Source: an uncultured Gammaproteobacteria bacterium (GTDB lineage: Bacteria; Pseudomonadota; Gammaproteobacteria; Pseudomonadales; Pseudohongiellaceae). Taken from it: DNA of 64,000 nucleotides. The notes under the pieces were generated by a model. It worked only from the letters and a program-made list of their open reading frames with translations. It was not told the origin of the DNA and searched no databases. The stretch lies in assembly GCA_913060695.1 (NCBI GenBank), contig CAJXUA010000001.1:248001-312000 (forward strand). The letters run 5' to 3'. Below are positions 1-64,000 of the stretch, piece by piece; positions within the stretch are counted from its first letter, which is position 1, and each line of letters opens with the position of its first letter. Made by a program: the position numbers and the translations under genes.

Positions 1-174
1 CCCCCGAGTGCGCAATATATAAGCCCTTATCATCGCGTGAATGACAGCATAGACGAAGCCTTTTCTAAAGTCGCTGTTATCCAAGTAAGCCTTAGTAAGA
101 GGGCTAGCTGTAGATTTTGCGGATGGAACTAGTTAAGTTGTCCTTACCCGAAATAGTCTCACACGCTGGAGATC
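1..174. other. window edge, no supported gene
   Basis: Frame 1 is open from the first base to a TAG at 130-132 (43 codons), but its composition is not convincingly protein-like and no start is visible. It may be the tail of a gene outside the window. The stretch 133-174 is the leader of the next gene, with CTGGAG a few bases ahead of its ATG. Confidence 0.3.
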
Positions 175-513
175 ATGCTAACACTTTCATCTATCATCTG
201 GACTGCAATTGCCGTCTCTCTCATAAGCTTCTGGTGGCAGGGGGATATGATTAAGACTCTTGCCCTACAGTATCTTGACCAGCATTTTCGTCAACAGGAC
301 CTGCAGCTGTTAGATCAGACTATTGTGCTTAAAGGCGTGTGGCCACGCCGCGGCGATTCTGGTTCTCTGCAACTGCGTAGACGCTATCGGTTCGAATTCA
401 CCTCCACAGGGGAAGAGCGCTATAAGGGCATGATCGAACTAAGTGGGCGTCGGCTGCAGCGCATCGAGCTTGAGCCGCATCTAATGCCAGACACTCAGGA
501 CCGTCTGCACTAG
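175..513 (+). CDS. DUF3301 family protein
   Basis: A 112-residue protein whose middle and end (QLLDQTIVLKG, RRRYRFEFTSTGEERYKG, RLQRIELEPH) match the pattern I know for DUF3301, a small gammaproteobacterial family without assigned function. Residues 4-21 form one hydrophobic segment ending in W-W-Q, so it is probably anchored in the inner membrane by its N-terminus with a small cytoplasmic domain. The length is normal for the family. Its stop overlaps by four bases the stop of the MATE gene on the other strand, so the two genes converge tail to tail. No function can be inferred from context. Confidence 0.8.
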   Translation: MLTLSSIIWTAIAVSLISFWWQGDMIKTLALQYLDQHFRQQDLQLLDQTIVLKGVWPRRGDSGSLQLRRRYRFEFTSTGEERYKGMIELSGRRLQRIELEPHLMPDTQDRLH

Positions 514-1850
514 TTCTGTTCTTTAGCGACCGACGACCTTAGCGCTGGGTAGTAGACGAGCAACGCGAAGGCTCTTGCCACTACGTAAATAATCATCGCC
601 CACCACAGGCCACTTACTCCGTATCGTTCTGCCAGCCACCACCATGCACACAAGAAGACCGCGACCGACATGAATGCGGCATTGCGCATCTGCCCGGTGC
701 GCGAAACGCCTATAAAGATGCCATCGAGTTGGAATGCCCCAAACGAGCAGAAGATGTAGATGGCGGCGAGGAATAGCATGTCGCCGGCGGCCGCGCGCAC
801 CGACTCGAGATCGGTCAGTAGCGCCACGGCATACTCGCCGAACAGCCAAATCAACAGTGCGAGGATCGTCGCGGATACCCCCGCCAAGACGGTGGAGCGT
901 TTGATGGCGAGGTCGAAGTGCAGGCGGTCCCTTGCGCCAACCGCTTTGCCCACCAGGGCCTCGACGACAAAAGCATAGCCATCGAGAAAAAACGCGGCGA
1001 AGGAGATGAGTTGCATCAGAATATGGTTGGCCGCGAGTACCACGCCGCTATAGATAGCGCTCTGATTGATGAAGAAGCTAAACGAGAAGATCATCAGTAA
1101 TGTGCGAATCATGATGTCTGCATTCGCCGCTAGTGTTTTCTTCAGCGCTACAGCATCGAGTATGCGCGCTTTGGGCCAGAAGCTAGCGCCAAGAGTATTG
1201 CGTCTTACCAGCTCGCGATAGATAAGCGTGCCGGCGAAAAGCAGCGCACTCCACTCCGCAATCACGGTGCCAAAGGCAATGCCCTCGACGCCCCATCCCA
1301 GCACGCCAGCGAAGAGCACATCTAGGGTGATGTTCAATCCGTTCATTGCGAGTTGCACAATTAACAGAGCCTTGCTGTTGCCCATGCCTATCAATAAGCC
1401 CATCAAGGCGAAATTGGCCAGTGTGGCAGGCGCGCCCCAGATCCTGATCGAGAAGTATTGCTGCGCCAGAGCTTCCATCTGCTCGCCGCCACTGAGCAGT
1501 GAGAATGCAGTGCTAGAGATTGGCCATTGCAGCAGAATCAGGAGAATGCCGAGCGTACCGCCGAGTAGGAGAGAGCGGCCTAATACCGCTCGCACTTCCT
1601 CTTCATTGCCAGCTCCTACTGCCTGGGCGGTGAACCCCGTAGTGCCCATGCGCAGGAAGCCAAAGCTCCAATACACAAAAGAGAATATCAGCGCGCCAAG
1701 CGCAATCGCACCAAGGTCGGCGACGGTGCCCACATTGCCGATCACAGCGGTATCCACCAATCCCAGCAGGGGAACCGCGGCATTAGCTAAAATAATCGGC
1801 CAAGACTTGCGAAGGATAAAGCCGTAACTGATGGATTCAGTGTTCGTCAT
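510..1850 (-). CDS. MATE family multidrug/Na+ antiporter (DinF-like)
   Basis: A 446-residue polytopic inner-membrane protein with about twelve hydrophobic helices in two similar halves, the standard MATE length. The N-terminus (RKSWPIILANAAVPLLGLVDTAVIG) has the MATE signature of a proline-rich helix 1 followed by DTAVIG, and residues near 65-80 carry the G-F-L-R-M-G-T-T-G-F pattern typical of the DinF branch. Known members export cationic or other toxic compounds in exchange for Na+ or H+; the substrate here cannot be told. It starts at an ATG at 1850 and is a single gene, convergent with the DUF3301 gene and divergent from the glutathione transferase, so the 88-bp spacer at 1851-1938 should hold both promoters. 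Confidence 0.9.
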   Translation of the reverse strand: MTNTESISYGFILRKSWPIILANAAVPLLGLVDTAVIGNVGTVADLGAIALGALIFSFVYWSFGFLRMGTTGFTAQAVGAGNEEEVRAVLGRSLLLGGTLGILLILLQWPISSTAFSLLSGGEQMEALAQQYFSIRIWGAPATLANFALMGLLIGMGNSKALLIVQLAMNGLNITLDVLFAGVLGWGVEGIAFGTVIAEWSALLFAGTLIYRELVRRNTLGASFWPKARILDAVALKKTLAANADIMIRTLLMIFSFSFFINQSAIYSGVVLAANHILMQLISFAAFFLDGYAFVVEALVGKAVGARDRLHFDLAIKRSTVLAGVSATILALLIWLFGEYAVALLTDLESVRAAAGDMLFLAAIYIFCSFGAFQLDGIFIGVSRTGQMRNAAFMSVAVFLCAWWWLAERYGVSGLWWAMIIYVVARAFALLVYYPALRSSVAKEQN

Positions 1851-1938
1851 AGTTAAGAGCGGTTAGAGGGAAAACAGTGAACTGTAGCCTATGCACTGCT
1901 AACATGCGAACGCGAACTAAATTGGAGAAACGAGAGCA

Positions 1939-2556
1939 ATGATCAAATTACATCACCTGCGTATTGGACGTTCTATATTTACTGTATGGCAGCTCGAAGA
2001 GCTAGGCGCAGAGTATGATTTGGAGGTTTACATTCGTGATCCCAAAACCATGCGGGCCCCGGAATCGCTGCAGGCAGTTCATCCCCTTGGAAAATCGCCG
2101 GTCATTGATGATGAAGGACTAATTCTCTCGGAATCTAGCGCTATAACAAGCTATCTATTAGAGAAGTTCGATACAGATAACCGCTTTGCGCCACCACGCT
2201 CTGAAATTGCGGACTGGGCGAAGTTTACACAGTGGTTGCACTATCCCGAGGGCTCCGTATTTTTGCCCTTGCTCGTGAAAATGTTGCTCATGCGCTCGGA
2301 TCAAGCACACGCCACTTTCGAGGGCTATAGCCAGAAGGAGATCCCGCTGCATTTCGAGTACATTGCGAACCAGCTCGGAGACTCACCCTATATCCTAGGC
2401 AATGACTTCACCGCCGCCGACTTTGGCGTAACTTATGTCGTCTCGCTCGCCGAGCGTCTCGGGCAGCTTAAGTCTTGGCCCACCCTGCAAGCCTACCTCG
2501 CTCGCAATCTGGCTAGGCCCGCGTATGTGCGTGCACTAGAGCGTGCCGTAGAGTAG
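1939..2556 (+). CDS. glutathione S-transferase family protein
   Basis: 205 residues, normal cytosolic GST length. The N-terminal thioredoxin-like half contains the conserved L-G-K-S-P-V-I-D turn (cis-proline, about residues 56-63) and E-S-S-A-I (about 70-74), the glutathione gamma-glutamyl binding motif. The C-terminal helical half has the N-capping motif F-T-A-A-D-F (about residues 154-160). No obvious catalytic Tyr near the start; R-S-I-F at about 11-14 suggests a Ser-type or beta-like active site, which is inference. Start is ATG with GGAGAAACGAGAGCA ahead of it. Probably detoxification; substrate unknown. Confidence 0.9.
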   Translation: MIKLHHLRIGRSIFTVWQLEELGAEYDLEVYIRDPKTMRAPESLQAVHPLGKSPVIDDEGLILSESSAITSYLLEKFDTDNRFAPPRSEIADWAKFTQWLHYPEGSVFLPLLVKMLLMRSDQAHATFEGYSQKEIPLHFEYIANQLGDSPYILGNDFTAADFGVTYVVSLAERLGQLKSWPTLQAYLARNLARPAYVRALERAVE

Positions 2557-2608
2557 GGTCACGGCGACGGCCGCTTTAATCGGCTAACAGGAACTGGAGT
2601 AAGCGCTT

Positions 2609-3184
2609 TTGTCGAAGTTCGAATTCATAATGATGTTTGTCTCCGTTGTGGTCGCTTTCGCCATGGCGGAGTTGCTGATGGGCTGGGGCAAGATCATCCG
2701 AGCACGCAGTCGCGTCAAGCACCCCTGGCTACTAGCTGGCTGGTCGTTCTGGCTGTTGATTATTATCACCTACCACTACTTAGGGTTCTGGGAGTATCAG
2801 GCTTACAACTTCACTAAAGTAGCGCCCATGGTGTTATTCCTGGCGGCGCCGGTAATGATGGTGCTGCTGACCTTCGTGCTAACTCCAGACCTGCGTTACT
2901 ACCAGAAGATGGATCTTGAGGAGCATTATTTCGAGACTAAGAACTGGTTTTTCTGCATGGTGATCATCTTCCTAATTCTGTCGCGAGCATCAGACCCATT
3001 GCTGCCCGATTTTGCTGAGACCTGGATGGGCCGCTCGGCGGGCACATTGCTTGTCACCCTGTCGGTTATCTGGCTACTGTTTACCAATAATCGAGCCGTA
3101 CATTACGCACTTATGTGGTTCAACCTAGCCTACCTGATTCTGGTAGCGAGCTTCATCCCAGTGACCGGCATGACCGCCTTCTGA
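2609..3184 (+). CDS. six-TM membrane protein of unknown function
   Basis: 191 residues with six clear hydrophobic segments (about 5-25, 36-55, 68-90, 112-127, 143-160, 165-185) and short polar loops, so an integral inner-membrane protein. I do not recognise a family. The start is a TTG with GGAG 11 bases upstream; no in-frame ATG exists before the first helix except codon 8, which would cut into it. The stop TGA at 3182-3184 is followed directly by the 62-bp inverted-repeat element at 3185-3246. Confidence 0.65.
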   Translation: MSKFEFIMMFVSVVVAFAMAELLMGWGKIIRARSRVKHPWLLAGWSFWLLIIITYHYLGFWEYQAYNFTKVAPMVLFLAAPVMMVLLTFVLTPDLRYYQKMDLEEHYFETKNWFFCMVIIFLILSRASDPLLPDFAETWMGRSAGTLLVTLSVIWLLFTNNRAVHYALMWFNLAYLILVASFIPVTGMTAF

Positions 3185-3246
3185 TCAAAGGGGTCAGAGT
3201 AATTTGATTTATATTTTTCTGCCCAATTGAGCGGTCTGCCCCTTGA
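3185..3246. repeat. 62-bp element with terminal inverted repeats (GGGGTCAGA type)
   Basis: The ends TCAAAGGGGTCAGA (3185-3198) and TCTGCCCCTTGA (3235-3246) are near-perfect inverted repeats, with one unpaired base in each of two places. The core GGGGTCAGAGTAA recurs, as GGGGTCAGTGTAA, at 21791 and 24697. This motif is familiar from small non-autonomous elements in proteobacteria, often linked to REP-associated transposases; no transposase is present in this window. Confidence 0.6.
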
Positions 3247-3272
3247 TTGTAAGGCTTCACGAGGAACCCTCC

Positions 3273-3917
3273 ATGAGCGACAAGATTAAGCTGGATATCA
3301 TATCCGACGTGGTGTGCCCCTGGTGCATCGTTGGTTACAAGCACTTAGAGGCCGCCATCAATGAGCTAGGCCTGCAAGACAGGGTGGAGATCGAATGGCA
3401 ACCCTTCGAGCTGAACTCCGACATGCCGCCGGAAGGCGAAGAGCTGCGCGCCCACGTGTTGCGCAAATACGGCGCCCAGCGCGAAGACAGCGATAAAGCC
3501 CGAGCCCACATTAGTGCCCTCGGGGCAGAATATGGGTTCGAGTTCGACTACTTCGACGGAATGAAGATAGTGAACACCCGCGACGCCCATGTATTGCTGG
3601 ATTACGCTCACGAGCAAGGCTTGCAGAATCAGCTAAAGCAACGCCTGTTTGCGGCTTTCTTTACGGAGCATAAAGATGTCTCTGATCGCGCCGTTCTGCT
3701 GGCAGAGGCGCAAAACCTAGGCCTAGATACTGCCGCTGCGACATTAGCCTTAGATGACAGCGAGCGCCGCAGCCGCGTGGTGAGCCAAGAGCAGCAATGG
3801 CAGCGACAGGGCGTCTCGGGGGTGCCAACGGTAATCTTCAACCGCCGTAGCGCTATGACTGGTGCGCAACCCCAAGCCACATACAAAGAAGTGTTGCAGG
3901 AGTTGGCTGGGCTGTAA
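3273..3917 (+). CDS. DsbA family oxidoreductase (FrnE-like)
   Basis: 214 residues from the ATG at 3273, which has GAGGAA six bases upstream; an upstream TTG at 3243 lies inside the repeat element and is not used. The protein begins directly with the thioredoxin strand K-L-D-I-I-S-D-V-V and the active-site motif C-P-W-C (about residues 16-19). The cis-proline loop is G-V-S-G-V-P-T-V (about 185-192). There is no signal peptide, so it acts in the cytoplasm, as expected for the FrnE/DSBA-like group (2-hydroxychromene isomerase relatives). Probable disulfide or glutathione-dependent redox enzyme; the physiological substrate is unknown. Confidence 0.9.
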   Translation: MSDKIKLDIISDVVCPWCIVGYKHLEAAINELGLQDRVEIEWQPFELNSDMPPEGEELRAHVLRKYGAQREDSDKARAHISALGAEYGFEFDYFDGMKIVNTRDAHVLLDYAHEQGLQNQLKQRLFAAFFTEHKDVSDRAVLLAEAQNLGLDTAAATLALDDSERRSRVVSQEQQWQRQGVSGVPTVIFNRRSAMTGAQPQATYKEVLQELAGL

Positions 3918-4021
3918 TCAGTAAGTTCAACGCAAGTTTAGTCCTTACTTTACTTCCTTATTGTCGAGGGCGTAGTATCTAATACCACGAAACTCGTGGT
4001 TTTTCGATCAAGGAGTAGAGA

Positions 4022-4954
4022 ATGATTCGCAAAATTCTATTGCCGATTATTGTAACTGCACTCGCCCCATCAGCATTCGCGGACACGGAATTCGAAGATA
4101 GTGTCCCGCTAGACCTCGTCAAAGCCTTAGTTGGCAATACCCCTTATGGCGAGTCTAGAATCTTCTCCGACTTGGCCAGCAGCTTTCCCCGCCTTGATAT
4201 CCCAAACGACCTAGAGCTAATGGGTAGTATCGAGCGCGGCTTTGGCGTGGCGGCGGTTTACCGCACTGAACTTTCAGTCAATCGAACCGAAGCAGTGCTG
4301 CACGATGCGTTTCTACAAGCTGAGTATATAGAGTTCGAATTGCCTAGCTTGGCAAGTTCGGAAAATGGCTTTGTAAGCGCATTGGTGAATGCGCCTTTTC
4401 GGTATAAGCGTTATTGCCATGATAGTTTTGGCTTCCTCACATCTACCTTCAATTCAAGCGCTCAGAACGCGGTTGTAACTCTTTCGTCCACTCCCCCTAA
4501 TGATAACCGTAGCTGCGCAGATCAACTGGCAGAGCAGCAGCAACAACTGGGGCGAAGGGTTGGCGGTCCGGCTGGACTTCAGCAATATTTGCCAAGGATG
4601 GAGCTGCCAGTAACGGAGGTTCGAAGATCTGGACCCTACTTTGGGTTGGGTGGAATGTCAGGCTCCAGTAACTCAATCGAAGTTAAAGCGAACGTAAACG
4701 TAGATTTGAACATCGACGCGTTGTTTGACCACTTCGCAGGGCAAATTGTGACACAGGGCTGGGTGCTTGATACTCGAAATATGGGCACTTCTAGTGCAAT
4801 AGGGAATTGGACGCGCAGTCCCGAGCCGGGCACAGACCTTATTGGAACCCTCACGATTCTAAAGACTGGCGACGAGTCGTTTGAGTTGAAGTTTCAATTG
4901 ACCTCGACTGGCGCCAATAACAACTCCGGGCAGCAGTTTTTTCGTGGTATTTGA
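4022..4954 (+). CDS. secreted or periplasmic protein of unknown function
   Basis: 310 residues with a classic signal peptide (charged M-I-R-K, hydrophobic core, A-F-A cleavage site at about residue 20). The mature protein shows no motif I know. Two short cysteine-containing areas (around residues 138 and 166) could form a disulfide. The last 80 residues (hydrophobic alternation with F-D-H-F, W-V-L-D, W-T-R-S, L-K-F-Q-L) look like an alpha/beta domain built on a V-D-L-N-I-D-A-L helix. AAGGAGTAGAG lies just ahead of the ATG, so the start is firm. It is a single gene between the DsbA gene and the regulator. Confidence 0.7.
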   Translation: MIRKILLPIIVTALAPSAFADTEFEDSVPLDLVKALVGNTPYGESRIFSDLASSFPRLDIPNDLELMGSIERGFGVAAVYRTELSVNRTEAVLHDAFLQAEYIEFELPSLASSENGFVSALVNAPFRYKRYCHDSFGFLTSTFNSSAQNAVVTLSSTPPNDNRSCADQLAEQQQQLGRRVGGPAGLQQYLPRMELPVTEVRRSGPYFGLGGMSGSSNSIEVKANVNVDLNIDALFDHFAGQIVTQGWVLDTRNMGTSSAIGNWTRSPEPGTDLIGTLTILKTGDESFELKFQLTSTGANNNSGQQFFRGI

Positions 4955-5298
4955 GATTCGTTGAGACCGTCCGCAGAGTGAACGAAAAAGTCAGTTAACT
5001 GCGTCTTTAATATAGACCTAGAGCGGGTTTGATAGAGTTGTCTTGTTACGGTTAGCGAAAAGCATAGAAAGTGTGGCGGCGCGTGCTATGTATGCAGTCC
5101 GATCATTGTGTCTAAGTGTAACGCGGCTGCTGAAATAGCTACCGAAATTGTCCTTAAAACCTACTTTTTTCAAATTAATTAGGACTTGGTTTTAGATTTA
5201 GGTAATTTATACAAAGACTTGTTCGGTGGCTGGGGGGCGTCGAAGAAAAACAGTTATTTGAGAGTCCGCTCCCAATACTAATAATAAGGTTGGACGCC
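4955..5298. other. intergenic region, no gene seen
   Basis: 344 bases without a credible reading frame. It must hold the promoter of the CadC-like regulator; the final bases ATAAGG (5284-5289) are its ribosome binding site. I see no strong terminator hairpin after the upstream gene. Confidence 0.5.
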
Positions 5299-7362
5299 AT
5301 GTTACCCAAAGATAGCAATAGGACAGACAATTCCACTGAACCCATACCAGTATTGAGATTGCTCGATTGGCTAGTGGATGGTGACACCTGTACGCTGAAG
5401 CACCGAATTTCGAAAAAAGTAGTCAATATCACTCCGCGAGGGATGGAGGTATTGATGTACCTCATCAATCACCCCGCACGGGTAGTCAGCGCCAATGAGT
5501 TGCTCGATCTGTTTTGGAGTCGTTCTGTTCAAGCTGACCATGCTGTCCACAAAATAATAGCGGAGTTGCGTTCCGCGCTACAAGATAAACCTTGCCACCC
5601 CTTCTACATTAAAACCTACCCAAAGCGTGGCTATGCATTGATTGCGAAGCCCCAGTACATAACCCCAGTTATAGAATCTCGTACCGAATCTCCAACTACG
5701 CAAGAAAAAGGCTATTTCGCCAAGTATTTTGCCGCAACATCTGCCCTTGTATGTTCCACGGTGGCTGCCTTCCTGCTGGGTATGTTCTATTTCCCAGCTA
5801 CCGAACCTGGAGACGCGATTCAAAAGAAGCTACTAGTGCTTCCCTTTGAATCCGTCAACGTAGAGCAGGGTGAGCTGTATTTATCGAACCAAATGCTAGG
5901 AAGCCTCGTCTCCCAGTTGTCTAGGCTTCCGAATGCCCAGATTATGGTGGTTCAGGGGGAGCTAAGTGAACATCAAAATACCGATTACGTACTCGCAGGT
6001 AATATTCAGCAGGACAATAGTCAGTATCGTGTACAAGTGAATCTTAGCGATGCAAGAAGTGATGCAATTCTATTCTCAGACCGATTCACTCTCTCGTCTG
6101 GTGGCATTTTTGAGATCCAGGACGAAATGGTCCAACACGTCGCATCGGCGCTACGCATTTTTCTCGATGACAATCTTCGCCGTAGTATGCTGGATTGGGG
6201 TACGGCCAGTACGCAGGCATACGATGCGTTCGTCAAGGCCGAACACTTTGCGAAAGAATCCAATCACGTTAGCTTCAGAGCGTCGATAGAAAACTACCAA
6301 CTCGCTATTGAGCAGGATCCGGATTTTACGAACGCTTATCTTGGCTTAGCCACAGTAGCCACTAAAATGGCTTTATATAGCCTTTCGGAAACAAACTTGG
6401 AAATGCGTGAGTTAGTAAACTTTGCCTTGCGTGAACTACTGCGGCTAGACCCGAACTCACAAAGTACAATAGCAACGCAACTGCTTGCGCTGCGTGTCGA
6501 AGGCAATAATCACCATCTAATCGAGGAAAGATTGCGTGAGCTGATTCTGGCGGGTAATCCTCCAAGCTTCTCAATGTCGCTATATTCAACTTTGCTGCAC
6601 AGCTCCAAACTATTTCAAGAAGCTGCGCAATTCTTAGTGAAAATTCCGAATGAAGTGGCATTTAAGGTCTCGCCAGATTCAACTTGGGATTACCGAAGTT
6701 ATGTGGAGACACCGGAAAGCCTAATTTCAATTAAGAAAAGAGAACTACTGGAACGTCCCGATCATCTTGGTGTTTTAGCGGCGTTATCTCGGAGTTACGC
6801 ATTCACTGGGAATCTAGAGAAAGCAAACTTCTATCTAGAAAGAATGTTCAAACTGGATGCGGAAGGGCCCTTCACGATGTTCACTCAAGTGATTGTAAGT
6901 GCGCTTTATTGTAGCTCTTTTCCAGAGGGCGATACTTTCGAAGCAGTGAACTCAAACAATCCGGATTTCAATTTCAGCCTTGGTGCAAAACAATTTATTC
7001 TTGGGAATGTCAATGGCGGCATTGAGAGGTGGAGTAATCTTAATCCATCGGAGACGCGGCTCTTGTTTAGTTGGCTCAGCAACGTTGAGCCATTTTTTCC
7101 CAATGAAGTTCTACAGGATCTTCGTTATGGGAATTTGCTTGAAAGCCTAGGTATTGGAAAAAGCTGGCAACGACAATTAATGCAAGGTGTCAGTGAAATG
7201 TCGAACATCACTGGTGTCGCACTGCACGAGCAATCAAAGTCAGCTTTCATTTCGAATAATAGGCTTGTCCACAACAATTTATGGGGTCAAAGCGTGAGTG
7301 ATAGTCCAAATAGCTTCCCCAGTCCCTCATTAGCCTGCAGTAGTTTGTCTTCAAATTCTTAA
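5299..7362 (+). CDS. CadC-like transmembrane transcriptional regulator with TPR-like C-terminal region
   Basis: 687 residues from the ATG at 5299 (ATAAGG nine bases upstream; an in-frame TTG at 5290 is too close to it). Residues about 17-115 are an OmpR/PhoB-type winged helix: N-I-T-P-R-G-M-E-V-L, H-P-A-R-V-V-S, the recognition helix region A-V-H-K-I-I-A-E-L-R and the wing motif Y-I-K-T-Y-P-K-R-G-Y. One membrane helix follows at about 150-172, and the remaining 500 residues are periplasmic, helical, with TPR-like repeats and an early FlgO/adenylate-cyclase-like beta section. No phosphoreceiver domain is present, so signalling is through the membrane as in CadC/ToxR. Position just ahead of two TonB receptors suggests it controls them; this is inference. 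Confidence 0.85.
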   Translation: MLPKDSNRTDNSTEPIPVLRLLDWLVDGDTCTLKHRISKKVVNITPRGMEVLMYLINHPARVVSANELLDLFWSRSVQADHAVHKIIAELRSALQDKPCHPFYIKTYPKRGYALIAKPQYITPVIESRTESPTTQEKGYFAKYFAATSALVCSTVAAFLLGMFYFPATEPGDAIQKKLLVLPFESVNVEQGELYLSNQMLGSLVSQLSRLPNAQIMVVQGELSEHQNTDYVLAGNIQQDNSQYRVQVNLSDARSDAILFSDRFTLSSGGIFEIQDEMVQHVASALRIFLDDNLRRSMLDWGTASTQAYDAFVKAEHFAKESNHVSFRASIENYQLAIEQDPDFTNAYLGLATVATKMALYSLSETNLEMRELVNFALRELLRLDPNSQSTIATQLLALRVEGNNHHLIEERLRELILAGNPPSFSMSLYSTLLHSSKLFQEAAQFLVKIPNEVAFKVSPDSTWDYRSYVETPESLISIKKRELLERPDHLGVLAALSRSYAFTGNLEKANFYLERMFKLDAEGPFTMFTQVIVSALYCSSFPEGDTFEAVNSNNPDFNFSLGAKQFILGNVNGGIERWSNLNPSETRLLFSWLSNVEPFFPNEVLQDLRYGNLLESLGIGKSWQRQLMQGVSEMSNITGVALHEQSKSAFISNNRLVHNNLWGQSVSDSPNSFPSPSLACSSLSSNS

Positions 7363-7871
7363 TTAACTCTAGAATCTCCCTATAACACCTTCTCTAACTT
7401 TCGCATTCATCGAAGTGGGTTAATGCTATAGCGAATCAATGCGCTAGGTATCTAGCGAGGAGGTATTTTGAACATTTTTGGGAGGAATTGATGTGGTATC
7501 TCAAGCACTCTTGTTTCGTCCTCGTGATAATTCCATTTAGGAATTTGTTCTATCACAGGTGCGAGAGGGGATCATGTGGGTGGTCCTTTATCGCGACACA
7601 CTTGTACATAGGTTTGTTGAAGTTAGGTGCTAGGTCCTACATTTAGCAGTCTGGTACAAGGCTACACTCTGAATTGTTCTCTCCTTTTCAATCAGAGCAA
7701 TAAACAGGTGGAGGAGGAATTCTCCATCTGTTTATTTCCAACCACATCACTAAGCAATTCACTTATCTCGTGGAGGTCGAGAAGCGAGCGAGATTGATGT
7801 CAATTTGCCGTCATTTCTATTGCGATTGTTCTTCTATACCAATAATTAGAAACTTGGGAGTAACTCAGAAA
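7363..7871. other. intergenic leader region upstream of the first TonB receptor
   Basis: About 500 bases without a gene. An in-frame extension of the receptor reading frame to 7770 exists but has no similarity to the second receptor and no signal peptide, so I treat it as untranslated leader. It contains the hairpin at 7702-7733. Confidence 0.55.
7702..7733 (+). terminator. 12-bp stem-loop between regulator and TonB receptor
   Basis: AAACAGGTGGAG (7702-7713) pairs with CTCCATCTGTTT (7722-7733) with one G-U pair and an 8-base loop. It is followed by ATTTCC rather than a long T tract, so it could be the terminator of the regulator gene or a leader structure about 140 bases ahead of the receptor start. 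Confidence 0.5.
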
Positions 7872-10622
7872 ATGAGAATAAAAAAAACTTTTAAACGAAC
7901 GGAATGCTTTCTAGCAATGTGTGTCATCTCAAGCGGCCTTACTCCAGAGGCAATGGCACAAGATGCCGCTTCTGGAGTCGGTGAGGTAAGTGAGATTATG
8001 GTAACGGGTTCGCGCCGTTCGGGTATGGCGGTCTCGGATAGTGCATCACCAGTACAATTGATTAACTCTGAGGTATTGAAGGAAAGCGGCTCTCCGGACT
8101 TGATGAATGCCATTGCGAATCAAGTGCCATCCTACAACGCGGAACAAAGAGGCACGGACATGGCGAGTCAAACTTTGACCGCCAGCATGCGCGCCCTAGG
8201 AACAAATCACGCTCTCATACTGGTGAATGGTAAACGGCGTCATGTCACGTCGAATGTGAACCCTGTCTCCGGCTCTAATGCTGCAGACTTATCCTTTATT
8301 CCAACCTCTGCGATTAGTCGTCTAGAAGTCCTGACTGATGGCGCTGCTGCCATTTACGGTTCCGATGCAATCGCCGGTGTTATTAATATCATTCTAAACG
8401 ACGATTACGAAGGCGGCTCTATTGGCACCTCAGTCTCGGAATACGTCGATGGCGGCGCGAAGAATACAAGCATTAATGGCAATATCGGTTTCGGATCCCC
8501 AGAAGCTTATCTCAACTTGAGCTTTGAAACGGAAGATCGCGAGACGGTTAGTCGGTCGATCGCCTACGGTCCCGCATTATGTGTGGCAGACCCAGTGGAA
8601 TGTCTGAATCGCATAGAAAATGGCACGGAGAGTGGCTACTCCGTGAGTTCTTCCTATAGAAGAATTCTGGAGCGCGATCAGGGGATGCTTCAAGCGAAGG
8701 GCTTCCCTGCACTGAACAATCAGAGTAATCCCCCAGCTGTAGAGCGCTTCGCGACTTTCTTCAATGCGGGTTATGAGCTGAACCGCGATATGAATCTTTA
8801 CGCTTACGGTAACTATGGTGAAAAGACGCCAACGTCGTTTGAAATCTACCGCCGTCCCTCTCAGGACGGTGGATTTGATGAGAACGGGGACGGCGATATG
8901 AACGATATGACTGCCGCCGGGGTGCCGGAATGGTCCATTAATAAATACCCGAATGGCTTCGTTCCCAAACTCTACAATGAAGAGAAGGATTACTCACTTA
9001 CACTTGGTATAGACGGAGTTACTGGTGAATGGCGATGGGATGCCACGACTGGCTATGGTCGCAATAGCATGGATATCGAAAATATCGAATCTATGAACTT
9101 TGCGATCTGGAATGAGACAGGTCAATCTCAAGAAGATTTCGATATCGGTTCCTTCGAGGCCTCGCAATGGACTACGAGTATTGACCTGAGCAGGGATTTC
9201 GATATCGGCATGGCCGAGCCAATGACATTCGCGACTGGTCTAGAGTATCGCAAAGATACGTATGCGATTAGCGCAGGCGAACCAGCTTCATACTACGGCG
9301 CGGGCGCCTCTGCTTTCCCTGGCTATCAGCCGGATGTGAACACCGGAGATTATGATCGTAGCAACGTCGCTACCTTCGCGAACTTCATTTTCGTGCCGAC
9401 TGATCGATGGTTGATAGACGCAGCAATTCGTTACGAAGACTACAGTGATTTCGGCGACCAAACAGTGAGCAAACTGACAGCCCGATACGATGTTACGGAT
9501 ACGTTCGCGGTGCGTGGCACAGTCAGCACGGGCTTCCGGGCACCAACGCTGGGTGAAGGTTTCTATTCAGCGGTAATTGTGGCTCCCACTAGCGCCACCA
9601 TTCAAGTGGCGGCTAACGATCCTGCGGCGGCATCTCTGGGTTTTGGCGCAGGCTTGCAGGCGGAGACAGCAGAGAGCGTCAGCGTTGGTGTAGTGTTCGA
9701 GTTATTGCCTGGGCTTACCACAACGCTTGACGCCTACCAGATCGAAATTTCTGACCGTATTCAGCGAGGTACGTTCGGCTACTCTTCAAGTCAGTCCAAC
9801 GACTCTGTTACTGGTCGCAATACGGGTAGTTACAATAGTGATCTTCCCGATCCCGCTGACACCAATGATGACAGCATACGAGATGAGACCTACAACGAAC
9901 CGCTAGGTCGCGCGCTCGTGGACTTCGGCTACATCGGTGTGTGGAATGATCCATTGGCGCCCGGTGGTTCGCTTGACTCGGCACAGCGCGCTAGTGTTTC
10001 AGTGGCGGTATTCAACAACTCACTGGATACAAAAACCTCGGGTATCGACTGGGTCAGCACCTACACTTCCCGATTCGGATGGGGCAGCATTAACTGGACT
10101 GGGGCCGCGAACTACAACAAGACCGAAGTGTTGGGTGTCGATGCGGCGCCTGCGAGTCTTGGTGGGGCGACCATGTATAGTCCCGTGGGTCTCAGGAACC
10201 AAGAGACCGGCGATCCCGAATACCGTATCAACTTGAGTGCTCGTATTGTGTGGAATGATTTCTCATTGAGTCTGCGCCAGTCCATCTACGGGCCGCAGTA
10301 TACGTTAAGCGGCACGAGTGCATACACCGACGCAGTAATCGCAACACTTGATACAGAAACGGTTGCAGGTAATCTTTACTATAAGAATCAAATCGATGTG
10401 TTGCAGATGACCAATGTCGAGTTGACCTGGACGCCAACTGATGCGTTACGTCTCAGTGCCGGTGTAGATAACCTCTTCAATGAATATCCAACCAAGATAC
10501 CAGATGCTGTTTGGCAGCGTGGCCAAGAGCGATACTCTAACACTGGGCACCCGTATCAAAGTGGTAGCCCCGTAGGTTTCTTCGGAGCCCGTTGGTTCGG
10601 TAAGCTAGCTTACCAGTTTTAA
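7872..10622 (+). CDS. TonB-dependent receptor (first of a tandem pair)
   Basis: 916 residues. I start at the ATG at 7872 because the paralogue at 11484 begins with the same sequence (K-x-F-K-R-T-E-C-F-L-A) and both have a GGAGTAA box at similar distance. A signal peptide ends near A-M-A-Q. Next come a TonB-box-like S-E-I-M-V-T-G-S-R-R and the plug domain (S-P-V-Q-L-I-N, N-G-K-R-R-H, D-G-A-A-A-I-Y-G-S-D-A-I-A-G-V-I-N-I), then a 22-strand-type barrel ending in aromatic Y-Q-F, the outer-membrane insertion signal. It imports an unknown ligand (siderophore, glycan or peptide) using TonB energy. The upstream CadC-like regulator is the likely controller. Confidence 0.92.
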   Translation: MRIKKTFKRTECFLAMCVISSGLTPEAMAQDAASGVGEVSEIMVTGSRRSGMAVSDSASPVQLINSEVLKESGSPDLMNAIANQVPSYNAEQRGTDMASQTLTASMRALGTNHALILVNGKRRHVTSNVNPVSGSNAADLSFIPTSAISRLEVLTDGAAAIYGSDAIAGVINIILNDDYEGGSIGTSVSEYVDGGAKNTSINGNIGFGSPEAYLNLSFETEDRETVSRSIAYGPALCVADPVECLNRIENGTESGYSVSSSYRRILERDQGMLQAKGFPALNNQSNPPAVERFATFFNAGYELNRDMNLYAYGNYGEKTPTSFEIYRRPSQDGGFDENGDGDMNDMTAAGVPEWSINKYPNGFVPKLYNEEKDYSLTLGIDGVTGEWRWDATTGYGRNSMDIENIESMNFAIWNETGQSQEDFDIGSFEASQWTTSIDLSRDFDIGMAEPMTFATGLEYRKDTYAISAGEPASYYGAGASAFPGYQPDVNTGDYDRSNVATFANFIFVPTDRWLIDAAIRYEDYSDFGDQTVSKLTARYDVTDTFAVRGTVSTGFRAPTLGEGFYSAVIVAPTSATIQVAANDPAAASLGFGAGLQAETAESVSVGVVFELLPGLTTTLDAYQIEISDRIQRGTFGYSSSQSNDSVTGRNTGSYNSDLPDPADTNDDSIRDETYNEPLGRALVDFGYIGVWNDPLAPGGSLDSAQRASVSVAVFNNSLDTKTSGIDWVSTYTSRFGWGSINWTGAANYNKTEVLGVDAAPASLGGATMYSPVGLRNQETGDPEYRINLSARIVWNDFSLSLRQSIYGPQYTLSGTSAYTDAVIATLDTETVAGNLYYKNQIDVLQMTNVELTWTPTDALRLSAGVDNLFNEYPTKIPDAVWQRGQERYSNTGHPYQSGSPVGFFGARWFGKLAYQF

Positions 10623-10654
10623 GTGAGGCTGCAGCTGGAGTAGTTCAGTGTTGT

Positions 10655-10686
10655 ATACGGCGTTCGCAGAAATTGGCGCGCCGTAT
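10655..10686 (+). terminator. stem-loop after first TonB receptor
   Basis: ATACGGCG (10655-10662) pairs with CGCCGTAT (10679-10686). The same hairpin, with the shared loop start TTCGCAGA, occurs after the second receptor at 14271-14306, so the 3' ends were duplicated together with the genes. There is no clear T tract, so factor-independent termination is not certain. Confidence 0.55.
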
Positions 10687-11483
10687 TCTCACTTACTTAA
10701 AACATGCTTCCGATTTAGCTAGGTGACGCGTAGTGATGAAATATTAGACCTTCATTTGTGTTTGTTTAGAAGTAAATCGAATGTACTTTTAAAAACCTAA
10801 TTGCCTATTTGAATCGAATTAAAAATAGAATTACTAACAGTAATTACTTGGGAGATTTTTAATCTGCTGAGCAGAATATAATAGAATTAGAAACAATCTC
10901 GATACATCGCCCGAAAGCAGAGCTAAATAGTTCTGCTCGTTCTCCTATTTTCGTCGAATTAGCAGGTGGAAAAATAACCTCAATTTGCCAAATTCAATTT
11001 CTACAAATAATCCTATTTCTATCTATCTTTATAGTCCTCTACCTACTTGTCTCAGATTTATCTAAGAGTCCCTCCCTGCTTGTCTTCTTGTTGTTGGTTT
11101 TTATTTTGGCATCTTAATGTTTGCAAGGTGTTGGCTGTCTGTTTATGACTATATTATGTGCTCTCACTGAGAAATTTGAGATGGCGAGAATATTTTATGC
11201 TTTGTTATCTAAAAGTAAAATATTAGATAAATGAGGGAAAAGTAAATATAACTAACAAGACATTATGAATAATTATAGAACGGGCAATCTATTCTAGGTT
11301 TTAAGCTCTTGACGAGATTCGTAACTGCTGATTCAATCCAAAAACCTAGAAAATAAGAGTGTTGTGAACTTGGCTGTCGATCGTGTGTAAACAGTTAGAG
11401 TGCTGTAAAAATTTAGTCAATATTCGCTTCTAGGTGATTGCTCTTATAAACCAATAACTAAATAATTTGGAGTAATTCACATA
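10687..11483. other. long AT-rich spacer between the two receptors
   Basis: About 800 bases, markedly AT-rich compared with both flanking genes, with many short A and T runs and no reading frame I would defend. The last 50 bases (TATAAACCAATAACTA, then TTTGGAGTAA) resemble the region just before the first receptor (TACCAATAATTAG, then TGGGAGTAA), so the proximal leader is conserved while the rest is not. Confidence 0.6.
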
Positions 11484-14240
11484 ATGAAAGTGCAAAAACC
11501 TTTTAAGCGGACTGAATGTTTTTTAGCGATTTGTCTTATCTCTGGCGGTCTCTCCCCAGGAGTTTTGGCGCAGGGCTCCAGTCAAGGCGTCGACGAAGTA
11601 AGTGAGATAATGGTTACAGGTTCCCGTCGCTCTGGCATGGCAGTCTCTGACAGTGCCTCGCCTGTGCAGTTGATCAATGCCGATGTGCTCAAAGAGAGTG
11701 GCTCTCCCGACTTGATGAATGCCATTGCGACACAGGTACCATCATATAATGCCGAACAAAGAGGTACGGACATGGCGAGTCAGACTTTGACTGCCAGTAT
11801 GCGTGCACTTGGAACCAATCATGCCCTTGTACTAGTAAATGGCAAGCGTCGTCACACCACGTCTAACGTGAATCCCGTCTCCGGGTCATCAGCGGCAGAC
11901 CTATCCTTTATTCCAACCTCTGCGATTAGCCGGCTAGAAGTGCTTACCGATGGCGCAGCGGCCATTTACGGGTCCGATGCCATCGCCGGTGTTATTAATA
12001 TTATTCTTAACGATGATTACGAAGGCGGCTCTTTCGGTACCACTGTCTCCGAATACAACGACGGTGGTGGTTTCACTACCGGCTTCAATGGCTCTGTCGG
12101 CTTCGGCTCACAAGAGGCGTATTTAAACTTGAGTTTTGAGACCGAGGATCGCGAAACTGTTAGCCGCGCGGAATCCTACGGTCCAGCGGCTTGTGTGGCA
12201 GATCCAGTGGAATGTCTGAATCGCATTAACAATGGCACCCCAAGTGGCCACACTGTCAGCTCGTCCTACAGAACCTACTTACAACGCGACCAGGGTATGT
12301 TGCAAGCCAAGGGATTTCCTTACCTGAACAATCAGAGTAATCCACCCGCCGTGGAGCGTTTTGCTACGTTTTTCAATGCGGGATATGAGCTAGGTCAGGA
12401 CCTTAATCTCTACGCATTTGGTAGTTACGGAGAGAAGACTCCAACATCGTTCGAGATCTACCGTAGACCTTCCCAGGACGGTGGCTTCGATGAGAACGGG
12501 GACGGTGATCTCAGGGATACCAATGCCGCCGGAGTTCCGGAATGGTCCATTAACAAGTATCCGCAAGGCTTTGTTCCCAAACTTTATAATGAAGAAAAAG
12601 ACCTTTCACTCACCGTTGGCCTAGATGGCACGACTGGTGATTGGAGATGGGATGTCGCCTCTACCTATGGCCGCAACAGAATGGACATCGAGAATATCGA
12701 ATCCATGAATTTCGCGATCTGGAATGAAACCGGGAAGTCGCAGGAAGATTTCGACATTGGTACCTTTAAGGCTTCGCAGTGGACTAGCAGTATTGATCTG
12801 AGCAGGGAGTTCGATATCGGCATGGCCGAACCGATGACTTTCGCGACTGGTCTGGAATATCGCAAAGATACTTATGGAATTGGTGCGGGCGAACCTGCTT
12901 CATACTACGGCGCCGGCGCATCTGCTTTCCCGGGCTACCAGCCGGATGTGAACACGGGCGACTATGACCGTAGCAACGTCGCTACCTTTGTGAACTTCAT
13001 CTTCGTTCCAACTGATAGATGGTTGATAGACGCTGCAATTCGTTATGAAGACTACAGCGACTTCGGCGATCAAACGGTGAGTAAACTTACAACGCGTTAC
13101 GATGTTACGGATACGTTCGCAGTGCGTGGCACAGTTAGTACGGGCTTCCGGGCGCCGACACTGGGTGAAGGTTTCTACTCGGCGGTTATCGTGGCCCCTA
13201 CCAGTGCCACAATTCAAGTGGCGGCTAACGATCCTGCAGCAGCATCTCTGGGCTTCGGCGCCGGCTTGCAGGCTGAAACCGCAGAGAGCATCAGCGCAGG
13301 TGTCGTATTCGAGCTGCTACCTGGTTTAACCACTACGCTCGATGCCTATCAGATCGAGATCTCTGACCGCATTCAGCGGGGCTCGTTCGGCTTCTCTACG
13401 GGCCAGTCCAATAACACCGTCACGGGTCGTACTACGGGTAAGTATAACAGTACGCTTCCCGATCCAGCAGACACCGATAGTGACGGCGTGGCGGATAACA
13501 CCTACAACGAGCCGCTTGGTCGCGCACTCGTGGACTTCGGTTACATCGGTGTTTGGAACGACCCAATGGCGCCGGGCGGTTCGCTGGACTCGGCACAACG
13601 CGCCAGCATTGGCGTGGCGGTATTCAACAACTCATTGGATACAAAGACCACCGGCGTAGATTGGGTCAGCACCTACACTAGCCGCTTCGGTTGGGGCAGC
13701 ATCAACTGGACTGGGGCAGCCAACTACAACAAGACGGAAGTACTGAGTGCGAAGGCTGCACCAGCAAGTCTGGGGGGAGCGATCATGTACAGTCCCGTGG
13801 GGCTATCAAACCAGGAGACCGGCGACCCTAAGTACCGTATCAACCTGAGTGCTCGCATTGTGTGGGATGACTTCTCTTTGAGTCTGCGCCAGTCCATCTA
13901 TGGGCCGGAGTACACCTTGAGCAGCACGAACGGCCTGACTGATGCGATAATTTCGACACTGGACACCGAAATGGTGGCAGGTTCGAATACGCTCTACTAC
14001 AAGAACCAAATCGATGTCTTGCAGTTGACAAGTATCGAGTTGACTTGGACGCCGACTGACTCGATACGGCTTTCAGCCGGCATGGATAACGTCTTCAATG
14101 AGTACCCTACTAAGATACCGTACGCTATTTGGGAGCGCGGCGAAGAGCGTTATACCAACACCGGGCATCCGTATCAAAGTGGAAGCCCCATAGGTTTCTT
14201 CGGAGCGCGTTGGTTCGGTAAGCTTGCTTACCAGTTCTAA
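11484..14240 (+). CDS. TonB-dependent receptor (second of a tandem pair)
   Basis: 918 residues, collinear with the receptor at 7872 from the first to the last residue. The plug and much of the barrel are nearly identical, with patches of identical DNA (for example around 9360-9700 and 12960-13300). Differences concentrate in stretches such as residues 215-235, 270-285, 665-690 and 840-860, which in such receptors are extracellular loops. Signal peptide ends at V-L-A-Q; TonB box S-E-I-M-V-T-G; C-terminal Y-Q-F. Start ATG has TTTGGAG upstream. This looks like a duplication followed by diversification of ligand-facing loops. Confidence 0.92.
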   Translation: MKVQKPFKRTECFLAICLISGGLSPGVLAQGSSQGVDEVSEIMVTGSRRSGMAVSDSASPVQLINADVLKESGSPDLMNAIATQVPSYNAEQRGTDMASQTLTASMRALGTNHALVLVNGKRRHTTSNVNPVSGSSAADLSFIPTSAISRLEVLTDGAAAIYGSDAIAGVINIILNDDYEGGSFGTTVSEYNDGGGFTTGFNGSVGFGSQEAYLNLSFETEDRETVSRAESYGPAACVADPVECLNRINNGTPSGHTVSSSYRTYLQRDQGMLQAKGFPYLNNQSNPPAVERFATFFNAGYELGQDLNLYAFGSYGEKTPTSFEIYRRPSQDGGFDENGDGDLRDTNAAGVPEWSINKYPQGFVPKLYNEEKDLSLTVGLDGTTGDWRWDVASTYGRNRMDIENIESMNFAIWNETGKSQEDFDIGTFKASQWTSSIDLSREFDIGMAEPMTFATGLEYRKDTYGIGAGEPASYYGAGASAFPGYQPDVNTGDYDRSNVATFVNFIFVPTDRWLIDAAIRYEDYSDFGDQTVSKLTTRYDVTDTFAVRGTVSTGFRAPTLGEGFYSAVIVAPTSATIQVAANDPAAASLGFGAGLQAETAESISAGVVFELLPGLTTTLDAYQIEISDRIQRGSFGFSTGQSNNTVTGRTTGKYNSTLPDPADTDSDGVADNTYNEPLGRALVDFGYIGVWNDPMAPGGSLDSAQRASIGVAVFNNSLDTKTTGVDWVSTYTSRFGWGSINWTGAANYNKTEVLSAKAAPASLGGAIMYSPVGLSNQETGDPKYRINLSARIVWDDFSLSLRQSIYGPEYTLSSTNGLTDAIISTLDTEMVAGSNTLYYKNQIDVLQLTSIELTWTPTDSIRLSAGMDNVFNEYPTKIPYAIWERGEERYTNTGHPYQSGSPIGFFGARWFGKLAYQF

Positions 14241-14270
14241 ACGACGTTAAAACTAGAATATCCTAGTGCT

Positions 14271-14306
14271 GAATACGGCGTTCGCAGAGCTTGCGTCGCC
14301 GTATTC
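14271..14306 (+). terminator. stem-loop after second TonB receptor
   Basis: GAATACGGCG (14271-14280) pairs with CGCCGTATTC (14297-14306), ten base pairs. It is a paralogue of the hairpin at 10655-10686. AATTATCC follows, so no strong U tract. Confidence 0.55.
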
Positions 14307-14430
14307 AATTATCCAAATTAAGCTCAATGGCTCAATCGAGAGTCAAGTTAAGACTAATGGCTTAGAGCGTCTGTGCTAAGAAAAGTCCAGATGTGAATCT
14401 TAAAGCGGCTATTAAGTTGCTAACTTCAAT

Positions 14431-14622
14431 CTACCTCAGCTTGGTGATGCCAATCAGCAGAGCTATAACGCCGCCAACCATTCCAACCCACGCTTCGATA
14501 GGAGTATCTCCACTCACTGCACGAGTAATCTGCGAGCCAGCTGAGTCGTAAACATTGAAACCCCAAATAGCTAAGGCAGCCCCTACAACGACTAGCACTA
14601 TTCCAATAATTTTATTATTCAT
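14431..14622 (-). CDS. DUF3185 family small membrane protein
   Basis: 63 residues with two membrane helices (about 4-23 and 44-60) flanking a short loop with S-G-D-T-P-I-E-A-W, the pattern I know for DUF3185. The length fits the family. Function unknown; such proteins are often stress-linked in gammaproteobacteria, which is background knowledge and not shown here. It starts at an ATG at 14622 with GGAGCAAG upstream. It lies downstream of the binding protein and cyclase genes on the same strand but with a 43-bp gap, so co-transcription is possible. Confidence 0.75.
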   Translation of the reverse strand: MNNKIIGIVLVVVGAALAIWGFNVYDSAGSQITRAVSGDTPIEAWVGMVGGVIALLIGITKLR

Positions 14623-14665
14623 TCTTGCTCCGAGTGTTCATTGGGGATATTGAATCAAGTTAACA

Positions 14666-15481
14666 CTATTGTTCAAATGTAACCTTATACTTTCTAAGCA
14701 GCATGCTTTCTTTTTCGCCTTTGAGAGATAGGCGTCCCTCATTCCAGATCTTGATAAGTTCTTGTCTTTTCTCGGCTGCTATATTTTTTGAGAAAATTGG
14801 CATCTCACGAAGCTTGTTCTCTAAGCCGGGGCGCACGATCTCGAGCTCTTCATGAAGCTCCAATTTGTTCAATACGTGCTGCAGGACGAGTTCGTTATCC
14901 GCATATAAATCGACTCTACCTTCGCTAATCATGTGGAAGATTCGATCGATCACATCGTCGAGCCCGGCGATCACCTCAACTTGACTAGAGTTTTCCGGGT
15001 CATCGATATAATTCTGATAACCGCTACTCATTGAGCTGTAATCCCAGCCTGGGCCGGTCGCGATGCGTTTACCGTTTATAGACTCAATGCCATTATAGCG
15101 CCAGGGATCGCCTCGCCGGACGACAAACGCTGTGCTGTAGGCGAATGTCTCTTGCGACGCGAATACAAAGTCTTGTTCGGTGTTCTCTGAAAGTAGGTAT
15201 TCTGGCAGCATATCGCAGTGGCCATCGGCGACCATCTCTAAGCCTCTAGCCAGAGGAACCTCATAGTATTCCAAGGTGTAACCTTTTTCTGTGTATATCT
15301 GCTCCAGCATGTCTATGACGACGCCCCGCTCGGAGGAATCTGCGGTCGGAAATATTGTCATAGGCGCCCATTGGTCGTAGCAAACTTTCAATGTCTCAGC
15401 CTGGCTCGTATTCGTTAGACTAGTGCCTGTCAAAAGGGCAGTAAGAAAAAATAGACGAAAATGTTTTTTATCTTTCGACAT
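14666..15481 (-). CDS. periplasmic substrate-binding protein, family 3 type
   Basis: 271 residues from the ATG at 15481 (AAAGGTCGCGATC ahead of it); an earlier in-frame start at 15508 has no binding site. A signal peptide ends at S-Q-A-E. The mature part has the SBP_bac_3 fold order: L-K-V-C-Y-D-Q-W-A-P, then G-V-V-I-D-M-L-E, then D-G-H-C-D-M-L-P, then the hinge I-A-T-G-P-G-W-D-Y. Typical members bind amino acids or related small molecules. No permease or ATPase lies nearby. The gene begins 14 bases inside the end of the diguanylate cyclase gene, so the two are translationally coupled and the binding protein may serve as a ligand sensor rather than a transporter part (inference). Confidence 0.85.
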   Translation of the reverse strand: MSKDKKHFRLFFLTALLTGTSLTNTSQAETLKVCYDQWAPMTIFPTADSSERGVVIDMLEQIYTEKGYTLEYYEVPLARGLEMVADGHCDMLPEYLLSENTEQDFVFASQETFAYSTAFVVRRGDPWRYNGIESINGKRIATGPGWDYSSMSSGYQNYIDDPENSSQVEVIAGLDDVIDRIFHMISEGRVDLYADNELVLQHVLNKLELHEELEIVRPGLENKLREMPIFSKNIAAEKRQELIKIWNEGRLSLKGEKESMLLRKYKVTFEQ

Positions 15482-16748
15482 GATCGCGACCTTTGTCTTT
15501 GGCGCCATAGAGTTTCACATCGGCGCGTTTGAATAACTCGATAATCGAAGCATCAGTTGGATCCGACGATTCGATACCGAGGCTGACTGTGTAGTTGACG
15601 ACGATGCCATCAATCTCCAGAGTTGAATCGCTAATCACCTTTCTAATTTTCTCGGCAAGCTTGAATGCAATATCACTGTCTGTATCTGGTAAAAATATAG
15701 CAAACTCTTCTCCTCCAACTCTTCCAAAGAGGTCAGATTTCCTTAAGAAATTGCGAATCGTCTTGGTAAAATGAATGAGGACTTTGTCACCGATGAAGTG
15801 ACCGTAGGTGTCGTTGACTATTTTGAAATGGTCTAAATCCATTAGGACAAAAGATGCTGTAGACTTTTGGCGCTGAGAAAGTATGAGCAGGTGTTGAGCA
15901 GTTTCGAAGAAACTTCCTCTATTCAAAACTCCAGTTAAGGAATCTCTTGCGGCTAGATCTTTCAGTTTTTCATTCAAAACCTGTAGCTCTTTTGTACGCT
16001 GCGCAACTGCATGCTCTAAATTATCACGTTTGCTTTGTTCATCTTCTAGCAGGCGATTTCGATCTCTCTCCATGGAGGAAAGCATGTCGTTCATATGTTC
16101 TTGAAGTTGCCGCAGTTCATTGTTCTCGATGTTCGTAAGATTAATCCGCTTGCTAATATTCTGGCTGGCTTGTACCTCATCAACCTGAGTCATCAGTTCC
16201 TTAAGAGGGCTCGCCAAGTATCGGTTGAAAGCCCAGATGAAGAGCCAGAAAAGAATAGTCAGCTTTATAAATGCTGTAATCGCAATCAAGGCGAACCCGA
16301 ACAAGACTCGATCTAGGACTACTTCTGAAGATGAATACAGGGTTACAGAGCCTAGGAATATTTCCTCACCATTTAGCTCCCAGTTTAGGTCTGACTTGGT
16401 ATTGAAGACCGACAGGGGAGTTGAGCCGGTGGGGTAAGACCTACTAGAGATTAAATTCTCACCATGCTGATCGAGAATGTCGACACCCGCGATAATGGGC
16501 ATTTTAATAAGCCCATCGACGAGCACCTCAATCTGATTCTGGTCGTACTGCCATAAGCTAGTAGATATAGGACCGAGGACGGTCTCTTCCAGTTGCTTCA
16601 GCTCATTGACGATCGAATCTTGGGTTTTCAGGTATTCAGAAGCGAACTGAAGGCTTGTAATCACACACGTAACGGCCAAATAGATGGTGAAGATAACGCG
16701 CATCATTTTTTTGGATAAATTGCTTGGACGAAGAAAATTCGCAAACAT
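15468..16748 (-). CDS. membrane diguanylate cyclase with periplasmic sensor and HAMP linker
   Basis: 426 residues: TM1 at about 14-36, a periplasmic segment of about 110 residues, TM2 at about 150-172, a HAMP-like linker (P-L-K-E-L-M-T-Q-V-D-E-V), a coiled coil near 215-260 and a C-terminal GGDEF domain. The active-site motif is G-G-E-E-F and an intact product-inhibition site R-K-S-D lies exactly five residues before it, so the enzyme should make cyclic di-GMP and be feedback inhibited. The family converts two GTP to c-di-GMP. Coupling with the binding-protein gene suggests a two-protein sensor in which ligand-loaded binding protein acts on the periplasmic domain; this is inference. Confidence 0.9.
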   Translation of the reverse strand: MFANFLRPSNLSKKMMRVIFTIYLAVTCVITSLQFASEYLKTQDSIVNELKQLEETVLGPISTSLWQYDQNQIEVLVDGLIKMPIIAGVDILDQHGENLISSRSYPTGSTPLSVFNTKSDLNWELNGEEIFLGSVTLYSSSEVVLDRVLFGFALIAITAFIKLTILFWLFIWAFNRYLASPLKELMTQVDEVQASQNISKRINLTNIENNELRQLQEHMNDMLSSMERDRNRLLEDEQSKRDNLEHAVAQRTKELQVLNEKLKDLAARDSLTGVLNRGSFFETAQHLLILSQRQKSTASFVLMDLDHFKIVNDTYGHFIGDKVLIHFTKTIRNFLRKSDLFGRVGGEEFAIFLPDTDSDIAFKLAEKIRKVISDSTLEIDGIVVNYTVSLGIESSDPTDASIIELFKRADVKLYGAKDKGRDHVER

Positions 16749-16840
16749 TAAAAACGCCCCTTTCTTAAAGCTTCTAAATCAGGATTGATCCTAGGGTACT
16801 CATAGGTTGAAGGGAAGGGATTTCGTTAGTGTTTGTGAGT

Positions 16841-16895
16841 TGTCGAGGCGCTCGTTGCAGATTGCTGCGCAATCGGTCTAACCGCTGATACGAGG
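16841..16895 (-). repeat. tRNA T-arm/hairpin chimeric repeat, copy A
   Basis: Read on the minus strand, a degraded tRNA-like arm (CCTCGTATCAGCGGTTAGA) is followed by a hairpin GATTGC-GCA-GCAATC and CTGCAACGAGCGCCTCG. The same arrangement occurs at 24750-24815 and 39788-39893. See findings. Confidence 0.6.
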
Positions 16896-17029
16896 TTTAT
16901 CGATTGACGTGCCCGAAAAATCTATACTTATATCAATATGTTACAGGCATGAAGATGGGATGTCCGATGGAGTTTGCTGGAAAAGGCTACTCAAAACTAC
17001 TGTGTTTTTACTCCGATCCCTTTATTTGA

Positions 17030-17138
17030 GCGTGTTCCTGATTGGCGTGCTGCTAGGGTGGCTGGGGAAATCCCTGAGATGGTTGTTAGGTGTCCATCAC
17101 CTTTACTCTTCTTTCAATTCTTCGCCTTCGCCATCCCC
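17030..17138 (-). pseudogene. relic of a pilin-gene 3' end and its flank
   Basis: On the minus strand, 17138-17103 reads G-D-G-E-G-E-E-L-K-E-E-stop, which matches the acidic tail G-D-G-E-D-E-G-E-E-L-E-E-L-stop of the pilin-like gene at 21855. The flank matches too: GTGATGGACACC, then CAGCACGCCAAT and GAACACGC, with a 24-base insertion in this copy. No pilin body is left. Confidence 0.6.
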
Positions 17139-17143
17139 GCAAC

Positions 17144-17175
17144 AAAAAAGGGCGCTCCGAAGAGCGCCCTTTTTG
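17144..17175 (-). terminator. bidirectional rho-independent terminator
   Basis: GGGCGCTC (17150-17157), loop CGAA, GAGCGCCC (17162-17169), flanked by six A on one side and five T on the other. It terminates the TonB receptor that ends at 17227 on the minus strand. A second hairpin, AACCCCGC (17183-17190) with GCGGGGTT (17201-17208), sits between it and the stop codon. Confidence 0.9.
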
Positions 17176-17226
17176 TTTTTCAAACCCCGCTTCTATAGCA
17201 GCGGGGTTACTAACTTCTACATCGTC

Positions 17227-20200
17227 TTAGATTTTGAAGTTTACTGCTACGAAGCCGTAACGACCGCGAGGACCGGCTGGGCGAGACAGCGTGCCTAGGT
17301 ACGGTTCCTCGTCGAGGACGTTGTTCAGACCACCGTAGACATTGATGTTGTCGCTGAAGGTGTAGGCGAAGTTGATGTCATGCACCCATGAATCGCCAGT
17401 CTGCGAAGGATCGGCGAACAGCGGGTTTGCATCGATCTGCTGGTTGGAGATACCAGACAGAAGCTGACTATCTTCGTAACGACCAGCCCAGCTCAGTCTC
17501 AGATCACTGATTGTCCAGCTGGCACGGGCGTTAATAATCCACTCGGGATAGGAAAATTCACCCATGCGGCTTTCGAAGATAGAGGCATCCAGAGGGTCCT
17601 GAAACTCATCGAAGCCAAGCATATGCGTACCTTGCAAGCTGAAGTCCAGACCGCCCCAGTTGTCCAGACCCAGAGACGATAGCTCGAAGCCATAATCAAC
17701 ACCGAAGTCGATACCTTCCAATTCGAACGCAGCCAGGTTTACCTGACCAGACTGGTGATAGGTAATGAAACCTTCAGGCGCACGCTTGATTAGCCCGCAG
17801 TAATCGTTATTGATGGACGGCAGGTCAACACAAAGCTCGGATACAGCCACCGCGGACAAGCTATCGATCGCACCTTCGATCTCGATTGAGTAGTAGTCAA
17901 CGATAAAGGTCAGGTTTTCGACGAAGGTAGGCTCATAGACGATGCCAGTTGTAAAAGTTGTCGCCTCTTCCTGGCTCAGGCCGGGGTTACCACCCGACAC
18001 ACCCGGAATACCTGCTGTGATGTAGTTGTTCACATCGTAGCCAGCCGGTACACCGAGAGCCGCACAGTTACTGACACGATTCGACGTGCCGTTGTTGATG
18101 TTGTCGACGGAGCATGGATCGTTCTGGAATCCGTAGGACGCAGGCTGCTGGGGTGAGTACAGCTCGGTGATGTTCGGTGCTCGCACCGCTTCACCGAAGG
18201 TTCCACGAATAGTCAAACCGAAGCCCGGTGAGTAGCGCAGGCCGGTTGACCAGGCATCATTGTTACCCACGGTGCTGTAATCCGCAGCACGGTACGCACC
18301 GGTAACTTCCAGCAATTCGATTCCAGGCAGATCGGCAAGGATCGGGGCCTGGACTTCGAAGAAGTATTCGAACACGTCGAATTCGCCAGCGATCGGCAGG
18401 TTCGCGTTACCGTTGGAGGCGTCCCATGTCACCAGATCAAGGTCGAGCTGGTTCACGATGAATGCACTCTTCTCTTCCCGGTATTCCATACCAGCAGACC
18501 AACCGATTGCGCCGCCAGGCAGTTCGAAGAAGCTGGCCGTGTCGCCAGAGATGTTGCCGAAGATAATGTTTTGCTCAAGCTCAGAAACATCGAGTAGGTC
18601 CGGGTAAACAAAGTCGGCGTTGGCCTGGGAGGTTGAGTTCGAACCGAATGGGTTGAACGGTGCGCAGGGGCTACCCGCACCAGGCGTGAACGAAGAAATT
18701 TGCACGTATCGTCCGTTACCGGTGGCATTCGTCATAGCGAACTCAGGCACTGGGTAGGTTTGTGTACGCAGTCTTCCAGTGCTGCTTATGTTTGTGGACA
18801 GCGGTGGCTGGGCGGTGGGGTCTAGGGTAGAGCGACAGACGATATCCCCGGTTGCAGGATCAACCACCGAGTCCATTGCAGCGTAGAAGCGGTCTTCGAT
18901 ACGCTTGTTGAGGTTCAGGCTCTCGACCGTTGTCTCACCGTAGTTGTAAGACAATTCATAGTCGATACCGCTGCCTATATCCAACGTGCCTTCAATACCG
19001 GCCACAAAACGGATGGTTTCCCGGTCAACGTCGTCGCCGGTAAGCACGATAGTGTCGTTACTGTCGCGGCTTGACCCAAAGCCCCAGAAGCTGCCGTCGT
19101 TGGGGTTGCTTGCAGGAATTACGCCTGCAGCAGCCAGTTCAGCAATCTGTAGCTGCAGCGCGGGCGGGATATAGGGGTTGTCATACTGAATTGGAATAGC
19201 GTCGTTGAAGTTCACGCCGGCGAGGTCGTCAACACTGTTCGAGTGGGCGTACTTTGACTCAACAAAGAATGTAAGCGCTTCACTGACTTCGAAGCTGCCG
19301 TTCAGGTTGATGTTGTATCGCTCCTGCTTCGGCAGGATTGCGTCCTTCACGTTTTGCAAGCCGTCACCGATACCGTAGGCCTGGTTTACGTTAGACACGT
19401 AGCCTGGGTTATAGGGCCGCGGGATACCATTCACAGGGTCTGTTATCACCTGCACCAGAGGAACACTGGTGCCGGGAATATACTGCTGTGGCAGGCCGTT
19501 TTTGGCATTGTTGGCAGCGGCAGACACCGCGCCGAAGCCGTCAGCAGAGGACAGATTGAACACCCCATAAGGTGAGGAAATCGGATTCGTTGTGGGGCGC
19601 ACGTAGGCACGGGTTGCATCCGGATTAGTGCCGGTAAGCGCCGCAATCTGATCAGTCTGATTGATGCCTCTACCCGTGTAAGGTCCAGCAAATGATGCAC
19701 GGTCGTAGGAGCGAACTGCATCGTTTGATTGCCCTTCAATGGCAAATACCATTTCGCCCCGGCCATCAGCAAACTCGAAACCGGTCGCGGCAGCAAAATA
19801 GTTTTCGTTAGAATCATTTTCGGCGGACAGACCAGTTTGGGCAGTTACTTCGATACCGTCGAAGTCACCGCCATCCCGCAACACGAAGTTGACAACACCG
19901 GATACGGCGTCGGCACCGTAAACCGCAGAAGCGCCGCCGGTCAGGGTTTCAACGCGTTCCACCATCACTGTGGGAATGGAGTTTACGTCTACAGCCGCGG
20001 TGCCTTGACCACCAGCCACGTGGCGGCGGCCGTTAACCAGAGTCAAGGTTCGCTGGGCACCCAGTCCACGCAGGTCGAGCAGACCCAGACCGACGTCGGT
20101 ATCGGTTGTGCCAGCACCTTGAATAGCGGAGAAGCTGGCCGGCAGCGAGTTGTTAAGTGCTGGCGATTCGCGAAGCAGTTCGCCCAGGTCAGCCTGACCT

Positions 20201-20388
20201 GAGGTGCGAATGTCGCCGCCGCCAAGAACGGCAATTGGGCTAGCCGCTTCAGTTGCGTTGTTTCTGGAGATGCGCGAACCGGTAACCACTACCTCTTCAA
20301 TTGCTTCAGATTGTGCCATTGCCTCGGTGCTGAGCAGTGTGGTGGCGCAGATTGCACCTATAGCTTGAACTAATATCTTTTTCTTCAT
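17227..20388 (-). CDS. TonB-dependent receptor, large plug-barrel type
   Basis: 1053 residues from the ATG at 20388, which has AAGGGA six bases upstream; an in-frame ATG nine codons earlier has none. Signal peptide M-K-K-K-I-L ... A-M-A-Q, then a TonB box I-E-E-V-V-V-T-G-S-R-I. The plug shows S-P-I-A-V-L, L-R-G-L-G-A-Q-R-T-L-T-L-V-N-G-R-R and G-A-S-A-V-Y-G-A-D-A-V-S-G-V-V-N-F; barrel to a C-terminal F-K-I. It is long, with big extracellular loops, and is of the type common in marine bacteria that take up polymers or peptides. It is not closely related to the tandem pair. A 12-bp direct repeat lies upstream at 20608-20651. Confidence 0.92.
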   Translation of the reverse strand: MKKKILVQAIGAICATTLLSTEAMAQSEAIEEVVVTGSRISRNNATEAASPIAVLGGGDIRTSGQADLGELLRESPALNNSLPASFSAIQGAGTTDTDVGLGLLDLRGLGAQRTLTLVNGRRHVAGGQGTAAVDVNSIPTVMVERVETLTGGASAVYGADAVSGVVNFVLRDGGDFDGIEVTAQTGLSAENDSNENYFAAATGFEFADGRGEMVFAIEGQSNDAVRSYDRASFAGPYTGRGINQTDQIAALTGTNPDATRAYVRPTTNPISSPYGVFNLSSADGFGAVSAAANNAKNGLPQQYIPGTSVPLVQVITDPVNGIPRPYNPGYVSNVNQAYGIGDGLQNVKDAILPKQERYNINLNGSFEVSEALTFFVESKYAHSNSVDDLAGVNFNDAIPIQYDNPYIPPALQLQIAELAAAGVIPASNPNDGSFWGFGSSRDSNDTIVLTGDDVDRETIRFVAGIEGTLDIGSGIDYELSYNYGETTVESLNLNKRIEDRFYAAMDSVVDPATGDIVCRSTLDPTAQPPLSTNISSTGRLRTQTYPVPEFAMTNATGNGRYVQISSFTPGAGSPCAPFNPFGSNSTSQANADFVYPDLLDVSELEQNIIFGNISGDTASFFELPGGAIGWSAGMEYREEKSAFIVNQLDLDLVTWDASNGNANLPIAGEFDVFEYFFEVQAPILADLPGIELLEVTGAYRAADYSTVGNNDAWSTGLRYSPGFGLTIRGTFGEAVRAPNITELYSPQQPASYGFQNDPCSVDNINNGTSNRVSNCAALGVPAGYDVNNYITAGIPGVSGGNPGLSQEEATTFTTGIVYEPTFVENLTFIVDYYSIEIEGAIDSLSAVAVSELCVDLPSINNDYCGLIKRAPEGFITYHQSGQVNLAAFELEGIDFGVDYGFELSSLGLDNWGGLDFSLQGTHMLGFDEFQDPLDASIFESRMGEFSYPEWIINARASWTISDLRLSWAGRYEDSQLLSGISNQQIDANPLFADPSQTGDSWVHDINFAYTFSDNINVYGGLNNVLDEEPYLGTLSRPAGPRGRYGFVAVNFKI

Positions 20389-20607
20389 GGTGTTTCCCTT
20401 GTAGTAGAAAGTCATTTTGTACCCCTCATTGCAGATTGCCGGTTGTCACGATAAAGCAACGATCCAAATTTCAGTTCAACGCTCCATCTGCTACGCCTGC
20501 TCAAATGTTTAGCGTGCGGAGGATTGCACTTATTCATCATTATGCAATTACAATGCCAGACAAATTATTACGTCAACGCTGCAGAAAAATGGCTAAAAAG
20601 ACTAGTA

Positions 20608-20651
20608 GCTGCGCCAAAAGGCAGCAAAGGGGTAGGTTTGCTGCGCCAAAA
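20608..20651. promoter_or_regulatory. 12-bp direct repeat upstream of TonB receptor
   Basis: GCTGCGCCAAAA occurs at 20608-20619 and again at 20640-20651, 32 bases apart (about three helical turns), some 220-260 bases before the receptor start. This spacing is typical of operator pairs; no regulator is identified. Confidence 0.35.
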
Positions 20652-21145
20652 TAGAGCCTAGAGAATCTTTTTGGGGCAATCGGTATAAGAAAATTTTGTG
20701 TACCACCTAACTTTGATCAATTGTTGTTAGGAAATTTATTCTTGATTTTATTTTGACCACCATATTTTTACCGGGACTACTTTGCCGCTGTTTGTCTTTA
20801 CAGTTCTATTCTTTCAGAACTCGAACAGCCGGTGTTGGTAGAGACCGATGACATTGATCTGTTGTTGAGGCAAAGATGAGCTGGGTATAACCGTGCGAGA
20901 AAAAGCGACCCAATTGCAGAATAGATAACAAGCCGCCACACAGAGGAGAAAGAAAGGAATCGAGATTTGTGAATCCAATAGGTTCACATTGGACAGTGTG
21001 GCGCTTCGCGTTATTAAGTTGCACCTGCCCCTTAACGTTCATCATCCTCGATGAACGCCTTCTCGTTGGCCTGAAATGCACGACCCCGGCATTGGCCGGG
21101 GTCGCTCCGGTCCCGATCGCGATCAGGCCGCGGAAGTCGGACTGA
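20652..21145. other. intergenic region with two hairpins
   Basis: No credible gene. Two stem-loops lie after the GC-rich gene on the minus strand: CGTTCATC/GATGAACG (21036-21057) and a very strong ten-pair stem (21081-21104, GACCCCGGC-ATTG-GCCGGGGTC core). The second may stop transcription of the 21146 gene although no T tract follows. Confidence 0.5.
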
Positions 21146-21754
21146 TCACTGAGCCTCGTCCGGAAGAGGCGGCACGCCGGGGAAGTCCGGGCTCGCGACG
21201 AAGGCCTTGTAACCGGCGGTCATGGCGCGCGAGCACTCCACGGGCGTGCCCTCCATCGTCCCCCGATTCTTGCAGGGGCCTTCCGCCACCTCGGGCATGT
21301 TTTCGCGCACCCACACCGAGGCCTGGCGATAGATGTCCTGATCGTTCGAACTTGTCGTGACCTTTACGAGCACACCGTCATCGAAGGTGAGGTGGAAGGT
21401 GTCGGTGACGTCGAAACCCGTGCCGAGCGCTTGCACGCGATCGTCCTTGACCTTCACGGGGCAGGCCACTATCCCCTCTTCGTCTCGGGCGCAGGGCGTG
21501 CGCAGCAGCACCTCGTAGTTCCCGCCCTTCGCCGAGCCCTGGTAGTAGAGCAGACGCGGTGCGCTCTCCGGCGCCGCCGCCATGATTGGTGCCAGACGGT
21601 CGGGTTCGAAGGAGTAGAAGGCGTCGATGAAGGACTCGGCGATCACCAGATCCGGATCGGCGGCTTCGGGCTGCGCGATGGCCGAGCTGGCACCCAGCCA
21701 GGCGGTGAGGCAAGCCACAGAGGTGATTGTGATGGAGCGGCGAAAAGTGTTCAT
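21146..21754 (-). CDS. secreted protein, short GC-rich paralogue of the 36679 protein
   Basis: 202 residues with a signal peptide ending at A-I-A-Q. Its whole mature part aligns with the N-terminal half of the protein encoded at 36679-37785: D-A-F-Y-S-F, G-N-Y-x-V-L, V-K-D-D-R-V-Q-A-L, G-F-D-V-T-D-T-F-H-L-T-F, T-S-S-N-D-Q, A-S-V-W-V-R-E-N-M-P-E-V. It lacks the second half. Cysteines are conserved between the two, suggesting disulfides in the periplasm. DNA of this gene is much richer in GC than its neighbours. I do not know the family function; the fold may be a NTF2/SnoaL-like binding cone, given the D-x-F-Y-S-F helix start, which is a guess. Confidence 0.75.
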   Translation of the reverse strand: MNTFRRSITITSVACLTAWLGASSAIAQPEAADPDLVIAESFIDAFYSFEPDRLAPIMAAAPESAPRLLYYQGSAKGGNYEVLLRTPCARDEEGIVACPVKVKDDRVQALGTGFDVTDTFHLTFDDGVLVKVTTSSNDQDIYRQASVWVRENMPEVAEGPCKNRGTMEGTPVECSRAMTAGYKAFVASPDFPGVPPLPDEAQ

Positions 21755-21780
21755 AGTATCTCCGTATATCGGGAATAAAT

Positions 21781-21854
21781 GCTAATAAATGGGGTCAGTG
21801 TAAAAATACAAAAGCGTGTTCCTCATTGGCGTGCTGCTAAGGTGTCCATCACAT
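21781..21854. repeat. GGGGTCAGTGTAA repeat plus pilin-gene flank
   Basis: TAATAAAT-GGGGTCAGTG-TAAAA (21783-21805) is identical over 23 bases to 24690-24712. The adjoining bases to 21854 match the relic region at 17030-17100. It separates the start side of the 21146 gene from the stop of the pilin-like gene. Confidence 0.65.
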
Positions 21855-22418
21855 TTACAACTCTTCCAGTTCTTCGCCTTCGTCTTCGCCATCCCCCTCA
21901 TCTTCGTCGTCTTTCGCTTTTTTACAGGTCTCTGGCAAGTAGCGGCTGCCTAAGGCGTCTGCTGTGACCCCGTCTGCCACGCAGTCCCATTTGATGGTGT
22001 CATCGTCCTGAGCTCGCGCAATGAGCAGAAAGCCAGATTCAATGTCTTCGAATCGCAGACCAAATTCATCCATATCTACCAAGGCCCTGAGCGTTCCGAT
22101 GCGTGATTTGTCGGCAGCAGGTATTCCCAACTCGCCTGCTCGATAGTCCATACCGGTGAGAATGCCTTCCGGAGTAAAAGAGCTTAGGTCGATGTCCACT
22201 TCTGACTGCGGCATCTCGCCGTGGGTATCGAAGTACTCTTCAATAATTACCTGTTGCTCCAGCCCCAGATCAACGGCAGCGGCCACTGCGACGTCGATTC
22301 TTGAATTGTGCAGATAACCATAGGCAACTGCTATAAGCGTTACTGCTATCATGGGATAAACAATCATCTCGGTGACTGTGAACCCTCTCTGTCGGTACCG
22401 TGTTCGTACTTCTATCAT
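21855..22418 (-). CDS. type IV pilin-like protein with acidic C-terminal tail
   Basis: 187 residues from the ATG at 22418 (GGAG ten bases upstream). The prepilin signature R-Q-R-G|F-T-V-T-E is at residues 8-15, with the pre-peptidase cut after Gly, followed by the hydrophobic assembly helix. The globular part ends with two cysteines (W-D-C ... E-T-C), the usual C-terminal disulfide loop of major pilins. After the second cysteine comes an unusual highly acidic tail of about 20 residues, nearly all D/E/G. No pilus assembly genes are nearby, so this would work with machinery encoded elsewhere. The 3' end exists again as a relic at 17103-17138. Confidence 0.75.
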   Translation of the reverse strand: MIEVRTRYRQRGFTVTEMIVYPMIAVTLIAVAYGYLHNSRIDVAVAAAVDLGLEQQVIIEEYFDTHGEMPQSEVDIDLSSFTPEGILTGMDYRAGELGIPAADKSRIGTLRALVDMDEFGLRFEDIESGFLLIARAQDDDTIKWDCVADGVTADALGSRYLPETCKKAKDDEDEGDGEDEGEELEEL

Positions 22419-22743
22419 CGCGCTGAACTCCAATTTTTCAGATAGTGATGTCCTGCACTATTGCAGTGCGCACACCATCATGCAATTTTCGCACCCAAGC
22501 GCTATTTTATTTCTTTCGGCTTCCTGTTCAGTGCCGATGCCTTCGAGTTCCACGAGTGTCTTTCCCAGCAGGTCCGGAGTGCAAAAGCGCGATTAGCCAA
22601 GCTAGGCACAGTAATTGCTAACTATATTTACATTTGGATGCTTTTGGCGGCGAATAGCGCCAGAACGCACAAATTCGTCGCATAACGCGCACAAATTCGG
22701 CGCACTATTTTGTTTTATGTCTCAAAAAGAGGCGGGGGCTAAT

Positions 22744-23523
22744 ATGGAAACTTGGAATAATCTGGTCGACAAGTTTGATCTCCTGTTAACGAAGGTCAAG
22801 TTTGACAGTACTGTGAAAATCGCTGGGAGAGAAATTCCTCCTTTAGTTATGGGCTTTGCATTGATCGTTGTCTGCATTGCCATCTGGGGCTACCTGGAAT
22901 TCGAAGGCAATAACAAACTCATCGGTGCGCTGGTCTCTGTTCTGATGGCTTGGGGCGTTGCCCAGTTGAGCGCTATGGGTTGGGGTGACGGTATCGGCGA
23001 GCACGCGGCCGGTTCCACATACGAAGAGACCTTAGCAGCTCGCACCATGTCCAAATCTACCGAAAACTCCAACTCAACCGAGCATTCAACTGACGCAAGT
23101 GAAACTCAGTTCGACAATAAGGAGCGGCTGGCCCTATTCGCATTCGGGGGTGTGATTGTCGCATTATTCCTCATTTATCAGATGAGGAATATTGACAGTA
23201 TAGAAGATATGAACACTGAGTTTACCTATAGCGAACTGGTCGAGATGGTGGAGCCTATCCAAGACACGATAGAGGCTGCTCTGCTATCCGGGAGCGTCTC
23301 CGACATGGATTCTCTCGATAGCGGCGTAGCAGGATTGCCCGATGAGGTGCTTGTTTCTGAAGAGGCCCACGGCATTTCCGTCATCGACGGCCAGATCATT
23401 GCCACGTGGATGACGGATGAGTCCAAGCTGGATGGGGTGACCTACATTCTTACCCCAAAGATCGAAGACGGAGAAGTTGAGTGGGCAACCACTGGCACTT
23501 GTGGTGGCAAAAATGCCTGTTAG
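22744..23523 (+). CDS. membrane protein with pilin-like C-terminal domain
   Basis: 259 residues from the ATG at 22744, with GAGGCGGGGG as binding site; an upstream ATG at 22717 lacks one. Three membrane segments (about 31-53, 56-78, 127-147), a Ser/Thr-rich linker between the second and third, then about 110 extracytoplasmic residues. The last 50 residues (I-S-V-I-D-G-Q-I-I-A-T-W, L-D-G-V-T-Y-I-L-T-P, G-E-V-E-W-A-T-T-G-T-C) follow the pattern of the C-terminal half of type IV pilins, including the terminal cysteine loop. It is divergent from the pilin-like gene. It could interact with or mimic pilin subunits; no described family comes to mind. Confidence 0.6.
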   Translation: METWNNLVDKFDLLLTKVKFDSTVKIAGREIPPLVMGFALIVVCIAIWGYLEFEGNNKLIGALVSVLMAWGVAQLSAMGWGDGIGEHAAGSTYEETLAARTMSKSTENSNSTEHSTDASETQFDNKERLALFAFGGVIVALFLIYQMRNIDSIEDMNTEFTYSELVEMVEPIQDTIEAALLSGSVSDMDSLDSGVAGLPDEVLVSEEAHGISVIDGQIIATWMTDESKLDGVTYILTPKIEDGEVEWATTGTCGGKNAC

Positions 23524-23595
23524 ATTTTCAGCAAACCAATTTATGACTAATCAATTTACATTAACCATTAGCGAAAAAGCTCAGGAGCAGCAGCA

Positions 23596-24630
23596 ATGAG
23601 TACCGTAGATCCTTTCGATATAGCTAACACGCCGCTTGACTTGGTAGACCGCTCATCGCCCGAGACAGGCCCCTCCGGCAAGCCATTAGTGCGCACCGAA
23701 GAAGGCATCATCACCGAAGGCAGTAAGGTGACATGGAATATGAAGTCAATTCTTTGGGCGCTGCCCCAGCCGGTTCTGGTGGCGGGCTCAACGCTATTGG
23801 TCGCCGCCATTGTGGTAAACGAATGGGGTGGGGAGTACTACGGAATATGGGCACTGATCGTTTCGATCTTTTCCACGCCACTTCTGCTGATCGCCGAACG
23901 TTTTTGGTACAAGAAGAAATCCTGGCTGCTCAAGCCCGACGAAATGCTAGAAGACGTGTTCTGGCTGGCTTCGGGGGCCTTGCTTTTTGGGCCCCTCGTT
24001 ACCGGCTTGTATCGCACGCCAGTTTCTGAGGGCTTCCGTGCCCTGCGTGATATGGCTCCGCTGCATATCGAATTTCAACCCACTACAGTACTCGGGCTGA
24101 TTGGCGCCGGGCTGATTATCCGATTCACTTCCAGCTTCTTCTACTACTGGCTGCATCGGATTCAGCACGAGTCACTGTTCTGGTGGCGTATGCACGCGAC
24201 GCATCATCACATCACCAAGATGAGCGCCATGCGCGGCGGCCGTACCCATCCATTCGAACGTCTGTCGCTTGGCCTCGCTGGTCCAATTGCTGCAGCCCTG
24301 ATGGGTGCAAGCGATGAAGTTTTTGTCGTTTCAGCAGCCTTCGGCATGTGGAACGGCAGATTTAACCATGCCAATCTGCCTATGGTTTCAATGCCTGTGT
24401 GGGACTGGTTCTTTGCTACCGCACAGCAGCATCATTGCCACCATGCACATGAGCGCCGTCAGGCAGATTCCAACTACGGTTGTGACATCATTTTCTGGGA
24501 CCGCGTCTTCGGCACTTACTGCGGCGATGCTGAGGTGGGAGCCACTGGCGCAGGCAAGCGCGTTCGCCTTTCCATCAAAGACCAGCTTATGCTGTGCTTC
24601 TATTCCGACAAACGCCTCAAGGATTTGTAG
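23596..24630 (+). CDS. sterol desaturase / fatty acid hydroxylase family protein
   Basis: 344 residues with several membrane helices and the complete di-iron histidine set of the family: H-R-I-Q-H (about residue 196), H-A-T-H-H-H (about 207), then F-N-H-A-N and H-H-C-H-H-A-H-E in the C-terminal third. It uses O2 to hydroxylate or desaturate a lipid carbon in the membrane. Residues 1-35 are polar and variable. It starts 72 bases after the pilin-domain protein, on the same strand, with GGAGCAGCAGCA ahead of ATG, so they may share a transcript. The lipid substrate is not evident. Confidence 0.85.
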   Translation: MSTVDPFDIANTPLDLVDRSSPETGPSGKPLVRTEEGIITEGSKVTWNMKSILWALPQPVLVAGSTLLVAAIVVNEWGGEYYGIWALIVSIFSTPLLLIAERFWYKKKSWLLKPDEMLEDVFWLASGALLFGPLVTGLYRTPVSEGFRALRDMAPLHIEFQPTTVLGLIGAGLIIRFTSSFFYYWLHRIQHESLFWWRMHATHHHITKMSAMRGGRTHPFERLSLGLAGPIAAALMGASDEVFVVSAAFGMWNGRFNHANLPMVSMPVWDWFFATAQQHHCHHAHERRQADSNYGCDIIFWDRVFGTYCGDAEVGATGAGKRVRLSIKDQLMLCFYSDKRLKDL

Positions 24631-24638
24631 GTAATCGA

Positions 24639-24686
24639 CTAGAGCCGATCCCAGGCGGTCCATTCAATGGATCGACCTGGGGTGGC
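24639..24686 (-). pseudogene. isolated C-terminal tail of a paralogue of the 36679 protein
   Basis: The minus strand reads A-T-P-G-R-S-I-E-W-T-A-W-D-R-L-stop (24686-24639). The protein encoded at 36679-37785 ends A-Y-P-G-R-T-I-D-W-A-T-W-D-E-L-stop. Ten of fifteen residues are identical and most other changes are conservative. Upstream of the tail the frame runs into the 23-bp TAATAAATGGGG repeat at 24690, so the gene body is gone. Confidence 0.6.
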
Positions 24687-24689
24687 TAG

Positions 24690-24815
24690 TAATAAATGGG
24701 GTCAGTGTAAAATAAATTAACGGGGTAAGAGTAACTTGCTCCTTTTCCCGATGGGGCTTCGCGCCAAGGTTCCCGTTGTAAATTGCTTCGCAATTAGTCG
24801 AACCACCGACACGAG
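24690..24815. repeat. GGGGTCAGTGTAA repeat joined to tRNA T-arm chimera, copy B
   Basis: 24690-24712 is identical to 21783-21805. 24750-24815 holds the best chimeric copy: on the minus strand the 18 bases CTCGTGTCGGTGGTTCGA are identical to the variable/T-arm part of tRNA-Phe (51800-51817), followed by hairpin AATTGC-GAA-GCAATT and a GGCGCGAAGCC hairpin. Confidence 0.7.
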
Positions 24816-25057
24816 AATATCTAAAGTAACGCATTAAGAAAGCTCTATTAATCTCAATGAGATAGATGGCTTTTTGAAGCGTATGCTATTGATTGAAGGA
24901 AAATTTCACAAAACAGAGGGTAGAAGTAGCTTTCAGTCGTCAAAAACCGCGCGTTATTGGCAAGCTAATAAGCACCTCTACCCTCACTCCTTTGGATGTT
25001 TCTTAGGGGATCTTCAGTCACCAATTCAATTAGACCAGAACCGCCCCATTACTGAGG

Positions 25058-25300
25058 TTATACAGGTTTATTATGACTGCCGTCACAGAGCGGCTGCGAT
25101 GCAGTAATTTTACAACCACAGAAAAATACTTTTTTCGATTCCGTCGCCTGATATTTCACTGGTGAAAATTCGGACCCTTTGTGAGAGCCATCACAAAAAG
25201 GTTGTTTTTGGCTGAGGCCACATGAACACCAGAAATAGGACTTTCCCGATTCAACTTCAATTGCAAAGGGTGTATCTGCCGCTCTATTAGGATTACTCAT
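25058..25300 (-). CDS. dual CDGSH iron-sulfur domain protein
   Basis: 80 residues with two CDGSH [2Fe-2S] motifs: C-S-C-G-L-S-Q-K-Q-P-F-C-D-G-S-H (about residues 25-40) and C-G-C-K-I-T-A-S-Q-P-L-C-D-G-S-H (about 61-76), each giving the 3Cys-1His ligand set. The size matches the bacterial tandem (type 7) mitoNEET-like family, which hold redox-active, transferable clusters. No membrane anchor. Start ATG at 25300 has AAGGAAA ten bases upstream. It is divergent from the guanidine operon and separated from it by 400 bases of control region. Confidence 0.9.
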   Translation of the reverse strand: MSNPNRAADTPFAIEVESGKSYFWCSCGLSQKQPFCDGSHKGSEFSPVKYQATESKKVFFCGCKITASQPLCDGSHNKPV

Positions 25301-25692
25301 ATTCTAATTTCCTTACTTAATAGTTTAAAAAGCACCTCAAACTATAGGCATGACACATAACATATAATACATGTCTTGTCTTTGCTTCTTTTGATTGTTA
25401 TATGTCTGATCGATCTCAATCATAGAGCGTGTTCGAGCATTGATGGCGTAGGTTCTGCCCTGTCTCTGTATGCAAAAAGCATACTCATACTTATCTTTTG
25501 TTCGAAAAAACATTTTTCCTAGTTAGCAACAGGACAGTAGTCGTTCAGTGGCTATAGCCCAGTTTGCCCTTTGGTCTTCAATCGCTGCAGAAATTCGAAT
25601 CACTTTGATGCTTGGAAACAGCAGTCGTCATCTCTGCTTCTGATTCAAAAAAGCACCAATACCTGACATCCGTGCTCCGATTGTGTGCGCGC
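25301..25692. other. intergenic region between CDGSH gene and guanidine operon
   Basis: No gene seen. The proximal end must hold the CDGSH promoter. A weak NtrC-like half site GCACCAAT occurs at 25653-25660, 40 bases before the better site. Confidence 0.4.
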
Positions 25693-25707
25693 GCACCAAT
25701 CTAGTGC
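25693..25707 (-). promoter_or_regulatory. putative NtrC binding site
   Basis: The minus strand reads GCACTAGATTGGTGC, matching the enterobacterial NtrC consensus GCACTA-N3-TGGTGC at every defined position. It lies about 90 bases ahead of the first sigma-54-like promoter, a normal enhancer distance. Confidence 0.65.
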
Positions 25708-25782
25708 GACCAAAAGAGTGCAAAGAGACGAGTATTAATCTCGGTTCCCCATATAAGGCTACTATCTACGGAGTTTAGCAGT

Positions 25783-25822
25783 TGGCACAGAGCATGCATC
25801 GGAGACTGGCACCGACCATGCC
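25783..25822 (+). promoter_or_regulatory. two tandem sigma-54-type promoters
   Basis: TGGCAC-AGAGC-ATGC (25783-25797) and TGGCAC-CGACC-ATGC (25807-25821) both have GG and GC elements with ten bases between them, the invariant -24/-12 spacing. They are 24 bases apart. Transcripts from either would begin before the riboswitch at 25905. Both deviate from consensus in one base of the -12 element (ATGC for TTGC). Confidence 0.6.
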
Positions 25823-25904
25823 TCTCGGCGAAGTGCAGAGTAATTCCGGCTTTGCCGCAGGGGTGTAAACAATCCACTTAAAGATGATGACTACGATAAA
25901 AATG

Positions 25905-26041
25905 GAGTGCTAGGGTTCCGGCATTATAGAAGATGCGACTGGTCCGAGAGCACTCGACCTTTCAAGCTGGGTTCTCTCAGAGTAAACGAACTTCAGTATT
26001 AATCTTTGTAAGGTTACACGGCGGGACAAAAGCCCGGGAGG
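25905..26041 (+). promoter_or_regulatory. guanidine-I (ykkC) riboswitch
   Basis: GAGTGC (25905-25910) pairs with GCACTC (25950-25955) as the first stem. Inside it are the conserved CTAGGGTTCCG (25910-25920), a small GCAT/ATGC arm and GGTCCGAGAG (25941-25950). The second conserved block ACACGGCGGGACAAAAGCC, then CGGGAG, spans 26017-26040. These are the hallmark sequences of the guanidine-I class, which turns on expression when guanidinium binds. A hairpin CTGACA/TGTCAG (26047-26066) follows and may be part of the expression platform. The ATG of the first gene is at 26104. Confidence 0.95.
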
Positions 26042-26103
26042 ATTCGCTGACAGCGGTTAGTGTCAGTATTTCAATACGTGAATAACATACTTGGAGAGAT
26101 GAA

Positions 26104-27156
26104 ATGAGACGAAACCTATCAAAGAGCCTTATCACCCTTTTATTTGCAACCGCTGCGACGTTTGTCTCGCCGCTTACTTTTGCGCAAGATCGATTCAGCC
26201 TATGTTGGTCAATCTATGTCGGATGGATGCCGTGGGAGTATGGCGATGCCACCGGCATCATCGATAAATGGGCTGATAAATACGGCATAGAGATCGATGT
26301 CGTGCAAATCAACGATTACATCGAATCTATTAACCAGTACACGGCAGGCCAGTTTGACGCCTGTTCCATGACTAGCATGGATGCGCTAACGATTCCCGCT
26401 GCTGGAGGTGTGGATTCTACCGCCCTTATCGTTGGCGATTTCTCCAATGGCAACGACGCGGTCATCTTGAAAGAAGGGGCGACGCTAAGTGATATAGAGG
26501 GGCAGCGCGTAAACCTAGTTGAATTGAGCGTATCGCACTATCTTTTGGCGCGGGGTTTAGAATCCGTAGGTTTGAGCGAACGTGATGTCACTGTCGTGAA
26601 TACATCAGACGCCGATATGGTCGCAGCATACTCGACGCGTGATGTCATGGCGATAACGACGTGGAATCCGCTTGTTAATGAAATACTGAAAGTGCCAGGG
26701 GCTACAAAAGTTTTCGATAGCGCGCAAATTCCTGGCGAAATTATCGATACCTTGATGGTCAAGACAGAGGTTCTTGAAGCTAATCCTGACCTAGGCAAAG
26801 CCTTGGTCGGTGCTTGGTATGAAATTATGTCTGCGATGGAGAGCCAGCCCGAAGTTCGTGCCCACATGGGGGACGCTTCGGGTACAGACCAGGCTGGATA
26901 CGAGGCACAACTCGAAACCACTCAGATGTTCTATTCAGCAAGCGATGCTGTTGCCTTTGTGAATAGCCCCCAGTTGATGACGACAATGGAATACGTTGCC
27001 AACTTTTCATTTGATCACGGTTTGTTGGGCGAAGGTGCTGCCGATGCTGGCTTCATTGGCATTCAAACCCCTAGTGGTGTCTTCGGCAACAGTCGCAATA
27101 TCAAGCTCCGCTTTAATCCTTCATATATGGAAATGGCTGCCGACGGCAGCCTTTAA
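26104..27156 (+). CDS. ABC transporter substrate-binding protein, probably for guanidine-type compound
   Basis: 350 residues with a signal peptide ending at F-A-Q. The mature protein follows the NMT1/TauA/NitT-type binding fold: S-I-Y-V-G-W-M-P-W-E-Y, D-K-W-A-D-K-Y-G-I, D-A-C-S-M-T-S-M-D-A, and G-Q-R-V-N-L-V-E-L-S-V-S-H-Y-L-L. Being the first gene behind the guanidine-I riboswitch, its ligand is likely guanidine or a derivative; ligand identity is inference from position. TTGGAGAG lies just ahead of the ATG. It is followed by permease and ATPase genes on the same strand. Confidence 0.88.
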   Translation: MRRNLSKSLITLLFATAATFVSPLTFAQDRFSLCWSIYVGWMPWEYGDATGIIDKWADKYGIEIDVVQINDYIESINQYTAGQFDACSMTSMDALTIPAAGGVDSTALIVGDFSNGNDAVILKEGATLSDIEGQRVNLVELSVSHYLLARGLESVGLSERDVTVVNTSDADMVAAYSTRDVMAITTWNPLVNEILKVPGATKVFDSAQIPGEIIDTLMVKTEVLEANPDLGKALVGAWYEIMSAMESQPEVRAHMGDASGTDQAGYEAQLETTQMFYSASDAVAFVNSPQLMTTMEYVANFSFDHGLLGEGAADAGFIGIQTPSGVFGNSRNIKLRFNPSYMEMAADGSL

Positions 27157-27210
27157 TGTCATAGATCTGGCATTACATCCCCGTGATAATTTCCGTGAAA
27201 GGGTATTCCC

Positions 27211-28026
27211 ATGCGAAGGCTTATTAATTTACAACCCAATCGCGTTCTCAAAATCGCGCTTGGTATCATTCCTTTCTTGCTCATTCTATTGGTTTACCAG
27301 ATTGGTTCTGATATCCGCAAGGCCGAGAATGAGCAAGACAAACTGTTGCCAAGCTTTGCTGAAATCGCAGCCGGCATAAATCGAATGGCGTTCGAACCCA
27401 GCCAGCGCACTGGTGACTATGAATTTTGGGAAGACACAAAAAGTAGTGTCAAGCGCCTGTCGATAGGGATCGCTATTTCGGCTGTTATAGGCCTAGTTGT
27501 TGGTCTGGCGGCGGGGGCAATCCCTATGATTGCAGCGCCATTGAGCCCCCTGATCACCGCCATATCCTTGATTCCTCCCATGGCCATCCTGCCCGTGCTG
27601 TTTATAGTCTTTGGCTTGGGAGAGTTGTCCAAGGTAATGCTGATTGTCATCGGGGTTTCTCCTTTCCTGATCCGTGACATTCTACAGCGTACCCAGGAGT
27701 TGCCACGGGAACAACTGGTCAAGGCGCAGACCCTAGGCGGTAACAGTTGGCAAATAATTCTTCGGGTGATTTTTCCACAGATCGTTCCTCGCCTGCTTGA
27801 TGCCGTCCGGCTCAGCCTAGGTGCCGCATGGCTGTTTTTGATTGCCGCCGAAGCCATCGCCGCTACAGACGGGCTTGGGTACCGGATATTTCTGGTAAGG
27901 CGCTACATGTCGATGGACATCATTCTGCCTTATGTCGTTTGGATTACCTTCTTGGCGTTCACATTAGACTGGTGTCTTCTGAAGTTCAGCCGGGTGGTAT
28001 TTCCCTGGTACCACGCAGAGAAGTAG
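27211..28026 (+). CDS. ABC transporter permease (NitT/TauT type), guanidine operon
   Basis: 271 residues with about six membrane helices and the EAA loop characteristic of BPD-type permeases (E-Q-L-V-K-A-Q-T-L-G-G-N-S-W-Q-I, about residues 170-185), through which it contacts the ATPase. Homodimer expected. GTGAAAGGGTATTCCC precedes the ATG. It lies 54 bases after the binding protein and eight bases before the ATPase gene. Role: moves the binding protein's ligand, probably guanidine, into the cytoplasm. Confidence 0.9.
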   Translation: MRRLINLQPNRVLKIALGIIPFLLILLVYQIGSDIRKAENEQDKLLPSFAEIAAGINRMAFEPSQRTGDYEFWEDTKSSVKRLSIGIAISAVIGLVVGLAAGAIPMIAAPLSPLITAISLIPPMAILPVLFIVFGLGELSKVMLIVIGVSPFLIRDILQRTQELPREQLVKAQTLGGNSWQIILRVIFPQIVPRLLDAVRLSLGAAWLFLIAAEAIAATDGLGYRIFLVRRYMSMDIILPYVVWITFLAFTLDWCLLKFSRVVFPWYHAEK

Positions 28027-28034
28027 GAAGAGGT

Positions 28035-28820
28035 ATGACTGCATTTATTCAATTAGACCGTTTGTCAAAGCACTATCGCGATAATGTGGTGCTCGAAAAC
28101 TTGAGCTGCAAAGTTGCTGAAGGCGAATTCGTTACTCTTGTTGGCGCATCCGGCTGTGGGAAAAGCACCTTTCTTAGGTTGCTACTGGGCACGGAAAGCG
28201 TCAGTTCAGGACAGTTGTTGATGGCTGGGAAACCTATCGAACAGGAGCCCAGTCCCGATCGCGGCATCGTGTTTCAGAGGTATTCGGTCTTTCCGCATTT
28301 GAACGTTCGTGAGAATGTCGTGCTCGGGATAGAGTTTGTAGAGAGCAAATGGCTAGGGCGCCTGTTCGGCAAGGGTCGTAAAGAAGCTTTGGAAAAGGCT
28401 GATGAATTACTTTCGGCAGTTGGACTTGAGCAGGCACGATATAAATATCCCCACGAGTTGTCCGGCGGCATGCAGCAACGACTCGCACTAGCACAGGCGC
28501 TCATCAAGAAACCGAAGGTGCTACTTTTGGACGAGCCTTTTGGTGCTCTGGATCCAGGTATTCGCAAAGAGATGCACGACCTGGTAATGGGGCTTTGGCG
28601 TCAGTATGGCCTGACTATCTTCATGGTCACGCATGACTTAAAAGAAGGCTTCCACCTCGGCACGCGTCTGTGGGTGTTCGATAAAGTCCGTCACGACCCG
28701 CATGCGCCGAACCGCTTCGGGAGCACTATCACCTATGACTTATCGCTTCAATCCAAGGATAAAGCGTTAACAATCGCCGCCATAGATGAAATCAACGCCC
28801 AACTACAAGCGGTGGAATAA
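28035..28820 (+). CDS. ABC transporter ATP-binding protein, guanidine operon
   Basis: 261 residues from the ATG at 28035 (AGGAAGAGGT directly upstream; the longer frame to 27828 overlaps the permease and is not coding). Walker A G-A-S-G-C-G-K-S-T (about residues 39-47), Q loop V-F-Q-R-Y-S, signature L-S-G-G-M-Q-Q-R (about 146-153), Walker B V-L-L-L-D-E-P-F-G-A-L-D and switch H-D all intact. The F-x-V-x-H-D-L-K-E-G-F end is typical of nitrate/taurine-type ATPases. Energises the importer encoded by the two genes before it. Confidence 0.92.
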   Translation: MTAFIQLDRLSKHYRDNVVLENLSCKVAEGEFVTLVGASGCGKSTFLRLLLGTESVSSGQLLMAGKPIEQEPSPDRGIVFQRYSVFPHLNVRENVVLGIEFVESKWLGRLFGKGRKEALEKADELLSAVGLEQARYKYPHELSGGMQQRLALAQALIKKPKVLLLDEPFGALDPGIRKEMHDLVMGLWRQYGLTIFMVTHDLKEGFHLGTRLWVFDKVRHDPHAPNRFGSTITYDLSLQSKDKALTIAAIDEINAQLQAVE

Positions 28821-28862
28821 ATTAATTGACTTGACACTGAGTTAACCCGGAATCCAGAAAAG

Positions 28863-29591
28863 ATGAAAAACCAAGAAATTTTTCCAAGTGAATATAAAAC
28901 TGTCATCGCACCCGGCGCCCATTGGTCGTTGCTTGTACGCAAAGGAATAGAGATGACGCTGACGGACCTAGAAGGCGGCGCAAACGTTGGCATGCTTTTT
29001 TATAACCCAAGCCTCATGAGCGAGAAATACAACGCTCCCGACACCTTGAAATGCCAACACACATTCAAGCTGACTCGAGGTCATTGTCTATATTCTGACA
29101 TGGGACGTGTTTTCGCTTCCATCACTCAAGATTCGTTTGGCTGGCACGACACAATCTGTGGCAACTGCCACTCACATCATGTTGAAAGCCGATGGGGCGA
29201 GAAAAGTTATCAAACCCAGCGCAATGCGTGGCTGCAAAATGGCTTTGATGCCTTTTTAGTTGAACTTGCGAAATACCGAATGAAGAAGCAGGATCTAGCG
29301 TCTAACCTGAATCTATTTTCAGAAGTCTCTGCTGACGATGAAGGCAAGTTGCGCTTATCCCGGCAAAGTCAGGCGGGCGACAGCATTACGCTAAGATTTG
29401 AAATGGACACACTGGTAATCATGCACACCTGCCCACACCCGCTGAATACGGCATCGGTCTATCCGCACAAAGCTGTTGAGGTTTGTCTGGGGAAAGCCAG
29501 TCCCATGCAGCCGGATGACTACTGTTTGAATCTATGTGACGAAAACCGCCGCGGGCTCCACAACAATGCGTTGTATCACCTGGGTATGTGA
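28863..29591 (+). CDS. DUF1989 protein UAAP1 type (carboxyguanidine deiminase subunit)
   Basis: 242 residues, all DUF1989. The family was known as urea amidolyase associated protein 1 and is now assigned, with its partner, to the deiminase that converts carboxyguanidine to allophanate. Conserved features visible here are L-E-G-G-A-N-V-G-M-L-F-Y-N, D-S-F-G-W-H-D-T-I-C-G-N-C-H (with Cys/His metal-ligand-like residues), and M-H-T-C-P-H-P-L-N near the C-terminus. The start ATG at 28863 has CCGGAATCCAGAAAAG upstream. Cytoplasmic; expected to act as a heteromer with the product of the next gene, 22 bases downstream. Confidence 0.88.
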   Translation: MKNQEIFPSEYKTVIAPGAHWSLLVRKGIEMTLTDLEGGANVGMLFYNPSLMSEKYNAPDTLKCQHTFKLTRGHCLYSDMGRVFASITQDSFGWHDTICGNCHSHHVESRWGEKSYQTQRNAWLQNGFDAFLVELAKYRMKKQDLASNLNLFSEVSADDEGKLRLSRQSQAGDSITLRFEMDTLVIMHTCPHPLNTASVYPHKAVEVCLGKASPMQPDDYCLNLCDENRRGLHNNALYHLGM

Positions 29592-29613
29592 AAGAAATAA
29601 TTGAGGCATTACC

Positions 29614-30258
29614 ATGATTAAAGAAAGCAACTTAGTTCTGGCTGACGCGAAATTGCGCGCGACGGTAAATGCAGGTGATTACTATATTCAGATCATCAAA
29701 ATGGGTGAAACAATTCGCATCATTGATCTGGAAGGCAATCAGGCAGCAGACACTCTTTTTTATAACGCACAGGACCCAAGTGAACGTTACAGTGCCAGCG
29801 ATACTGTCAGGGAAGGCGCGGCACTTTATCTCACCGCAGGCACCATTTTAAAAACCAATCTTAACAGGGATTTTCTTGAGATAGTGGCCGACACGTGTGG
29901 GCGACACGATACCGTGGGCGGTGCCTGTTCTACAGAATCAAACACGGTGCGCTACGATCTGGAAAAACGCTGCATGCATGCATGTCGCGACAGTTGGTTG
30001 CTAGCCATCGCTGAACACGAAGAATACGGATTAGCCAAGGAAGACATTGGTCACAATATAAATTTCTTCATGAATGTGCCTGTTACACCGGATGGTCAGC
30101 TACAGTTTGCCGATGGCGTATCAGGACCGGGTAAGTATGTCGAGCTGACAGCGAAAATGGATACTATCGTTTTAATTTCAAATTGCCCGCAATTAAACAA
30201 TCCTTGTAATGCATACAACCCTACACCAATTGAAATAGCTGTGTGGGACGCGGCATAG
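29614..30258 (+). CDS. DUF1989 protein UAAP2 type (carboxyguanidine deiminase subunit)
   Basis: 214 residues, paralogous to the preceding gene over its full length ([36 protein letters not shown]). The H-D-T-x-x-G-x-C and N-C-P motifs recur in both subunits and are the likely metal or catalytic site. The pair is diagnostic for guanidine, rather than simple urea, breakdown: carboxylase product is deiminated to allophanate before hydrolysis. GAGGCATTACC precedes the ATG. The gap to the carboxylase gene is 93 bases and holds no gene. Confidence 0.88.
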
Positions 30259-30351
30259 GCCGTAGATAAAATACAAATCCAATAACGCGCAGGACGACCT
30301 GCTGGCGTTTTCAGTAATCCTGGGACGACCCACGTCAGACAGAGAATAATC

Positions 30352-33300
30352 ATGTTCAAACGAGTACTTGTTGCCAATCGTGGCGCTATAGCCACGCGCA
30401 TTATTCGCACGCTTAAGAAGCTGAATATCGAATCTGTTGTTGTTTATCACGAAAAAGATCAGGACAGTTTGCATGTTCAGCATGCTGATATTTCCGTCAA
30501 TCTGGGAGGAGGCTCTGTTGCGGAGACCTACCTGAACCAAGAGAAAATCATACAAATCGCCAAAGAAAGCCAAGCCGAGGCGATACATCCTGGTTATGGC
30601 TTCCTCAGCGAAAACACAACATTTGTTGAAAAATGTGAGTCCCATGGCCTAGTTTTTATAGGGCCGACACCGGATCAAATGAATGTATTTGGCCTCAAGC
30701 ATCTCGCTCGAGAAGCCGCACAAAGTGCCGAAGTGCCCATGTTGCCGGGTTCACCTGTACTTGAAAATATAGAAAGCGCCGTCACTTGGGCCGAGAAAGT
30801 CGGCTTTCCCGTCATGCTGAAAAGCAGTGCCGGAGGGGGCGGTATCGGTATGCAGGTATGTCGGGACGCCAATGCTCTCAAAGGTGCCTGGGATAGTGTG
30901 AAACGCATGAGTGCGAATTATTTTTCGAACGACACCGTGTTTCTCGAAAAATACATCGTTAACGCTCGCCATATTGAAGTGCAAATATTTGGCGATGGCA
31001 GAGGCAATGCAATCGCCCTCGGTGAGCGTGATTGCTCCGCTCAGCGCAGAAACCAGAAAGTTATAGAAGAATGCCCCGCACCCAATCTAACTCAGGAATT
31101 GCGCGAAGCCATGCATCGCACGGCCGAGACGTTGATGGCGTCTGTCCAGTATCGAAACGCTGGCACCGTGGAGTTCATTTTCGATATTGATGCGCAATCA
31201 TTTTATTTTTTGGAGGTCAATACTCGCCTGCAGGTTGAGCATGGAGTCACCGAGGAAGTCTTCAATATTGACTTAGTAGAGTGGATGCTCAAGCTGGCGG
31301 CCAATGAGATGGAGCCCTTGGATTCAATTGGGCCGAACCTGGCCCCCTCGGGTCACGCGATTCAGGTGCGTCTGTATGCTGAAGATGCTGCGCAGGATTT
31401 TCTACCCAGTGCCGGCTTGCTGTCGGACGTGTTCTTTCCAACAGCTGACTATTTGCGAGTGGACACTTGGGTGGAATCAGGCATTGAAGTCCCCTCCCTG
31501 TTTGATCCGATGCTGGGCAAGTTGATTGTTTGCAGCGGCACCCGCGAGGACGCATTGATCAAATTGATCGAGGTGCTCCAGCAATCTCGAGTGTACGGTA
31601 TAGAAACGAATCTGGCTTATGTCGCTTCAGTGCTTTCGACAGATCTGGCCAGCAAAGGACAATTGCTGACAAAGACTTTGGCTTCCCATGCGCTACAGTC
31701 TCACTCATTGCGTGTCCTGAGCGCGGGCACTCAAACCACTATTCAAGACTATCCCGGCCGTCTGGGTTATTGGCATGTAGGCGTACCGCCTTCAGGTCCC
31801 ATGGACTCCGTGTCGTTTCGTCTCGCTAACAGGCTGTTGAATAATCCGGCCGATGCCGCTGCTCTGGAAATGACATTGAGCGGGCCTACGTTACAGTTTC
31901 AATCCGATTCCGTTATTGCGATCACCGGCGCTGACATGCAGGCTACGCTCGATGGGCTGCCGGTAGCGCGCTATCAAACTATCCCCGTGTCTGCAGGTCA
32001 GGTCTTGGTCTTTGGCAAAGTGCTTGGCCAAGGTACCCGAGCATACCTTGCCATAGCCAGAGGGATTCAAGTTCCCACTTATCTGGAGTCAAAGGCCACT
32101 TTCACGCTCGGCCAGTTTGGCGGGCATGCTGGTCGCGCCTTGAGAACAGGTGATGTACTGCACTTGTCTTCACCTGATGCTGTTGCCTCTGCTGCACTTG
32201 CGATTCCGGAAATCCCAGAGGTGATGGAGTTGCGCGTCATATATGGTCCACATGGCGCTCCGGACTTTTTCACTGATGCCGACATTAGTGAGTTCTTTGC
32301 CAGCGAATGGAAAGTACATTACAACTCAAGCCGTACGGGTGTGCGCCTGATTGGACCAAAGCCTGCCTGGGCCAGACCCTCCGGTGGCGAAGCCGGCATG
32401 CACCCTTCCAATATTCATGACAACGCCTATGCTTTTGGGACGGTCGATTTTACTGGCGATATGCCAGTGATACTCGGACCGGACGGGCCTTCTCTTGGCG
32501 GCTTTGTGTGTCCAGCCACGGTCATCACTGCAGACCTATGGAAAATCGGACAGCTTTCTGCCGGACAAAGCCTAAAATTCGTTCCTGTTAGCTATGAGGC
32601 CGCGGTGGCTGCAGAGGCTGCGCAAACTGCAGCCATTGAGCAAAGGCGGCTTCCTCCCGCTGACAGCGACCCTAAACCTGATGAACTTGGCACTCCCATT
32701 GTCAAACGTATGCAATGGGAAGACGACGAACTGGTGTGTCGTCTGGCCGGCGACCACTTTCTGCTAATTGAAGTAGGCCCCATGGTGCTGGATATTCCGC
32801 GCCGCTTTCGCGTGCATGCCCTTATGCTGGCACTCGAAGAACTTGGTATTGCCGGTGTAAGAGAACTCACTCCCGGCATTAGATCTCTGCAGATCCATTA
32901 CGACAGCCAGAAAATCCAGCTGTCTCAATTACTCAATATCATCGAGAAAACGGCCCAATCGCTGACCACTGGCGACCTGACAGTCCCCAGCCGCGTGGTT
33001 TATCTCCCTCTGAGCTGGGATGACGATGCCTGCAAGTTGGCCATAAAAAAATACATGCAATCAGTGCGCGCTGATGCGCCATGGTGCCCGAGTAATCTGG
33101 AATTTATCCGGCGCATGAATGGCTTAGATTCAATCGACGATGTGAAAGATATTGTCTTCAATGCCTCATACCTTGTTATGGGTCTTGGTGATGTTTACCT
33201 AGGGGCTCCCGTTGCAACTCCCATTGACCCAAGACATCGATTGATTACAACCAAATACAATCCGGCCCGAACTTGGACGGCAGAAAATTCCGTCGGGATT

Positions 33301-33933
33301 GGTGGTGCCTACATGTGTGTGTACGGAATGGAAGGTCCGGGAGGCTATCAATTTGTCGGCAGAACCTCGCAGATGTGGAATCGCTACAGAAAGACTGCCG
33401 AGTTCTCGCAGCCTTGGCTGCTGCGTTTCTTCGATCAGATTCGCTTCTACGAAGTCAGTGCCGATGAGCTCGCGCAGTTCCGGCGCGACCTACCCAAAGG
33501 CCAGGTCGCTCTGCGTATCGAAGAGACCGAGTTTTCACTATCTCATTACGAAAGCGGGCTGACGGAGAATAAAGACAGCATAGCGACATTCATGGAAATG
33601 CGAGAACAGGCTTTTGAGGAAGAGTTACAGCGTTGGCGCGATAACGGCCAGTTTACCTTCACTCCCCCAGAAGCGAATGAAAGTAGCGCCGATATTAGTG
33701 AAATCCCAGCAGGAGTATTAGCGATCGATAGCTCAGTATCTGGCAATGTCTGGAAAGTTGAGGTGGCCGAGGGTGAGAGTGTCAGCGCAGGACAAACGCT
33801 GATGATCTTAGAGTCCATGAAGATGGAAATCGAGATTCATGCTCAACAAGCAGGAAAAATAACCAAGGTCCTAGTTAGCGAAGGACATGACGTCCATGCC
33901 GGCCAGTGCCTGATATGGCTTGAACAAAACTAA
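30352..33933 (+). CDS. biotin-dependent guanidine (urea-type) carboxylase
   Basis: 1193 residues, the usual length for the single-chain enzyme. Residues about 1-450 are biotin carboxylase with the glycine-rich ATP-grasp loop S-S-A-G-G-G-G-I-G-M and E-V-N-T-R-L-Q-V-E-H. Residues about 460-770 and 790-1060 are the KipA/KipI-like carboxyltransferase halves (Q-D-Y-P-G-R, P-P-S-G-P-M-D, G-G-E-A-G-M-H-P-S-N). The C-terminal biotinyl domain carries E-S-M-K-M with the biotin lysine at about residue 1157. It carboxylates guanidine (or urea) with bicarbonate and ATP. Guanidine is favoured by the riboswitch and the two DUF1989 partners; the sequence alone does not separate the two activities for me. Confidence 0.93.
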   Translation: MFKRVLVANRGAIATRIIRTLKKLNIESVVVYHEKDQDSLHVQHADISVNLGGGSVAETYLNQEKIIQIAKESQAEAIHPGYGFLSENTTFVEKCESHGLVFIGPTPDQMNVFGLKHLAREAAQSAEVPMLPGSPVLENIESAVTWAEKVGFPVMLKSSAGGGGIGMQVCRDANALKGAWDSVKRMSANYFSNDTVFLEKYIVNARHIEVQIFGDGRGNAIALGERDCSAQRRNQKVIEECPAPNLTQELREAMHRTAETLMASVQYRNAGTVEFIFDIDAQSFYFLEVNTRLQVEHGVTEEVFNIDLVEWMLKLAANEMEPLDSIGPNLAPSGHAIQVRLYAEDAAQDFLPSAGLLSDVFFPTADYLRVDTWVESGIEVPSLFDPMLGKLIVCSGTREDALIKLIEVLQQSRVYGIETNLAYVASVLSTDLASKGQLLTKTLASHALQSHSLRVLSAGTQTTIQDYPGRLGYWHVGVPPSGPMDSVSFRLANRLLNNPADAAALEMTLSGPTLQFQSDSVIAITGADMQATLDGLPVARYQTIPVSAGQVLVFGKVLGQGTRAYLAIARGIQVPTYLESKATFTLGQFGGHAGRALRTGDVLHLSSPDAVASAALAIPEIPEVMELRVIYGPHGAPDFFTDADISEFFASEWKVHYNSSRTGVRLIGPKPAWARPSGGEAGMHPSNIHDNAYAFGTVDFTGDMPVILGPDGPSLGGFVCPATVITADLWKIGQLSAGQSLKFVPVSYEAAVAAEAAQTAAIEQRRLPPADSDPKPDELGTPIVKRMQWEDDELVCRLAGDHFLLIEVGPMVLDIPRRFRVHALMLALEELGIAGVRELTPGIRSLQIHYDSQKIQLSQLLNIIEKTAQSLTTGDLTVPSRVVYLPLSWDDDACKLAIKKYMQSVRADAPWCPSNLEFIRRMNGLDSIDDVKDIVFNASYLVMGLGDVYLGAPVATPIDPRHRLITTKYNPARTWTAENSVGIGGAYMCVYGMEGPGGYQFVGRTSQMWNRYRKTAEFSQPWLLRFFDQIRFYEVSADELAQFRRDLPKGQVALRIEETEFSLSHYESGLTENKDSIATFMEMREQAFEEELQRWRDNGQFTFTPPEANESSADISEIPAGVLAIDSSVSGNVWKVEVAEGESVSAGQTLMILESMKMEIEIHAQQAGKITKVLVSEGHDVHAGQCLIWLEQN

Positions 33934-33943
33934 GAGGCTAACG

Positions 33944-35734
33944 ATGACTGACATAGTAAATTTGTGCATAGCGCAAGTGCACGACGCTTATGCCGATGGA
34001 AGGGAAACGCCAGAATCCTTAATTGCCAAGCTTCGCACCCAGGCTCTGAGCCAAGGTCAGTTTAATGCATGGATTCACTTGTTAAGTGAAGAGGAGCTCC
34101 AAGTTTATTTGGATGCCCTCAAACTCAAGCCCATGGAAGAGTCTCCACTTTGGGGCATCCCTTTTGCGATCAAAGACAATATCGACCTTAAAAATGTCCC
34201 AACCAGCGCCGGCTGCGAAGCATTTACTTACATACCAGAGCAATCGGCAACGGTGGTTGATCTGTTGATTGACGCTGGTGCTATACCACTGGGCAAAACC
34301 AACCTTGATCAATTTGCTACTGGCCTTGTGGGCACTCGTTCTCCGTTTGGTGAAGGCAAGAACGTCTTTAACCCGGACTATATCAGTGGCGGCAGCAGTG
34401 CGGGTTCCGCAATTGCAACAGCGCTAGGTCAAGTCTCTTTTGCTCTTGGTACTGATACTGCTGGGTCAGGGCGAGTACCTGCTGCTTTTAACAATTTGAT
34501 CGGTCATAAACCGACTAAAGGCCTACTGAGTACCTGCGGAGTAGTGCCTGCATGTAAGTCTTTAGACTGTGTGTCTATTTTTGCGCTAACCACAGAGGAC
34601 GCCGTGCGGGTGTTCGACGTCGCAACGCTCGCAGATGACAACGATCCCTACTCCCGAAAAAACATCGCGTTCAATACGCAACCCTACTGGAGTGATAAAA
34701 AACCGAGAGCCTTTAACTACGGAATTCCTGCCCAACTTGAATTTGATGATGTGCGGGCAGAAGAATTGTTTCATATTGCTTGCCAGCAGCTCGATGCACT
34801 TGGAGGCCAATCCGTTACGCTTGATTTTGAGCCTTTCATGAAAACAGCGCGTCTGCTATACGAGGGTCCGTGGGTCGCTGAGCGTGCTTGGGCAACACAG
34901 GATGTCAGCCCCAACGTTATGTTACCGGTAATTCAGGACATCCTGGCGACAACGCAAAACTTTGCGGTGACCGATGCCTTTGACGCCCAGTATAAACTGC
35001 AAGCATTAAAACGAATCTGCGATCGCGAACTGGATAAAGTTGACTTTGTAGTGACGCCAACAACCCCCACTTGCTACCTCAGGTCTGAGATAGCAGAACA
35101 ACCCGTTGCACTAAATTCGAAACTTGGCACCTACACGAATTTTATGAATCTGCTCGACTACGCTGCCACTGCTATTCCGGTTGGACGATTGAGTTCACAA
35201 GTCAGTTGGGGCGTGACTTTCTTTAGCCGAGCCTTTACCGATATTCGTTTATTGAGTTTTGCCGGAGCATTTCAGAGGCAACTCAATCTTCCATTAGGCG
35301 CCACACCACACACCTTGCCCTCGCAATCAGCACAATCTGCCCGTACTGCCCCTGAGGAGTCAGTGGCAGTTGTTGTGTGTGGTGCGCATTTATCGGGGCA
35401 GCCGCTAAATTGGCAATTACAGGACCGCGGTGCCACACTCAAAACGAAAACCCGTACAACCCAGGCCTATGCCTTGTTCGCACTTCCGGACGGAAAGCGC
35501 CCCGCGCTTGTTCCAAAGGAAGCTGGCTCGGCCATTGAAGTGGAAGTCTGGCAATTGCCGATGGCAGAGTTTGGCAGTTTTGTAGCAGGTATTCCGTCGC
35601 CACTTGGGATCGGCAAGGTAGCTCTGGAAACAGGAGAATGTCTTCCGGGTTTTATTTGTGAAGAAGGTGGGATTGCTGATGCTAAAGACATATCCCATTT
35701 TGGTGGGTGGAGAGCCTATCTGGCAGCAAAATAA
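33944..35734 (+). CDS. atzF: allophanate hydrolase
   Basis: 596 residues from the ATG at 33944 with AAGAGG upstream; it overlaps nothing because the carboxylase stops at 33933. The N-terminal amidase-signature domain has the catalytic lysine in A-I-K-D-N-I-D and the serine pair in G-G-S-S-A-G-S, with the oxyanion stretch G-T-D-T-A-G-S-G-R. The C-terminal domain of about 130 residues (P-K-E-A-G-S-A-I-E-V-E-V-W, F-V-A-G-I-P-x-P-L-G-I-G-K-V) is the allophanate hydrolase-specific domain. It converts allophanate to ammonium and CO2, finishing guanidine use as a nitrogen source. Confidence 0.93.
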   Translation: MTDIVNLCIAQVHDAYADGRETPESLIAKLRTQALSQGQFNAWIHLLSEEELQVYLDALKLKPMEESPLWGIPFAIKDNIDLKNVPTSAGCEAFTYIPEQSATVVDLLIDAGAIPLGKTNLDQFATGLVGTRSPFGEGKNVFNPDYISGGSSAGSAIATALGQVSFALGTDTAGSGRVPAAFNNLIGHKPTKGLLSTCGVVPACKSLDCVSIFALTTEDAVRVFDVATLADDNDPYSRKNIAFNTQPYWSDKKPRAFNYGIPAQLEFDDVRAEELFHIACQQLDALGGQSVTLDFEPFMKTARLLYEGPWVAERAWATQDVSPNVMLPVIQDILATTQNFAVTDAFDAQYKLQALKRICDRELDKVDFVVTPTTPTCYLRSEIAEQPVALNSKLGTYTNFMNLLDYAATAIPVGRLSSQVSWGVTFFSRAFTDIRLLSFAGAFQRQLNLPLGATPHTLPSQSAQSARTAPEESVAVVVCGAHLSGQPLNWQLQDRGATLKTKTRTTQAYALFALPDGKRPALVPKEAGSAIEVEVWQLPMAEFGSFVAGIPSPLGIGKVALETGECLPGFICEEGGIADAKDISHFGGWRAYLAAK

Positions 35735-35756
35735 AACTGCACAAAAGGAACTATCA

Positions 35757-36668
35757 ATGATTCACACTATCAATAACAAATTGCAGTCCTTAAGCGTGGC
35801 CAGGTGTTCTTCACTGGCCTTCACTTTGCTCCTTCTTCAGGGTGGCCATGCTCAAGCCGATACCGATCTTACTAGTGTCAGCTGGATTCATGGGGCGCAG
35901 AACTGCGAAACTGCTCGGACAGAACCAGGATATGTGCAGTGGCAGGAAGTGCGCTACCAGAGCAACACCATAATTTTTAGACAGAATAAGTGTTCCAATT
36001 ATGAAGCGCCATTCGTCTATCTTTTTATCGGTGCGCAAAGGTCCCTGTTGATAGACACGGGTGCCACCGAAGAGGGAGGTGCTAGCTTACTTGCTGCTAT
36101 CAGAGAGATCACCGACTTACCGCTTATTGTTGCCCACTCCCATGGTCACGGCGATCATATTAAGGGAGATGGCGCCTTTTCAGGCCAGGAGGGTACGAGT
36201 CTTGTCGGAGTGGGAGCTGATGCTGTGCAATCATTCTTCGGTTTTGACAACTGGCCACAGGAGCAGGCTGAGCTTGAACTAGGGGGGCGCACAATAAGTC
36301 TTTTGCCGACCCCCGGTCATACAGACGACGACCTCGCTTATTACGATCCGGTGTCTCAGTTTGTTGTTACTGGTGACACCCTTTACCCTGGCAGATTATA
36401 TGTCAGAAATTGGTCAGCCTATCGAGCTAGCATTGCTAGGCTTAACGCCTGGATACAGGAAAAGTCAGTGTCTTACGTTTTGGGAACACATATTGAAATG
36501 ACTGCGGATGCAAACGTCGACTATCCAATTCGCACTACCTACCAGCCAGATGAGCGCTCACTCCCTTTGGCGCCTTCTGATATCCTCAAGTTGCATGAAA
36601 CTCTCATGTCGCTGGAGGAGCCAGAAAGAACCTATCTAGGCAGTTTCGTCATCTGGCCAGTAAATTAA
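35757..36668 (+). CDS. exported metallo-beta-lactamase-fold hydrolase
   Basis: 303 residues from the ATG at 35757 (AAAAGGAACTATCA ahead of it), 22 bases after the allophanate hydrolase, so likely in the same operon. A signal-like hydrophobic segment at about 18-30 ends near G-H-A-Q-A-D, suggesting export. Zinc-binding motif H-S-H-G-H-G-D-H at about residue 125 and the second-metal region P-T-P-G-H-T-D-D-D, then T-G-D-T-L. The substrate is unknown. A periplasmic hydrolase might release guanidine or another nitrogen compound from a larger precursor; that is a suggestion from position only. Confidence 0.82.
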   Translation: MIHTINNKLQSLSVARCSSLAFTLLLLQGGHAQADTDLTSVSWIHGAQNCETARTEPGYVQWQEVRYQSNTIIFRQNKCSNYEAPFVYLFIGAQRSLLIDTGATEEGGASLLAAIREITDLPLIVAHSHGHGDHIKGDGAFSGQEGTSLVGVGADAVQSFFGFDNWPQEQAELELGGRTISLLPTPGHTDDDLAYYDPVSQFVVTGDTLYPGRLYVRNWSAYRASIARLNAWIQEKSVSYVLGTHIEMTADANVDYPIRTTYQPDERSLPLAPSDILKLHETLMSLEEPERTYLGSFVIWPVN

Positions 36669-36678
36669 ACAGTAAAAA

Positions 36679-37785
36679 TTAGAGCTCGTCCCAGGTAGCC
36701 CAGTCAATTGTTCTACCTGGATAGGCCACGTTCGAAAATGGCCAGCTCTGCTCTATCCACATCTCTGTCCATTCGAAAAGTAGCTCATCAAATCCTGCAT
36801 CAAAATCGGCGTGCGTGACCCACATTGTCACCTGGGCGTCATATCCCGGTTTGCTGCTTGGTCTGACATAGACACTGCCCATTTCTCGTTCACCATCCTG
36901 TGTGAGTACACCATAGGCGAAAGATTCACGTCGCTCGAAACGACCTTGCTCATTCAACATGTCCTGCATAGCGTCTTCATCAGTGATGCCTTCACGGGGC
37001 CAGTTCCCAGAGCGGGAAAAAGTCTTTTGTAGATGATCAATCGATGACATGTAAGCAGCGTAGTCGAGATCCACAATTTCCGGACCAAGCGGTACCAGCT
37101 TGAAGCCCCAGCCCCCGACAAGTACCGAAGGCTCGAACACTTCCGGAACAAACGCGTCATCAAGAGCTGCTTGTGCCTTAATATCATCTAGGTACAGTTT
37201 GTACTGTCTGTAACCTTCAGTCATGGCCCGAGAACAGTCCTGGGGTGTATCACGCACACCATCGGTACGCTTGCAGGGTCCCTCATTCACCTCAGGCATA
37301 TTCTCCCGAACCCACACTGATGCATCGCGGTAAATGGGTTGATCATTGGAGCTGGTATCGACATTCACAAGAACGCCATCTTCAAATGTCAGGTGAAAGG
37401 TATCGGTCACATCGAACCCTGTCTTAAGAGCCTGCACTCGATCATCCTGCACTGTGACTGGGCAGACTATCGTGCCCCCTTCTTCTTCAAGAGCACAAGG
37501 TGGACGAACCAATACCTTGTAATTGCCCCCTTCAGCCGAGGCCTGATAACCAAGGAGACCCGCCTTGGAATCACCCGCCTCAGTGAGAAATGACTCCAAG
37601 CGGCTCGCATCGAAGGAATAGAACGCATCGATCATTCCTTCGGCCTTTTCAAGGTTTGCGGCCAGTTCTGTATTCTCAGGTTCTGTTGCCATCTCTGTGG
37701 TCACCTCCGCCGCATTGGAATAAGCGGCCAGACCAAACAAACAGAGTGTAGAAACTGCAGCTCGTTTCTTTAATGACCTATACAT
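36679..37785 (-). CDS. secreted two-domain protein, long paralogue of the 21146 protein
   Basis: 368 residues with a signal peptide (ends near S-N-A-A). Residues about 45-215 match the whole 21146 protein closely, including D-D-R-V-Q-A-L, D-V-T-D-T-F-H-L-T-F and the cysteines. Residues about 225-368 form a second domain not found there, ending in P-G-R-T-I-D-W-A-T-W-D-E-L; a relic of exactly this end occurs at 24639-24686. I do not recognise the family. It converges with the metallo-hydrolase gene (ten bases apart). Tryptophan-rich C-terminus suggests ligand binding or a beta-rich domain. Confidence 0.75.
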   Translation of the reverse strand: MYRSLKKRAAVSTLCLFGLAAYSNAAEVTTEMATEPENTELAANLEKAEGMIDAFYSFDASRLESFLTEAGDSKAGLLGYQASAEGGNYKVLVRPPCALEEEGGTIVCPVTVQDDRVQALKTGFDVTDTFHLTFEDGVLVNVDTSSNDQPIYRDASVWVRENMPEVNEGPCKRTDGVRDTPQDCSRAMTEGYRQYKLYLDDIKAQAALDDAFVPEVFEPSVLVGGWGFKLVPLGPEIVDLDYAAYMSSIDHLQKTFSRSGNWPREGITDEDAMQDMLNEQGRFERRESFAYGVLTQDGEREMGSVYVRPSSKPGYDAQVTMWVTHADFDAGFDELLFEWTEMWIEQSWPFSNVAYPGRTIDWATWDEL

Positions 37786-37861
37786 AGAAAATTCTCCGAT
37801 TTAATTGATGGTTAGTTACGGCGTCATGCGTACCGAAAGGTTAAGTTGAGTAGTAAAACAT

Positions 37862-39373
37862 TTAAAATGAGTCCGCCAAATCCTCGACTAGCTCCTGCAT
37901 GGAATCCGGGGAGAGTTGACCGACATCCTTGATCACTAACGCGCCAAACTTATTCAGTTCTGAATCTAGCAACTGTTGCACCACATCGGTACAGCCGCCG
38001 CAGCCTGTGGATGCCAAGGTCTGATTCTTAATTTCGGCCAAAGTAGTTGCGCCATTTTTCACTGCACTTGCAATGACCAACTTGCATACATCGTTGCAGT
38101 AGCAAATCGTATCGGTGTCGGCGAAGTCATCGTCAAAAGTTCCGTCACTTTCTGTGCCGGGCAAAATCATCTCTTGAGGATTTTCCGGAAGCTCATTTCT
38201 ATTTAACGCTATTTTCAGAAAATTTTCGTAGTCACCAACATCACCGACAAGCACCGCGCCGAGCAAGGTTTTTCCATTCTCGGAAACCACTAGGCTTTTG
38301 TATATATCGCCCGAGATATCACTGTAAGAATAAATTTTGGCACCTGGCGTGCTGGCAATAGAGTCGCCAATACTCGCCACATCCACACCCAACAATTTAA
38401 GCTTGGTGCTCATGTCGGAACCTTTGAATTTAGCTTGTCCTCCAGTTATCTGTGATACGGCCACTTTTGCCATTTGATATCCAGGGGCTACTAATCCAAA
38501 AATCCGACCTTCCCAGGCGGCGCACTCCCCAATGGCATAAATATTTTTCTCGGATGTTTGGCATTGATCATCAATCGCAATTCCACCACGAGGACCTAGG
38601 TTTATTTCGCACTTTTTGGCTAATTCATCATGAGGGCGAATTCCCGCAGAGAAAATAATCATATCGGTTTCAAGATGGGAGCCATCGGTGAAATTCAGGC
38701 GGTATCGGCAACGTTTTCCATCACTAATTTCTAGGGTGCTTTTATGGGTGTGAACGTTCACGCCAAGCCTTTCAATTTTGTCACGTAAAAGCTTGGAGCC
38801 ACCGTCGTCCAGCTGCACTGACATCAGTTTTGCTGCAAACTCTACTACATGGGTTTCAAGGCCCATGCCCTTTATAGCGTAGGCTGCCTCCAGCCCTAGC
38901 AAGCCACCACCAAGCACTACCCCAACTTTGCTTTGAGAGCCGGAGACCTTAATCTTCTCAAGATCTTCTATTGTTCTATACACATGACAATGTTCCTGAT
39001 CACTACCTGGAACCGGGGGAACAAACGGATAGGAACCGGTGGCTAACACCAGCTTGTCATAGGATTGCAAATGACCACTTTGCGTAATAATCCATTTTTC
39101 TGACTTATTAATATCAACCACTTTATCGTCAAGAATGAAATTCACACCCTTGTTGCGATAATATTCTTGCTCGGTGAGTGCCAGATCGGCAGCAGTAGAA
39201 CCTGAAAAATAGGTGCTGAGATGGACCCTGTCGTAGGCCAGCCTCGGCTCTTCCGAAAAGGTGGTAATTTCATAATCATCAGCGTTGTCGCTAGCGAGAA
39301 GATATTCGATAAACTGGTGACCAACCATGCCGTTTCCGATTACGACAAGCTTTTGTTTTTCCTTTTTATTCAT
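37862..39373 (-). CDS. NirB-like FAD/NAD(P) oxidoreductase with BFD-type [2Fe-2S] domain
   Basis: 503 residues. N-terminal FAD motif I-G-N-G-M-V-G-H, NAD(P) motif V-V-L-G-G-G-L-L-G-L-E-A-A (about residue 148), second FAD motif I-Y-A-I-G-E-C-A (about 274-281). The C-terminal 75 residues carry C-Y-C-N-D-V-C and C-G-G-C, the four-Cys BFD/NirB [2Fe-2S] site. It corresponds to the electron-entry half of assimilatory nitrite reductase (NirB/NasB) but lacks the siroheme reductase half, so it probably feeds electrons to a partner encoded elsewhere. A sigma-54 promoter at 39416-39432 points to nitrogen control. Confidence 0.85.
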   Translation of the reverse strand: MNKKEKQKLVVIGNGMVGHQFIEYLLASDNADDYEITTFSEEPRLAYDRVHLSTYFSGSTAADLALTEQEYYRNKGVNFILDDKVVDINKSEKWIITQSGHLQSYDKLVLATGSYPFVPPVPGSDQEHCHVYRTIEDLEKIKVSGSQSKVGVVLGGGLLGLEAAYAIKGMGLETHVVEFAAKLMSVQLDDGGSKLLRDKIERLGVNVHTHKSTLEISDGKRCRYRLNFTDGSHLETDMIIFSAGIRPHDELAKKCEINLGPRGGIAIDDQCQTSEKNIYAIGECAAWEGRIFGLVAPGYQMAKVAVSQITGGQAKFKGSDMSTKLKLLGVDVASIGDSIASTPGAKIYSYSDISGDIYKSLVVSENGKTLLGAVLVGDVGDYENFLKIALNRNELPENPQEMILPGTESDGTFDDDFADTDTICYCNDVCKLVIASAVKNGATTLAEIKNQTLASTGCGGCTDVVQQLLDSELNKFGALVIKDVGQLSPDSMQELVEDLADSF

Positions 39374-39415
39374 TCGTCCCTCGCTAGATAGTTCATCTCA
39401 AAAGCTCTACTGCAT

Positions 39416-39432
39416 AGCAAGGAAGGTGCCAA
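39416..39432 (-). promoter_or_regulatory. sigma-54 promoter of the NirB-like gene
   Basis: The minus strand reads TTGGCACCTTCCTTGCT, matching the consensus TTGGCAC-N5-TTGCT at every fixed position. It lies 43-59 bases upstream of the ATG at 39373. NtrC-like half sites (TGCACTA near 39509 and the complement of ATGGTGC near 39545) lie about 80-130 bases further upstream. Confidence 0.8.
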
Positions 39433-39634
39433 TGGGAATGGTATTTGTTAAATGGGCTTGAAAGCGCATGATTACGCTTTTTTGAAACCGTTCATGCGTT
39501 ATTGGCTGCACTATAAGTAAGCAATACCCATATTTTGGATTCGATATGGTGCGATTTTGAAAATTACTCTAGTAAAAAGTCGGTTGGTAATGGGGGGATG
39601 ACATTGAATTCTGATTTGGCTATTTGCTGGTTAA

Positions 39635-39648
39635 TGCCCAGAGGCGGA
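39635..39648 (-). repeat. short tRNA-Phe 3'-end fragment
   Basis: TGCCCAGAGGCGGA repeats 14 bases of the tRNA-Phe acceptor/T-arm strand. It is the outermost of three such copies to the left of the island. Confidence 0.55.
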
Positions 39649-39787
39649 TTAATTCGCCGGGAGCGAATTAACATAGCCGTAGGCTAGGCGTAGCCCGAGC
39701 GCATGGATGCGCGAGTGAATCTAACCACGTGGTTCTGGGAGGATTAGCAGCGATTTGAATAAGTAGAATGGAGCTATGGCTAAAGTA

Positions 39788-39893
39788 GGTGCCCAGAGGC
39801 GGAATAATCCAAACAGTCCTTGGGACTGTTTGTCCCCTGCGGGCTTCGCGCCGAGGCGCTCGTTGCAGATTGCTGCGCAATCAGTCGAACCAC
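39788..39893 (-). repeat. tRNA-Phe remnant split by a hairpin cassette, copy C
   Basis: On the minus strand, GTGGTTCGA (39893-39885) and ATTCCGCCTCTGGGCACC (39805-39788) are the two sides of the tRNA-Phe T-arm and acceptor, but a 79-base cassette lies between them exactly at the T-loop. The cassette holds hairpins GATTGC-GCA-GCAATC (39882-39868), GGCGCGAAGCC and AAACAGTCC/GGACTGTTT (39811-39831). Confidence 0.7.
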
Positions 39894-39929
39894 ATCGGTG
39901 GCTCTCATCCGCCTCTCACCACCAAATGC

Positions 39930-39956
39930 AAAAAGCCCCGCTTAAGCGAGGCTTTT
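39930..39956 (-). terminator. original rho-independent terminator of tRNA-Phe
   Basis: AAAAGCC-C-CGCTTAAGCG-A-GGCTTTT forms a strong stem with a T tract on the minus strand. It lies six bases beyond the left att copy of the tRNA 3' end, in the orientation of tRNA-Phe, so before integration it sat directly behind the tRNA gene. Confidence 0.85.
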
Positions 39957-39961
39957 GGATT

Positions 39962-39982
39962 TGGTGCCCAGAGGCGGAATCG
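39962..39982 (-). repeat. left attachment site (attL)
   Basis: 21 bases identical to the 3' end of tRNA-Phe at 51782-51802, beginning TGGTGCCCAGAGGCGGAAT. The similarity ends after CG on the island side. Confidence 0.9.
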
Positions 39983-40039
39983 TGTTAACCACGTAACAAA
40001 TTGAATTTTAAAGGATTAATTAAATTGCAAGCTTTTCGA

Positions 40040-40058
40040 TGTTACACATAGTGTTACA
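40040..40058 (+). promoter_or_regulatory. probable integrase arm sites, left end
   Basis: TGTTACA at 40040-40046 and 40052-40058, 12 bases apart. The same heptamer occurs at the right end (51621-51627 inverted, 51662-51668). Confidence 0.5.
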
Positions 40059-40231
40059 TCAGATAAATCCAGCCCCGCATACGCTGCGCTGAACACCAGT
40101 ATTATCCCACAAGTCTGTTGCCTCTATAAACCCTCCTTTTTAATCGTCTTACCAAATTCTGGTCACAAATCAATATCGCCTGAAACTAACAATTGTCTCC
40201 TTGAATAAATAAAGGTTTGAGGAAGAGCAAT

Positions 40232-40522
40232 ATGAGCCAAACAAACCCAATAAACCTGTTGAGACTGCCTGACGTGATTAAGCGAATGGGGGGCTCGAAA
40301 GCAACAATATATAACATGATCAATGAAGGAACCTTCCCAGTTCCTGTGAAAATGGGAGCTAGAACATCAGTGTTTCCAGAACATGAGGTGGTTAGACTTC
40401 AGCACACGATTATTGCTGGGGCCAGCAATGAAGAGGTGAAAAAGATTGTAATGGATATGCAAGAAATGAGGAAATATAGCTACCCCATTCTGCTTAACGT
40501 CAAGCCATCTGGTGATGGGTAG
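40232..40522 (+). CDS. AlpA family DNA-binding regulator / excisionase-like
   Basis: 96 residues from the ATG at 40232, with GAGG nine bases upstream (a TTG at 40217 overlaps that site). The MerR-type helix-turn-helix of AlpA is at residues 5-55: L-L-R-L-P-D-V-I-K-R-M-G-G-S-K-A-T-I-Y-N-M-I-N-E-G-T-F-P-x-P-V-K-x-G. AlpA proteins regulate integrase and act as excision factors in P4-like islands. Located at the left end, opposite the integrase. Residues 60-96 are a helical tail with no known motif. Confidence 0.88.
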   Translation: MSQTNPINLLRLPDVIKRMGGSKATIYNMINEGTFPVPVKMGARTSVFPEHEVVRLQHTIIAGASNEEVKKIVMDMQEMRKYSYPILLNVKPSGDG

Positions 40523-40558
40523 CAAATCTCCTTATTGACCTCGTAATGTTTTCCCTCT

Positions 40559-40858
40559 TCATATCTCATCTTTGAATAGGTTTTTAACCATTGTCACGTC
40601 CCAAGAACCTACTTTTCCTCGTAGAGTTTTCACTTTTAACGCGTTCAATGTACCTGCTATGCCCTTATACGACATGCAGTCACGAACTCTACTAGAGCTA
40701 CAGCCTTGTTGCCCTGGAACAACTGGACAGCCTTCATCAGGACAACAAAATTCAGGTAGCACCGTTGTTCTTATCAATTGTTGCAAGTCTAGGCGGTTCT
40801 GTTTCGCCTTAAGCGACCTTGCCTTGGTTGCATTCGCAGTACTTCTATTCAGCTTCAT
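40559..40858 (-). CDS. small protein with resolvase-type helix-turn-helix
   Basis: 99 residues from the ATG at 40858, preceded by GAGGG five bases away. The last 40 residues (S-Y-K-G-I-A-G-T-L-N, then K-V-K-T-L-R-G-K-V-G-S-W-D-V-T-M-V-K-N-L-F) follow the DNA-binding module found at the C-terminus of serine recombinases (A-x-x-L-N ... T-x-R-G-x-x-W-x-x-x-x-V-x-x-x-L). No recombinase catalytic domain is present. A cysteine cluster C-C-P-D-E-G-C at about 50-56 might bind a metal. Probably an island regulator. Convergent with alpA. Confidence 0.55.
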   Translation of the reverse strand: MKLNRSTANATKARSLKAKQNRLDLQQLIRTTVLPEFCCPDEGCPVVPGQQGCSSSRVRDCMSYKGIAGTLNALKVKTLRGKVGSWDVTMVKNLFKDEI

Positions 40859-40987
40859 TAAGCCCTCTACGGTCTTACACCACCTCAAACATAAATAGAA
40901 GTATAGCTGAATCCGCAATGCGCATCGAAGCAATTACTGCCTTTCGCGTATGCACTAAATATATGTAGCCTCATAAGGTATGGAACA

Positions 40988-41629
40988 ATGACTTTAAGAA
41001 AGAAGAATCTATCAAGAATCCCCCCCCTTAAACCTAATATCGTAGCGGAATTGCTTCAAAAAGAGGTTCAAGACAAACTGCATGCTGATCACTGCCGACA
41101 AAATGCCAAGCTAAACACAATAGAAGCTAAGCTCAAACTGCTTTACCCGATATCGAAAACGGTCGTAAAAGAAAAATATAGAGATTGGCTCTTAAAATAC
41201 GTATTCTGCTCCATGATCACATTGACACTTCCAGACGGGAGCGCTAGAAACCAATTAGCTCTTGAAAAAAAGCTGAGCATACTCACTAAGCGTTTGAACA
41301 AAAAATTCTTTGGGCAACAGGCCGCTGCGAAGTATCCAGACAATACCGTAAGTTTCATTGCAGTATTCGAAGAGCATGCTACAGGCGGGCTACATATACA
41401 CACTCTATTTCAAGCCCCACGAGACACAGAGTTCTGTAAACTGAAATTATCTCCAGATAAATTGGAGCCCACTGTACACTCGCTTTGGAACAAAATTACT
41501 GGTGCTCAACAGATCGATGAGAAGTCCATAGACGATGCAACTACTAACCGAGCGAAGATTGAATACTGTTTAAAAAGAACCTATGGGCGAGACGATAGAG
41601 TATATTTCGACTCGTTTGCGCAGCATTAA
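40988..41629 (+). CDS. HUH-type Rep/relaxase-like protein
   Basis: 213 residues. The pattern M-I-T-L-T-L-P (motif 1-like strand, about residue 77) followed by F-I-A-V-F-E-E-H-A-T-G-G-L-H-I-H-T-L-F (about 124-142) contains the metal-binding H-hydrophobic-H of HUH nucleases, and a Y-C-L-K-R-T-Y segment near 193-199 supplies candidate catalytic tyrosines. It resembles the replication initiators of filamentous phage satellites and P4-like islands. Expected role: nicking DNA to start rolling-circle replication or transfer of the excised island. Iteron-like repeats lie downstream at 42055-42166. Confidence 0.65.
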   Translation: MTLRKKNLSRIPPLKPNIVAELLQKEVQDKLHADHCRQNAKLNTIEAKLKLLYPISKTVVKEKYRDWLLKYVFCSMITLTLPDGSARNQLALEKKLSILTKRLNKKFFGQQAAAKYPDNTVSFIAVFEEHATGGLHIHTLFQAPRDTEFCKLKLSPDKLEPTVHSLWNKITGAQQIDEKSIDDATTNRAKIEYCLKRTYGRDDRVYFDSFAQH

Positions 41630-42055
41630 AAAGCATTTTGAAAATAATTATAAATAGTCCATAGAACTTTATTCGAATTAGCAGAAGTCCAGCTGCAACG
41701 GTGTTTCACGATCTAATCGGAAGCGTCAAAATTGGATGCCATAGAAGACGTTTAATAAAGGTTTCCCGTTACAGAGGCCTTGATTCTCATATTGCAAAAT
41801 TTTAGCAAATCTAAGTGAAATTCAAAGTTATAGTCTCACAATTGTCATGCTACATTGCAAACTCACCCTCTCTAATCTTCCCCAAATGAATACTCAAAAC
41901 GTTAAGTTTCACATGATGTAATCATCAAGATTGAGATACGATAAAGGTCATATCGATAGACTGATTAAGGGATAGTAACAATGAAACTGTTGACAGCTCA
42001 CCTTTACGAAACATGAAGCTTGTAACTCATTCAGTCTAGTTAACGGATGTCACAT

Positions 42056-42166
42056 GTCGTTTTATGGTGAACAACGAAACTCAAGCATACAACGCCAGTA
42101 TTGTTGCTGTTTTTTGAAAAACGACACGAAAACGACATCCGACAACAAAAAAACACTAAAACGACA
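42056..42166. repeat. iteron-like AAAACGACA repeats
   Basis: Four 9-base copies: one inverted at 42056-42064 and three direct at 42118, 42129 and 42158. Two are 11 bases apart, about one helical turn. This is typical of initiator binding sites. Confidence 0.5.
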
Positions 42167-42468
42167 TTTCAGCCTTGCTACACGTCTATCTCACCAAATC
42201 TGGAAATTTTAGAGTCAAATCACATGATGTTTTGCAATTCAGTTTACTAGGCTCTATTCAAGGCATGAATCTTACGCCAATACGATTTAACCTTACTCTT
42301 TTTACTTCTCAGTGCCTGATTTAAACTCAATAACTCCAGCGGTTCTCTACACAGTACTTTGGCCAACTCGAAATGTTATTGTAATCCCCCCAGAAAATAT
42401 TCGAGTCTTTGTGGAATAAGTTGTTGTGACTCATCCCTATATACTATTAGACTTCCGTCAAGTTACGG

Positions 42469-42492
42469 GATATGTGCGCATGCACACATATC
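42469..42492. promoter_or_regulatory. 24-bp palindromic operator candidate
   Basis: GATATGTGCGCA and TGCACACATATC form an inverted repeat with one mismatched pair, 52 bases before the next gene's start. Its placement suggests a repressor site. Confidence 0.4.
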
Positions 42493-42543
42493 TGAAAAGT
42501 CCAGAATACGCACTATATAAATGCTATATGAGCTAACGGAGTT

Positions 42544-43077
42544 TTGACTTTGATTGAAGATTTTAAAAGGTGGTTTGTTGAGTTAAGCGACGATGCAAAA
42601 GCAAGGAAAATCGCTAGTTCCCTAGAGACAGGAACAAGACAAAAATGGACAAATCCAGTAAAGAACAAGGAAATTAAGGAAAAGTTCTCACGTGAAGGAC
42701 TGCGTATAGAGGGGGTAAAGCCAAGATCAAGTGCTGATAAAAAAGCTGGAGAGTGGCTTTATGACCTTATATGGAGAGAATTTGACTCTGAGAATAACTT
42801 TGTAAGTGTAATGCTTGCAATGGAAATCGAGCTCTCTGATATGGCAGAGAGGGGGCTAGTATATGATTTCGATAAGCTCCTGCAATCTGACTCCGAATAC
42901 AAGATATTTGTGTTTCAGCAGCAAACTAAAGTACAAGCCGAGCATCTTTTTAACCGCTTTAGGCTTCGGTCGGAGTCCTATAACCATAAACTGGAATCAA
43001 TTTTTCTTTTTTGTTGTTGGAGTTGGGATTCTGGTACATTTCTCTTCAACGAGTTTAATGGCCAAGTGCATTCGTAA
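42544..43077 (+). CDS. island protein of unknown function
   Basis: About 177 residues. CGGAG at 42537-42541 fits a TTG start at 42550 (spacing eight) better than the TTG at 42544. I do not recognise a family. Features: basic N-terminal half (K-N-K-E-I-K-E-K-F), then G-E-W-L-Y-D-L-I-W-R-E-F, M-L-A-M-E-I-E-L-S-D and Y-D-F-D-K-L-L. The spacing of E...E-x-E...D-F-x-K-L-L is reminiscent of PD-(D/E)XK nuclease-fold proteins, but the lysine of the motif is not clear, so this is weak. A T-rich run near 43003 could be a frameshift site; the alternative frame continues to 43105. Confidence 0.5.
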   Translation: MTLIEDFKRWFVELSDDAKARKIASSLETGTRQKWTNPVKNKEIKEKFSREGLRIEGVKPRSSADKKAGEWLYDLIWREFDSENNFVSVMLAMEIELSDMAERGLVYDFDKLLQSDSEYKIFVFQQQTKVQAEHLFNRFRLRSESYNHKLESIFLFCCWSWDSGTFLFNEFNGQVHS

Positions 43078-43261
43078 ATTTCATAGAACAATGTTTTGCG
43101 GGTGACGCCTCCTGCGCAACTGAGAATGGTATTATGTCTCTCGTAGCTGGAAAGAATGGAGATAATTAGTTAGATTTTTCACAACTTAACGAGTGGCTAA
43201 CGCTTGGTGTAAACTTAGGGGGTTAGGTCACCCTAGGCCATCAATCTAAGCGTAAAGTTAA

Positions 43262-43780
43262 TTAAACCTTCTGCGGAACGAGGTATTTATAAATTTCATA
43301 AACTTGGCGCGCTGAGTACATTGCATTCGACATAGCTCCTTGTTCGAGCACTATTCCAAATCGCTCCGCTAGAGCCTCTATCGTACCACGCTCATTCGGG
43401 AACCTACTTCTTACAATTGCAAGCGTATCGACAATGTCATGATCATCTTCAATCTTCGGCCGATTGAGTAGCTCTAACTCGTAATTTATAAACGGAATAT
43501 CGAATGGAGCATTATGGGACACAATTCTTGAGGTGGATAAAAATTCAACCAGATCATCTGCAATTTGTTCGAATGTTGGCTTATCCGATACGCTTTCATT
43601 ACTTATTCCTATAAAATCAGCCACGTCGGGACTAATTGGCTCTCGAGGTTTTATCAGTCTGTGGAATACATTCCCTGTAGCAATTCCATCCACAATTTCC
43701 ATACAAACGATCTCTACCAAATAGCCATCTTTCCCAGGGGTAATCCCTGATGTCTCTGTTTCGAGAACTATTTCTCTCAT
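43262..43780 (-). CDS. DnaQ-like 3'-5' exonuclease homologue with degenerate active site
   Basis: 172 residues from the ATG at 43780 (GAGGAA six bases upstream); the longer frame to 43885 is not needed. Fold clearly follows the epsilon-subunit pattern: R-E-I-V-L-E-T-E-T-S-G, G-N-V-F-H-R-L-I-K-P, I-S-x-D-V-A-D-F-I-G-I-S, I-V-S-H-N-A-P-F-D (ExoII intact), E-A-L-A-E-R-F-G-I. But ExoI D-x-E reads E-T-E, and ExoIII H-x-x-x-x-D reads S-N-A-M-Y-S, so both the general base histidine and the metal aspartate are lost. It may bind DNA ends without cutting or be decaying. Confidence 0.75.
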   Translation of the reverse strand: MREIVLETETSGITPGKDGYLVEIVCMEIVDGIATGNVFHRLIKPREPISPDVADFIGISNESVSDKPTFEQIADDLVEFLSTSRIVSHNAPFDIPFINYELELLNRPKIEDDHDIVDTLAIVRSRFPNERGTIEALAERFGIVLEQGAMSNAMYSARQVYEIYKYLVPQKV

Positions 43781-43944
43781 CAAAAATTCCTCATATTTTA
43801 AGTTCATGTCTAGTTTTTGCTTTTGGAGTGCCTGCATCACTAATTTTAGTTGGATGGTGGATTGATAGTTGGTTCTGTGGGGCATTCATGCTTTTCGGAA
43901 TAACTTGGGGAATTATTGCCATAAGTGTTTTGGGGAAAGATTAG
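43750..43944 (+). CDS. possible small two-TM membrane protein overlapping the DnaQ-like start
   Basis: 64 residues with two hydrophobic helices (about 15-34 and 42-60) separated by W-W-I-D-S-W-F-C-G. AGGGG lies nine bases before the ATG. It overlaps the first ten codons of the divergent DnaQ-like gene and four bases of the HNH gene end. Small double-helix proteins of this kind are often toxins or effectors, but nothing confirms expression. Confidence 0.35.
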   Translation: MSLFRELFLSSKIPHILSSCLVFAFGVPASLILVGWWIDSWFCGAFMLFGITWGIIAISVLGKD

Positions 43945-44474
43945 CGACACGATCTAAAGGTTGTAGTAATAAAATCTGCATCTCGTCGATCAGTCTCTAA
44001 CTCATACTTTGAAACCAAGAACCGCCAGCGCCTCATATACTCACAGTGATAGGTAACCAGTGGTGGCATGTATTCGCTAGGCCCTTTAGCCCCCTTAGAC
44101 TGGCTTGCATTGTCTTCGGTCACTAATAGGTTGTCTGGGTCATTGGCGAAGACTTTCTTCAGCAGGGGCGACCATAGAGCGCCACCATGGTCATGGGCGT
44201 ACTTAAGCGGAATGATGTGATCGATGTCCACGTCACTTGCGATTGTGAACCTTTGCCCTGTATAGGGTCCAACCCATATCCCTGTTGCGACAGTATACTT
44301 TCTGACGCTTGTGAAGCTCACAGGGGCAAGGCTGGCGCTAATCAATAGCTCTTGCCTAGTGTTCTGGCAATCGCTGTAAAAGTCCTCCCAGTGTCGCCAG
44401 TCGCTTCGATCATAGTCGACCTGAGCGAAGGCGGCACTAGAACCTAGCAAAGCAATAATATAGATAAGTTTCAA
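43941..44474 (-). CDS. secreted HNH nuclease (DUF1524-like)
   Basis: 177 residues with a signal peptide (M-K-L-I-Y-I-I-A ... A-F-A-Q). The nuclease centre D-V-D-I-D-H-I-I-P-L-K-Y-A-H (about residues 82-95) has the D-H of the beta-beta-alpha metal finger, and N-L-L-V-T-E-D-N-A-S-Q-S-K-G-A-K-G-P (about 114-131) gives the second Asn and basic residues. This is the GmrSD-C/DUF1524-type HNH arrangement, here in an exported form. It may degrade extracellular DNA for nutrition or competition. No immunity protein is recognised. Single gene, divergent from the repeat protein. Confidence 0.8.
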   Translation of the reverse strand: MKLIYIIALLGSSAAFAQVDYDRSDWRHWEDFYSDCQNTRQELLISASLAPVSFTSVRKYTVATGIWVGPYTGQRFTIASDVDIDHIIPLKYAHDHGGALWSPLLKKVFANDPDNLLVTEDNASQSKGAKGPSEYMPPLVTYHCEYMRRWRFLVSKYELETDRRDADFITTTFRSCR

Positions 44475-44799
44475 ATTAATGGACCAGGGTGCTTCCCTTA
44501 TGGTTTTAGGTGTAGACGTGAATTACAGATCGTGCGAGTAAGTAACTACAACTAGTGCAGTAAACAAGTTGCTCATCGAACCCAGCCCGCTTGCTATCAA
44601 AGTGATCTTTCTCCCATAAGTTGAATCACAATCAACCGTACTTTCCGGCGCACTCTTCTACATTGAGATTAACACTCTATTGGCATTCCACGAATTCGGT
44701 GGGATACTCCCTCGCAAACTATCAATTCACGCGTATTTTGTTTCGACTTAAATTTGGGCATTTACTCTATACAAGCCTTAGGTGCCTCAAGGAGTCCTC
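44475..44799. other. divergent intergenic region
   Basis: 325 bases between the HNH gene and the repeat protein, with no gene seen. It should contain promoters in both directions. AAGGAG at 44789-44794 is the binding site of the repeat protein. Confidence 0.45.
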
Positions 44800-45087
44800 A
44801 TGAAGAAAATTTACCGTGCAGTAACCCACCCTTCCGGATGGAGCGGTCTCGCGGACTATGAAATCAGACAAGACCGTAAAATCTATCGAACCGTCTCACA
44901 CCCTGATGGTTGGGGAGGCTTGCCTGACTACGAAATACGCGGTGACGGAAAAATCTACAGAGCGATTACCCATCCAGACGGATGGGGTGGCTTACCGGAC
45001 TATGAGATTCGTGCCGATGGGAATATCTATCGTGCCGTAACTCATCCGGAAGGATGGGGCGGTTTGGCTGATTATGAGGTACGTTAA
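44800..45087 (+). CDS. small protein of four 24-residue repeats
   Basis: 95 residues from the ATG at 44800, with AAGGAG five bases upstream. After M-K the whole protein consists of four repeats (starting 44806, 44878, 44950, 45022) with the pattern K-I-Y-R-x-V-T-H-P-D-G-W-G-G-L-P-D-Y-E-I-R-x-D-G; the last is cut after R. Between repeats nearly every synonymous codon position has changed while the residues are kept, so the protein sequence is under selection. Each unit looks like a beta-hairpin, giving a small solenoid or propeller-like sheet. I know no named family. It precedes the non-coding interval and reverse transcriptase. Confidence 0.8.
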   Translation: MKKIYRAVTHPSGWSGLADYEIRQDRKIYRTVSHPDGWGGLPDYEIRGDGKIYRAITHPDGWGGLPDYEIRADGNIYRAVTHPEGWGGLADYEVR

Positions 45088-45424
45088 AGTACAGAAACTT
45101 CGGTCAGAATTGTCCACTGATTTAGCTTCGCCCACATCGTCTAGAGAGCTAAGCAAAAAGAATTGAACGGCCCCTTGAAATCGAGGGGGTGATTCCCCAC
45201 ATATATTCGGTCGGAGTGTTTCGCATACCAATTTGTTGTAACGCTGGTTGCGATCAAGCTGAAACATTGGCGCTGTCCAAAGAGCGACCGCTCTCGCTAC
45301 AGCCATGTCGCCGAAGATGTTACGCGAATCACGGAGGTCATCGTGTTTGCGCGTTTGGCGATACACTCAAGGATTCGTCGGTCTGGGGCTTTATTGCACT
45401 GACGGTAAAGGAGAGAGTAGCTTC
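45088..45424 (+). ncRNA. candidate structured RNA upstream of the reverse transcriptase
   Basis: 337 bases on the strand of the reverse transcriptase. Overlapping open frames are shadows without binding sites. Stem-loops: CCCCTTG-AAAT-CGAGGGG (45171-45188), an alternative GGGG/CCCC pairing using the same G run (45185-45198), and AGAGCG/CGCTCT (45281-45294). Many defence reverse transcriptases are preceded by a template or guide RNA of this size. No conserved retron msr/msd signature is visible. Confidence 0.4.
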
Positions 45425-46621
45425 TTGGCAACGACAGCGTTGAAGACAATCGCGTCACCAGCGTCTCTCCGATTTGAGTGGAAGGAGATGTATCGTTCGT
45501 CCAAGCCTAGCTTGCGACGAAACCGGGATGGAAATGGCGAGAGCTTTGACTCGTTTCACGCTTCCGTCAGCCAACGGGTTGGGCAGATTGCAAATCAGCT
45601 AAACCTACACGATTATAAATTCTCCCTATTAACCCCCTTTTTTGCCCCCAAGCCCAACGGAAAAGAGCGCCTGATCTGTGTCCCCACGATTCAGGACCGA
45701 TTGGTGCAGAGGACAATTTATCGTCATTTATCCAAAGGAAAATATTCTTTCGACAATGCCATTAGCTACGGATTTATCAGCGGCAAATCTACTAAATGTG
45801 CATTAAGCGCGGCGCTTCGTGAGAGGAAAAAATTCGCTTGGGTTTACAAGGCTGATATATCGTCCTTCTTCGATAGCATCGATCGCGACTTACTTAAAGA
45901 AAAACTCAGGGCAAAAGTAAGATTGAAGACATTGCACTCTGTACTTGATAGCGCAATAAACACCGAAGTGAATCTCTCTATCCCCTCCGATAGAAAGAAA
46001 ATCAGTGCAATGGGAATACGCAATGGACGTGGTTTGCGTCAAGGAATGCCACTGTCGCCCTATCTTTCAAACCTTTTCTTGTGGGACTTCGACCATTTTC
46101 TCATTGAGAAAGGCATTCGTGCGATTCGCTATGCCGATGACATCATCGCCTTTGGCAGTTCTCAAGAAGAATGTCTAGATATTCACGATATTTGTTCAAA
46201 TGCAATCGCCCGGTTGGGGTTGCATATTCACTCAATCGAACCCGGTGGGAAGACTGAAATATACCCTCCAGATACAACCGCAGAATTTTTAGGTCAAGGA
46301 ATTGCTAGAAGCGATCACGAATACTACCTTACTGTTAATAAGCCGCAGGTTGAGAATATTAAGAGCAGAATCTCGCAATACGGGGACTTTAAGTTTCTTT
46401 CAGAGAAACGTATAACAATTGGCAAACTGATCCAGAAACTCGATGCAATGATTGGGGGGTACAGTGAAGTCTATTCCGATTGCCAGAACGTCGATAAAGT
46501 GATTCAAGCAATTCAAGACCACAGGGTTGTCGTCCTCTCCAAGCTATTCAAAAAAATGGGCATTGACGTGAGTAAGTTGACCAAGGATCAGAAAGCATTC
46601 TTAGATATTCCCAGCAAATGA
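45425..46621 (+). CDS. reverse transcriptase, group II-like/unknown-group (defence type) without maturase or endonuclease
   Basis: About 398 residues from the TTG at 45425 (AAGGAG at 45408-45413). The ATG at 45488 touches its own AAGGAG and would cut the conserved N-terminal R-x-E-W-K-E-M-Y region; an ATG at 45305 would add poor sequence. Motifs in order: F-A-P-K-P-N-G-K-E-R-L-I (RT1), S-Y-G-F-I-S-G-K-S-T (RT2), Y-K-A-D-I-S-S-F-F-D-S-I-D (RT3, D144), L-R-Q-G-M-P-L-S-P-Y-L-S-N (RT4), R-Y-A-D-D (RT5, residues 236-239), G-K-T-E and E-F-L-G-Q-G (RT6-7). It is not a DGR type (QG...SP is intact) nor a typical retron type. Likely antiphage (DRT-like). Confidence 0.85.
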   Translation: MATTALKTIASPASLRFEWKEMYRSSKPSLRRNRDGNGESFDSFHASVSQRVGQIANQLNLHDYKFSLLTPFFAPKPNGKERLICVPTIQDRLVQRTIYRHLSKGKYSFDNAISYGFISGKSTKCALSAALRERKKFAWVYKADISSFFDSIDRDLLKEKLRAKVRLKTLHSVLDSAINTEVNLSIPSDRKKISAMGIRNGRGLRQGMPLSPYLSNLFLWDFDHFLIEKGIRAIRYADDIIAFGSSQEECLDIHDICSNAIARLGLHIHSIEPGGKTEIYPPDTTAEFLGQGIARSDHEYYLTVNKPQVENIKSRISQYGDFKFLSEKRITIGKLIQKLDAMIGGYSEVYSDCQNVDKVIQAIQDHRVVVLSKLFKKMGIDVSKLTKDQKAFLDIPSK

Positions 46622-46622
46622 G

Positions 46623-46721
46623 TTCGATGTTAAAGGATTGGTTATCGCTGGCTATGGCTACAACGTATCAAAGGAAGATGAATGGAAGTGGCTAGGAATG
46701 AGCTCCCACCAAAATCTATAA
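46623..46721 (+). pseudogene. possible C-terminal gene remnant
   Basis: An open frame without start reads F-D-V-K-G-L-V-I-A-G-Y-G then K-E-D-E-W-K-W-L-G-M to a TAA. The V-I-A-G-Y strand followed by an acidic helix resembles the end of nuclease-fold defence proteins, but it is too short to assign. Confidence 0.2.
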
Positions 46722-46836
46722 CGCCTGTTGTTAGAAATTCTCGACTTATGAATGCTGAGGTGCATTACAACAAAGTATTTCCTACCTCATTAAAACTTTA
46801 GGCTATACAGAATAAAAAAAGAGGACATAACAAAAT

Positions 46837-48318
46837 ATGAAAAACATCTCTGAAGAAGAAATTATCTTTCTATTTGGTGCTGGAATTTCAATACCTATAG
46901 GGATTCCTGCCATGGCTGGCATCTATAGAAGCTTCATGAGCAAGACAAAGTCCGAATTGCCGGAAGCTCATAAAAAGATGTGCAATTTTTTTGTAGATGA
47001 AATGGGAGTTGAAGCGGATTTAGAGGAATTTCTTCTAGCTTCTAATAGAATTATTGAATTTAGAAATTCCGGTTTGAACAGATTCGTGGAAAGTAGTATA
47101 TCTAAGGTTAAATCTTCAGGGAAAGTTAAAGATTTCAATAAGAATTTGAAGTTAAATCTAGAGATTGTTGAGGCGGTAAAGGATTCAATTCTGGATTTTC
47201 TAGCCATTACTTGCTTTAAGTTTGATAGAGTAAAGGCCGAGAAAATAAATTCTGGTTTCGTTAGCTCAATTGCAAAACTTGGATACTCTGTTTATTCAAC
47301 TAATTATGATTCTGCTTTTGAACATGTTGCAAGAGAGAACAACATAGATGTTCTAGATAATTTTATCAAAGTCGGTCAAAGAACCATATGGAATGACAAC
47401 ATTAACTTTGATGGAAAGGAAGGTTTCAAATTAATTAAGCTACATGGTTCTGTTACATGGTATGAAGATGCACAACACTCAGTTGAGAAAATAGACTATC
47501 GAACTAGCATCAATCCCTTAGGGGTCGAAGTAAAAAATATTACAATCGTACCAACTAGATTTAAGGATATTTATAGTCAGAACTTCTTCGCTCTTTATTC
47601 TCATTTTTTAGTCTCTCTTTCAAAAGCGAAATTAATTGTAATTGCTGGCCATAGTTTACGCGATGATTACCTAAGAGCAGCTATCATCGAGAGAAAGAGA
47701 CAGGGCGATTTCAGAATTATCGTAGTTGATCCAAATTACCCAACAATAATTAAGAAAGACCTTCCCCCGGCAAGACAAGCTACAAATGGTGATATCATTC
47801 ACTTGCCGTACAAGTGGGAGGACATATCTGATGAATTATCATGTATTTTGCTAAATTCACCAGCTAGTAATATCGGCAAAGATTGCATAACCGTTCTTAA
47901 GCAAAGGAAGAATAAAAATAAATTGAAATTCACTGCAGGATTTAGAAAAATTTCTCCTGGCGATATTAAGGAGATTGCTGTTGAAACTCAGGCGTATCTT
48001 AGTCAAAACGAAAAGCCATCTAACTTAAGGGTGTGGCTAAAAGCGATCGTGAAGTCTTCAGATGGAACTACAAAATTTCGTGTATCTAACGAATTTATCG
48101 AAATCAAAGAGTTAGTTTTTGGTGATGAGTTAACAGGTATGGTTAATTCAGAAAACTCTATGAAGCTGAAAATCCCGCTAATTGAAGGCTGGCTTAATTC
48201 TCAAGCCGAAGTAAGCTTGGTGGTCGCGTTAATTAAGTCAAATGTCAAAAAACCTTCATTAGTTGGTAGATCGAACATAATTATATTGGATAGTAGGAAA
48301 GTTCCATACAAAGCCTAA
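46837..48318 (+). CDS. SIR2-domain protein (putative defence NADase)
   Basis: 493 residues. SIR2 core at about 1-330: G-A-G-I-S (14-18) for NAD binding, Y-S-T-N-Y-D (153-158), L-H-G-S-V-T-W with candidate catalytic His203, and A-G-H-S-L-R-D-D (270-277). The deacetylase zinc cysteines are absent, as in NADase-type SIR2 of Thoeris, DSR and short-Argonaute systems. Residues about 340-493 are a separate mainly beta region that may sense the trigger. AGAGGAC precedes the ATG. The gene is AT-rich, unlike the reverse transcriptase 215 bases upstream. Likely depletes NAD+ on infection, in the cytoplasm. Confidence 0.8.
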   Translation: MKNISEEEIIFLFGAGISIPIGIPAMAGIYRSFMSKTKSELPEAHKKMCNFFVDEMGVEADLEEFLLASNRIIEFRNSGLNRFVESSISKVKSSGKVKDFNKNLKLNLEIVEAVKDSILDFLAITCFKFDRVKAEKINSGFVSSIAKLGYSVYSTNYDSAFEHVARENNIDVLDNFIKVGQRTIWNDNINFDGKEGFKLIKLHGSVTWYEDAQHSVEKIDYRTSINPLGVEVKNITIVPTRFKDIYSQNFFALYSHFLVSLSKAKLIVIAGHSLRDDYLRAAIIERKRQGDFRIIVVDPNYPTIIKKDLPPARQATNGDIIHLPYKWEDISDELSCILLNSPASNIGKDCITVLKQRKNKNKLKFTAGFRKISPGDIKEIAVETQAYLSQNEKPSNLRVWLKAIVKSSDGTTKFRVSNEFIEIKELVFGDELTGMVNSENSMKLKIPLIEGWLNSQAEVSLVVALIKSNVKKPSLVGRSNIIILDSRKVPYKA

Positions 48319-48476
48319 ATAGGCGATCTCAGGTGTTAATTAAGTGAAGGAGAAATTTAGTAAAGTTTATTTTTTGTCGGGAAAACAAATTCGCTTGCAA
48401 AACAATTGTATTGTGAATATTTAAATAATATCTATGAGTTAACTTTTATTTTTAACAATTTGGATATTTTCATATT

Positions 48477-49022
48477 TCAGCGTATGGTAGCTATTCTGTG
48501 AATTCCTTTTGCAGCCAAAATTTCATATCCTTCATGAATTTTTCCTACAGAAACCAAATTTCGCTCAACATTTTTTTTGTTGACATTGAAGCTTAATACT
48601 TCTCCAAAAACAGTTAAATGATCGCCAGTTATGATTTTATTGACAATTTTTAACTCGATATTAGACTTCATTTCAAGAATGCTTGGTGTTTCAATTTTTG
48701 AAGACTTGTATAAAGTGAAACCGCATTTTCTTATTTTATCGACATTTTTCCCCGACATATCCCCACAAAAAAGAGTTTCTTCTGCCAATTTTTCCCCGGG
48801 AATTGCCAGTACGCAATGGTCTACTTTATCTAATAATTTATAGGAATAGTTAGTGTTCTGTACCGAAAAAGAAATCATGTTTGGCTTGTATGAACAGTAC
48901 ATTGAAAAGCATAAAGTAATTAAATTGTATTCATTTTCTTTGTCAGATTTAATTATAGCTATTGATATTCTTGATGGTTGAAAATATTCTCGAAATTCTT
49001 GCCGTCTTACGCTTTCGAACAT
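48477..49022 (-). CDS. flavin reductase-like FMN-binding split-barrel protein
   Basis: 181 residues with the flavin reductase order: R-I-S-I-A-I-I at the start, N-L-I-T-L-C-F-S-M-Y-C-S-Y-K-P-N-M-I-S-F-S (the FMN phosphate region; family T-x-S-S-x-S is altered), C-V-L-A-I-P, F-C-G-D-M-S-G-K-N-V-D-K (family C-G-x-x-S-G-x-x-x-D-K, conserved), and H-L-T-V-F-G-E-V (family H-x-x-x-x-G-x-V). The family reduces FMN/FAD with NAD(P)H. Here it starts one base after the stop of the dCTP-deaminase-fold gene, so they form a tight operon. AT-rich. It converges with the SIR2 gene. Confidence 0.78.
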   Translation of the reverse strand: MFESVRRQEFREYFQPSRISIAIIKSDKENEYNLITLCFSMYCSYKPNMISFSVQNTNYSYKLLDKVDHCVLAIPGEKLAEETLFCGDMSGKNVDKIRKCGFTLYKSSKIETPSILEMKSNIELKIVNKIITGDHLTVFGEVLSFNVNKKNVERNLVSVGKIHEGYEILAAKGIHRIATIR

Positions 49023-49023
49023 A

Positions 49024-49893
49024 CTAAATGTACCTTCTCTGTGCTAGATAAATTATATATGTGGAAAGTAGAGAGCTTATTATATTGGTTGAGATTGAGG
49101 TCCAAAAGTTAGAAGAAAAATAGCTTCCTATTTCAAGCCAAAAGAATAATGCCATAGATAGCAGAAAAACCACAAATATAAAAAGCCAACGTAATTTATT
49201 GAGCCGACTAATCTCGCTATGCGCTTTCTGAATTAACACTTCAGACCTTACATATCTATTTTGAAGAGCTTCGTCTAAAGACTGGGCAATCATTTCCTGC
49301 ATAAGCTCGCTGATTGTTTTATTGTTTAGTAGCTCACGTATGTTGCCTTCGCTTTCCACTGTAACAAAGTTCTTTCTAATACCGGTTTGGCCAGAATGTG
49401 GAACTTCTACGCTAGATTCGAGTTTGTGAAATTCAACTCTGGCTAATGGATCGTTCGGTTTTATGGATAGTCTTCTTGATGAAATATTGCTTAATGTAAT
49501 GTATATCTGACCTATAAATCCAGGATCAGCATAAGTATTCTCTGCAGCGAGTCCAGCTGAGAATATTTGTCCCACGGTATTGATTTTCGTATAGATATTG
49601 CTTGGTATACTGAAACATTCCTTTGCGAGTACTTTTACAGTTTGTCCTGGTTCAATTACTATTTTCCCAGTTGCATCGATAGTTTTAGGCGTGTATGTGG
49701 TTTCACCATCTTTATACGCGACTAAATGGTAGTCATCACTTACCCGGATTTCGTAAGTTGCATATTTAACATTAGATAAGTCATACGAAGACTTTGAAAA
49801 CAAAAATCCTGCCTCAATTGATTCCCTAATTTGTTTGTCGTTTAGTAACCCTGACCTGGGACCAATTCCTTCTGGTAGCTCTTGAGCGCTCAT
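49024..49893 (-). CDS. dCTP deaminase/dUTPase-fold protein with C-terminal membrane helices, active site lost
   Basis: 289 residues. Residues about 15-165 follow the Dcd/dUTPase trimer fold: N-D-K-Q-I-R-E-S-I-E, S-Y-D-L-S..., I-E-P-G-Q-T-V-K-V, Y-A-D-P-G-F-I-G-Q-I, I-K-P-N-D-P-L-A-R-V-E-F. In active Dcd the substrate loop is G-R-S-S-L-A-R-L-G and the base-activating Glu lies in V-L-E-F; here they read I-N-T-V-G-Q-I-F-S-A-G and I-T-L-S, so Arg, both Ser and Glu are missing. Then a helical linker (about 185-225) and two membrane helices (about 229-250, 262-283). Probably a nucleotide sensor tied to a membrane effector. Confidence 0.75.
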   Translation of the reverse strand: MSAQELPEGIGPRSGLLNDKQIRESIEAGFLFSKSSYDLSNVKYATYEIRVSDDYHLVAYKDGETTYTPKTIDATGKIVIEPGQTVKVLAKECFSIPSNIYTKINTVGQIFSAGLAAENTYADPGFIGQIYITLSNISSRRLSIKPNDPLARVEFHKLESSVEVPHSGQTGIRKNFVTVESEGNIRELLNNKTISELMQEMIAQSLDEALQNRYVRSEVLIQKAHSEISRLNKLRWLFIFVVFLLSMALFFWLEIGSYFSSNFWTSISTNIISSLLSTYIIYLAQRRYI

Positions 49894-50392
49894 GGTTATT
49901 CTCTTTGATATTTACTTGCACAATTTAAGTGTCGTATATGAATATACTGAGATGGTAACTCTACTGCGCATCCCCGTCTATATCGCGGTAGTCTATTGCC
50001 ATATCCAATTAAAAGAATACTGTTTGAGAGCTATGGGCTAGACCGTGAGTCACGTTCATCTCATAATATGTTCACGATATACTGGTGATGAGGCAATGTG
50101 ATTGAATTAGACCTCTTAATCAGAAAATTAGGTGGAAACTGAGGGATATCGTTGGGTGTAGTTTCCGAGTTGAGTTCATAAACGACGTCATATTGTTATG
50201 GCGAATTTTTCCAGCCTTTTGAGTAAGTCCCATTGATTGGGTTTCGTCAGTACTGTCAAACTGAGCTATACTTTTGCTGCTATGGTTCTGCTAACAAAGG
50301 CATTCGCAGCAACGACTACTATATTTCCGGATTGCTATCACGCCGAAACGGGGGATGCCTGAGTTTTACATGCTAGTCAGGATAGAATTATC
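49894..50392. other. intergenic region between deaminase-fold gene and integrase
   Basis: About 500 bases, no gene seen. It should hold the promoter of the deaminase-fold/flavin-reductase operon (minus strand), and GAGAATAACC is the leader of its ATG. Confidence 0.45.
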
Positions 50393-51607
50393 TTAGTTTG
50401 ACCTCGTTACGTATCCTTGAGTAGCTGAGTCCAAATAGGTGGACCACCATTGCATCATTTTACGGCGTTCGGGAAGATGTTCAGCGCGATTGTAAGCTGC
50501 ACGAATTTGATTCTTATCTACATGGGCTAAAGAAAGCTCAATCAATTCTGATTTATACCCCTGTTCATGCAGTATTGTGCTGCCTAGGGACCTGATACCA
50601 TGAGAGACAAATTTTGATTTGTATCCCATTCGTTTAAAAGCAACATTCGCAGTTTCAGAGTTGATATGTCCACTTGTATCATTCCTGCCTGGAAACACGT
50701 ATTTTCTATGTCCACTCATGGGTTTCATGATCTGTAGAATCTGTAAAGCTTGTCGAGTTAGTGGAACTATGTGATCTCGTCTCATCTTCATCTTTTCCTT
50801 TGGAATGGTCCAAGCCGCCAAATCGAAATCTATCTCCTTCCATTCAGTTGACGCTGCTTCACCTGGACGAACTAGAGTTTGGAGCATCCAGTGGATCAAA
50901 CTCTTCGTTTCCACGGATATTTTTGATCGCTCAAGGCGGTCAAAGAATGCTGGAAGTTCTTCAGGCTTTAATGTGGGATGATTTTTGGATGAGGGGGGCG
51001 GGAATGCTTTTCTGATTCCAAATAGGCAGTTGCCAGCTATCAGGCCAGTATTGACTGCATAATCCATGATTTCGTTGAGCCATCTACATAACTTTCTGAT
51101 GGATTCGAGAAATCCATTTTCGGCAACAGGCTTTAATATCTTAATAACTTCTGGGGCTGATATTTCGGAGATCGGAACCGCTGCAAGTGTCGGGAGTACG
51201 TGCAGGTCAATAGAGTTCACCATTCTTTTCAGGTAAGAGTCAGATATTGTGACCCGTTTAACTTCGAGCCAACGATCATAAACAATAGCAAAAGTGAGTG
51301 ACATTAATTCTCTTGCTTTGTCTTCCGTGCCCTCTTTAATGTCCCGTGGATCATTCCCACACGCGAGACACTCCAGATATTGATTCCTTTGGGTGATGGC
51401 GGACTTGAGGCTAACAGAGGGGTATGAGCCAATACTCAGATTGGTCCTTCTTCCGGTATATGGCTTCGTATAGTTAAATAACCAGAGCTTTGAACCATTT
51501 GGCTTTACTCTGAGGTGTAGGCCATTCCCCGCAGAGAGGTTGTACTCTTTTGTTTTGGATTTTGCGTGCTTAATTCTAGTATCTGTAAGGGTAGTTATTC
51601 TGGGCAT
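50393..51607 (-). CDS. int: tyrosine-type site-specific integrase, P4 family
   Basis: 404 residues from the ATG at 51607 (GGAG eight bases upstream); a TTG seven codons earlier is less likely. N-terminal DUF4102 domain (L-T-D-T-R-I-K-H-A-K ... G-L-H-L-R-V-K-P-N-G-S-K-L-W), core-binding region about 100-200, catalytic domain with Arg in V-R-P-G-E-A-A-S, H-x-x-R in H-G-I-R-S-L-G-S, L-A-H-V-D-K and the nucleophile Tyr in A-A-Y-N-R-A. All residues are intact, so the island may still move. It lies 174 bases from tRNA-Phe and its leader holds TGTTACA arm-type sites. Confidence 0.95.
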   Translation of the reverse strand: MPRITTLTDTRIKHAKSKTKEYNLSAGNGLHLRVKPNGSKLWLFNYTKPYTGRRTNLSIGSYPSVSLKSAITQRNQYLECLACGNDPRDIKEGTEDKARELMSLTFAIVYDRWLEVKRVTISDSYLKRMVNSIDLHVLPTLAAVPISEISAPEVIKILKPVAENGFLESIRKLCRWLNEIMDYAVNTGLIAGNCLFGIRKAFPPPSSKNHPTLKPEELPAFFDRLERSKISVETKSLIHWMLQTLVRPGEAASTEWKEIDFDLAAWTIPKEKMKMRRDHIVPLTRQALQILQIMKPMSGHRKYVFPGRNDTSGHINSETANVAFKRMGYKSKFVSHGIRSLGSTILHEQGYKSELIELSLAHVDKNQIRAAYNRAEHLPERRKMMQWWSTYLDSATQGYVTRSN

Positions 51608-51620
51608 ACCAGTTCTCCGT

Positions 51621-51668
51621 TGTAACATTCCCCTTTATTTATTCAATAGTGTTACTAGGGGTGTTACA
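51621..51668. promoter_or_regulatory. probable integrase arm sites, right end
   Basis: TGTAACA (51621-51627, inverted), TGTTACT (51650-51656) and TGTTACA (51662-51668). The first is just upstream of the integrase start, so binding there could also control the integrase gene. Confidence 0.5.
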
Positions 51669-51781
51669 AAGATTCCTGGCCGGTGCTAGACCTCATGAGA
51701 CGACTACAGACGCAAAACCTTTGTTGAGCAAGAGATTTAAAGGTTTGGGTAGACTTGAGTGGACTGTGCTGGACGCTTAAA

Positions 51782-51857
51782 TGGTGCCCAGAGGCGGAAT
51801 CGAACCACCGACACGAGGATTTTCAATCCTCTGCTCTACCGACTGAGCTATCTGGGC
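51782..51857 (-). tRNA. tRNA-Phe (GAA)
   Basis: 76 bases including encoded CCA. Acceptor GCCCAGA pairs with TCTGGGC; anticodon stem GAGGA/TCCTC with loop TTGAAAA, so anticodon GAA (51824-51822). T-arm GGTTCGA and D-arm AGCTCAGTCGGTAGAGC are standard. Its 3' 21 bases are the integration site of the island; the gene is kept intact by the element. Confidence 0.97.
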
Positions 51858-51958
51858 AAATCTGTATTTCTACTTACTTTGTGCGTCTTACAAATGTCGA
51901 CTTTTCGACAAGGCGCGTATTAAACCCGCAGTGGCTATGTCGAGTCAAGAGCAAGGTG

Positions 51959-52228
51959 TCACTCTTGGGGTACAAATCCCTCTGCTTTGTCGTGATCTTG
52001 GTTGGAGAGGAATTTATCCATCTCTGTCTGCAGATACTTTCTGTGCTCTGGGTTCATCATGCTCAGCTGTTTTTCGTTGATCAGCATGGTCTGCTGCTTC
52101 TGCCATTCCTGCCAGGCCTTTTGGGAGACATTCTCGAATATATCCTGCCCTTTTGCGCCAGGGTAGGGCGGGTTAGGCAGGCCTGGTAGCTGTTCTTGGT
52201 ATTTGCGGCAAAATACGGTGCGGGACAT
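51959..52228 (-). CDS. yggX: probable Fe(2+)-trafficking protein YggX
   Basis: 89 residues, standard length. It has the family start M-S-R-T-V-F-C-R-K with the conserved Cys7, then L-P-G-L-x-x-P-P-Y-P-G-x-x-G and [14 protein letters not shown]. YggX protects iron-sulfur clusters against oxidation and is usually transcribed with mutY, as here: it follows mutY by ten bases on the same strand. MutY carries a 4Fe-4S cluster, which fits the pairing. Confidence 0.96.
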
Positions 52229-52238
52229 GCTTATTCCT

Positions 52239-53333
52239 TTATATGGGGCTGGCAGGGGTGTTGGCGAGCCTGCGCTGCAGTTGTGCTAGCAGCGCTTTAA
52301 CAGGGGCGGCTAGGCCGACTGCATGCTCGCTGTCGCTGTGCATAGAGTGCAGAGGGTAGCAGAGCTGGGGCTTAGGCTCCATGACTGCCACTGGGCTTGG
52401 ATGCGCCATGATGAATACTGGGGTGATGTCGAGGTGGAAGTGGCTGAAGGTATGCTTTACCACGGGCCAAATCTCCATCTGGGGTATGTCAGCTCCGAAG
52501 GCGTTGCGAGTATAGGTGTCCAAGTCTTCTTGTGCTTCGAACTCCTTGAAGCTCCACAAACCTCCCCAAATTCCGGCAGCTGGGCGTTGCTCTAGCAATA
52601 CCTCACCCTTCGCGTTGCAACACATCAGCATATAGGTACTGCGCCTTGGCAGCTTTTTTTTGGGTTTGCGGTGGGGCAACTCTTCCACACGGTTGCTCAC
52701 TAGGGCTTGGCAGCTGCGGCTTAGCGGGCAGCGCTCGCAGGCGGGTTTGCTGCGGGTGCACAGTGTGGCGCCTAGGTCCATCATGGCTTGGGTGTAGTCG
52801 GCGACGTGAATCTTGGGTGTGGCGGCCTCGGCGATGGGCCAGAGTAGCTTTTGCACACTGGGTTGGTCTGGCCAGCCTTCTATGGCGTGGTAGCGGCACA
52901 GCACGCGTTTAACGTTGCCATCGAGGATTGGGGCGCGGATGCCCATGCCCAAGGACAGGATGGCTCCGGCGGTGGAGCGGCCGATGCCGGGCAGTGCTAG
53001 AAGTCCTTCTACAGTGTCTGGAAATTCACCGTGGTGTTGCTCCTGCACGATCTGCGCGCAGCGATGCAGGTTACGGGCGCGAGCGTAGTAGCCGAGGCCT
53101 GTCCATAGGTGTAGTACTTCGTCCTGGGGGGCCTTGGCTAGTGCAGCAACATTGGGGTATTGCGCCATGAAGGTCTGAAAATAGGGGATTACCGTGTTCA
53201 CCTGCGTCTGCTGCAGCATGATCTCGGATATCCACACCCGGTAGGCGTCTGGATGATCTTGCCAGGGCAGGTGATGGCGGCCGCTATGGGCGAACCACTC
53301 CAGCACCCGTTGAGCGAATGTAAGCTTGGCCAT
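52239..53333 (-). CDS. mutY: A/G-specific adenine DNA glycosylase MutY
   Basis: 364 residues. Catalytic Glu in [10 protein letters not shown] (about residues 35-44), helix-hairpin-helix [11 protein letters not shown] (about 111-121), catalytic Asp in L-D-G-N-V-K-R-V, and the 4Fe-4S ligands C-x6-C-x2-C-x5-C ([17 protein letters not shown], about 190-206). The C-terminal 130 residues are the MutT-like 8-oxoG recognition domain. It removes adenine mispaired with 8-oxoguanine. It lies directly behind the AsmA gene (five bases) and ahead of yggX, giving an asmA-mutY-yggX operon. Confidence 0.97.
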
Positions 53334-53338
53334 GGGGC

Positions 53339-55384
53339 CTAACGGCGGAGGCGGTCGAGTAGGCCGCGCGCCGCGTCCTGCAACTCGTTTGGCACGCGCT
53401 CTGTAACAGCGTCTTGTACGCGGCGTTGTACCTCATTGCGCGAGATATCGACAAACAGTTCGCGCACGCGGCCGAAGTCTGGGCCGCAGTACTCACTGAA
53501 AGACGCGTCGAAGCGCGCGTTGCACACTACTGGCCAGCCTACGCCTTGATACAGGGGGGCGACGGGGATTGTCTGTGTGGCTGGTGGCCCAAACACGGTC
53601 AATGTGGCGTTGTAATTAAAGCTCTCTTCTGCGAGATCCAGGCCTCCTGTGGCAGCAATCTCGAAGTTGTCCATGCTTACATTGAGTTGTTGATTGCCGT
53701 CCACGCCATCGGTCAGCGTAAGGTTTCCTGCGAAACTGCTGAAGCGCACGACATCGGGCCAGCTCTGGGCGAGGTCGCCAGTGCCGGCAGGGCTCAACAC
53801 GGATATCGAGGAGAACAGCTGTTTAACGATGCCGATATCGATCGCATTGTCATCTAGGCTGAAGCTGGTGCTGCCGCTTACGCTGTCGACCAATTGATTG
53901 ACTGTGCGTCCGTACAGAGTATGGACAGACTCAACGTTCAGCCTGCCCTGAGCAAATTCGGCGAAAGGCAGTGCTTCGGCGAGTTGTCCCACATTCACGT
54001 TCCGAATCGAACTGATGGAGTTCAGTGTGGGCGGGTTAGTTTGGGTATTGTAGTTGATGGTAGTGTTGAGTCGGCCGGAATAGAAGGGCACGGGGCGAAG
54101 CTCGAAATTCAGCACACCACCCTGCACGGTTAGGCCCGCGTCGAGAGCACCGAATTGCAGACCGCCGATCGCTAGAGACTGAATGACATGGCTTGCCTGA
54201 ATGTTCGTGCTCTGCAGCAGCTCTATGGGCAGCTCGGTGTCTTGTGCCGGGGCGCTCGGAGGCGTTGGCGCTGAAGGCGCATCTGGGTCTTCCTCGATCA
54301 CTTCGGGTTCTAAGCTAGCGGTGTAGCGATTCAGGTCCAGCGCATTGGTATTGAGGTTGTAGCGCAGGTTGGCAAGAGTATTCGCAGTGGCGAAGGTATA
54401 GCCTGCGTCGATGGTGACGCGCATATCGTCGAGGGCGATTGCTAGAGCAGGGACGTTGATCTGACGGTCGTTGCCGTTGAATTCCACGTTCATGCTGAAC
54501 TGATCTTCTTCGGTGTTGTACTCGCCCAGGGCGGCTTGGCTGACCTGTTCCTCGCTGCGCACGTAGAGGTCCAAAAAGTCGCTTAGCGCGAAGGTATTGC
54601 TCGCCAGCTCGCCACGCCAGGCAAGGGCGTTGTTGAAGTCATCGATGGCGATGTTGCCGGTCAGTTGCAGCGGGTTGAGCTTGATGCGCAGGTCATCCAG
54701 GCGGGCGTTGCCGCGGTTTAGGTCGACGGTTGCGGTGCTGGCGATGCTGACGTTGGAGTTACGCTCCGCGATATTGTCGGTTAGCTCAAAGCTTAGCTCG
54801 AAAGGAAAGGGGCGGTTGTCGACATTACTGTCCCAGCTGCTGAAATTGAGATTCTCGAAGTTACTGTTCACGCCCATCTGCGCATCTTGTATGGCTATGC
54901 TGGCGTTGCTTACAGTGATCTGGGCGATAGCGGCAGAGATGTCGTAACTCTCACCTGCGCTAGGGCTGGAGCTGCTCTGTTGCTCTGCGTCCGTCGTTGA
55001 GGGCCAGTTGCCATTGCCCTGGGCATCGACGATCCAGTTGATGTGTAGGTCCCGCGCGATAAACTCTTGCATCTGCAGGCGCCCGTCGAGCAAGGCTCTT
55101 GGTTCGATCTTGATGGCGATGTTAGAAAGTGAGGCGAGCTCAGCAGGAGAGTTCGGGTTGGTCAGGCGCAGATCGCTGATGCTAAGACCGAAGACGGGAT
55201 TGAATGCCCAGTCGATATCGCCCGCGATATGTAGCTCCAGCCCTGTCTGTTCCTTGAAAACAGACTCTATGGCGGGGCGATAGCGCGATGGGTCAATCAG
55301 GTAAAACGCGAGTGCCAGGGCAATTACAGCCATCAAGGCTAGGCTGACTGCAGACAGAAGTAGAATTTTGATCAGTTTCATCAT
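53339..55384 (-). CDS. asmA: AsmA family outer-membrane biogenesis protein
   Basis: 681 residues. An N-terminal membrane anchor (about residues 4-28) is followed by the AsmA start I-D-P-S-R-Y-R-P-A-I-E-S-V-F-K-E-Q-T-G-L-E-L and G-D-I-D-W-A-F-N-P. The rest is a long beta-rich periplasmic repeat-groove domain with a proline-rich interruption near residue 370 and the conserved C-terminal domain with L-D-D-N-A-I-D-I and G-V-G-W-P-V-V-C. AsmA-like proteins are thought to help lipid transport between membranes. It may start at the ATG at 55384 or the next codon. First gene of the asmA-mutY-yggX unit. Confidence 0.92.
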   Translation of the reverse strand: MMKLIKILLLSAVSLALMAVIALALAFYLIDPSRYRPAIESVFKEQTGLELHIAGDIDWAFNPVFGLSISDLRLTNPNSPAELASLSNIAIKIEPRALLDGRLQMQEFIARDLHINWIVDAQGNGNWPSTTDAEQQSSSSPSAGESYDISAAIAQITVSNASIAIQDAQMGVNSNFENLNFSSWDSNVDNRPFPFELSFELTDNIAERNSNVSIASTATVDLNRGNARLDDLRIKLNPLQLTGNIAIDDFNNALAWRGELASNTFALSDFLDLYVRSEEQVSQAALGEYNTEEDQFSMNVEFNGNDRQINVPALAIALDDMRVTIDAGYTFATANTLANLRYNLNTNALDLNRYTASLEPEVIEEDPDAPSAPTPPSAPAQDTELPIELLQSTNIQASHVIQSLAIGGLQFGALDAGLTVQGGVLNFELRPVPFYSGRLNTTINYNTQTNPPTLNSISSIRNVNVGQLAEALPFAEFAQGRLNVESVHTLYGRTVNQLVDSVSGSTSFSLDDNAIDIGIVKQLFSSISVLSPAGTGDLAQSWPDVVRFSSFAGNLTLTDGVDGNQQLNVSMDNFEIAATGGLDLAEESFNYNATLTVFGPPATQTIPVAPLYQGVGWPVVCNARFDASFSEYCGPDFGRVRELFVDISRNEVQRRVQDAVTERVPNELQDAARGLLDRLRR

Positions 55385-55664
55385 TTTATTGTCAGTCTCG
55401 GGCTAATTCGGGTGGTCGCGGCGTGGCGGCGACGAATGCCAAGGAGAATTCCAGAGCGTTCTATGGCAATCAGTGTACCTGAAAGCAGTGCAGTGGCACA
55501 TTGCAAAAGTAGCAAAAATGCTGGGGAAATCACGCTATTAGTGATTGCCCGGCAGGGGCAAAAGCGGTCATCTTTGCTTTCAAAGCCTCTGCGCTGCCCG
55601 TATAATGCGCAGCACCTGATATTGGCGGCGTTGGCCGCGAAACAGGACTATGCGGGGAATTTCG

Positions 55665-56255
55665 ATGTCATCACGTGCAGCAACAGTAGAACGAAACACT
55701 AAGGAAACCCAGATCAAGGTCTCTGTGAATCTCGACGGTAGCGGCGAGCTCCACACAGATACAGGGCTGCCTTTCCTCGACCACATGTTAGACCAGGTGG
55801 CTCGTCATGGCCTGATCGACATCAGCGTCAAGGCGGTTGGTGACTTGCATATTGATGCGCACCACACGGTGGAAGACCTTGGCATTACCCTCGGCATGGC
55901 CTTCAATAAGGCACTAGACCGCACGGGTATCCGCCGCTATGGGCACGCCTATGTGCCTTTGGACGAGGCGCTGTCCCGGGTTGTGATCGATTTCTCCGGT
56001 CGCCCAGGGCTCGAGTACCACATCCCCTTTACGCGCGGTGCGGTGGGTGGCTTCGACGTGGATCTGTTTCATGAATTCTTTCAAGGCTTCGTGAATCATG
56101 CCCTCGTTACGCTGCATATCGATAATCTGCGTGGCATCAACTCGCATCATCAGATCGAAACCGTATTCAAAGCATTCGGGCGCGCGCTGCGCATGGCGAT
56201 CGAGATCGATCCCCGCGCTAGCAACGTCATTCCTTCGACTAAGGGCGCTCTCTAA
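55665..56255 (+). CDS. hisB: imidazoleglycerol-phosphate dehydratase
   Basis: 196 residues from the ATG at 55665 with GGGGAA upstream. Monofunctional form without the phosphatase domain found in Escherichia coli HisB. The metal-binding histidine motifs are intact: [12 protein letters not shown] (about 41-52), D-x-H-H-T-V-E-D (about 67-74), [11 protein letters not shown] (about 164-174). It catalyses the sixth step of histidine synthesis, dehydrating imidazole glycerol phosphate to imidazole acetol phosphate. First gene of hisBHAF. Confidence 0.97.
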
Positions 56256-56291
56256 AGAGCGTCTTCGTTAGCGCATTCTCAGGTTAGTACT

Positions 56292-56957
56292 ATGAATAAA
56301 GTGGCCGTCATTGACTATGGGATGGGCAATCTGCACTCCGTGGCGAAAGCCTTGGAACATTGCGGTAAGAACGTCTCTGTGACTGTGAGCAGCGACGCCA
56401 AGACGATCCTCGCGGCCGACCGCGTGATCTTCCCGGGCGTAGGCGCTATTCGCGATTGCATGGCAGAGATTCGTCGCCTCGGCATCGATGAGATCGTCGC
56501 AGAGGTCATTCAGACCAAACCTCTCCTTGGCATCTGCGTGGGCATGCAGGCCCTGATGGAGAGTAGCCAAGAGAATGGCGGCGTGGATTGCCTTGGGCTA
56601 GTAAAGGGGCAGGTCAAACTGTTTACGAATGGTCAGGCGGATGGAAAGCCCGTATTGCTTGAGAGCGATGGCGAGGCGCTGAAGGTGCCCCATATGGGGT
56701 GGAATATCGTGCAGCAGACACAACCCCATCCGTTGTGGGCTGGCATCGCAGACGGCACGCGTTTCTACTTCGTGCATAGCTATTATATTACGCTCGACCC
56801 CAGCGAGACCGCGGCGGGCATGACCCACTACGGCGTCGACTTCGCGGCAGCCTTAAGCAAGGGCAATGTGTTCGCCGTGCAGTTCCACCCTGAGAAGAGC
56901 CAGCACGGTGGCCTGCAATTATTGAGTAACTTCCTCGCCTGGAATGGCGAGAGTTAA
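56292..56957 (+). CDS. hisH: imidazole glycerol phosphate synthase, glutaminase subunit
   Basis: 221 residues, class I glutamine amidotransferase. Catalytic Cys in L-G-I-C-V-G-M-Q (about residues 77-84) and His/Glu in Q-F-H-P-E-K-S-Q-H (about 196-204). It supplies ammonia from glutamine through a tunnel to HisF. Start ATG at 56292. Between hisB and hisA on the same strand, as expected. Confidence 0.96.
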
Positions 56958-56991
56958 AAATTCTTAGTTTTAGACGATAAGGTTTAGTTTC

Positions 56992-57741
56992 ATGTTGGTA
57001 ATCCCCGCAATCGACTTAAAAGACGGACAATGCGTACGCCTCAAGCAAGGCCGCATGGAAGACTCCACGGTGTTCTCCGATGATCCCGTTAAAACGGCTG
57101 GTCACTGGTTGGAGCAAGGCGCTCGCAGATTGCATCTGGTCGACTTGAACGGCGCCTTCGCGGGCACGCCCGTCAACGGCGAGGTGGTGCAGGCGATTGC
57201 GAAAGCCTATCCGCATTTGCCACTACAGATCGGCGGTGGCATACGCGATCTCGCGACCATCGAGCGCTATCTAAAAGTGGGCGTGAGCTTCGTTATCATC
57301 GGCACGCAAGCGGTGAAGGACCCGGCGTTTGTCGCGCAGGCTTGCAAAGCATTTCCGGGCAAGATTATCGTAGGGCTGGATGCCGCAGAGGGCATGGTGG
57401 CAACCGAAGGCTGGGCGAAGGTTTCTGATGTTCATGTGATCGATCTGGCCAAGCGTTTCGCGGACGATGGTGTCGAGGCAATTATTTATACCGACATCGC
57501 GCGCGACGGCATGATGCAGGGCGTCAACGTGCCCGCCACTGTCGCGCTGGCCGAGGCTACACGCATCCCGGTGATCGCCTCCGGCGGCGTTAGCCGTATC
57601 GAAGATATCCATGCCTTAACGGCTGTCGCCAAGACTGCGAGCGGTGGTGGCATCATGGGCGCTATCACTGGCCGCGCGATCTACGAAGGCGCGCTAGATT
57701 TGGCGCAAGCACAACGTTACTGCGACGAGAGCGGGAGCTAA
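56992..57741 (+). CDS. hisA: phosphoribosylformimino-5-aminoimidazole carboxamide ribotide isomerase
   Basis: 249 residues, beta/alpha barrel. Catalytic Asp8 in I-P-A-I-D-L-K-D-G and Asp in Y-T-D-I-A-R-D-G-M (about residues 163-171); phosphate loops G-G-G-I-R-D and S-G-G-V-S. It carries out the Amadori-type isomerisation before the HisHF step. It ends four bases ahead of hisF, so translation is closely coupled. Confidence 0.97.
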
Positions 57742-57744
57742 ACA

Positions 57745-58518
57745 ATGGCACTGGCCAAACGCATCATTCCCTGTTTGGATTGCGACAAGGGACGAGTAGT
57801 AAAGGGCGTAAAATTCCTCGACATTCGTGACGCGGGCGACCCCGTGGAGATATCGAAGCGCTACAGCGATGCCGGTGCCGACGAGATTACCTTCCTCGAT
57901 ATTACCGCCAGCCACGAGGGTCGTGAGACCACCGTGCACACGGTAGAATCTATCGCGGGGCAGGTGTTCATTCCGCTTACCGTTGGGGGCGGCATTCGCA
58001 CACTAGAAGATATTCGCACCATGCTGAATGCGGGTGCGGACAAAGTCGCCATCAATACTGCGGCGGTCTTCAACCCTGAGTTCGTGCGAGAGGCGGCGGC
58101 GCGTTTCGGTTCGCAATGTATCGTCTTGGCGATGGATGCGAAAAAAGTCAGCGCGCAGGGCGAGAGCAATCGTTGGGAGATTTTCACTCACGGTGGTCGC
58201 AAGGCTACGGGTATCGACGCCATCGAATGGGCCAAACGCATGGTGGCATTCGGTGCGGGTGAGTTGCTGTTAACCAGCATGGATCGTGATGGCACCAAGA
58301 GCGGCTTCGATCTTGAGCTCAATCGCGCGATAAGCGACAGCGTCAGTGTGCCCATTATCGCCTCGGGCGGCGTGGGCTCTCTGCAAGATCTCGTCGATGG
58401 TGTGGTCGAAGGTCATGCCGATGCGGTGCTAGCGGCGAGTATATTTCACTTCGGGGAATTTACTATTGAACAGGCCAAGCAGTACATGGCCGAACAAGGC
58501 ATTACCATGCGGCTGTAG
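57745..58518 (+). CDS. hisF: imidazole glycerol phosphate synthase, cyclase subunit
   Basis: 257 residues, barrel paralogue of HisA. Catalytic Asp11 in C-L-D-C-D-K-G and Asp130-equivalent in [19 protein letters not shown] and phosphate loops G-G-G-I-R and S-G-G-V-G are intact. With HisH it makes imidazole glycerol phosphate and AICAR. Its last 17 bases overlap the convergent deacetylase gene. The later his genes are not in the window. Confidence 0.97.
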
Positions 58519-59614
58519 CGTTGTGCTGCAACTCAATCATCTGCGATGCCGTAATCAATTCTATGCCCTGTTCCTCTAGTAGAGGCAGGGCCTGCTCCAA
58601 ATAAGCCAGAGTCTCTTTGTAAGGGTGGCCGATACCTACGGCCACACCTTTCTCTCGCGCCATCTTCAGCAGTTTCTTGAATTCACGATCTATATCCTCA
58701 TGGGTTTGCACATTGTCGAGGAAGATATTGCGTGTCACCGTGGGGATGTTCTGTTCCATAGCCATCTTGCCCGCCACGCTCTTGGCGGTGGTGTAGCTAT
58801 CTACGAAATATAAATCACGGGCTTTTAGTACTTCCATCACCCACTGCATCGGCATGGCCATTTCGGTGAGTGCGCTGCCCATATGATTATTGACGCCTTG
58901 AAGGTGTGGGATGGCGTCGATGTCTTCATTTAGTGTCGCGATGAATACGTCTTTACTCAGTTCTGCAGTAAGAGCTCCGGGCCCCAGTGGCATGTTGGCA
59001 AGATTGCTCATCGGCGCGTGTAGCATGACCTCTTTGCCTTGGCTGTTGGCAAGCTCGGCCAATTCTTTACCATGTGGCGTGTGTGGTAGAACCGCGAATG
59101 TTACGGCGCCTTGCAAGGCAATTGCCTGCTCGCCAAGTGCGGCGTTGTAGCCGATATCGTCAATAATAAGGGCAATGCTCGGTCGCTGTGGTTTCACCAC
59201 TGGAGTGGTGACGGTAGGGCTGGGGGCTAGGGCGGCGGTGTCTTCGTGGAAGGGTAGGGGGCCTATCAAGTCTGTTGAGGCGTTGCTCAGTTCGGGCTCT
59301 GGGGCTGTAGTGTTGTTGTCCGAGCTCTCGGGCGTGGTATCTATTTCTGGCTCTAGAGGGGCAGGCGTCACTCTTTCAATTGTGTTCTCAATAATAGGAG
59401 ACTGCTCGGGCGTCTGTGCGCGATCTGGCCCACTCAACAATAGAATGAGAGGCATGCCGATCATGCCGATCACAACCATAGAAAGAGGGCGCGGATTCTT
59501 CTTGATAGCCTCTAAGAAAGGGTCCTTGTATTTTGGTTCTTTCTTAAAGGGTAGAGGCCCTGTGTCGTTCTGCTTCACTTTTCGTTCTGCTTTTCCGTTA
59601 TTGGGCTCTAGCAT
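58502..59614 (-). CDS. divergent polysaccharide deacetylase family protein (YibQ-like)
   Basis: 370 residues. Polar N-terminus, one membrane anchor at about 44-62, an acidic Pro/Thr/Glu-rich linker to about residue 145, then the deacetylase-like barrel: [27 protein letters not shown], and [10 protein letters not shown]. The D-D and H-H metal residues of the divergent family are present. Its place behind envC and ctp is conserved in gammaproteobacteria and suggests a role in cell-wall remodelling. It overlaps the protease gene by 17 bases at its start. Confidence 0.9.
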
Positions 59615-60947
59615 CGGTAATGCGCGTACTAAGATTGCTCTTCCTATTGCGCGCAGAGTCGAGAATGTTCAGGCCGCGCAATAGTGTAAGTGCCTCTTGC
59701 AACTGATAGTCGTTGAGCACTACTCGCTCGGTAGTCACGGTTGGCTCGCGCACGATATCGTCTAGGTCGTTGCCGTTGCGTAGGTGTCCTTCGAGATCCG
59801 CCTCGGTGTAACCCCCGCGGCCAGTGGCGCGCGTAACCAGTGCCTCTTCTACCTCGATGTCGGGCTTAATGCCCTGTGCCTGAATAGAGCGGCCATCGGG
59901 TGTGAAGTAAAGGGAGGTGGTGAGTTTTATGGCGCGGTTCTCCGCGATTGGCATTACGCTTTGAACAGAGCCTTTGCCGAAGCTGCGCGTACCCATGATC
60001 ACGGCGCGGCCGTGGTCCTGGAGGGCGCCCGATACGATCTCGGCGGCAGAGGCGGTGCCAGAGTTAATCAGTACCACCAATGGCACGCCGCCACTTGGGT
60101 CTTGTGCGTCAGCAAAGAATTCCATCTGCACTTCGTTGTCACGGCCCTGTGTATAGACGATCTTGCCTTCGGTGATGAAGGCGTCTACGACTTGCACTGA
60201 GGCCTGCAGGATGCCGCCGGGGTTATTGCGAAGGTCCAATACTAGGCCCTTCAAATCGGGGGTCGCTTCACGAATCTCCGCTAAAGCTTCGTCTACCTCA
60301 GTGCCGGTATTCACCTTAAACTGTGAGATGCGCAGGTACTCATAGCCGGGCTCTAGTTCGCGGTGGCGTACGCTGGCCACGGCGATCACATCGCGTGTTA
60401 GCGTGAATTCTAAGGGTTCAGGAACACCCTCTCGCATGATGCCGATATCGATGGTGGTGCCAATCTCGCCGCGCATCATATTGATCGCGTCGTTGATGGG
60501 CATCTCGCGCAGTGGCTTGCCGTCGAGCTCGATAATCAAATCGCCGGGCAGGATGCCTGCACGGGACGCGGGCGAGTCGTCGATGGGGGAGATGATTTTG
60601 ATATAGCCGTCTTGCTCGCCGATCTCGATGCCTAGGCCGCCAAACTGCCCCTGAGTATTCTCCTGCAGGGAGTCGTATTCTTCTCCTGCCAGATAGGCCG
60701 AGTGTGGGTCGAGCCCCGAGAGCATCCCCTTGATGGCGTACTCGAGCAAGGTCTTGTCATCGATCTCGCGCACATAGGAGCTGCGGATATTGTCGAGAGC
60801 CTCGGCGAAGATGCGCACTTCCTCGAAGGGCAAGGGTAGTGCCTCTTCTTGGTTGGGGTTTTGCGCATAGCTAGTGACGGCCAGAGCGCTGCAGAGCAGC
60901 CCAGCACAAAAGCGCTTGCTTGGGAATTTCTGCAAAAACATGTTCAT
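59598..60947 (-). CDS. carboxy-terminal processing protease, S41 family
   Basis: 449 residues with a signal peptide (ends at S-Y-A-Q). N-terminal helical part with Y-V-R-E-I-D, PDZ domain about 90-175 (G-L-G-I-E-I-G-E-Q-D-G ... A-G-I-L-P-G-D-L-I-I-E-L-D-G), catalytic serine in S-G-T-A-S-A-A-E-I (about residue 305) and lysine in F-G-K-G-S-V-Q (about 331). Periplasmic serine protease that trims cell-wall hydrolases or other envelope proteins. The neighbouring envC gene fits the known functional link between such proteases and amidase control. Confidence 0.95.
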   Translation of the reverse strand: MNMFLQKFPSKRFCAGLLCSALAVTSYAQNPNQEEALPLPFEEVRIFAEALDNIRSSYVREIDDKTLLEYAIKGMLSGLDPHSAYLAGEEYDSLQENTQGQFGGLGIEIGEQDGYIKIISPIDDSPASRAGILPGDLIIELDGKPLREMPINDAINMMRGEIGTTIDIGIMREGVPEPLEFTLTRDVIAVASVRHRELEPGYEYLRISQFKVNTGTEVDEALAEIREATPDLKGLVLDLRNNPGGILQASVQVVDAFITEGKIVYTQGRDNEVQMEFFADAQDPSGGVPLVVLINSGTASAAEIVSGALQDHGRAVIMGTRSFGKGSVQSVMPIAENRAIKLTTSLYFTPDGRSIQAQGIKPDIEVEEALVTRATGRGGYTEADLEGHLRNGNDLDDIVREPTVTTERVVLNDYQLQEALTLLRGLNILDSARNRKSNLSTRITDARAQ

Positions 60948-61062
60948 GACAAGCCTCCGAACTCAATCAACCCCGAAGGGCAATAATTCCAATGCACCGA
61001 GCATAGCATGCAACGGTCCTGCGCCTACAATGGCCTAGTGATATTCCTGCTGGGCGCGGTTT

Positions 61063-62247
61063 TTAAGACTCGCACCATAGTGCTGGATCTTGAGCCTGGC
61101 CATTGTGTCTTATCTCGAAATAAATGCCGGGACTTCCCGTGCCGCCATTTTCGCCCGAGGTTGCCAAGGCCTCGCCGCGGTTGACCCAATCGCCTTTGCG
61201 TTTTACAAGGCTCTGATTGTTTGCGTACAGGCTTAGATAGCCTTCGCCATGGTCGACTACCACTAGCAAGCCAGAGCCCCTGAGCCAGTCGGCGAAGACG
61301 ACCCGGCCTGGGTGTACTGCCCGCACAGGCGAGCCGATCTCGGCCCCCATGACGATGCCCGCTCTATGTAAGTTGCCGTCGCTATAAGCCGCGCCGAAGC
61401 GATTCAATGCTGTGCCAGCCACAGGCCAGGGCAGTTTGCCGCGGGACTGTGCGAAAGGGGTTAGCTGTTCTGGTGGTGGAATACTAGCAATGGCTTCCTG
61501 GATTTTCGCGATCAATGCCTCTAAACGACCGCGATCCTCGCTGAGTTGTTGCAACTCGCCGCTGCGCGTCGCGATGTCATCCTTCAAAGCGGCTAGGAGA
61601 GTATTGCGTTGAGCCTGCTCTGTATCGAGCGAGTCCAGCTGTACCTGCAGCTGCGCCTGGGTAGCATCGCGTTCGACGGTAGAAGCCTCTATCTGCGCGC
61701 GTGTGGCCAGCAGCTCGCTTAGTGTCTCGCGAAACTCTTGCACCCTCGCTAGGCGCTCGCGATTGAAACGCTCGTAGTAATTGAGCATGCGTGCGCTTCG
61801 CGCCGGGTCCTGCTGGTTTAGGAGGAGTTTAAGATAGGGCTCTTGTCCAGACACATACGCGGCCCGAACGGCCTGCTTGACTAGCGTTTCCTGCGTTGCC
61901 TTCTCCAACTCTAGTGCGGCACTGCGCTCGTTTAGGTTGCTAAGTTGTGCTTGCAGGCTAGCAATGACATTACGATTCTCTGCCACTTGCTCCCGAATTC
62001 TGTCGATTTGCTGTGTGTTCTCCCGCAGCTGTGTTTCGAGCGCACTGCGGTTGTTGGCGGCGGAGTTTAGCCAAGCCTCGATGTCGGAGATCGCGGAATT
62101 GAGTTGGGCGAGCTGTTCCTCGGGAGGAGGCTCCTGGGCAAGCAATGCGGGCTGGGTACATAGGGCGAGTAGGACGCACAGTAGCGCCGCGAAGAAATCG
62201 CGGCGTACTCTTCGTGATGTGTGCCGCCTCGTCCTGCTCGTGTTCAC
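61063..62247 (-). CDS. envC: murein hydrolase activator EnvC family protein
   Basis: 394 residues. It begins at a GTG (62247) immediately after the stop of gpmI, with AAGAAGG five bases upstream, so translation is coupled. Signal peptide, long coiled coil (about 40-260, L-E-T-Q-L-R-E-N-T-Q-Q-I-D-R), then a C-terminal LytM domain. In the LytM domain the zinc ligands are not all kept (Y-L-S-L-Y-A and Y-F-E-I-R in place of the usual histidine motifs), as in known EnvC, which activates the amidases AmiA/AmiB at the septum rather than cutting itself. Confidence 0.93.
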   Translation of the reverse strand: MNTSRTRRHTSRRVRRDFFAALLCVLLALCTQPALLAQEPPPEEQLAQLNSAISDIEAWLNSAANNRSALETQLRENTQQIDRIREQVAENRNVIASLQAQLSNLNERSAALELEKATQETLVKQAVRAAYVSGQEPYLKLLLNQQDPARSARMLNYYERFNRERLARVQEFRETLSELLATRAQIEASTVERDATQAQLQVQLDSLDTEQAQRNTLLAALKDDIATRSGELQQLSEDRGRLEALIAKIQEAIASIPPPEQLTPFAQSRGKLPWPVAGTALNRFGAAYSDGNLHRAGIVMGAEIGSPVRAVHPGRVVFADWLRGSGLLVVVDHGEGYLSLYANNQSLVKRKGDWVNRGEALATSGENGGTGSPGIYFEIRHNGQAQDPALWCES

Positions 62248-63828
62248 TTAGCCTTCTTTGCGCATCAAAGGGGTGCCGGTCATCTCTGCTGGCACCGGCA
62301 TCTCCATCAATTCTAGGAGTGTAGGGGCTATGTCGCACAGGCTGCCAGGTGCCACAAATTGCCAAGGCTTGTTGCCCACATAGACCAAAGGTACCGGGCC
62401 GTTAGTGTGGGAGGTCAGGGCCTGGCCAGAACTAGGGTCCACCATCTGCTCGACATTGCCGTGATCGGCAGTGATGAGGCACTGCCCATCGGTCTCGAGA
62501 ATCGCTTCTTCGATGCGGCCTAAGCAAGCGTCTAGTGTTTCGACGGCCTTGATTGCGGCCTCGAAGCTGCCGGTGTGGCCCACCATGTCACCGTTAGCAT
62601 AGTTGCATACGATGGCATCGTAGCTGCCGGAGCGAATCGCCGCGACGAGTTTGTCGGTGACCTCTACGGCGCTCATCTCTGGCTGCAAATCGTAGGTCGC
62701 GACCTGGGGCGAGGGGATTAGCTCGCGAGTTTCGCCTTCGAACTCTTTCTCTCTGCCGCCGCTAAAGAAGAAGGTGACGTGAGCGTATTTCTCGGTCTCG
62801 GCGATGCGTAGCTGCGTCTTATGCTCGTTAGCCAAATACTCGCCTAAGACGTTATTCATAGGCTGTGGCGGGTATGCGCAGACTACGTCGATATCCGCGG
62901 CATATTCGGTAAGAGTCACGAAGTCGCCCAGTTCGCGCTGGTAATTGCGTTTAAAACCACTGAACTCTTTGTCGTTGATGGCGCGAGTTAACTCTCTAGC
63001 GCGATCCGAGCGAAAGTTCATGTAGATCAGCGTGTCGCCATCTTGGATATGAACGGGAGACTCTTGTTCCGGCGCAATCACCGTAGCTTTAACGAACTCA
63101 TCGTCTTCGTCGCGCGCATACGCGGCAGCCAGAGCCTCTTCGACAGTCCCGTAGCGATGCTCTGCCTCTGCCCCCATGATGAGATTATAAGCCTGCTCTA
63201 CGCGGTCCCAGCGATTGTCGCGGTCCATCGCGAAATAGCGGCCGACTATAGACACGATGCGGCCACAGCCGGTGTCCTGTAAGGCTTTCTCTGCCCGTTG
63301 CAGGGACGCTAATGCGCTGCGCGGTGGAGTGTCGCGGCCATCGAGAAACGCATGCAGGTAGATGTGTTCTGCGCCACGCTGCTCGGCTAGCTCGATCATC
63401 GCGAGAATCTGTTCTTCGCTACTGTGGATGCCGCCAGGCGACAGAAGTCCCAGAATGTGCACGGCCTTGTCTACCATGATGGCCTTGTCGACGGCGTCCA
63501 CCAGTGGCTCGTTCAGGTAGAAGGTGCCATCTTCGATAGCCTTGTCGATTCGAGTCAGGTTCTGATACACCACGCGGCCAGCGCCCAGGTTCATATGCCC
63601 AACTTCTGAATTGCCCATCTGCCCCGTAGGCAAGCCTACTTCAACCCCCGATGTTTTGATCAGCGTATGGGGGCAAGTGCTCCAGAGCCTGTCCCAAACT
63701 GGTGTGTTTGCGGCGCTGATGGCGTTGTATTCGGTCTCTTCTCGGTAACCCCAGCCATCTAGAATGAGGAGAAGGGCGGATTTCTTAGCAGGGATGTTAG
63801 CTGTGGGATTAGCAGTGCTTGCGCTCAT
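62248..63828 (-). CDS. gpmI: 2,3-bisphosphoglycerate-independent phosphoglycerate mutase
   Basis: 526 residues from the ATG at 63828; a TTG 12 codons earlier is less likely. Metal site [10 protein letters not shown], phosphoserine in [20 protein letters not shown] and [10 protein letters not shown] with the second metal set. It interconverts 3- and 2-phosphoglycerate in glycolysis using two Mn ions. First gene of gpmI-envC-ctp-yibQ. Confidence 0.97.
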
Positions 63829-64000
63829 AGCGATAGGGATTCCAATTCTTAGTACGTTCAACAAGGTGCAGCGGCGATATTATCTCGGAAACGCCGCCTC
63901 ATAGCGAGACTGTAGAGTGGGGCAATTAGGCTAAAAGTATGGGCGTCTATTTGCCACAGGCGGGTTTGGAACTTTCTTATAGCGGGCATTGGCGTGTATA
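63829..64000. other. window edge, no gene
   Basis: Upstream region of gpmI; probable promoter. No coding frame is supported here. Confidence 0.4.

Follow-up and report, generated by a model that had tools for sequence, protein, structure and literature searches.

A clade of bacterial reverse transcriptases with long upstream direct repeats and a possible route to gene assembly

Which of the sequences that precede a bacterial reverse transcriptase (RT) gene belong with it, and what might they do together? The question is raised by a locus in the window (the whole stretch of 64,000 nucleotides that was analysed), where an RT gene follows a short interval and a small repeat-protein gene on the same strand. 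The original prediction joined these three parts into one RT-based phage defence system, with DRT2 and DRT9 as its models. The features of the locus and its surroundings are as follows.

39962 to 39982, no strand: 21-bp copy of the tRNA-Phe 3' end, likely the left island boundary (repeat comparison)
44800 to 45087, plus strand: gene of the four-repeat small protein P0002, judged to lie outside the system (sequence, homologue and co-occurrence searches)
45088 to 45424, plus strand: interval between the P0002 gene and the RT gene, candidate remnant of a repeat-spacer-repeat element (repeat, genome-copy and similarity searches)
45153 to 45443, plus strand: stop-free frame crossing the RT start, not beyond chance in the window; the repeat frames of relatives likewise end near the RT start
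45376 to 45404, plus strand: hairpin with a 7-bp stem (one G-U), shortly before the RT ribosome site (minimum-energy fold, without control)
45425 to 46621, plus strand: reverse transcriptase, member of an unnamed clade (open reading frame, Pfam, comparison of starts, profile, tree)
50393 to 51628, minus strand: tyrosine integrase of the island (Pfam)
51782 to 51802, no strand: 21-bp repeat within the tRNA-Phe 3' end, likely the right island boundary (Rfam tRNA, repeat comparison)

The reverse transcriptase and its relatives

The RT (P0001) is encoded by an intact plus-strand frame (45425-46621) that begins with TTG, follows an AAGGAG ribosome site at 45408-45413 and yields 398 residues. The protein matches Pfam RVT_1 (E = 4.6e-29), its RT core is intact, and the active-site YADD occupies residues 236-239 (46130-46141). 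No maturase or endonuclease family matched it in Pfam at E 1. The description of the gene as complete, TTG-initiated and free of maturase and endonuclease domains therefore holds. An alternative ATG at 45305 opens the same frame and would give a protein of 438 aa; we favour 45425 because the RTs of relatives begin approximately at the position of the TTG.

Scans of plasmids, genomes and viral contigs recovered family members from Acinetobacter, Acetobacter, Actirhodobacter, Tsuneonella and Novosphingobium, from an alphaproteobacterial MAG and from three viral contigs. A profile built from the window RT and ten relatives scored 15 records at 358-531 bits, against at most 161 bits for every other RT compared. 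The window RT, itself included in the model, scored 509 bits; L094, the one lineage outside the model, scored 358 bits and also carries the repeat pair described below. In a tree of 57 RTs the 12 lineages are monophyletic (support 100/98), and the window RT groups with L021, L046 and L094 inside the clade (96/89). By profile and tree, the RT is one of 12 lineages of an unnamed monophyletic clade. Scans with other alignments returned only known loci again or weak distant matches, with the exception of L094, and a single-protein viral scan found no further member. A strict search of 369 genomes of the class (E 1e-60) recovered the window RT only, and 17 phage records gave partial RT matches, none covering more than 80% of the query.

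The near-copies L096, L098 and L099 were excluded from the lineage count. Rows left out comprise L097 (RT gene broken by an inversion), L045 (too little upstream sequence), the controls L004, L080 and L106 (too short), and L001, L092, L093, L095 and L137-L140 (duplicates of known loci); L141-L143 stand outside the profile ranking. L028/L099, L030 and L097 have interrupted RTs. L097 (A. baumannii X4-300) differs from L027 by the inversion of a 766-bp segment within the RT gene, the remainder of the compared stretch being identical. Close to both ends of this segment, though not exactly at them, there is a 15-nt inverted match, and the inversion is possibly an invertible switch or an assembly artefact. 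Downstream of the Acetobacter RT, a gene annotated as DNA damage-inducible protein contains a long run of exact 10-nt tandem repeats (L022:6050-6365).

A profile search of the PDB with the window RT placed Cas6-RT-Cas1, group II and G2L4 enzymes first (145-155 bits), whereas DRT9, DRT2 and DRT3a scored much lower, at 38-47 bits. Structural comparison of the fold model (pLDDT 91.4) gave the same picture: G2L4 and GsI-IIC were the top matches at TM 0.73-0.75, and DRT9 and DRT2 reached 0.53-0.61. In profile and modelled fold the clade is group-II-like, its nearest neighbours being group II, CRISPR-associated and G2L4 RTs. G2L4 RTs have YIDD in place of YADD, according to the available part of PMC4244168, whereas P0001 carries YADD. 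The original prediction had set a group II identity, with intron RNA around the gene, against its own reading. Of this alternative the profile and fold affinity stands, whereas no group II intron RNA was found in the whole window (Rfam, gathering score), and the group II RT/maturase equivalog model scored the RT at 160.7 bits against a cut-off of 300. In the tree, moreover, the 12 lineages lie outside a 30-row clade of mostly group-II-like RTs (98/96) and on the same side as the UG rows, the DGR-like rows and one CRISPR row; these deep joins are unsafe because the branches are long.

Membership of a modelled UG or DRT type was likewise not borne out. The NCBIfam Drt2 model scored the RT at 46.5 against a cut-off of 390. 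The best UG model was UG17, on which the window RT reached 129 bits and seven relatives 122-152 bits, while a true UG17 reached 511. The other UG17-model matches listed, down to E 1e-30, scored 106-172 bits; from their scores and the tree we read these as group II RTs. Because 129 bits lies within that range while a true member scores 511, these scores place the RT outside the UG/DRT types modelled by PADLOC 2.0 that appeared among the matches listed. UG17/DRT10 membership, suggested by the best PADLOC UG match, was rejected, a true UG17 scoring four times higher. A deeper kinship with UG17 is possible, since the one true UG17 fetched scored 125 bits on the family profile, no lower than many group-II-like RTs. 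A UG26 search of 229 genomes gave 0 matches, as did its own controls.

Direct repeats and the reading frame upstream of relatives

Directly upstream of the RT, most relatives carry two direct repeats, R1 and R2, that are 94-150 nt long and 97-100% identical. Among family records with 600 nt or more of upstream sequence, the pair is present in 11 of 14, corresponding to 9 of 11 lineages, and is missing in the window, in Acetobacter (L022) and in L098. The window and Acetobacter loci lack it although their RTs are apparently intact. When control loci were positioned by profile, a repeat pair was found at 8 of 94 other RT loci, near-duplicates included; an earlier control positioned by tblastn gave 0 of 22, most control RTs having had no tblastn match.

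Between loci, R has no blastn similarity except among L029-L031, and among these three 30 columns differ between loci, yet R1 equals R2 in all of them. Because the two copies are 97-100% identical in nine lineages while R differs between loci, their identity is maintained rather than recent, and by this comparison R1 and R2 undergo concerted evolution.

The distance from R1 to R2, which defines a unit of repeat plus spacer, is 399, 378, 387, 342, 342, 342, 375, 381 and 453 nt in the nine lineages. All nine lengths are divisible by three; counting the seven distinct lengths, the chance of this is (1/3)^7, or 0.0005. When units are joined head to tail, a stop-free frame runs along the plus strand, that of the RT, in 9 of 9 lineages with the pair; in L046, and in no other, the opposite strand has one too. 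Dinucleotide shuffles were stop-free in at most 0.4% of cases for the units of ordinary or low GC (L021, L027, L028, L032 and L094). The four GC-rich units (L029, L030, L031 and L046) add little, because 20-46% of their shuffles are open.

Between L029 and L030, pN/pS is 0.40 in the open frame and 1.07 and 1.09 in the other frames (25 differences), which at the sequence level shows purifying selection in the open frame alone. The more distant comparisons L029/L031 and L030/L031 carry no coding signal (pS 0.41-0.42, pN 0.36-0.37). Under a permissive definition applied without a control, the spacer of all nine contains a start codon in frame, accompanied by a Shine-Dalgarno-like motif. Hydrophobic 19-mers (KD 1.8 or more) occur in 7 of 9 spacers and are unusual relative to residue shuffles in 5 of 9 (P 0.04 or less); L032 and L094 have no clear hydrophobic segment. 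No promoter inside the unit was clearly above resampling (P 0.04-1.0). In the eight loci with a clear RT start, the native frame stops close to that start, from about 60 nt upstream to 5 nt past it; L094, whose RT start is uncertain, was left out of this comparison.

A candidate route to gene assembly and its alternatives

We lean slightly towards the view that the RTs of this clade make a gene by reverse transcription, through a concatemer of the R1-spacer-R2 element, and that the window is a derived locus in which the RT has been kept. A transcript spanning R1, spacer and R2 would be copied by the RT from R2 towards R1, and the end of the cDNA would then re-pair with R2 through the long repeat, in the manner of retroviral strand transfer or of the A-B-A' reset of DRT10 and telomerase. 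Retroviral R regions are terminal direct repeats that enable strand transfer, and the likeness of the clade's repeats to them is one of analogy only: the clade has no LTRs, integrase or packaging. Repeated copying would give a concatemer of 342-453 nt units with a stop-free plus-strand frame. Once made double-stranded and transcribed, this concatemer would encode a protein without an end, often hydrophobic, which would probably serve in phage defence as an effector that stops growth and arrests the cell. The order R1, spacer, R2, RT, the concerted evolution and the unit arithmetic are read directly from the relatives, while the steps that link them are modelled on DRT2 and DRT10 as described in the available parts of PMC12039810 and PMC12632851. 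That an RT lineage outside the modelled UG/DRT types assembles genes de novo in the manner of DRT2, by way of long direct repeats, to give an endless, membrane-active protein, and that it perhaps evolved this independently, is to us an evenly balanced proposition.

DRT2, according to the available part of PMC12039810, has genes hidden in non-coding RNA that are made only by reverse transcription. Its Neo (nearly-endless ORF) units are stop-free, divisible by three, 111-129 nt long and ACA-bounded, the frame is antisense to the ncRNA, and a promoter is reconstituted across units. Compared with DRT2 as described there, the clade likewise has an RT with an adjacent template element, units that are divisible by three and stop-free across junctions, and a hydrophobic tendency. 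A stop-free unit divisible by three is a trait of all nine relatives with the pair, and no such unit was found in the window. The clade differs from the same description in several respects: its RT lies far under the Drt2 cut-off, its units are 342-453 nt long, they are bounded by direct repeats of 94-150 nt and not by ACA, and their frame runs on the strand of the RT in all nine instead of antisense, with a promoter not clearly above chance. Because RT, flanking repeats, frame strand and promoter reconstitution all differ, the product would, if our reading is right, be DRT2-like without DRT2 membership.

DRT10 (UG17), in the text available of PMC12632851, uses an A-B-A' template with repeats of 2-4 nt to make a short tandem DNA product and requires a SLATT protein. 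Set beside that description, the clade shares a repeat on either side of the template that allows re-annealing. Its repeats measure 94-150 nt rather than 2-4 nt, no SLATT gene was found beside the RT among the 10 window proteins scanned against Pfam, and the UG17 scores are those given above.

If the proposal is true, a second lineage with another RT and another template design would have arrived at the same arithmetic, and invisible genes would not be peculiar to DRT2. A simple genomic rule would serve to find them, namely near-identical direct repeats beside an RT, at a spacing that keeps a circular frame open, and retroviral strand transfer would have a bacterial counterpart. Even without gene assembly, the strict concerted evolution of RT-adjacent repeats demands a copying mechanism. 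The open-access literature (titles and beginnings of abstracts, among the matches listed, with subscription papers mostly missing) held no description of the clade or of a repeat-flanked endless unit outside DRT2.

The window itself has to be reconciled with this proposal. Its interval, predicted as 337 hairpin-rich bases directly before the RT, lies where it was placed, and the RT-proximal part folds into hairpins (minimum-energy fold, without a shuffle control). A hairpin in a comparable position before the RT is also predicted for several relatives, again in minimum-energy folds without a control. A count of pairs in this hairpin among three Acinetobacter-type relatives found two doubly changed pairs, a weak signal that 54 of 500 shuffles matched. 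The interval matches no Rfam family at gathering score, and at 90 codons the longest stop-free stretch on its plus strand is unremarkable (P 0.13, first-order Markov resampling). The direct-repeat pair is absent from it, no second copy of it exists elsewhere in the genome, and it has no similarity to the unit of any relative; the Acetobacter upstream DNA likewise resembles none of the relatives' units. The idea of an RT with an upstream element is thus upheld for the clade, where the element is mostly a direct-repeat pair with an endless frame, but the window copy lacks the pair.

Because the window sits inside the clade, the absence of the pair is most simply a loss. The locus looks collapsed, mis-assembled or divergent. 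Most likely it is derived, having lost one repeat and the spacer (or been collapsed during assembly; the genome assembly has 47 contigs), and stands by chance behind an unrelated mobile gene. Recombination loss between long repeats, assembly collapse and a real variant all fit the present sequence. Alternatively, the interval could be a complete but different RNA template with short repeats, like the ACA of DRT2, in a functional locus. This reading concerns the window only and is compatible with gene assembly in the relatives. It would account for the intact RT core, for the hairpin before the RT and for the lack of the pair in both the window and Acetobacter. It predicts short repeats around a unit, however, and of the exact repeats of at least 7 nt and at least 60 nt apart within 45088-45424 there are three, none of which bounds a unit divisible by three (homology shorter than 7 nt is below the reach of this search). 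We consider it unlikely but worth keeping in view.

For the relatives, the R1-spacer-R2 stretch might instead be an ordinary gene whose end was duplicated in frame. It would encode a small membrane protein that begins and ends with an R domain, a unit length divisible by three would be trivial and the RT would be a mere neighbour. The native frame is indeed open through R1, spacer and R2, and a possible start codon (ATG, GTG or TTG) lies within R1 in L021 and L027 and before R1 in L028, L029, L030, L031 and L094, so that 7 of 9 loci could encode a native R-spacer-R protein. L032 and L046, however, have no listed start in or upstream of R1 in this frame. An ordinary gene also sits poorly with R1 and R2 being kept 97-100% identical at the DNA level in nine lineages, though R is dissimilar between loci outside L029-L031, and we hold this explanation to be rather unlikely.

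The concerted evolution could also reflect retrohoming of the kind found in diversity-generating retroelements (DGRs), without mutagenesis, the RT copying one repeat into the other and so keeping them identical. In DGRs the VR lies at the 3' end of an open reading frame and is followed by a hairpin. The clade resembles this layout in having a repeat pair near the RT, with R2 at the 3' end of a frame and a hairpin after it, and the strict concerted evolution would follow. A-directed mismatches between the copies are the mark of DGRs. The eight control pairs are a good contrast here because their mismatches are DGR-like, 72 of 77 falling on A of the second copy. In the nine family pairs there are 12 mismatches in total, of which 2 are at A of R2 and 4 at A of R1, with 0 transitions (chance 0.008). 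DGR identity, sought through A-directed R1/R2 differences, was not borne out, and by this measure the repeats are not DGR-like. Moreover L074, the one A-directed control in the tree, falls in a separate 10-row clade (100/100), and DGR-like copying does not predict unit lengths divisible by three. We regard this alternative as distinctly unlikely, and return to gene assembly through the concatemer as the reading that we prefer.

As a separate observation, the R1/R2 mismatches, which occur in L021, L027, L032, L046 and L094, are transversions in 12 of 12 cases, and in 8 of these the base is exchanged for its complement.

The repeat-protein gene and the island

The repeat-protein gene predicted before the interval exists as a gene, encoding P0002, 95 aa with four repeats of about 24 residues each; its predicted role does not survive comparison. 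Five small plasmids from Escherichia and Enterobacter, together with one Cupriavidus replicon, carry homologues with 54.7-63.8% identity, and a 72% homologue sits on a prophage-like contig. Nine stretches with P0002-like genes, some of them weak matches, contain no RT match among frames of at least 60 residues. Conversely, the gene is absent from 14 of 14 other RT-family records (L094, L096, L098 and L099 included), so that a check of co-occurrence in relatives, as the original prediction had proposed, finds homologous RTs without the repeat protein. Within the 369 genomes of the class, P0002 was matched in 5, its own included, the remainder weakly. Given that its homologues occur without an RT, on plasmids and a prophage contig, and that the other 14 family records lack it, we conclude from these searches that the P0002 gene is a bystander unrelated to the RT. 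As a partner of the RT it was rejected.

That repeat protein, interval RNA and RT form a new DRT is highly improbable: the parts are packed tightly on one strand within an island, but P0002 and an RT co-occur nowhere else among the stretches examined, and the structural match of P0002 (best PDB match E 0.46, from a one-sequence model of mean pLDDT 71.9) is uninformative for or against.

P0002 is modelled, with modest confidence, as beta strands. The P0002-type family (window, L023, L024, L026, L129 and L132) is unnamed, has four repeats of about 24 residues, is often unannotated and occurs on small plasmids and a prophage contig. A frame in L134, a weak P0002 match, has repeated SLADWEMRSDRN motifs with variable stretches between them.

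The placement of the locus inside an island is borne out. The 21-bp repeats derived from tRNA-Phe bracket about 11.8 kb that include the RT locus and the integrase, the latter at one end. At 215 nt past the RT, a SIR2-domain protein of 493 aa (46837-48318, plus strand) resembles defence SIR2 proteins, and a dCTP-deaminase-like protein of 289 aa is encoded at 49024-49893 on the minus strand, its C-terminal part membrane-spanning by eye. Across the whole window, Rfam at gathering score gave three matches, namely one tRNA and two guanidine riboswitches. The latter, a guanidine-I (25899-26042) and a guanidine-II (30286-30333, exactly at the gathering score), lie a few kb apart on the plus strand.
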